From positions 1 through 25,963 of the forward strand of contig JAKQBN010000059.1 in assembly GCA_029559475.1 (NCBI GenBank): 25,963 nucleotides of DNA. Direction: 5' to 3'. The translations under genes and the position numbers were made by a program. The first letter of the stretch is position 1; every line of letters starts with the position of its first letter. A model generated the notes under the pieces. The model ran no database searches. It worked only from the letters and a program-made list of their open reading frames with translations, and was not told where the DNA came from. Positions 1 to 25,963 of this stretch are shown one piece after another. Source of the stretch: a bacterium (GTDB taxonomy: Bacteria > UBA4055).

Positions 1-1164
1 AAGGAACATATTTTCCCGTTCTTCATGTCGCTGGGAATGATACTTTTCATATTCGTTCTCAACATTGTAATGAAAATGATGACTTCTTTCGTCGGAAAGG
101 GACTGGACCTTCTTGTCATCCTTGAATTTTTTTATCTTAGCCTCGGATGGATCCTTGCCCTGGCGGTACCGATGTCCGTACTGGTCGCCTCTTTAATGGC
201 TTACGGTAGGCTGTCGCAGGACAATGAATGGTCGGTGATGCAGTCGAGCGGTATATCAATATATCAGGCGATGGCTCCGGCGCTGATCGCGGGACTGTTC
301 ATGAGCTGGGGTATGCTCTATTTTAATAACAATATCCTTCCCGAGATGAATCATCAGACCAAAATACTTAAATCATCCATAACAAAGAAAAAGCCGCTTG
401 CTGTGATCGAGCCGGGGATTTTTGTAACCGATATTCCGGGATTCGTCATTAAAGCCGAGACCGTTGATAATGTGAATAACGAACTGTTTAAGATAATCCT
501 TCTTGAAAACTCAAGAAGCGGAAAATACAGAAGGACGATCACTGCTGAAAGCGGAAAGCTGATCTATGATCAGGGTATAAAAAGATACAGGATCACTCTC
601 AGGAACGGAGAAATAGCTAATCTGGACCCGCAGAAGCCCGACGGGTATTTCAGATCGAAATTCTCGAAAATGGAGCTGACCAAAGAAGTATCCGGGATCG
701 ACTTTGAAGTAGAGGACAAAAGCTACTACGGCGACAGGGAGAAGAGCGCTGACAGCCTTAAAGCAAAAATATTTAGGCTGAAAAGAGATAAAGCATCTGC
801 TCTTCTGATCTCGCAGGTCGAGGTAGAATATTACAAAAAGTACGCTCTTTCTTTCGCATGTCTGATAATGGTCCTAATAGGCGCGCCCTTAGGCCTTATG
901 TCCGGAAGGGGAGGGCTGGGCGGATCGGTCACAATGAGCATTCTGATATTTCTTGTCTACTGGTTCTTTCTCATATCAGGCGAAGATCTGGCCGACCGTG
1001 GTAAATTAAACCCTTTCTTCGCTATGTGGAACGCCAATATAATAATAGGAATTCTCGGACTTGTGCTTATAAGATATGCATCGAGAGGGGTGAAGATCAG
1101 CTTTATGTGGCTGAACGTTCTGTGGTCATACATAAGTTATCCGTATAAAAAATTAAGAAAATGA
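1..1164 (+). CDS. lptF: LPS export ABC permease LptF/YjgP family (5' partial)
   Basis: Inner-membrane permease of the Lpt system, which with LptB ATPase and LptC extracts lipopolysaccharide for transport to the outer membrane. The frame is open from base 1 and reads KEHIFPFF before the first internal Met at 25, so the true start lies outside the window; 387 residues are visible. The layout is that of the YjgP/YjgQ family: hydrophobic helices in the N-terminal third, a beta-rich periplasmic part (roughly residues 130-250, with 'IFVTDIPGFVIKAETV'), then three C-terminal membrane segments. It overlaps the next permease gene by 4 bp (ATGA), as in classic lptF-lptG pairs. LptF and LptG are paralogues, so naming this copy lptF rests on gene order; family membership is secure. 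Confidence 0.88.
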   Translation, partial: KEHIFPFFMSLGMILFIFVLNIVMKMMTSFVGKGLDLLVILEFFYLSLGWILALAVPMSVLVASLMAYGRLSQDNEWSVMQSSGISIYQAMAPALIAGLFMSWGMLYFNNNILPEMNHQTKILKSSITKKKPLAVIEPGIFVTDIPGFVIKAETVDNVNNELFKIILLENSRSGKYRRTITAESGKLIYDQGIKRYRITLRNGEIANLDPQKPDGYFRSKFSKMELTKEVSGIDFEVEDKSYYGDREKSADSLKAKIFRLKRDKASALLISQVEVEYYKKYALSFACLIMVLIGAPLGLMSGRGGLGGSVTMSILIFLVYWFFLISGEDLADRGKLNPFFAMWNANIIIGILGLVLIRYASRGVKISFMWLNVLWSYISYPYKKLRK

Positions 1165-2228
1165 TTAAAATACTCGACAGATACGTTCTTAAAAAATTCA
1201 TAGGCATCCTCATAATGGCGATGGCAGCTATGATCATGGTCTATATCATCATAGATCTTTTCGACCATCTTAACAAATTCCTTGATGCGAAAATGCCGCT
1301 TATCGGCTACATTTTATATTACACTCTAAAGATCCCCGAGATCATATCGCAGCTTTTTCCGGTAGTGGTTTTTATGTCCCTATTATTCACGCTCGGAGGG
1401 CTGAATAAATACAATGAGATCACGGCTATGATGACTTCCGGGATCAGCCTGATGAGGATATCCGCGCCGCTGATCATATTCGGAATTCTTCTTTCGATAG
1501 GTCATTTTTATTTTACCGAATTCATTGTTCCGTATTCATCAAGAGAACATTACGAAGCGAAAGATTATTATCTTGATAATGGAGTTAAATTTCACAGGAA
1601 GATGAACGAATTCGTTTATCAGGAAAAGAACAGCATCGTTTATATCAGCTCTTTCGATGTTAAAACAGGTATAGCTTCCGGAGTATCTATTCAGAACATC
1701 AGGAACGGAACGATCGATTTCAGGATAGATGCCGAAAAAATGCTTTATGAAAACAGCATGTGGAAACTTCTAAATCTGGCAAAAAGGTCTTTCGCAAAGG
1801 ACTCTACAAAATACGCGCATCTCGATTCTCTTTCACTAATGCTTGATTTTGAGCCTAAAGACATAGCTGAGATCGAACTTAAGCCGATTGAAATGGGATA
1901 TTTTGAGCTGAATGAGTACATAGAAAAGAAAAAAGAACTCGGCGCGGATATGACTAAATGGGAGGTCGAAAAGTTATCCAAAGTGTCATACAGCGCAATA
2001 ACCCTTATCCTGATATTAATTGCGATACCTATGAGTACGGGCAGAGCGAGAAGTGCCACATCGGTGAATTTCGGGATCTCCGTCGGAATCGCTTTCGTAT
2101 ATTATCTTCTAATCATAATGTTCAAGAACTGGGGAGCGGTCGGCCAGATCGATCCGCTGACAGCCGCCTGGGCTCCGAATCTTATTTTCGGCATCATGGG
2201 ATTATTTTTGATCAGAAAGGCAAGATGA
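1161..2228 (+). CDS. lptG: LPS export ABC permease LptG/YjgQ family
   Basis: Second permease subunit of the LPS-export transporter, expected to form a heterodimer with the upstream product. It has 355 residues, normal for the family. It begins with the typical 'ILDRYVLKKFIG' helix and has three hydrophobic segments in the first 125 residues. A soluble periplasmic domain follows (about 130-260, with 'FVYQEKNSIVYISSFD'), then three C-terminal membrane helices with 'IAIPMSTGRARS' between them. The ATG at 1161 overlaps the lptF stop, and its own TGA (2226-2228) overlaps the next start, so all three genes are probably translationally coupled. No promoter is visible inside the group. The F/G assignment is inferred from order. 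Confidence 0.88.
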   Translation: MIKILDRYVLKKFIGILIMAMAAMIMVYIIIDLFDHLNKFLDAKMPLIGYILYYTLKIPEIISQLFPVVVFMSLLFTLGGLNKYNEITAMMTSGISLMRISAPLIIFGILLSIGHFYFTEFIVPYSSREHYEAKDYYLDNGVKFHRKMNEFVYQEKNSIVYISSFDVKTGIASGVSIQNIRNGTIDFRIDAEKMLYENSMWKLLNLAKRSFAKDSTKYAHLDSLSLMLDFEPKDIAEIELKPIEMGYFELNEYIEKKKELGADMTKWEVEKLSKVSYSAITLILILIAIPMSTGRARSATSVNFGISVGIAFVYYLLIIMFKNWGAVGQIDPLTAAWAPNLIFGIMGLFLIRKAR

Positions 2229-3538
2229 AAGACAAATTGAAAATACTCTCGCCGGACAGTTTTACGCATGAAAAAGAATATATTTTCGGTTTGATCTCAG
2301 AATTTATTGGAGTAGAGTTCGATCTTCATTACGAAAAGAGAGCTGATTATAAGATCGTTCTGCCTAACGGGAAAACGATAGTATTTTCAGATTCGTTTTT
2401 TTCTAAGATCGAAGGAGATTATGTCAAAGAAGAGTATATTCCGAACGATATTTCATTCAGCAGCTCGGAATATGCACAAAATCTACCTGTCATTTTCGGA
2501 AATGATTCTTTATCAGAAGATGAAACAGGCATAACTTCCGGCTTTGATCTTCCGGCTTCGGTATTTTTTATGATCAGCAGATGGGAAGAAGCTGCGGTCA
2601 AAGATAAGGACGATCACGGCAGATTTCCGAGTGAAAAAAGCCTTGCGGTCAAAGCAGGTATTATCAGAAGGCCTGTCGTCGATGAATATTTTCTTATGCT
2701 TAAAAAAATGATAAACAGGCTCGATAACAGCGTTATATTAAAAGATCATGATCAGGAAGTTACAATTACTTGCGACGTGGATTCGTTCGAGAAATTCCTT
2801 AAGGGAAAGACGCTTAAAATGTTCGCGGGGCATCTTGTTAAAAGGTTCGATCCGTTTCTTTTTATATCCGATCTGTTCAAATTTACCGTAAAAACGTTTT
2901 TCGGCACGAAGGATCCTTACGACAAATTCAGCAGGATCTATTCGATAGCGGAAAGATCATCTACCAAACCGGTTTATTTCATTCTTACATCCCCTGAAGG
3001 ACCGTACAATGACGGATGGTTCACTGTTTCAGAGAAAGATATAGATACATTTAAGTCTCTGAAAGCTAAAGGTGCGGAGATCGGCCTGCACTACGGTTAT
3101 TTTTCTTTAATGAACGAAAAGAACATTCTAAATGAAAATACCGATCTTGAGAAAAAGTATAAGTTGAAAGCCGAAAAGGGGAGAGCTCACTTCCTTCAGG
3201 TCGACATCAGGAGTTCATTCGATATTCTTGAAAAATCAGGCATAAAAGATGATTACTCGCTCGGATACTCCAGGTACGCGGGATTCAGATGCGGCACAGG
3301 AAGGTCTTTCAGGCCGTGGGATATTGACAGAAAACGGGAATATAACATAATCGAACACCCTCTGATCGTAATGGATACGACTCTATATGCGCATAATAAG
3401 CTTAAAAAAGACGGAATAAAGGCTGAATTCGAATATTTTAAAAATATATCAAAGAATTATCAGACGGATCTGACGGTACTGATACACAATTCAAGCCCCG
3501 CATATGTGTTCGAGGCTGTCGAAAACCTGAAAGCGTAA
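2225..3538 (+). CDS. Polysaccharide deacetylase-like protein (DUF7033 type)
   Basis: 437 residues starting at ATG 2225, which overlaps the lptG stop; open frame upstream of this is only lptG read in another frame. The protein looks like the DUF7033/polysaccharide deacetylase group found in surface-polysaccharide loci of FCB bacteria. An N-terminal region (about 1-170, with 'FFMISRWEE') precedes a NodB-like fold. Motifs seen: 'TCDVD' (metal-binding Asp pair at 184/186), 'EIGLHYGY' (His289), 'RAHFLQ' (320-325), 'GYSRYAGFRCGTGRSF' (347-362) and a terminal 'LIHNSS' (His421). No signal peptide or membrane helix is seen, so it should be cytosolic. Coupling to the LPS permeases suggests a role in envelope glycan synthesis. 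The substrate is unknown and catalytic activity is inferred. Confidence 0.72.
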   Translation: MKDKLKILSPDSFTHEKEYIFGLISEFIGVEFDLHYEKRADYKIVLPNGKTIVFSDSFFSKIEGDYVKEEYIPNDISFSSSEYAQNLPVIFGNDSLSEDETGITSGFDLPASVFFMISRWEEAAVKDKDDHGRFPSEKSLAVKAGIIRRPVVDEYFLMLKKMINRLDNSVILKDHDQEVTITCDVDSFEKFLKGKTLKMFAGHLVKRFDPFLFISDLFKFTVKTFFGTKDPYDKFSRIYSIAERSSTKPVYFILTSPEGPYNDGWFTVSEKDIDTFKSLKAKGAEIGLHYGYFSLMNEKNILNENTDLEKKYKLKAEKGRAHFLQVDIRSSFDILEKSGIKDDYSLGYSRYAGFRCGTGRSFRPWDIDRKREYNIIEHPLIVMDTTLYAHNKLKKDGIKAEFEYFKNISKNYQTDLTVLIHNSSPAYVFEAVENLKA

Positions 3539-3556
3539 AAATAGAGAGTAATACCT

Positions 3557-4618
3557 ATGAAAAGAGAAAAAATACAAATATATGCTTTTCTAATTTTTGC
3601 AGTATCGGTATTATCTCAGGACGGACCGTACCTTCTATTCCTTAACTCCCTGGATTCAGTAATAAGTGTGAGATCGGATATCACCGGAACGATTACGGCC
3701 GATACTCTCAAAACGCCTGATAAAGTGAAAGTTACAAAACCCGGAGATAACGGTTTTTTTGTAGTTCCTGTAAGCCCGACTAAAATTGAAGGTACATGCG
3801 TTTATACTGAGCCTGAAGAAATTTTTGCGGTTTCGGATTTAGAGGGAAATTTCAGCGCTTTTGTAGAAATCCTATTCAATAACGGCATAATTGACAAAGA
3901 ACTTAACTGGGCGTTCGGCAAAGGTCATCTCGTTCTCAACGGCGACATGGTGGACAGAGGCGAGTTCGTAACGCAGGTTCTTTGGCTGATACGCAAGCTT
4001 GAGACCGAAGCAGAACAGAAAGGCGGAAAAGTTCACTATCTTCTGGGAAATCACGATGTTATGCTGATGCAGGGTGATGTCCGTTATGCGGCGGATAAAT
4101 ATCACGATCTTGCTAAAAAGACCGGCCGGGATCTAAAAGATTACTTCGGCGGCGATACTTATTTCGGAAAATGGATGAGGGGAAAGAACGCTGTCGAAAA
4201 AATAGGTAAGACGATTTTCGTTCACGGCGGATTGAGCACAGAACTTTTAAAAGCGGATCTGAGTATCAATGAGATCAACGGTCTTTTAAGAAACAACATC
4301 GATAGCCCTGATTCACTTTTAAATGAAGATTCAGATCTGATTTTCGGCAGCTTCGGACCTCTATGGTACAGAGGTCTGATAACCAGCCAGAAAAAATACG
4401 AGAAAATTAAAATTGCAGATCTTGATAAAATTCTGGATTATTATGAAGCCGATAGGATCGTAGCCGGCCACTGCATTGTCGATGAGGTTTCAGATGACTT
4501 TAAAGGAAAAGTCGTCAGGATAGATGTCGATCATTACGAAGAGGAATCATGCGGAATATTCATCGAAAAAGGTGAAATTTTCAAAGCCAAGAAATCGGGG
4601 AAGCGTATAAAACTTTAA
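3557..4618 (+). CDS. Exported metallophosphoesterase, PPP/Shewanella-like phosphatase type
   Basis: 353-residue calcineurin-fold phosphoesterase. Residues 1-20 look like a signal peptide (KREK, then a hydrophobic run ending VLSQ), so a periplasmic or lipid-free exported location is likely. PPP motifs are visible in order: 'SDLEGN' (93-98, in place of the usual DxHG), 'NGDMVDRG' (128-135), 'LLGNHD' (163-167), 'VHGG' (222-225) and 'AGHC' (303-306). The Glu replacing His in the first motif is noteworthy because that His is normally a metal ligand. The wording 'FGKGHLVLNGDMVDRG' is typical of the bacterial Shewanella-like phosphatase group. The gene is preceded by 18 bp after the deacetylase gene and may be in the same transcript. 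The substrate (phosphoprotein or small molecule) cannot be told. Confidence 0.8.
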   Translation: MKREKIQIYAFLIFAVSVLSQDGPYLLFLNSLDSVISVRSDITGTITADTLKTPDKVKVTKPGDNGFFVVPVSPTKIEGTCVYTEPEEIFAVSDLEGNFSAFVEILFNNGIIDKELNWAFGKGHLVLNGDMVDRGEFVTQVLWLIRKLETEAEQKGGKVHYLLGNHDVMLMQGDVRYAADKYHDLAKKTGRDLKDYFGGDTYFGKWMRGKNAVEKIGKTIFVHGGLSTELLKADLSINEINGLLRNNIDSPDSLLNEDSDLIFGSFGPLWYRGLITSQKKYEKIKIADLDKILDYYEADRIVAGHCIVDEVSDDFKGKVVRIDVDHYEEESCGIFIEKGEIFKAKKSGKRIKL

Positions 4619-4648
4619 TTATTAATATTCAATTATCCGGAGATATTT

Positions 4649-5062
4649 ATGTCTAAAATGACCACAACTTATATCGGCGATCTGAAAACAGAATGCGTTC
4701 ATCAGCTTTCGGGAACTAAAATACTCACAGACGCACCTCCGGACAACAACGGAAAAGGAGAATATTTTTCGCCTACCGATCTGTTTACCGTATCGATCCC
4801 TTCATGCATTCTGACAATAATGGGAATGGTCGCACAGACCCAGGGATTCGATATAAAAGGCGCTACAGCCGAGACAGATAAAGTAATGTACAAAGACCCG
4901 AGAAGAGTGGGCGAAGTGCATATTACGATCACTTTCCCGCACAATAACTATACTGACAGACAGAAAAGAGCTCTTCAGCAGGTCGTTGAAACATGCCCGG
5001 TTTCAGCCAGCCTGAGATCCGATCTCAAGAAGACCGTCGAGCTGAAATATAAGGGAGAGTAG
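4649..5062 (+). CDS. OsmC family protein
   Basis: 137-residue OsmC/Ohr-superfamily protein. Many members reduce organic hydroperoxides with a two-cysteine active site; others in the YhfA-like branch have unknown roles. The two conserved cysteines are present: Cys53 in 'SIPSCILTIMG' and Cys116 in 'VETCPVSASLR'. The N-terminal beta part, central helix and C-terminal 'CPV.ASL' segment are in the usual order and the length is standard. A plausible Shine-Dalgarno (CCGGAG) precedes ATG 4649. It lies 30 bp after the phosphatase gene and 48 bp before the HD protein gene on the same strand. Peroxidase activity is likely from the cysteine pair but not proven by sequence. Confidence 0.85.
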   Translation: MSKMTTTYIGDLKTECVHQLSGTKILTDAPPDNNGKGEYFSPTDLFTVSIPSCILTIMGMVAQTQGFDIKGATAETDKVMYKDPRRVGEVHITITFPHNNYTDRQKRALQQVVETCPVSASLRSDLKKTVELKYKGE

Positions 5063-5110
5063 GATATCTCTATATGACTTTTATAAAACACCCACCATGG
5101 AATAATAAAA

Positions 5111-5695
5111 ATGAAGGACAGACTCAGTAAACAGATCGAATTCATAAAAGAGATCGATAAGATAAAGGATATTATCCGGAAATCTACCCGTTTCGCTTCA
5201 AATAAGAAAGAAAATGACGCCGAGCATTCATGGCATATCTGCGTGATGGCTATGGTTCTTGCTGAATATTCAAACTATAAAGATATTGACATGCTCAAAG
5301 TGCTCAAGATGCTGCTCATTCACGACCTTGTTGAGATACATGCCGGCGATTATATTTTTTATACGGATAAGCAGGCTGAAAAGGAACAAAAAGAAAAGGA
5401 AGGCGCTGAAATAACATTCGGCATTCTGCCTGAAGATCAGAAGAAGGAGTTCATCGGGCTCTGGAATGAATTTGAAGCAAGAATTACGCCTGAAGCAAAG
5501 TTCGCCCGAGTTGTTGACAGGCTTGAGCCGATAATGCAGAATTATCACAACGGGGGAGACGGCTGGATCGAGCATAAAATATCATCCGATATGATACTCG
5601 ATAGAAATTCGATCATCAAAGACGGCTCTGAAGAGCTCTGGGAATTCGTGAAAAGCATGGTCGCTGATACAGTAGGAAAAGGGATAATAAAATAA
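5111..5695 (+). CDS. HD-domain protein, YfbR/HDDC2-like 5'-nucleotidase
   Basis: 194-residue HD-superfamily hydrolase. The metal-binding pattern of the YfbR/HDDC2 5'-deoxynucleotidase group is complete: His39 in 'DAEHSW', His71-Asp72 in 'LLIHDLVEIHAGD', Glu75 and Asp80 as the catalytic acids, and Asp136 in 'ARVVDRLEP'. Related proteins remove phosphate from deoxynucleoside 5'-monophosphates in the cytosol. There is an insertion of mostly Lys/Glu residues (about 86-100, 'KQAEKEQKEKEGAE') between the HD pair and the next helix, usual for HDDC2-type proteins. The start at 5111 follows an AT-rich 48-bp gap without a strong Shine-Dalgarno. Function is by family; the nucleotide preference is unknown. 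Confidence 0.82.
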   Translation: MKDRLSKQIEFIKEIDKIKDIIRKSTRFASNKKENDAEHSWHICVMAMVLAEYSNYKDIDMLKVLKMLLIHDLVEIHAGDYIFYTDKQAEKEQKEKEGAEITFGILPEDQKKEFIGLWNEFEARITPEAKFARVVDRLEPIMQNYHNGGDGWIEHKISSDMILDRNSIIKDGSEELWEFVKSMVADTVGKGIIK

Positions 5696-5815
5696 AGGTA
5701 AATATCTTTAAAGGTCGGGAGATTGATAAGTACAAAATGATCGGAGGCAAAATTTTTAAAAACCTTATTTCGAATAGTGGTATTTGGAAAATCGTGATAC
5801 TTATGCCTGCGATTA

Positions 5816-5947
5816 CACTTTTCTGGAGATAAATTCATGTCGTATCAACACTTTTTGGCAGATAAAATAACATTCATCTTGCACTTTTTGGCAGATAAAT
5901 GTATATTGCTTCAACACTTTTTGGGAGATTGTCATGAAGAGAAAAAT
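5816..5947 (+). repeat. Four 33-bp tandem repeats leading into the ATPase start
   Basis: Four units start at 5816, 5849, 5882 and 5915, a spacing of exactly 33 bp. Each opens with an 18-bp conserved core, CACTTTTTGGCAGATAAA in units 2 and 3, and ends with about 15 variable bases. Unit 1 differs (cacttttctggagataaa) and unit 4 diverges after 'ggagat' because it contains the ATPase start codon (5934) and its Shine-Dalgarno GGGAG. Because 33 is a multiple of three, the repeats also read as an 11-residue peptide repeat with the core H-F-L-A-D-K (see the small frame at 5837). The array fills most of the 238-bp gap between the HD gene and the ATPase gene; the rest (5696-5815) shows nothing clear. 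Confidence 0.85.
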
Positions 5948-5953
5948 CTATAA
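5837..5953 (+). CDS. Possible 38-residue leader peptide made of 11-aa repeats
   Basis: A short open frame built from the 33-bp repeats. The ATG at 5837 is preceded by GGAG (5825-5828) at a workable distance. It encodes 38 residues with three copies of HFLADK/HFLGD at 11-residue spacing and stops at 5951-5953, inside the ATPase gene in another frame. If translated, termination 20 bp downstream of the ATPase start (5934) could couple or regulate ATPase translation. Nothing beyond the frame, the repeat phase and the Shine-Dalgarno-like site supports it, and it may be only a by-product of repeat duplication. Confidence 0.25.
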   Translation: MSYQHFLADKITFILHFLADKCILLQHFLGDCHEEKNL

Positions 5954-7247
5954 TGAACTTCTTGACTGGAAAAACGATCCGGACAGAAAACCTCTTTTAC
6001 TGCAGGGAGCCAGACAGGTCGGAAAAACATTTATAGTCAAAGCATTCGGGAAAGATCAGTACAAGAATTTTCATCATTTTAACTTTGAAAAAGATCCTAT
6101 ACTAAAAACATTTTTTAAAGGCAGCCTTGATCCTAAAACGATATTAGACAGCCTGAGTTTATACATCGGAAAAAAGATCGAAAATTCGGATACATTAATC
6201 TTTTTCGATGAAATACAGGTATCGCCTGAAGCAATTACAAGCCTGAAATATTTTTGCGAAGAAGCTTCGGAGTATCATTTAATAGCAGCAGGTTCTTTGC
6301 TGGGAGTCAGCGTTGGCAAGAAAAGCAGTTTCCCTGTAGGTAAGGTTGATTTTATGACACTTTTCCCGATGAGTTTTTCCGAATATCTTTCAGCGTTCGG
6401 AGATGAAATGCTTGCCGATAAAATAGAAAAAACCTCAGCCGCAGAACCCTTTCACGAAACTCTGCATAATAAACTGATCGAAAAACATAAATTATTTCTT
6501 TATTTGGGCGGTATGCCTGAAGTTCTTCAATCATACCTCAAAAACGGAGACATTGCCAAAGTCAGAAATATTCAGAATTCAATACTCGATGCTTATAAGA
6601 GAGATTTTTCCAAATATGCCGAGAGTGAGCAGGCAATAAAGACTTCGGAAATATGGAATTCAATACCGTACCAGCTGGCCAAAGAGAATAAAAAATTCAA
6701 ATACAGCGATGTCAGAAAAAATTCAAGAGCTTCAACTTTTGAAAATTCGATAGAATGGCTTAAGAATGCGGGACTTATTTATCCGGCATACAACATCAGT
6801 ACTCCAAAATTACCTGTTGCAGGCTATTCCGACCGTTTAAAATTCAAATTGTATATGTCTGACACCGGGTTGCTCGGAGCCATGCTTAACCTGACTTCAG
6901 ATATCATTATTAAACCGGCAGAAATTTTTAGCGAATACAACGGAGCTTTTATTGAGAATTATGTTGCATCTGAACTTATGGCTAAATACAACAAAGAACT
7001 TTTTTACTGGACTTCAAACAACGATGCCGAAGTGGATTATATTATAGAACATCAGAATAATATCTATCCCGTCGAAGTAAAAAGCGGTTTGTCGGGGAAC
7101 ATAAAAAGTTTAAGAAGTTATCAGGATAAGTATAAACCAAGGCTGATAGTAAGACTGTCTCCGAAAAATTTCGTCAAGGATAAAGAATTCATAAATATCC
7201 CGCTTTACGCTGTAGCCGAAATAACAAGAATAATCGGATTATTGTGA
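5934..7247 (+). CDS. AAA-family ATPase with DUF4143 domain
   Basis: 437-residue P-loop ATPase of the DUF4143 family (AAA_14 plus DUF4143), common in multiple copies in anaerobe and FCB genomes and of unproven function. Walker A is 'GARQVGKT' (25-32), Walker B 'LIFFDEIQ' (88-95), and the sensor-like strand 'LIAAGSLLGV' (116-125) follows. The C-terminal part has the DUF4143 signature: 'YMSDTGLLGAML' and a restriction-nuclease-like end, 'AEVDYII' then 'YPVEVKSG'. The length is normal and no residue of the ATP site is missing. A Shine-Dalgarno GGGAG lies just before ATG 5934 within the last 33-bp repeat. Such genes behave as accessory elements; the repeats in front support a mobile or recently rearranged locus. 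Direct function is unknown. Confidence 0.88.
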   Translation: MKRKIYNELLDWKNDPDRKPLLLQGARQVGKTFIVKAFGKDQYKNFHHFNFEKDPILKTFFKGSLDPKTILDSLSLYIGKKIENSDTLIFFDEIQVSPEAITSLKYFCEEASEYHLIAAGSLLGVSVGKKSSFPVGKVDFMTLFPMSFSEYLSAFGDEMLADKIEKTSAAEPFHETLHNKLIEKHKLFLYLGGMPEVLQSYLKNGDIAKVRNIQNSILDAYKRDFSKYAESEQAIKTSEIWNSIPYQLAKENKKFKYSDVRKNSRASTFENSIEWLKNAGLIYPAYNISTPKLPVAGYSDRLKFKLYMSDTGLLGAMLNLTSDIIIKPAEIFSEYNGAFIENYVASELMAKYNKELFYWTSNNDAEVDYIIEHQNNIYPVEVKSGLSGNIKSLRSYQDKYKPRLIVRLSPKNFVKDKEFINIPLYAVAEITRIIGLL

Positions 7248-7275
7248 TGATAATTTCATTGAAATGGGTTAGAGA

Positions 7276-7794
7276 ATGTTAGGCTTAGAAAAAGGGAAAG
7301 TAATATTATCTGAATACGATATTAATTGGCCTTTAGAATTCGAGAATGAAAAGAAATCAATCCAAAATACGCTTACAGAAAACGAAATCAGAATTGAACA
7401 CATCGGCAGCACATCGGTAGAGAATCTCTGCGCGAAACCGATAATAGATATTCTGATCGGCATAAATCACTTCGATGAAGGATTTAAATTCGCTTCACTT
7501 CTCGAAGCCGCCGGTTATGAATACAAAGGAGAAAATGGAATACCCGGCAGACATTTTTTCGTTAAAGGGAATCCAAGAACTCATCATCTGCACATGGTTG
7601 AGATAAATAGCTTTTTTTTCAGTGATCATCTTTTATTTCGAGATTATTTAAGAGAGAATCCTGAAGAAAAAAACCAGTATGCTGAACTAAAAAGAAGTAT
7701 GGCTGTTAAATATGTTGATGACAGGGAAAAATATACTGATTCCAAGGCTGAATTTATTCAAAACATCTTACAAAAAGCAAAGGGGATGATATGA
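7276..7794 (+). CDS. GrpB/UPF0157 family protein
   Basis: 172-residue member of the GrpB (UPF0157) family, which has a nucleotidyltransferase-like fold; members are seen alone or fused to dephospho-CoA kinase and have no agreed reaction. The family motif is clear: 'IEHIGSTSVENLCAKPIIDILIGI' spans residues 40-63, with the Gly-Ser pair at 44-45 and the Asp of 'KPIIDI' at 58. 'HHLHMVE' lies in the second half. The start ATG 7276 has only a weak ribosome site (gggttagag). The stop overlaps the next gene's ATG at 7791 by 4 bp, so the two are probably co-translated. It looks complete. Confidence 0.85.
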   Translation: MLGLEKGKVILSEYDINWPLEFENEKKSIQNTLTENEIRIEHIGSTSVENLCAKPIIDILIGINHFDEGFKFASLLEAAGYEYKGENGIPGRHFFVKGNPRTHHLHMVEINSFFFSDHLLFRDYLRENPEEKNQYAELKRSMAVKYVDDREKYTDSKAEFIQNILQKAKGMI

Positions 7795-8477
7795 AACTGT
7801 TTATTTCAATTATCGTAATTTTGGCAAATTTATCTATTTTAACAGCCAAGGAGGAGAAAATGAACATTCTCGATAAGATTAGCGTCATAGTTCATTCGTC
7901 TGTCCGTATTGACGGAGAAAAGATAATATATTTCGATCCCTACAAACTTCCTGAGAATATGCCCAAAGCGGATATCATCTTCATAACTCATGAACACAGA
8001 GATCATATGTCTCCGGAAGATGTGGCAAAGATCGCAAAAGACAGTACCGTAATAGTCATTTCCAAAACTGTCGCGCATTCGTTTAAAGGACATGTCATTG
8101 CTGTTTCTCCGGGTGAGGAAAAAATGATAGCCGGTATACCTGTAAGAATCGTTCCCGCGTACAACACTAATAAAAAGTTCCATACAAAAGACCGCGGATG
8201 GGTAGGGTATATAGTTACAGTCGATAATACTAAAGTATATTTTGCCGGCGATACAGACCGGATACCCGAGATGAAAACGTTCAAAGCGGATATCGCCTTA
8301 TTGCCTGTTTCCGGAACCTATGTGATGACCGCCGATGAGGCTGCGCAGGCAGCGTTGGATATAAATCCCAAAATCGCAATTCCGATCCATTACGGAACTG
8401 TTGTAGGCACAAAAGAAGATGCGCAGAAATTTGCCGATCTGCTTAAGGGAAAGATCGAAGTCGTTATAAAGCATTAA
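7791..8477 (+). CDS. MBL-fold metal-dependent hydrolase (UlaG-like)
   Basis: 228-residue metallo-beta-lactamase-fold protein of the small UlaG-like branch. Zinc ligands: 'THEHRDHM' (His67, His69, Asp71, His72), 'FAGDTD' (Asp154) and 'PIHYGT' (His200); 'VPAYN' (121-125) is also typical. From ATG 7791, residues 1-19 form a convincing signal peptide (MKLF, hydrophobic run, ending ILTA), giving an exported enzyme. A second in-frame ATG at 7860 (residue 24) follows a perfect AAGGAGG (7848-7854) and would give a 205-residue cytosolic form that begins where the catalytic fold begins. The upstream start overlaps the GrpB stop by 4 bp. Both starts are plausible; the longer is reported. The substrate is unknown. 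Confidence 0.8.
   Translation: MKLFISIIVILANLSILTAKEEKMNILDKISVIVHSSVRIDGEKIIYFDPYKLPENMPKADIIFITHEHRDHMSPEDVAKIAKDSTVIVISKTVAHSFKGHVIAVSPGEEKMIAGIPVRIVPAYNTNKKFHTKDRGWVGYIVTVDNTKVYFAGDTDRIPEMKTFKADIALLPVSGTYVMTADEAAQAALDINPKIAIPIHYGTVVGTKEDAQKFADLLKGKIEVVIKH
7848..7854 (+). promoter_or_regulatory. Strong internal Shine-Dalgarno before ATG 7860
   Basis: AAGGAGG ends 5 bases before the in-frame ATG at 7860, inside the codons for the end of the MBL protein's signal peptide (Lys-Glu-Glu-Lys). It is a better ribosome site than that of ATG 7791 and could direct a leaderless cytosolic product. It may equally be a coincidence of Lys/Glu codons. Confidence 0.45.
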
Positions 8478-8521
8478 ATAAACAAGTGAGAAAAAGCAGT
8501 ATATTAAGTAAGGTTTAACAA

Positions 8522-8824
8522 ATGGAAGAAGTAAAAAAGATATACTCGGGTTACGGAGAATATGAAAGGCTGATCCGGCACAGAATGGAATTTTATATTA
8601 ATCTCAGATATATAAAAGAAAATATTCCTGATAAGAGCCTGAAAATTCTTTATCTGGGCGGGGGACCGGGCAGGTATGCGATAGAACTCACAAAAGCCGG
8701 TCATAAAGTAACTTTGATCGACCTTACTGATTTTCATGTTAAAGAGGCTAAAAGATTAAGTAAGGAAGAAAAAATAAAACTTCACATTGATCTTGTAGCT
8801 GCAAAAATGTTTACGGTACATTAG
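8522..8824 (+). pseudogene. Truncated class I SAM-dependent methyltransferase
   Basis: Only 100 residues, against about 230-260 for full methyltransferases of this kind. The N-terminal helix and SAM-binding motif I are intact: 'ILYLGGGPGRYAIELTKAG' followed by the acidic 'VTLIDL' strand. The sequence stops soon after 'EAKRLSKEEKIKLHIDLVAA', before motifs II-IV and the substrate-binding half, with the tail 'KMFTVH'. No continuation is evident in the 125 bp before the next gene, so this looks like a deletion remnant rather than a simple frameshift. A small inverted repeat (AATGT, 7 bases, ACATT; 8806-8822) sits right at the truncation point. The N-terminal half alone should not be catalytically active. 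Confidence 0.7.
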
Positions 8825-8890
8825 TATCTTCCCTAAAATTTAAATCTACTGAAATAAAGAGGTTTTTTTCGATATATTTCAAAATAACAC

Positions 8891-8921
8891 TTGACTTGAA
8901 CCTAGGGTTTATGTTTACATT
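8891..8921 (+). promoter_or_regulatory. MerR-type promoter/operator for the regulator gene
   Basis: TTGACT (-35, 8891-8896) and TACATT (-10, 8916-8921) are separated by 19 bp, the over-long spacer typical of MerR-controlled promoters. The spacer carries a near-palindrome, AACCTAGGGTT (8899-8909), centred on CCTAGG. Transcription would begin near 8928, just ahead of the regulator's start at 8950, which predicts autoregulation. It is seen by eye; binding is inferred. Confidence 0.7.
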
Positions 8922-8949
8922 GTTTTTATAAATGAAAACCGGAGGAAAT

Positions 8950-10317
8950 ATGTATTACAGCATAGGAGAATTTTCAAAGGTAACGAACCTGACACCAAAA
9001 ATGTTGAAGATCTACCACGAAATGGGTCTTTTGATACCTGCAAAGGTGGATGAGTTTTCAAAGTACCGGTGTTATAATGAAAGTAATTTTGAGGCTGCAA
9101 ACCTGATAAGTTTCTTTAAGCAGTTTGATTTTTCATTAGCTGAAATAAAAGAGATCGTTGACAATCAGGATGATGAATTAATTTTAACAGAATTTCTTGA
9201 AAAGCAAAAAGATGTTATTGAGAACAAGATTACCAAATACAATTTTGTTATGGGTTTGATAAACGGCAAATTAAATCGGAGGATCATCATGTCAGAAAAA
9301 AATAGCAAATCAGAGCAAAGAAGCCGTTTCTGGAAACTGTTCTCCAAATTGATAGGCAGAGAAGTTTCAATGGCAGATTCTCTTAAGATCGCCTCAGATA
9401 GTGCGGATGATGAGTTGAAATCTGTGATTGCAGATGTCATAAATGAAATTGAAGAAGGAAAAAAACTGCATGATACAATGGGCAAATACAATACCGTATT
9501 TACCGAACTTGAAATATTCGTAATTAATCCCTATAGCGAAGAAAAATGTCTGAATACAGCTTCGATTATGTTAGGTGATTGTCTCGAAAAAGTAGGCTTT
9601 CCTGATAATTCAGAAGAACAAAAAAATACGCGTTCAAATTACTGGAAAACTTTCGGTTTGCTTTTAGATTCGGGGGTTTCACTAACAAAAGGTATGGAAA
9701 TCGCTTCCGAATGGGCAGATGAAAAAGTTAAAGCTGTTACAAAGCAAATGATAGAGGAAATATGTAATGGTATAGATTATTTTACTACTCTTAAAGACAG
9801 ACCGGAAATTTTCACAGAGCTTGAAATAGAATTGATAAGAATTGGTGAACAATCCGGGTATCTGGACATTTTTCTCAGAATATTACCAAGTGTTGTTAAA
9901 ATGAAAGAGGTATCTGAATCAGAAAACGAGAAAAGAAAAGATTTCTGGAAAGTGATAGGAGAGTTTAAAGAAGAAAATGCTTTTGAATCTATTGATAATA
10001 AGGCTTATGATGCAAACTATAATTTTATAGTGAAATTTAATGAAAATAAAGAGACGAATGAGAAAAGAAAACTACCTGACAGAAATAATTTTCATTTATT
10101 TCAAGATGTTATTCGCGTTGCTTTATTTGTGGCTGATGATAAGTTAAGAGCTATTTCAAAAAATATCATGGAAGAAATAAGGGAGAAAAAAACGCTGTCA
10201 TCAATAATGGAAAAACACCCCGACATTTTTCAGGAATTTGAAACTAAGCTGATAACCTTAGGCGAAGCGAATAAGAATATTGGTAAGGCTGCTCATGATA
10301 TTATTGAGATTTTGTAG
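8950..10317 (+). CDS. MerR-family regulator fused to tandem GspF/PilC-like (T2SF) modules
   Basis: 455 residues from ATG 8950, chosen because GGAGG (8941-8945) precedes it and an in-frame ATG at 8932 would lie almost on the predicted transcription start. Residues 1-70 are a MerR winged helix-turn-helix ('YSIGEFSKVTNLTPKMLKIYH', 3-23); 75-110 is the dimerising coiled coil. Instead of a GyrI-like ligand domain, the rest is helical and repeats the pattern of the cytoplasmic T2SF domain of GspF/PilC proteins. Module 1 is about 127-197, module 2 about 231-317 ('YWKTFGLLLDSGVSL', then 'LIRIGEQSGYLD'), module 3 about 384-453 ('ITLGEANKNIG'), with a short degenerate start at 332 ('FWKVIGEF'). No membrane helices are present, unlike true GspF. 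The likely role is a transcription factor with an unusual sensing or assembly domain; the ligand is unknown. A ribosome site lies at the domain junction. Confidence 0.75.
   Translation: MYYSIGEFSKVTNLTPKMLKIYHEMGLLIPAKVDEFSKYRCYNESNFEAANLISFFKQFDFSLAEIKEIVDNQDDELILTEFLEKQKDVIENKITKYNFVMGLINGKLNRRIIMSEKNSKSEQRSRFWKLFSKLIGREVSMADSLKIASDSADDELKSVIADVINEIEEGKKLHDTMGKYNTVFTELEIFVINPYSEEKCLNTASIMLGDCLEKVGFPDNSEEQKNTRSNYWKTFGLLLDSGVSLTKGMEIASEWADEKVKAVTKQMIEEICNGIDYFTTLKDRPEIFTELEIELIRIGEQSGYLDIFLRILPSVVKMKEVSESENEKRKDFWKVIGEFKEENAFESIDNKAYDANYNFIVKFNENKETNEKRKLPDRNNFHLFQDVIRVALFVADDKLRAISKNIMEEIREKKTLSSIMEKHPDIFQEFETKLITLGEANKNIGKAAHDIIEIL
9278..9291 (+). promoter_or_regulatory. Internal Shine-Dalgarno and ATG at the MerR/T2SF junction
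   Basis: GGAGG (9278-9282) is followed 6 bases later by an in-frame ATG (9289-9291), residue 114 of the regulator. It lies right after the MerR coiled coil and before the first T2SF-like module. Use of this start would give a 342-residue protein of T2SF-like modules without the DNA-binding domain. Alternatively it is a relic of a separate gene that became fused. Confidence 0.5.
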
Positions 10318-10342
10318 TTAAAATACTTGAGCAATTAAACTC

Positions 10343-10387
10343 TTGACAAAGCGTACGAAATTCCGTACTTTTATTCTAAGAAGGAGG
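10343..10387 (+). promoter_or_regulatory. Promoter and YefM-like operator of the toxin-antitoxin operon
   Basis: TTGACA (10343-10348) and TACTTT (10366-10371) form a promoter with a 17-bp spacer. The inverted repeat GTACGAAATTCCGTAC (10353-10368) covers the spacer and overlaps the -10 box, placing two GTAC cores 12 bp apart. The E. coli yefM-yoeB operator likewise has two TGTACA-core palindromes about 12 bp apart, so repression by the antitoxin or the toxin-antitoxin complex is expected. A strong AAGGAGG (10381-10387) precedes the antitoxin ATG. Confidence 0.72.
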
Positions 10388-10394
10388 TATTCGG

Positions 10395-10637
10395 ATGACT
10401 ACAATAAATGTAACTGAAGCCAGAAAAAACTTATACAATCTTGTGGATTTGGCAAACGAATCGCACGAAACTATTATGATATCAGGCAAAAGAGGAAATG
10501 CCGTTTTAATCTCCGAAGAAGACTGGTCAGCCATCAATGAAACTCTTTACCTTCTCTCAATTCCAAAGATGCGGGAATCAATAAAGAAAGGGCTGGAAAC
10601 TCCTGTTGACGAATGCGATACGGATCTTGACTGGTGA
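10395..10637 (+). CDS. YefM/Phd-family antitoxin
   Basis: 80-residue antitoxin of a type II toxin-antitoxin pair. The N-terminal half is the Phd/YefM DNA-binding and dimerisation fold: 'INVTEARKNLYNLVDLANE' then 'ETIMISGKRGNAVLISEEDW'. The C-terminal part ('LYLLSIPKMRESIKKGLET', then an acidic tail) is the flexible segment that wraps the toxin in YefM. It neutralises the RNase encoded next and should repress its own promoter through the GTAC-core inverted repeat upstream. Its TGA overlaps the toxin's GTG start by 4 bp, the usual way to keep antitoxin in excess. Length and motifs are normal. Confidence 0.9.
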   Translation: MTTINVTEARKNLYNLVDLANESHETIMISGKRGNAVLISEEDWSAINETLYLLSIPKMRESIKKGLETPVDECDTDLDW

Positions 10638-10897
10638 AGTGGAAATTGATCTATACAAAACAGGCTCAGAAAGATGCTTTAAAGCTGAAATTAGCAGGAC
10701 TCAAAGATAAAGCTGCGGAACTGCTTAAGATTCTCTCCGATGATTCTTTACAAAATCCTCCGAAGTATGAAAAGCTCGTAGGTGATCTTTCTAGTGCATT
10801 TTCAAGAAGAATAAACATTCAGCATCGGCTTGTTTACCAGATTTGTGAAAAAGAAAAGACCGTAAAAATCATCAGAATGTGGACTCATTATGAGTAG
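10634..10897 (+). CDS. yoeB: Txe/YoeB-family mRNA interferase toxin
   Basis: 87-residue toxin of the RelE superfamily, Txe/YoeB branch, which cleaves mRNA in the ribosomal A site. It begins with GTG at 10634 inside the antitoxin stop (GTGA). The YoeB catalytic residues line up: Glu46 in 'KYEKL', Arg65 in 'QHRLVY', and the terminal His85-Tyr86 in 'MWTHYE'. E. coli YoeB uses Glu46, Arg65, His83 and Tyr84, so the toxin appears active. 'LVGDLSSAFSRRIN' also matches the family. The last bases overlap the start of the acetyltransferase gene by 8 bp, so the toxin-antitoxin transcript probably continues downstream. Confidence 0.9.
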   Translation: MKWKLIYTKQAQKDALKLKLAGLKDKAAELLKILSDDSLQNPPKYEKLVGDLSSAFSRRINIQHRLVYQICEKEKTVKIIRMWTHYE

Positions 10898-11669
10898 GAT
10901 GATGACAAACTGGACAAATAAAGCTATTGAATCAGAGATCGAATATACGCTTGCCCGCGGAAGCGTAACTGTAGAACATAATAACTTCACACTTCTCGAG
11001 AACATGTTCGTTAAATGGTCGGGAGATTTCAACAGGGTTGTAAAGATAAAAGCGCACAACATCGATTCACTGCTTAACACAATTTCCGAAATTGAAGAAC
11101 TGTTTATCTCTAAGGGTATAGAGTGTCCGGTTTATTTAGACCTTGACGAATCGTTCGTTCCAGGAAAAGATTATTCCGAAAAGCTTGAAGATAGAGGGTA
11201 TTCGTTACGCAAAGAGCCGTTTTTATTCTCAGAGACAACAAATACTCATCTCCCTGATGATTACAAACTTGTAAAGATGACAGATGAGGAGAGCCTTTCA
11301 CTCTTGAAGGAAGAGCAGGTCAATAACGGTTACTATTCTGAAAGCGAATTTGAAAATACAGACAAAAAACTTCATATTATGTTTATAGATAAATTCGGGC
11401 ACTATAAGCTGGTGAAAAATGATGAAAAAATCGGTACTGTTTATATTGCTTTAATTGATGATTACTGCAGACTCTTCTCGGTGGTGATAAACGAAAAAGT
11501 CAGAAATTGCGGCCATGGGAAAGCTCTCATCGAATGCATTAAAGAATTTGGAAGCAGGTCGGGAAAATCATATATTCTTCTCAATTCACCAGAACGAAAT
11601 TTCGGATTCTATGAAAAATGCGGTTTTAATATATGTGCGTACATACACAGACTATGGAGAAAAAAGTAA
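10890..11669 (+). CDS. GNAT-family N-acetyltransferase
   Basis: 259-residue protein with a C-terminal GNAT fold (about 120-259). Acetyl-CoA binding motif A is visible as 'VINEKVRNCGHGKALIECI', followed by 'SYILLNSPERNFGFYEKCGF' typical of motif B. The N-terminal 120 residues look like a diverged second GNAT-like half ('VYLDLDESFVPGKDYSEKLEDRGY'), as in two-domain acetyltransferases. The first ATG (10890) overlaps the toxin gene by 8 bp; ATG 10899 and 10902 are alternative starts. Because it is tied to the toxin-antitoxin operon it may be co-expressed cargo. The acceptor substrate cannot be inferred. Confidence 0.78.
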   Translation: MSRMMTNWTNKAIESEIEYTLARGSVTVEHNNFTLLENMFVKWSGDFNRVVKIKAHNIDSLLNTISEIEELFISKGIECPVYLDLDESFVPGKDYSEKLEDRGYSLRKEPFLFSETTNTHLPDDYKLVKMTDEESLSLLKEEQVNNGYYSESEFENTDKKLHIMFIDKFGHYKLVKNDEKIGTVYIALIDDYCRLFSVVINEKVRNCGHGKALIECIKEFGSRSGKSYILLNSPERNFGFYEKCGFNICAYIHRLWRKK

Positions 11670-11686
11670 AGGCTAAATCAGTAAAA

Positions 11687-12367
11687 ATGACAAAAGAAAT
11701 CAAAACGCACTATATCGGCCACGACGGAGCTTACAGGTACCGGAAAGCAAAAGGCGAACCCGGCTGGGCTTCAGAAGAAGACAATTTGAAATTCGAAAAG
11801 GTGATCGAAGACAGCCTGAAGACAGCTTGTGTTCCAAAGGGCGGTAAAGTTCTTGAGCTTGGCTGCGGTGCAGGAGATATGACTTTAGTTTTGGCCGCAA
11901 AAGGCTATGAAACATACGGGATCGATATTTCACCGACGGCCATTGAATGGTCGAAAGAAAAAGCGTCAGAAAGGAATTTGAGAGCTGATTTCAGGGTCGG
12001 CAGCGTGCTGGATCTGAGCTATTTTCCTGACAATTACTTCGACTATATTTTGGACGGTCACTGCCTGCACTGCATAATCGGCAAAGATAGAAAGAAGCTT
12101 CTTTCGGAAACTCTTCGTGTTCTTAAACCGGGCGGAATTTTCTTCTCCGAAACGATGTGCGGTGAAATAAGAGACCCGGAAGTTCTTAAATTGTTCGATC
12201 CTGAATCAAGATGCATGATAAGAGATGGTGTCGCAGGCAGATACATCGGCGCGGCAGAAGATATAATAGCCGAAGTTAAAAAGGCGGGTTTTAAGATCAT
12301 TAAAAGTGAAGTAAGTCCCGACCCGGAGGCGCAGGATGATCTGAGAATTCTTGCTTCTAAAAACTAG
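11687..12367 (+). CDS. Class I SAM-dependent methyltransferase (Methyltransf_11 type)
   Basis: 226 residues from ATG 11687, with ATG 11654 and 11633 as longer options that overlap the acetyltransferase gene; none has a strong ribosome site. The Rossmann-fold methyltransferase motifs are complete: motif I 'VLELGCGAGDMTLVLAAKG', the acidic strand 'TYGIDIS', motif II region 'FPDNYFDYILDGHCLHCI', and post-motif 'LRVLKPGGIFFSET'. The start 'IKTHYIGHDGAYRYRKAKGEPGW' resembles small-molecule methyltransferases. It is cytosolic. It is the last gene of the plus-strand accessory run and converges on the minus-strand AsmA-like gene with a 9-bp gap. The methyl acceptor is unknown. Confidence 0.83.
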   Translation: MTKEIKTHYIGHDGAYRYRKAKGEPGWASEEDNLKFEKVIEDSLKTACVPKGGKVLELGCGAGDMTLVLAAKGYETYGIDISPTAIEWSKEKASERNLRADFRVGSVLDLSYFPDNYFDYILDGHCLHCIIGKDRKKLLSETLRVLKPGGIFFSETMCGEIRDPEVLKLFDPESRCMIRDGVAGRYIGAAEDIIAEVKKAGFKIIKSEVSPDPEAQDDLRILASKN

Positions 12368-12376
12368 AATAGTTAA

Positions 12377-13825
12377 CTAAAACAGACTTTTCAGAAGTTT
12401 CTTGCCCTGTTTTTCGCCTTCTTCTTTAGCCTTGTCTTCAATGATAGAACCGGCCTGCTTCTGAATAGTCTTTGTTAATGAAGGCGGAAGCACGGTAACT
12501 TTGACATCAGGATCGGATATGTCGCCTTTTGATGAAAAATCTATGCTCACTCTGCCGTCTTTGACTATGCCTGAAAGCAGGTCTTTTTTAACCTGTGCTT
12601 TATCTATCTTAACGCCTTTAGCTTTGCTGATCTGTTCGTCAATGTATGAATCAACATTTTTAAGCAGATTATCCGATTCTGATTTTGACACGAGCAGGTT
12701 GCCTTTGAACGAATGCTGATTGTTCAGCACATTGAACCAGCCGTCTTTCTGGATGGTAATATCATAATCGCCTGTCTCGGCTTTCAGCTCCTCCTCGAAT
12801 GAGACTTTGCCGTCTTTGTATCTGATCTTCGTATTCGCGTCTTTTTCAACCACAGCCTTTTTACTCAACAGACTCAGGTCAAGACCCATCTGATCAAGGG
12901 TCGAAAGAGTTGATTTGACTTCTTCCATCGCAACGAGCGCTACTATGAAAGATCCTTCTTTGATGGTTAGGTCATACAATGCTTCAGGCTCGATCTTGCC
13001 TGTCATTGGGTTCATCGGTCTGATATCTGCATGGGATCTCAGGATCAGCTTAGCCTGCTCTTTATTGTCCTTGTTTGAGATCAAAAGATCGGTATCTATC
13101 TTGATATTAGCTTTATTATGCTGTTCAAGATCCTTCGGATCAAAATCTATCTGACTGATCACGATATAAAGATCTGAGATTAAAAATCTTTGATCGGTGG
13201 CTTTAAAAAGTATATCTATTTCGCCTTTCTCAATACCTATCTGATTCAGTTCCGCCGCAATGGGAATATCTTTCGCGTTGAATTCCCTTGCAGGATCTTC
13301 TGATGAAGTTTTTGAGGCTGATGTTTCCTCAGCTGTTTCTTCCGCTTCCTGATTTTCATGCTCATCATAAGAATATTCGTCAGTGCTGTCAGTTTTCTTC
13401 ATCAACTGATTGATGTTATTGTTCCCTTTTTTCCCGATCGTCAGTTTCATTTTCGGTTCTGAAATGATCAGTTTATTCAGTTCAAATTTTTTGTGTAACA
13501 AAGGAAATAAATTTGCTTTAAGCTCTATATTGTCAATTGATATAAGTTCATTCTCTATTTTAGGTCTTTTATCTATGTGGACTTTATTTTCGACGAATTC
13601 GTCCTTTGGACCTATCTTGATCTTATCCAGTTCAAGTGATGGCGTGAAAGAAAAGAGCCCTATGCTGATATCTTCAAGCTCAAATCTTGCGCTTGTATTC
13701 GCCTCAGCCTGCTCGACGATAATATTCCTGTCAAAATAATTTTCCAGATATATCTTGATCCCGAACAGGATCAGGATAACGAGAAGGATAAATCCTATGA
13801 TAATTCTAAAGATCCATTTTAACAT
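12377..13825 (-). CDS. AsmA-like inner-membrane-anchored protein
   Basis: 482 residues. One N-terminal membrane helix (about 5-27, rich in Ile/Leu) is followed by a long periplasmic region. The start resembles AsmA-family/DUF748 proteins: 'NTSARFELEDISIGLFSFTPSLELDKIKIG' spans residues 43-72, and 'LKANLFPLLHKKFELNKLIISEPK' is typical of the AsmA N-terminal fold. A low-complexity acidic stretch (about 148-180, Glu/Ser/Thr-rich) separates it from a beta-rich C-terminal half. Such bridge-like proteins are linked to lipid transport between the membranes and outer-membrane assembly. AGGAGG precedes ATG 13825, and the gene starts 15 bp after the radical SAM gene, as the last cistron of the minus-strand operon. 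The family call is moderately secure; the role is inferred. Confidence 0.68.
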   Translation of the reverse strand: MLKWIFRIIIGFILLVILILFGIKIYLENYFDRNIIVEQAEANTSARFELEDISIGLFSFTPSLELDKIKIGPKDEFVENKVHIDKRPKIENELISIDNIELKANLFPLLHKKFELNKLIISEPKMKLTIGKKGNNNINQLMKKTDSTDEYSYDEHENQEAEETAEETSASKTSSEDPAREFNAKDIPIAAELNQIGIEKGEIDILFKATDQRFLISDLYIVISQIDFDPKDLEQHNKANIKIDTDLLISNKDNKEQAKLILRSHADIRPMNPMTGKIEPEALYDLTIKEGSFIVALVAMEEVKSTLSTLDQMGLDLSLLSKKAVVEKDANTKIRYKDGKVSFEEELKAETGDYDITIQKDGWFNVLNNQHSFKGNLLVSKSESDNLLKNVDSYIDEQISKAKGVKIDKAQVKKDLLSGIVKDGRVSIDFSSKGDISDPDVKVTVLPPSLTKTIQKQAGSIIEDKAKEEGEKQGKKLLKSLF

Positions 13826-13840
13826 TTTGAGCCTCCTGTA

Positions 13841-16363
13841 TCAGTTGCCGTACGGGTCGATGAGCCCGGCTTCGGATAATTTTCCCGTCTTGATTTTGTT
13901 TATCGGATATCTGTAGTAATCTTCTTCATCAATGTCGAAAATATATTTGAATATCTCGGACATTTTTACAGACGAGCCCTCTACGAATTTAATTCCCACA
14001 ATAATATTGTCCCCATCAAATTCGAGTTTTTCAACATAGGGAACAAGGTCGATCTCCTTTTCCTTTTCATGCTGCATACGCTTGAAAAGAAGTTTCTTTT
14101 TCGCTCTGAATTTAAGGATCATTTCCGTAAAAAACTCTGCTGCGTCATCGGGAATGATCACCAGATACTCGTTGTAATCTATAAAACTCATAAGCGGAGT
14201 GAATTTCCCGGTCAGTTTTTTGACCGAAACGAACTCTGTGATGTTGCTGAAAACTTTGCGCATGTCTTCCTCAATATTCCCTGCGTAATTATCCTTAAAA
14301 CCCATATCCGCGAATTCGCAGTCGGACGTGAACCCGAAGGGGAGAGGATGCGAAAAGCTGATCACCGGAAGCGGATGGTAGCCTCTGGAATAAGCTATCG
14401 GAATGTCGTGGATGAAAAGTTCCCTTTCAATATAAGCGCTCAAATTACGCTGGGTAACAAATCTGGAGGATTCAAGCCGTCTGAATTTGACTCTGTAACG
14501 TATATCAGCTTTCGGTACTGGGTTCGAATTATGAACTTCAGGTTCGGAATATCTATCGACCAGAGCTTTCATTCCTTTAGTTTTAACCTTTTTGGCGAGA
14601 AGAGATCTGCAGTTGAATTTTTTTTCGATTCCGCATTTTGAACAGACTTCCCTGCAGTATCTTGTAAGCGATTCGTTCTCCGCTTTTTTCCATTCGCTTT
14701 TCAAAAAATCCTTACTAACTCCGATATCTATAAAATCCCAAGGAAAAGTCTCATTTATACTTCTTTGCGACAGGTATTCTGATATATCGATCTTTTCTTT
14801 TTCGAAGATCTTCAACCACAAGGCAAAATCGAAGTTTTCCGACCATGCGTCAAAAAGAGCTCCTTCTTTATGAGCGGCAAGTATCGCTTTCGACAGCTTT
14901 CTGTCGCCTCTTGAAAATATCGCTTCGAGAACGGATACTTCCGGATCGCGCCATGTCATTCTCACATTCGGATTTCTTATCTTAGACAGAAGTATGCCGA
15001 TCCTTTCCTTGAACACGTTCAGCGGAAGCTGTTCAGACCACTGGAAAGGCGTATGCGGTTTAGGGTTGAAAGGGGAGACCGAAACGTTGATATTTACTCT
15101 ACCGTAGGAATTGCTGTATCTTCCTATCTCGTTTATCATTTCCGCCATTTCGAGAATATCTTCGTTCGTTTCAAAAGGCAGTCCGATCATATAATAAAGC
15201 TTTATGTTCTTCCAGCCGAGTTTCAAGATGATGGACATTACTTCGATTATTGATGTAATATCGATAGGTTTGTTGATGATCATTCTCATTCTTTCCGAAC
15301 CGGCTTCAGGCGCGAAAGTGAATGTGGTCTTTCTGCCCAGAGAGGCCATTACGGCTATTTCCTGAGTAAATGATTCTGCCCGCATCGACGGAAATGAAAG
15401 TTTAACACCTTTTTTGGAGCAGGTTTCGTAAAGAACTTCGAGTAAAGGTTCAATATTTGTGTAATCAGATGTGGAAAGAGAGAGTAATGAAACTTCGCGC
15501 CAGCCTGAGCTCGTTATCATCTTCGATGCCTGTCTTACAAGGTCTTCAATAGGTCTTTCTCTTAGCGGCCTGTAATAAAATCCTGCCTGACAGAACCTGC
15601 AGCCCCTGTTGCATCCCCTCATTATTTCGACGGAGACCCTGTCGTGGGTGATCTCCATTATAGGAACGACCGGATCGTCAGGATAGTTCTCAGGCTTAAG
15701 CTGAGCTACGGCTTTGATTATGCGTGTATTTTTATCAAGAAGCTCCGGAACATAGATACTTTCGATACCGGAAATCTTTTTCAGAAGGGATTTTCTTGTT
15801 TTGACTTTCTGTACGCACGTTTTATAATTATCGATCAGTTCAAGCAGCTTTTCTTCTCCGTCACCGATAAGGAACAAGTCGAAGAAATCCGCTACAGGCT
15901 CGGGATTGATGGCATTTATTCCGCCGCCGAGAATCATAGGTTTCATTCCCTTTCTGTCCTTCGAAAGGGCGGGTATTCCGCTTAACTCAAGGATCTCGAG
16001 GATGTTGGTAAAACAAAGTTCATAGGGTAGAGTTATGCCGACGAAATCGAAATCGGAGAGAGGAGTTCTCGTCTCCAGACTGAATAAAGGTATATTTTTG
16101 CTTTTTAAAAGTGCGCATGCGTCTTTATCCGGAATGAATGCCCTTTCGCAGACTATATCTTCTCTCTTATTTAGAATATGGTAAAGGATGTGAAATCCTT
16201 TGTAAGACATTCCGATCTCATACTTATCCGGATAGATCAGTACGATGCTCGTTTTCCCGCTGTGATCTTTCACGATGCTGTTTTTTTCAGCGCCGGAATA
16301 TCGGAGAGGCATTTTTACGAAAGGGAGGAACTCGGTTTCGATAAGTTCCGAAAGAGGGTTCAT
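13841..16363 (-). CDS. B12-binding-type radical SAM protein with DUF2344 tail (TIGR03960/TIGR03936)
   Basis: 840 residues with three parts. Residues 40-180 form a cobalamin-binding-like domain ('YPDKYEIGMSYKGFHILYHI', 'PMILGGGINAINPEPVADFF'). Residues 240-480 are the radical SAM core, with the iron-sulfur motif C251-xxx-C255-xx-C258 in 'RGCNRGCRFCQAGF'. From about 619 to the end is the DUF2344 domain ('SRFVTQRNLSAYIERELF', 'AYSRGYHPLPVISFSHPLPF'). A further cysteine cluster (570, 574, 577, 585) sits in the linker. Full-length fusions of this kind are often encoded near ribosomal or cell-envelope genes; their reaction is unknown. The start at 16363 is 8 bp after the epimerase stop. No truncation is seen. 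Confidence 0.9.
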   Translation of the reverse strand: MNPLSELIETEFLPFVKMPLRYSGAEKNSIVKDHSGKTSIVLIYPDKYEIGMSYKGFHILYHILNKREDIVCERAFIPDKDACALLKSKNIPLFSLETRTPLSDFDFVGITLPYELCFTNILEILELSGIPALSKDRKGMKPMILGGGINAINPEPVADFFDLFLIGDGEEKLLELIDNYKTCVQKVKTRKSLLKKISGIESIYVPELLDKNTRIIKAVAQLKPENYPDDPVVPIMEITHDRVSVEIMRGCNRGCRFCQAGFYYRPLRERPIEDLVRQASKMITSSGWREVSLLSLSTSDYTNIEPLLEVLYETCSKKGVKLSFPSMRAESFTQEIAVMASLGRKTTFTFAPEAGSERMRMIINKPIDITSIIEVMSIILKLGWKNIKLYYMIGLPFETNEDILEMAEMINEIGRYSNSYGRVNINVSVSPFNPKPHTPFQWSEQLPLNVFKERIGILLSKIRNPNVRMTWRDPEVSVLEAIFSRGDRKLSKAILAAHKEGALFDAWSENFDFALWLKIFEKEKIDISEYLSQRSINETFPWDFIDIGVSKDFLKSEWKKAENESLTRYCREVCSKCGIEKKFNCRSLLAKKVKTKGMKALVDRYSEPEVHNSNPVPKADIRYRVKFRRLESSRFVTQRNLSAYIERELFIHDIPIAYSRGYHPLPVISFSHPLPFGFTSDCEFADMGFKDNYAGNIEEDMRKVFSNITEFVSVKKLTGKFTPLMSFIDYNEYLVIIPDDAAEFFTEMILKFRAKKKLLFKRMQHEKEKEIDLVPYVEKLEFDGDNIIVGIKFVEGSSVKMSEIFKYIFDIDEEDYYRYPINKIKTGKLSEAGLIDPYGN

Positions 16364-16371
16364 CAGACTTT

Positions 16372-17025
16372 TTATAATTCACCCCTCATGATCCTTACAG
16401 CCTGCGCCTTGTCGGGATGTTTAAAAAAATAATTACCTGAAACGAGGCAGTTAACGCCTGTATCGGTAAGCAGCCTGCAGGTCTTGTCGTTTACACCGCC
16501 GTCAACCTGAATAATAAAATCCTTTTTTAATCCAGATCCGTAACGTTTGTTGAAAAGATCGATCTTTTTAAGAACCGAAGGAATAAATTTCTGTCCTGAA
16601 AAACCCGGATTGACGGACATGAAAAGCACCATGTCGAGATTATCGATAACATAATCGAGAAAATCAATTTCTGTAGCGGGATTTATAGCTACAGCAGATT
16701 TTACTCCGAACGAACGGATAAACTGAAGCTGTCTGTGCAGATGCGGACATGTTTCAACATGAATTGATATCACATCTGCGCCGGCTTTTACGAATTCTTC
16801 TATATATTTTTCGGGGTTTTCGATCATAAGATGAACATCAATTGTTAAATCCGAAGCTTTACGGCAAAATTCAGCTATGAACGGACCGTATGTGATGTTC
16901 GGAACGAAATGGCCGTCCATAATATCAAGATGGAGCCAGTCAGCTCCGGATTCCTTAACGCTTTTTATTTCTTCGCCGAGCTTCAAAAAGTCGGCTGACA
17001 GAAGTGATGGAGCTATGTGTATCAT
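16372..17025 (-). CDS. rpe: Ribulose-phosphate 3-epimerase
   Basis: Interconverts D-ribulose 5-phosphate and D-xylulose 5-phosphate in the pentose phosphate pathway. 217 residues, the normal length, starting at ATG 17025 with a GGAG upstream; open frame further upstream lacks family similarity. TIM-barrel active-site residues are present: His32, Asp34 and Met36 in 'LHLDIMDGHFVPNITYGP', His65 in 'DVHLMIENP', 'MSVNPGFSGQKF' (136-147), and Asp175 in 'VDGGVN'. It lies second in the minus-strand operon, 19 bp after the barrel-protein gene and 8 bp before the radical SAM gene. The combination with envelope genes looks like operon linkage rather than a shared pathway. Confidence 0.95.
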   Translation of the reverse strand: MIHIAPSLLSADFLKLGEEIKSVKESGADWLHLDIMDGHFVPNITYGPFIAEFCRKASDLTIDVHLMIENPEKYIEEFVKAGADVISIHVETCPHLHRQLQFIRSFGVKSAVAINPATEIDFLDYVIDNLDMVLFMSVNPGFSGQKFIPSVLKKIDLFNKRYGSGLKKDFIIQVDGGVNDKTCRLLTDTGVNCLVSGNYFFKHPDKAQAVRIMRGEL

Positions 17026-17044
17026 ATTGTTATCTCCGTTTGAA

Positions 17045-20000
17045 TTAGAAATTTGCACCGAGGCTGAACATGTGCCAGGGGCGGGATGCGGTTGAATGAA
17101 AATCCCATGCCCACGAAACGTCATAACGCAGAATAAAATATCCTACGTTCATTCTGGTTCCGATGCCTGATGAAAAAAGGATGTCTTTCAGCCTGTGTTC
17201 TCCGTTGTTGAGACTTTCCGCTCCTTTGAAATCAACATTAGTCCAGGCGCTGCCTGCGTCAGAAAAAACGACACCGCTGATGTTACCCAGTGTCATCGGG
17301 AAAGGAAATCCGAGAACGAGATATCTGACGAACGGGTATCTGAACTCAGCGTTAACGAGAGCGTACCGGTTTCCTGATTCCTCAAGCAGCCTGTATCCCC
17401 TCATCGGATATGCTCTGGCTGAATAATATTTATCCACTAAAGATTCGAATTCGTATTCGGAATTATATTTATAGTTGAACCAGTTGGACATTCCGCCGAG
17501 ATAGAACTGCTGCGGCGTATTTCCTTCGCTTAATGCTCCTGACAGCCTTAATGCGAAAAGGTAGTCCCCTTTTATCCTAAAATAGCGCCTGTAATCCAGA
17601 GAGAATGTCGTGAACTCGATGGTTTCAGGTTCGTCACGCATTATATCATCCGTTTCCACCGCGTGAAGCAATTCAACTCTGGCTCTAGTTCCGTTCTCGG
17701 GGCCGTAATACCCCCATATCACGTTATCGTAAGAAAATCCCGCACCTGCACTAAAAAGGTTCTTTGAATTATTATGAGTATAATCCTCGATCCCTCCGTC
17801 CCAAACTTCATTTATCACGCTTTTCAGGCTCAGATATGAATCTATGCGTGTAAATCTGCTGAAAGGATATTGTGTAAGCAGATAAGCGCCGAGAAGCCTG
17901 TCCCTGTAAAATGAATCGGGCTCATCTTCAAGCTCATCCCAGATATAGTAATATACAACATCGTGGCTCAGGCCGATACCGAAATTGATCCTGTTCGCAA
18001 GGTAGTAATAATATAGAGCGGCGTTGGAGTTCTTTATATCCTGATTTAAGTCTGAAACTATCGTGAACTGATGATTTGCAAGGTAGTCGGAAAACTGAAT
18101 ATAGGTCGAACCGACGACTCCGTAACCGGTATAGTAACCTGCATTGACGGTAATAATATCGGGTGTGAATTTGGTTTCATACTGTTTAGGTTTTCTCAGC
18201 TCCTTTATCTGCTCCTCGGTTATGACCTCTTCAGCTTTTTGATCCAGCATTCCTTTGGAAAATCTGAATTTTCGGAGATCGGTCTTCGTATAATCGAACG
18301 TTGAATCTTTTTCTGTTGCGGTCTTAGAAAAATCGGTCTCCTCATACCATCTGACTGAAATAGGCTGCTGATTCGCGCTGATAGTCTTTTCCGCGTCTTC
18401 TATCATATAAATATCGTATCCCGCATTGAAAACTGCTGTAAATGCTATTTTGTTCGCATTATACGAAGCCTGTGAACATCCTGTCATAAAATTCGTGATA
18501 CCCGTAAAAGATTTTGAGTTAATATCTCGAATGTAAATGTTCCCTATTCCGGTAGAATCGGATATATAGCCTATTCTGGAATCGTCTATCCAGAAAGGAG
18601 AAGCTTCCTTTCCTTCTGAAGTTTCAGTAACGCGCGATACCGTATCTGTTTCTATGTCGAGAATGTAAACGTCGCTTATGTTCATATTACGGTTAAGTAT
18701 CTTATCAAGCGATTTTTCGTTAATACCCAAGTCAGATTCTCTGTCCGATAAGAACATGATCTTTTTGCCGTCCGGAGAGAATTTTGGTTCATTATCCGAA
18801 TAAATGTCATCCGTCAGTTTCGTGAGTTTCTCAGTTGATAATTCATAAAGATAAATATCGCTGAAACCGTTAATTATTCCGGTAAAGCAGATAAAATTTC
18901 CGTCTTTTGACCATTCCGGATAATAAAGCCCGTCAAGACCGAATTTGATCCTTTTCGTTCTTTTTCCCGTCTCAGCCTCGTAAATAAATAAAGCGTCCTG
19001 CTCGGAGCTTTTGGAAAAGAATGCGATTTGCCTGCTGTCGGGAGACCATGCGAAACCGGGTCTCAGCCAGTGGAATTCCTCGAAATCACCGGAGGATTGT
19101 CCGGATACGATTTTTTTTATTATCTCGCCGTCAAAAGTCCGCATTAAGTAGATGTCAAAATAATCGGATTTGTTGCTTAAGAAAACGAGTTTTTTGCCGT
19201 CGGGGCTTATTGAAGGGGAATTGTTTATCGAATTCCCGTATTCTTCATGATCCGAAAGCCTTGTCGCAATGTTACCGGGCTCATCTGTTTTTATCAGTGT
19301 ATCCCAATATTTTGTTTTGAGCCATCTGTGCCAGTTTTGTGAAAGTTCGTTGAAATCAGTTCCTATCGCATCCAGAAAAGCGTCTTCGGTAGATCTGATA
19401 ATATTAATTCCCCTGATTATTTCGCCTATCTTTTTGCTCCCGTAAGTATCAGCGACATATTTAAATAAAGCCTGTCCGCCTTTATATGCCATATAATTGT
19501 TCAGATAATATACATTGCCTATGTAATCGTTGTAGACAGCGTCCCTTATCGTCTGATCCGATTCGCTGTCCCATCCGCCTCTGCTTTCGTATTCGGCGAT
19601 GCCTTCTATGAACCACAACGGGAGATTCATTTTATTAATTCCGGAAACAATGGACTGATAGTTTCCCTTAAACAGCATCTGATTCATTACGGCATGAGTG
19701 AGTTCGTGATGAATAACGTGCCTGAAATCCTCCCAGTTGCCCTCATAAGGCACAACGACCCTGTTTTTAAAAAATTCTGTGAATCCTCCAACTGATTCTT
19801 CGGGAATTCCGCCCATGACATTCGTTTCTTCAAAATGATTGTGAGAATTATAAACAACAATATGAATTTTCGACCCGGGTTCGTACATCAGGTCCCTTTT
19901 CAAATAAGTAAGCGACTTTTCCGCCGTCTCCGCGCAATAATCAGCGAGAATATCTCCGCCCTGATAAAAATATATTCTGAAATGATCGGATTCTATGAAT

Positions 20001-20092
20001 CGCCATTCGAAATCGTGATACTGTACCTTGTTTTTACCGAAAGGGAAAAGCGCGGTTGCGATCAAAAATATTATCAGGACAGCTGTTCTCAT
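17045..20092 (-). CDS. Exported peptidase-MA / TolB-propeller / outer-membrane beta-barrel fusion
   Basis: 1015 residues from ATG 20092, where a signal peptide begins (MRTAVLIIFLIATALFPFG). Residues 25-265 form a gluzincin-like metallopeptidase domain: zinc motif H129-E-L-T-H133 in 'VIHHELTHAVMNQM', with third-ligand region 'LWFIEGIAEYESRGGW' (Glu163/Glu167). Residues about 290-620 are a TolB/WD40-like propeller, with repeats such as 'SISPDGKKLVFLSNKSDYFD', 'FAWSPDSRQIAFFS' and 'KFSPDGKKIMFLSDRES'. From about 680 the sequence is beta-strand rich with BamA/TamA-like phrases ('FYLGGMSNWF', 'RAYPMRGYRLLEESGNRYAL') and ends in 'FSLGANF', the C-terminal Phe used by outer-membrane barrels. It is probably surface- or periplasm-facing protease machinery anchored in the outer membrane. 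The protease target is unknown. Confidence 0.85.
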   Translation of the reverse strand: MRTAVLIIFLIATALFPFGKNKVQYHDFEWRFIESDHFRIYFYQGGDILADYCAETAEKSLTYLKRDLMYEPGSKIHIVVYNSHNHFEETNVMGGIPEESVGGFTEFFKNRVVVPYEGNWEDFRHVIHHELTHAVMNQMLFKGNYQSIVSGINKMNLPLWFIEGIAEYESRGGWDSESDQTIRDAVYNDYIGNVYYLNNYMAYKGGQALFKYVADTYGSKKIGEIIRGINIIRSTEDAFLDAIGTDFNELSQNWHRWLKTKYWDTLIKTDEPGNIATRLSDHEEYGNSINNSPSISPDGKKLVFLSNKSDYFDIYLMRTFDGEIIKKIVSGQSSGDFEEFHWLRPGFAWSPDSRQIAFFSKSSEQDALFIYEAETGKRTKRIKFGLDGLYYPEWSKDGNFICFTGIINGFSDIYLYELSTEKLTKLTDDIYSDNEPKFSPDGKKIMFLSDRESDLGINEKSLDKILNRNMNISDVYILDIETDTVSRVTETSEGKEASPFWIDDSRIGYISDSTGIGNIYIRDINSKSFTGITNFMTGCSQASYNANKIAFTAVFNAGYDIYMIEDAEKTISANQQPISVRWYEETDFSKTATEKDSTFDYTKTDLRKFRFSKGMLDQKAEEVITEEQIKELRKPKQYETKFTPDIITVNAGYYTGYGVVGSTYIQFSDYLANHQFTIVSDLNQDIKNSNAALYYYYLANRINFGIGLSHDVVYYYIWDELEDEPDSFYRDRLLGAYLLTQYPFSRFTRIDSYLSLKSVINEVWDGGIEDYTHNNSKNLFSAGAGFSYDNVIWGYYGPENGTRARVELLHAVETDDIMRDEPETIEFTTFSLDYRRYFRIKGDYLFALRLSGALSEGNTPQQFYLGGMSNWFNYKYNSEYEFESLVDKYYSARAYPMRGYRLLEESGNRYALVNAEFRYPFVRYLVLGFPFPMTLGNISGVVFSDAGSAWTNVDFKGAESLNNGEHRLKDILFSSGIGTRMNVGYFILRYDVSWAWDFHSTASRPWHMFSLGANF

Positions 20093-20104
20093 CTTTATCC
20101 GCCG

Positions 20105-20122
20105 TTCATAATTAGTTATGAA
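20105..20122. promoter_or_regulatory. Perfect 7-bp inverted repeat upstream of the barrel-protein gene
   Basis: TTCATAA, a 4-base loop TTAG, then TTATGAA. It lies 12-30 bases upstream of ATG 20092, in the leader of the minus-strand operon. It may be an operator or a weak hairpin near the ribosome site. AT-rich sequence makes chance plausible. Confidence 0.35.
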
Positions 20123-20177
20123 ATATATACAAAAAAAACGGTTATTGCGAAGATTTATATAAAAAAAATAATTCTTT

Positions 20178-20241
20178 TTGCAAATGACCAACTTTTAAGT
20201 ATATTAGAGTTATATTTTAAATAGAATTTTGTTTCCGGAGG
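20178..20241 (+). promoter_or_regulatory. Probable promoter and ribosome site of the kinase locus
   Basis: In the 155-bp divergent gap, TTGCAA (20178-20183) and TATATT (20200-20205), spaced 16 bp, form a plausible sigma-70-like promoter facing the kinase gene. CCGGAGG (20235-20241) gives a strong ribosome site before ATG 20248. The whole gap is very AT-rich, so the -35/-10 assignment is tentative; the Shine-Dalgarno is solid. Confidence 0.4.
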
Positions 20242-20247
20242 CGTTTT

Positions 20248-23200
20248 ATGAGATATTTTCTTGTTTTAATATACTTTATGTTCGGTATTTTGTATTCAGG
20301 TCAGACAATAAAGGTAGGCGCTTATGATAATCCGCCGAAGATATATATGGGCGAGAACGGACAGCTTACCGGATTCTGGTACGATATTACAATGCGTGTA
20401 GCCGAGAATGAGAACTGGAACATAGAGTGGGTTTACGGTTCATGGGACGAATGTCTTCACAGACTTGAGAGTAACGAAATAGACGTAATGGTAGATACCG
20501 GAGTTACACCGGCAAGACAGAAACTTTACATATTTAATGATGAAACGGTGTATCTGAGCTGGACGAAAATTTATAAAAATAGATCCGCTGATATTCAGAG
20601 CATACTTGATCTTGAAGGCAAAAATGTCGGCGGTCTGAAGAACAGCTTTGATCTTGAAGGTCCGGACGGATTAAAAAAAATAATTAAGGATTTTCAGATA
20701 AACGCTAATATATCTGAACTGAACAGCTATAAAGAAGTTTTCAGCTATATAGAGAAAGGAATTCTCGATGCCGGGATAGTTGATAAAGATTTCGGCAGCG
20801 ATAACGAACATAATTACCAGATAGAACCGACTTCAATAGTTCTGCAGCCTGCAAGAATGCAGTACGCATTCAGTATCAGCTCCGATCAGGCGTCTTTTCT
20901 GAAAAATAAATTCGATAGCAACTTAAAAGATCTAAAGTCCGATAAAAAATCGGCCTATTACGCGGCTATGGACAATTTCTTTAACAAAAAAACAAAAAAA
21001 GATTTAGAGTTCCCTCTATGGCTTAAACTACTGTTTTACTCTACAGGAGCTTTGATTCTGGTCCTTGTTATAGGATCAATTATAATGAGAAGCGAGATAA
21101 AAAGGAAAACGAGAAATCTTCTGGAAGAGATCATCAGCAGAGAAAAGACGGAAACAGAACTGAAAGCGAGCGAAGAAAAATTCAGAGGGCTGATCGAATT
21201 CGCCGCAGACGGTATCCTAATAGGTTCTCACAAAGGAATTATTACTGACGCTAATGAGTCGATCTGTGTATTGTTCGGTATGGAACGAGAAAAGATCATC
21301 GGAACTCACATAAGCAATATGCCTTTCACCGAAGAAAGCATTAAAGCCTCTCCGCTAAGGTTCGATCTTTTAAATCAGGGTAAGTCTGTTTTGAGTGAGA
21401 GAGTTATCAAAAGAAAAGACGGTTCTGAAATAATCATCGAGATGATGACGAAAATGATGGCAGACGGCACTTATCAGTCAATATACAGAGATATAACTGA
21501 AAGAAAAAAAACTGAGAATGATTTAAAAGAGAGCGAGGAAAAATACAGGCTTCTTGTTGAAAATCAGAATGACCTTGTAGTTAAAACTACTGTAGATAAT
21601 AAGTATTTATACGTTAGCCCGAGTTACTGCAGAGTGTTCGGAAAATCAGAAGCTGAACTTCTAGGAGAAGAATTCACGCCTCTAGTCCATAAAGATGATA
21701 TTGCAAAAACTTTGGAAGAAATGAAAAATCTTCTTAAACCGCCTTATTCATGCTATTTGGAACAACGGGCTCTTGCGGCTGACGGATGGAGATGGTTCGG
21801 GTGGTCAGATAAAGCAGTTCTGGATGAAAACGGTAAAGTAAAAGAAATAATAGGTGTGGGAAGGGATATTACGGAAAAATACGAATTCATCAATAGAATT
21901 CAGGAACAGGAAAAAATAATCAAATCTTTAAGTGACAATATACCTAATTGCATTGTGTTCCAGTTAGATACCGGATTGAATGGGGAAAAACGTGATTTCA
22001 CTTATATCAGCGCAGCTGTGGAAGAATTGTACGGTTATACACAGGTGCAGGTTCTGAAAGATTCGTCGCTTATTTTTTCTCTGATACATCCCGAAGACGC
22101 TCAGAGTATGGCTGTTTTAGGTAAGGAAGCTGCAGAGAGGATGACCCCTTTATACTGCGAAGTCCGAGTAATCATGCCTTCAGGTGAAGTAAGATGGAAA
22201 CTGCTATCATCATCACCGAGGCTTTTAGACAACGGACATAAAATTTGGGACGGAATAGACATAGACATTACCGATAAAAAGAATGCCGAGCTTGCGTTAA
22301 AAGACAGCGAAGAGAAATTCAGAACTCTGTACGAAGAATCTAACGATGCGATCTACCTGATGGAAGGAGATACTTTTATAGACTGTAATCCGAGCGCGGT
22401 AAGAATTTTCGGATGCGACAATAAAACTGACTTGATAGGTCACAAGCCCACCGATTTTTCACCGGATTCTCAACCGGACGGCAGTCTGTCGACTGAGTCA
22501 GCAATAGCTCATATAAATCAAGCGCTTGCAGGAAATCACCAGAGATTCTACTGGAAACACTGCAGAAAGGATAGGATTGCTTTTGATGCTGAAGTATCGC
22601 TCGACAGACTTATTATCAAAGGGAAGACATACCTGCAGGCTATAGTAATAGATATCACATACAGGATCGAAGCTGAAAATCAGTCTAAAAAAATGAATGA
22701 GATACTTGAACAGAAAGTTCAGGACAGAACGGCTCAGCTGAAACTGGCTAATCAGGAATTAGAGTCTTTCAGTTATTCGGTTTCTCATGACCTTAGAGCC
22801 CCCGTCAGACATATAATGGGTTTTACGGAATTATTAAAAAAGGAATTTTTGGAAGAGCAAAACGGCAAGATCGAGGATCATCTGGATAAAATTATTCTTT
22901 CTGCAACAAAAATGGAGGAGCTGATCGACGATCTTCTGAATTTCTCCAGGACCAGTACGAGAGAACTGAACAGGGAAAAGATCGATATGAACAGGATAGT
23001 AAAAGATGCTGTTAAAGAAGTTACGCATAATAGTTATACTTTCAGTATCGAATGGAAAATCGGGGATCTTCCTCAAGTTCAGGCTGACAGGAATCTGATG
23101 CAGTCGGTCTGGATGAATTTGATCGACAATGCGATTAAATATACTAAGAAAATCGAAAAGCCATTGATCGAGATAGGGTTTTCAGACCGGGGAAAAGAAT

Positions 23201-23421
23201 ATGAATTTTTTATCAAAGACAACGGCGTCGGATTCGATATAGAATATTCGCACAAATTATTCGGAGTGTTCCAGAGACTTCATCTGGAAAAAGATTATCC
23301 GGGTACAGGAATAGGACTGGCGAATGTAAAAAGAATAATCGTAAGGCACGGAGGCTCGGTCAGAGGTGAGAGTGACGGAAAGACAGGCGCTGCTTTTTAT
23401 TTTACATTACCAAAAAACTGA
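20248..23421 (+). CDS. Transmembrane sensor histidine kinase: solute-binding sensor, four PAS domains
   Basis: 1057 residues. A signal peptide (1-18) leads into a periplasmic amino-acid-binding-type domain (SBP_bac_3, about 20-250: 'IKVGAYDNPPKIYMGENGQL', 'NEIDVMVDTGVTPARQKLYI'), as in BvgS-like sensors. One membrane helix follows at 257-280. The cytosolic part has PAS1 (305-418), PAS2 (428-545), PAS3 (550-677), PAS4 (685-805), a coiled coil, HisKA with phospho-acceptor His847 in 'SYSVSHDLRAPVRH', and an HATPase_c end with the N box 'NLIDNAIKY', 'DNGVGFD' and 'GTGIGLAN'. No receiver domain is attached; the response regulator is two genes downstream. The extracellular ligand is unknown, probably a small metabolite. 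It is 9 bp ahead of a shorter related kinase gene. Confidence 0.93.
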   Translation: MRYFLVLIYFMFGILYSGQTIKVGAYDNPPKIYMGENGQLTGFWYDITMRVAENENWNIEWVYGSWDECLHRLESNEIDVMVDTGVTPARQKLYIFNDETVYLSWTKIYKNRSADIQSILDLEGKNVGGLKNSFDLEGPDGLKKIIKDFQINANISELNSYKEVFSYIEKGILDAGIVDKDFGSDNEHNYQIEPTSIVLQPARMQYAFSISSDQASFLKNKFDSNLKDLKSDKKSAYYAAMDNFFNKKTKKDLEFPLWLKLLFYSTGALILVLVIGSIIMRSEIKRKTRNLLEEIISREKTETELKASEEKFRGLIEFAADGILIGSHKGIITDANESICVLFGMEREKIIGTHISNMPFTEESIKASPLRFDLLNQGKSVLSERVIKRKDGSEIIIEMMTKMMADGTYQSIYRDITERKKTENDLKESEEKYRLLVENQNDLVVKTTVDNKYLYVSPSYCRVFGKSEAELLGEEFTPLVHKDDIAKTLEEMKNLLKPPYSCYLEQRALAADGWRWFGWSDKAVLDENGKVKEIIGVGRDITEKYEFINRIQEQEKIIKSLSDNIPNCIVFQLDTGLNGEKRDFTYISAAVEELYGYTQVQVLKDSSLIFSLIHPEDAQSMAVLGKEAAERMTPLYCEVRVIMPSGEVRWKLLSSSPRLLDNGHKIWDGIDIDITDKKNAELALKDSEEKFRTLYEESNDAIYLMEGDTFIDCNPSAVRIFGCDNKTDLIGHKPTDFSPDSQPDGSLSTESAIAHINQALAGNHQRFYWKHCRKDRIAFDAEVSLDRLIIKGKTYLQAIVIDITYRIEAENQSKKMNEILEQKVQDRTAQLKLANQELESFSYSVSHDLRAPVRHIMGFTELLKKEFLEEQNGKIEDHLDKIILSATKMEELIDDLLNFSRTSTRELNREKIDMNRIVKDAVKEVTHNSYTFSIEWKIGDLPQVQADRNLMQSVWMNLIDNAIKYTKKIEKPLIEIGFSDRGKEYEFFIKDNGVGFDIEYSHKLFGVFQRLHLEKDYPGTGIGLANVKRIIVRHGGSVRGESDGKTGAAFYFTLPKN

Positions 23422-23430
23422 GGGAATATA

Positions 23431-24978
23431 ATGACTGAAGAACTCAATCAAAGGGATGAACTGAAAAAATCTGAAGCGCGTTTCAGAAGTCTTATCGAAT
23501 TTGGTGTTGACGGTATTCTCCTTGGCGACATGAACGGCAACATTATTGAAGTCAATGAAATGGCATGCTCATTGATCGGAATGAAAAGAGAAGAACTTAT
23601 AGGTAAATACGTTTCAATAATTCCATTTACACGGCAGAGTATGGAAAAAGAACCATTAAGATTCGATCTTCTCAAAGAAGGGAAAATACTTATTAAAGAA
23701 AGAGATATTCAGAGATCCGACGGAAAAATTATCAATATCGAAATGAAAACGAAAATGATGTCGGACGGAACCTATCAGACCATTTTCAGGGATATTACCG
23801 AGAAAAAGAAAAAAGAAGACGAGATCGCCGAGCTTAAAGCACGGTTCGAATATGTTCTCGGAGCCACAAATACAGGTTTCGATATAATTGATGAAGATTT
23901 CAATGTTCAGTATACCGATCCGAACTGGGCTTTAAAGTTAGGAGATTACAGGGGAATAAAATGCTATGAATATTTTATGGGGAGGGATTCAAAATGTACA
24001 AACTGCGGAATTCCCATAGCTTTTGAAAAAGGCCGTACTGTAATTACCGAAGAACATCTTGAGAAAGAGAACAGGTATATCGAGGTTCATACTATACCTT
24101 TTGCAGCAGTCGAGAATAAAAAAAGGATAGTGGCCGAGTTCAACATAGATATTACTGAAAGAAAAAATAAAGAGATCGAACTTAAGAAGGAAATCGCAGA
24201 AAAAGAAATCGCCCACAGAGAAATAAGGCAGCTTCTTGATACGCTTGAATTAAAAGTTCAAGAAAGAACCAGAGAACTCGAGCTTTCCAATGAGGCAATG
24301 GAATCCTTCAGTTACAGCGTTTCTCACGATCTGAGAGCGCCTCTGAGGCATATTACAGGTTTTTCCGAGATGATAAAAAAGGAACTTTCTGAGAGCAAGC
24401 CCGATCAAATAAAGATAAAGAACTTTCTGGATAAAGTCGTCAGTTCATCCGCTAAAATGGAATCTCAAATTGACAGTATTTTAAAATTCTCAAGAACAAG
24501 CAGGCAGGCGCTTGTAAAAGAAAGAATAGATATGAACGGAATAGTAAAAGACGCTGTGAATGAAGTAATGCATAATCATCAAAACGATATTGTTGACTGG
24601 AAAATATCGGAACTTCCGAATGTATACGCAGACAGGAATCTGATATTATCTGTATGGATAAATTTAATCGATAATGCGTTGAAATTTACAAAAAATCAGG
24701 AAAAGCCCGTAATTGAGATCGGATCAAAAGAAATTTCTGAAGGGTATGAATTCTATATAAAGGACAACGGCGCCGGATTCGATATGGAATATTCTCATAA
24801 GCTGTTCGGGGTATTCCAGAGGCTTCATCTGGAAAAAGATTATCCGGGAACTGGAATTGGTCTTGCGAATGTAAGAAGGATAATTGATAAACACGGAGGC
24901 TCGATAAGAGCGGAAAGCGACGGAAATACAGGCGCGGTATTTTATTTTTCACTGCCCATGGAAGGAGGTATAAAATGA
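23431..24978 (+). CDS. Soluble PAS histidine kinase, paralogue of the upstream kinase
   Basis: 515 residues without signal peptide or membrane helix. PAS A (15-125) is clearly related to PAS1 of the upstream kinase (both carry 'PLRFDLL' and 'DGTYQ.I.RDITE'). PAS B (135-245) is different and carries three cysteines, Cys178, Cys189 and Cys192, in 'IKCYEYFMGRDSKCTNCG'. Then come a coiled coil, HisKA with His299 in 'SVSHDLRAPLRH', and HATPase_c with 'NLIDNALKF', 'DNGAGFD' and 'GTGIGLAN'. The catalytic halves of the two kinases are near-identical in places ('SHKLFGVFQRLHLEKDYPGT'), pointing to tandem duplication. The cysteines could bind metal or sense redox (inference). Its stop overlaps the response regulator start (ATGA). 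Confidence 0.92.
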   Translation: MTEELNQRDELKKSEARFRSLIEFGVDGILLGDMNGNIIEVNEMACSLIGMKREELIGKYVSIIPFTRQSMEKEPLRFDLLKEGKILIKERDIQRSDGKIINIEMKTKMMSDGTYQTIFRDITEKKKKEDEIAELKARFEYVLGATNTGFDIIDEDFNVQYTDPNWALKLGDYRGIKCYEYFMGRDSKCTNCGIPIAFEKGRTVITEEHLEKENRYIEVHTIPFAAVENKKRIVAEFNIDITERKNKEIELKKEIAEKEIAHREIRQLLDTLELKVQERTRELELSNEAMESFSYSVSHDLRAPLRHITGFSEMIKKELSESKPDQIKIKNFLDKVVSSSAKMESQIDSILKFSRTSRQALVKERIDMNGIVKDAVNEVMHNHQNDIVDWKISELPNVYADRNLILSVWINLIDNALKFTKNQEKPVIEIGSKEISEGYEFYIKDNGAGFDMEYSHKLFGVFQRLHLEKDYPGTGIGLANVRRIIDKHGGSIRAESDGNTGAVFYFSLPMEGGIK

Positions 24979-25424
24979 ACAGCCAGTATATCCTGATAGT
25001 TGATGACGATACATACGATGTGGAATTATCACTAAGAGCACTGGAAGGATTATTTGACCCGAAAGAGCTTGTAGTTTGCAGCGACGGTGCCGAAGCACTT
25101 GATCTTCTGTTGAACAGAGGAAGGTTCGCAGGCAAAAAAAGAATCGTTCCGACATTTATTTTGGCTGATAAAAAAATGCCTAAGATGGACGGATTCGAAC
25201 TTCTCGATGAGATCCGCAGAAGGGATGAAATTAAACACATACCTTACGTTCTTTTTACATCTTCAAATTATGAAAAAGACATCGAAGAAGCTTATCAAAA
25301 AGGTGCGAATGCCTATGTTGTCAAGCCGATTAACACTGATGAATATTTTAAAACCGTAAAGCTTTCAGCTCTTTTCTGGACATCGGCGAATCGGTCAGTT
25401 TCTTTTAACGACTCCGTCCTTTAA
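24975..25424 (+). CDS. Single-domain response regulator, Rcp1-like
   Basis: 149 residues, a lone receiver domain without DNA-binding or enzymatic output. Key residues: acidic pocket Asp10-Asp12 ('ILIVDDDTYD'), phospho-acceptor Asp65 ('FILADKKMPKMDG'), Thr95 in 'YVLFTSS', and Lys117 in 'AYVVKPIN'. The long segment between beta2 and beta3 is typical of Rcp1-like regulators that pair with phytochrome-class kinases, and both upstream kinases have that HATPase type. Translation is coupled to the soluble kinase by an ATGA overlap, with GGAGG upstream. It should be phosphorylated by one or both kinases and act by protein contact. Its 3' end overlaps the convergent gene by 30 bp. Confidence 0.92.
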   Translation: MNSQYILIVDDDTYDVELSLRALEGLFDPKELVVCSDGAEALDLLLNRGRFAGKKRIVPTFILADKKMPKMDGFELLDEIRRRDEIKHIPYVLFTSSNYEKDIEEAYQKGANAYVVKPINTDEYFKTVKLSALFWTSANRSVSFNDSVL

Positions 25425-25963
25425 CAGATCGAAGAACTGGCCGGTGGGACAGAAGTAAATACACCATGGATTCTTAATAAAAATGGAAGCTATAAAAATT
25501 ATTAAGCTTCCGATAATAACTGTCATAGATGCTGAACTGAAAATAAATACCGTGAACGGTTCGATCTGAGTTAGATCAAGTTTTAATCCGGCGGCAATTG
25601 ATACTAAGACCGATACGAATATTAATAGTCTCATTGTTCTGAGAAATTTTACGGCTGAGGCTTTAGGTGTAATTTTCCTGACCGGAATTTTTCCGAGCAA
25701 AGTCTGAATTCCGCCGAAAGGGCATATATAATAACAGTAAAAATGTTTATTAAAAATGAGGGGGATCAGAATGGAAAGACCTATCAGAAAAACGGTAATA
25801 AACGAGCTCATTACCGCTATTCCGTTCAGCGAAATATTTTCAAAAAGGTAAATCGATAAAAATTTTCCGGATAATATTCCAAAAAATATAATAGATGCAA
25901 GTTGAAAATAAATTCTATACCTGTTTAATTTCTTTACGAATAATGCTATTATAGATATTAATA
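25395..25963 (-). CDS. NapH-like 4Fe-4S polyferredoxin membrane protein (5' partial)
   Basis: The frame runs from the stop at 25395 to the window edge, 188 visible residues, with the N-terminus outside. Several hydrophobic helices are seen, e.g. 'SIIFFGILSGKFLSIYLFEN', 'FITVFLIGLSILIPLIF' and 'SASMTVIIGSLIIFIASIF'. Two CxxxCP motifs, 'CYYICPFGGIQTLLGKI' and 'CIYFCPTGQFFDLLK', match the NapH/NosR/RdxA-type polyferredoxin membrane family, which passes electrons through iron-sulfur or flavin carriers. No C-terminal ferredoxin domain with CxxCxxCxxxCP follows, since the protein ends 9 residues after 'FFDLLK'-type sequence. An electron-transfer role is inferred from family. It converges on the response regulator gene with a 30-bp overlap of coding sequence. 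Confidence 0.78.
   Translation of the reverse strand, partial: LISIIALFVKKLNRYRIYFQLASIIFFGILSGKFLSIYLFENISLNGIAVMSSFITVFLIGLSILIPLIFNKHFYCYYICPFGGIQTLLGKIPVRKITPKASAVKFLRTMRLLIFVSVLVSIAAGLKLDLTQIEPFTVFIFSSASMTVIIGSLIIFIASIFIKNPWCIYFCPTGQFFDLLKDGVVKRN

Follow-up and report, generated by a model that had tools for sequence, protein, structure and literature searches.

The window, i.e., the whole stretch of 25,963 nucleotides analyzed here, contains on its forward strand a gene (8950-10317) that joins a MerR-type DNA-binding part to three tandem T2SF repeats in a single protein of 455 aa. By its defining features the predicted product is a MerR regulator, but its effector is of a new type. The best explanation that we can offer for it, and a tentative one, is a self-regulating MerR switch whose T2SF triplet would sense or bind an ATPase of the PilB/GspE type.

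Domain Architecture and Predicted Fold of the Fusion Protein

The open reading frame, proposed in an earlier sequence-only reading with its start at 8950 and its stop at 10317, was confirmed, homologues being present in five genomes, and a Shine-Dalgarno sequence GGAGG (8941-8945, forward strand) stands 4 bases ahead of the ATG that it would serve. The N-terminal residues 1-78 (8950-9183) encode the MerR winged helix-turn-helix that had been recognized in that reading. This part matches Pfam MerR_1 (PF13411) with 7e-10, above the cutoff, over residues 9-78 of a 461-aa frame, and it also matches by sequence the structures of BmrR, Mta, and CueR. A long helix that presumably acts as the dimerization coiled coil follows (residues 79-110; 9184-9279); it has a weak match to Pfam MerR-DNA-bind. 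A full-length model, built from a two-row alignment, has a pLDDT of 41 and is usable for the helix pattern alone; it predicts a helix at 87-114, after the winged helix-turn-helix, and the six-helix order in each of the first two repeats.

The rest of the protein consists of about three T2SF-type repeats starting near residues 119, 226, and 328, as the initial reading had described them. They comprise repeat 1 (residues 119-225; 9304-9624), repeat 2 (residues 226-327; 9625-9930), and repeat 3 (residues 328-455; 9931-10314). Pfam T2SSF (PF00482) matches the protein in three stretches with 1.4e-24 (86.9 bits vs. a curated cutoff of 25.2), the stretch on repeat 2 reaching 40.7 bits. The NCBIfam models HofC (4e-21), GspF (1e-17), and PilC (8e-16) each match in three to four stretches, all below the cutoff for the full-length family. 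The repeats share about 25-35% identity with PilC, and repeat 2 is the closest to the Cyto1 domain of PilC/GspF. The PDB sequences of PilC (3jc8, 2whn) and EpsF (2vma, 3c1q) align to residues 237-327 of the 461-aa frame, i.e., to repeat 2.

A separate model of repeat 2, built with the repeats of the window and of the G009 homologue (L006), contains six helices with a pLDDT of 69. Its top 12 PDB matches all come from GspF, PilC, or TcpE and represent their cytoplasmic domains (Foldseek probability 0.87-1.00), with a VIA Z of up to 6.7 over 77 residues, which is modest for a helical bundle. Profile and predicted fold agree, leaving little doubt that repeat 2 would adopt the GspF/PilC cytoplasmic-domain fold. 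Repeats 1 and 3 are assigned as T2SF domains by sequence, from their PF00482 stretches and, for repeat 1, also from the domain alignment and the tree. Some features vary among the five family members: in four of them some 40 residues are inserted behind the first helix of repeat 3, an insertion that G002 lacks, and the GExSG motif has been lost from repeat 1 in G000 (the genome of the window) and G009. The G002 copy (L011 1510-2832) also shows a 23-residue tandem duplication within repeat 1.

The highest hydropathy over 19 residues is 0.83 in the window protein and 0.83-1.56 across the five homologues vs. 2.86 in a genuine PilC, and because of these low maxima no membrane helix is expected in the fusion. 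The proposal of a soluble T2SF effector is therefore borne out by profiles, domain model, PDB matches, and hydropathy alike, the comparison with PF00482 and GspF being positive both at the profile level and, for repeat 2, at that of the predicted structure. It had also been proposed that the protein lies outside the described MerR effector families, and none of them matches it. There was no Pfam match to the TipAS and GyrI domains in the fusion at E up to 10, and among the metal-sensing MerR models (CueR, ZntR, CadR, and MerR) the best one, CueR, reached 41.7 bits vs. the NCBIfam cutoff of 147.

Distribution, Origin, and Selection

A contig matching the protein at 84% identity belongs to Candidatus Delongbacteria, the phylum of the window genome. 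Among 13 genomes of this phylum that were compared, the fusion is present in five: G000, G002, G009, G010, and G012. It was not found in three partly overlapping genome sets (386, 386, and 397 genomes, mainly of other phyla) when these were searched with a profile of the MerR-T2SF family, a search that an independent fusion could escape if its MerR part were very different. The idea that other proteins might combine MerR with PF00482 is thus correct within this phylum and found no counterpart in those several hundred other genomes, where the best matches in other phyla were MerR-GyrI proteins. Viral contigs gave no relatives of the fusion, and plasmids and phages gave matches to the MerR part only, among the matches listed.

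In the domain tree, all 15 repeats form one clade (100/97) and each repeat position is monophyletic over the five genomes. As shown by this topology, the genes descend from a single fusion event, with a triplication of a module of the PilC first-domain (N/Cyto1) type, before the five of them diverged. The repeat clade sits among the PilC N-domains and not among the C-domains, in a tree of few columns and long branches. Outside the phylum, the nearest MerR parts (about 98 bits) are those of proteins with a GyrI-like (PF06445) effector, and this relationship argues for an effector swap: the MerR part is, on sequence grounds, derived from the GyrI (multidrug-sensor) branch, the GyrI-like effector having been exchanged for three T2SF repeats.

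Judging from its substitution pattern, the fusion gene is conserved under purifying selection. The dN/dS ratio is lower in the MerR part (about 0.03-0.09) than in the repeats (about 0.12-0.5), with several dS values near saturation. A comparison of G010 with G012 gives 95% identity for the MerR part and 92% for PilC, vs. 57% for the repeats; the predicted DNA target has stayed constant, and it is the sensor part that diverges. A nonfunctional fusion, decayed or arisen by chance, would fit the patchy presence of the gene, its fast-diverging repeats, and the internal duplication in G002, but it appears extremely improbable: the five frames are intact and full-length or nearly so, their promoter is invariant, and dN/dS is far below 1 in every pairwise comparison that allowed its estimation.

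Mobility and Genetic Neighborhood

The promoter and the fusion gene are contained in an inserted segment (8787-10339, forward strand) that is absent from the corresponding locus of G002, a genome of the same genus (contig C186, L142). According to blastn, the left flank (window 8503-8786) corresponds to L142 73-356 with 95% identity and the right flank (window 10340-10900) to L142 2490-3050 with 86%, and in place of the segment G002 has the remainder of a methyltransferase gene and other genes. In the window, this methyltransferase (8522-8824, forward strand) breaks off at the left edge of the segment, after about 88 residues; its homologue in G002 is intact (266 aa, L142 92-889). The fusion copy of G002 is located elsewhere, on contig C171.

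The divergence of the fusion does not follow that of the genomes. G000 and G002 share 87% identity in PilC and 58% in the fusion; between G000 and G009, two genomes of separate genera, PilC is 79% identical and the fusion 84%, the synonymous differences being 0.78 against 0.39. In addition, a run of 179 bases (window 9893-10071) is identical to G009 in a gene that is otherwise 82% identical, which shows a recent recombination between genera. Considering the differing loci, the discordant trees, the mosaic stretch, and the truncated methyltransferase, the fusion seems to behave as a mobile unit. No convincing terminal repeats or target-site duplication were found around the inserted segment, and no transposase or integrase was seen beside the fusion.

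There is no conserved neighborhood: the four loci all differ, except for the synteny common to the two genomes of genus g6 (G010 and G012). In the window, genes for a YefM/Phd antitoxin and a YoeB toxin lie directly downstream of the fusion (10395-10897), and they are also present at the G002 locus that lacks it. Directly downstream of the G002 fusion copy there is an AbiEi-type antitoxin gene (L087 3578-4120), and directly upstream of it there are ABC transporter genes (DrrA-like), which are found upstream in G009 as well.

The neighboring toxin-antitoxin genes (YefM-YoeB for the window, AbiEi for G002) and the mobile single-gene character of the unit could suggest a decoy or guard, in which the PilC-like repeats, or an ATPase held by them, serve as bait for a factor with which a phage or competitor attacks the pilus motor, the attack triggering the promoter. 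Phage proteins do target PilB, Tip having been mapped to its N2 domain (PMC11656802). Such a role is nonetheless very unlikely, since the fusion gene has no effector or killing module and no conserved neighbor, and phage factors of this kind are known for PilB, not for PilC.

Promoter and Autoregulation

A MerR-type promoter was identified upstream of the gene (8891-8921, forward strand), with a -35 box TTGACT (8891-8896), a dyad AACC-TAG-GGTT (8899-8909), and a -10 box TACATT (8916-8921). In all five members the spacer between the -35 and -10 boxes is 19 bp and contains the palindrome AACC-N3-GGT(T), and the pattern TTGACTTGAACC-N3-GGT-N-TAT-N-TTTACATT is found directly upstream of all five genes at fixed positions. 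A spacer of 19-20 bp is a hallmark of MerR promoters (PMC9909328).

Allowing up to three mismatches, a range that more divergent sites would escape, this operator pattern occurs once per carrier genome, at the fusion gene, and not once in the eight non-carriers; within the same limit, neither the pilus locus nor any further gene of the 13 genomes has it. A shorter operator pattern was likewise not found in the pilus contig, and the contig with an array of PilB-like genes (see below) has one site with three mismatches that bears no relation to a gene and is about what is expected by chance. The sequence-only reading had envisaged the same operator at type IV pilus or type II secretion loci, and this part of it fails, the sole site being that upstream of the fusion gene. 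As the operator is found only at its own gene, autoregulation is favored over a pilus regulon, and the fusion looks like a one-gene autoregulated system, with its own gene as the sole predicted target visible. A function as regulator of the pilus genes looks improbable, given that the operator, at up to three mismatches, is absent from the pilus locus in the 13 genomes although the pilus genes are there. PilB, PilT, and PilC are present in all carriers, in line with the expected company of pilus genes, but most non-carriers have them too, and in the window genome pilT-pilB-pilC are on another contig (C77), not with the fusion.

Autoregulation alone would also fit a small-molecule sensor. The repeats might then work in a TipA-like manner, sensing and sequestering a toxic small molecule or peptide and inducing their own gene, with the T2SF fold as the scaffold of a pocket. 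Several observations agree with this: the own promoter is the sole visible target, the distribution is patchy and mobile, genes for ABC transporters precede the fusion in G009 and G002, sequence divergence is much faster in the effector than in the DNA-binding part (57% vs. 95% identity between G010 and G012), and the MerR part comes from the multidrug-sensor branch. Moreover, TipA-class MerR proteins have been described as minimal autoregulated resistance systems (PMC7762955). Against it, no pocket or conserved ligand-binding residues were identified, and Pfam detects neither a TipAS nor a GyrI domain. To our knowledge, T2SF domains are known for protein-protein contacts and not for small-molecule sensing, which also counts against this possibility, and we consider it unlikely, though second in rank.

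The repeats could instead be an oligomerization or architectural module without ligand that assembles MerR dimers into larger particles for a tight negative autoregulation. The Cyto domains of EpsF and PilC self-associate in crystals and models (PMC10790770), three tandem copies would favor multivalent assembly, and only the own promoter carries a predicted operator. However, the repeats evolve fast compared with the MerR part, which is unexpected at a self-association interface, and a purely self-repressing regulator offers no obvious benefit for its upkeep in five genomes, so that we regard this option as quite unlikely.

PilB-Like ATPases and Proposed Mechanism

In G009, the next gene on the same strand, about 204 bp downstream of the fusion, begins with a domain resembling PilB N2 (Pfam T2SSE 4.8e-6) and is cut off by the contig end (L006 5849-6094); in G010, too, the contig ends downstream of the fusion. 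It has a promoter-like sequence of its own, TTGACA-N17-TAAAAT, which is not a MerR operator. The two g6 genomes encode short PilB/GspE-like ATPases of about 400 aa with an N2 and a motor domain and no N1 domain, three in tandem in G012 (L108, contig C131: 3827-5029, 6245-7441, and 7464-8663) and two in tandem in G010 (L109, contig C121: 35-1234 and 2435-3637). Some of these genes are separated by genes for DUF5128 six-bladed propeller lipoproteins. The alignment shows that the Walker A motif (P-loop) is kept in the short ATPases and that the Asp box, the Walker B glutamate, and the His box are variously lost. PilB-like paralogues are thus found in three of the five carriers (G009, G010, and G012) vs. 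none of the eight non-carriers, a small association in which only two lineages are independent. G000 and G002, both about 91-92% complete, have the fusion without any short PilB-like paralogue.

These data, all from gene content, are suggestive of a link between the fusion and a pilus-type ATPase. In the modeled complex of a PulF trimer with a PulE hexamer, Cyto and N2D domains pair one-to-one (PMC10790770), and a similar arrangement of a PilC trimer and an ATPase hexamer has been proposed (PMC11656802). As first put forward, the fusion may sense contacts with a platform or with its ATPase, a possibility to which the domain logic and the PilB-like neighbors in three carriers lend limited support. 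Most likely, the sensor would be a protein-binding triplet, an ATPase being the leading candidate for its ligand, ahead of the toxic small molecule of a TipA-like system.

In the ATPase-sensing switch that we favor, the dimer would occupy its own promoter at the 19-bp spacer, which is longer than usual, as other MerR proteins do, and binding of the ligand by the effector part would twist the DNA, so that the RNA polymerase fires and more fusion protein is made. The nature of the ligand is a step that we propose with more reserve. In models, Cyto1 domains touch the N2 domain of hexameric ATPases of the PilB/GspE type, and such a domain may be the ligand here, either in the motor of the cell itself or in the short PilB-like paralogues of the three carriers. 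With six Cyto1-like domains, a MerR dimer would match the platform trimer, which offers one cytoplasmic domain to each of the six subunits of the ATPase. More binder would be made in response, and the ATPase would be titrated or inhibited, whereas pilus genes would not be controlled. As the repeats are divergent from PilC and the GExSG motif is lost in two copies of repeat 1, the ATPase-facing surface may not be kept. Taken as a whole, a one-component factor that senses a filament motor, in which an ATPase, by being present or by its state, sets the expression of the partner that titrates it, i.e., a mobile soluble offshoot of the pilus motor, is a possible but still doubtful description of this protein.

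Comparison With Known Systems

Our literature search found no paper joining MerR with T2SSF or GspF in an effector sense. As far as this search goes, a platform domain of type IV filaments that serves a transcription factor as its soluble effector would not have been described before. The range of MerR effectors would be extended from pockets for small molecules and metals to a probable protein-protein module. If the link to an ATPase is true, the fusion would offer a handle on how cells sense the state of the pilus motor, as well as a soluble Cyto domain for work on the PilC-PilB interface, which is hard in the membrane.

The soluble subunit C of A/V-ATPases has three six-helix bundles resembling Cyto1 (PMC10790770). 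Its likeness to the fusion stems from the description in that paper, and it has no DNA-binding part; it was not recovered with the fusion by sequence or structure search. The TipA class resembles the fusion, by a computed match, in being a single gene whose own promoter is the only visible target, but the fusion has no TipAS domain and no sign of an alternative short product or of a drug ligand. MerR-GyrI proteins of the BmrR type have the closest MerR part outside the phylum and share the promoter with a 19-bp spacer on their own gene in the two loci checked, L073 and L074 (TTGACT-N19-TATATT). The half-sites differ, being CTCC..GGAG in L073 vs. AACC..GGTT at the fusion, and the C-terminal PF06445 domain of these proteins is replaced in the fusion by the three T2SF repeats. 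Finally, the repeats resemble the Cyto1 domain of the PilC/GspF platform in profile, six-helix pattern, and predicted fold, the latter from repeat 2. Platform proteins are encoded with PilB/PilT, whereas the fusion lies outside the pilus operon, with a partial PilB-like gene next to it in G009; and in the PilC, GspF, and TadBC platforms these domains alternate with transmembrane helices, whereas the fusion presents three tandem copies, predicted to be soluble, on a DNA-binding domain.
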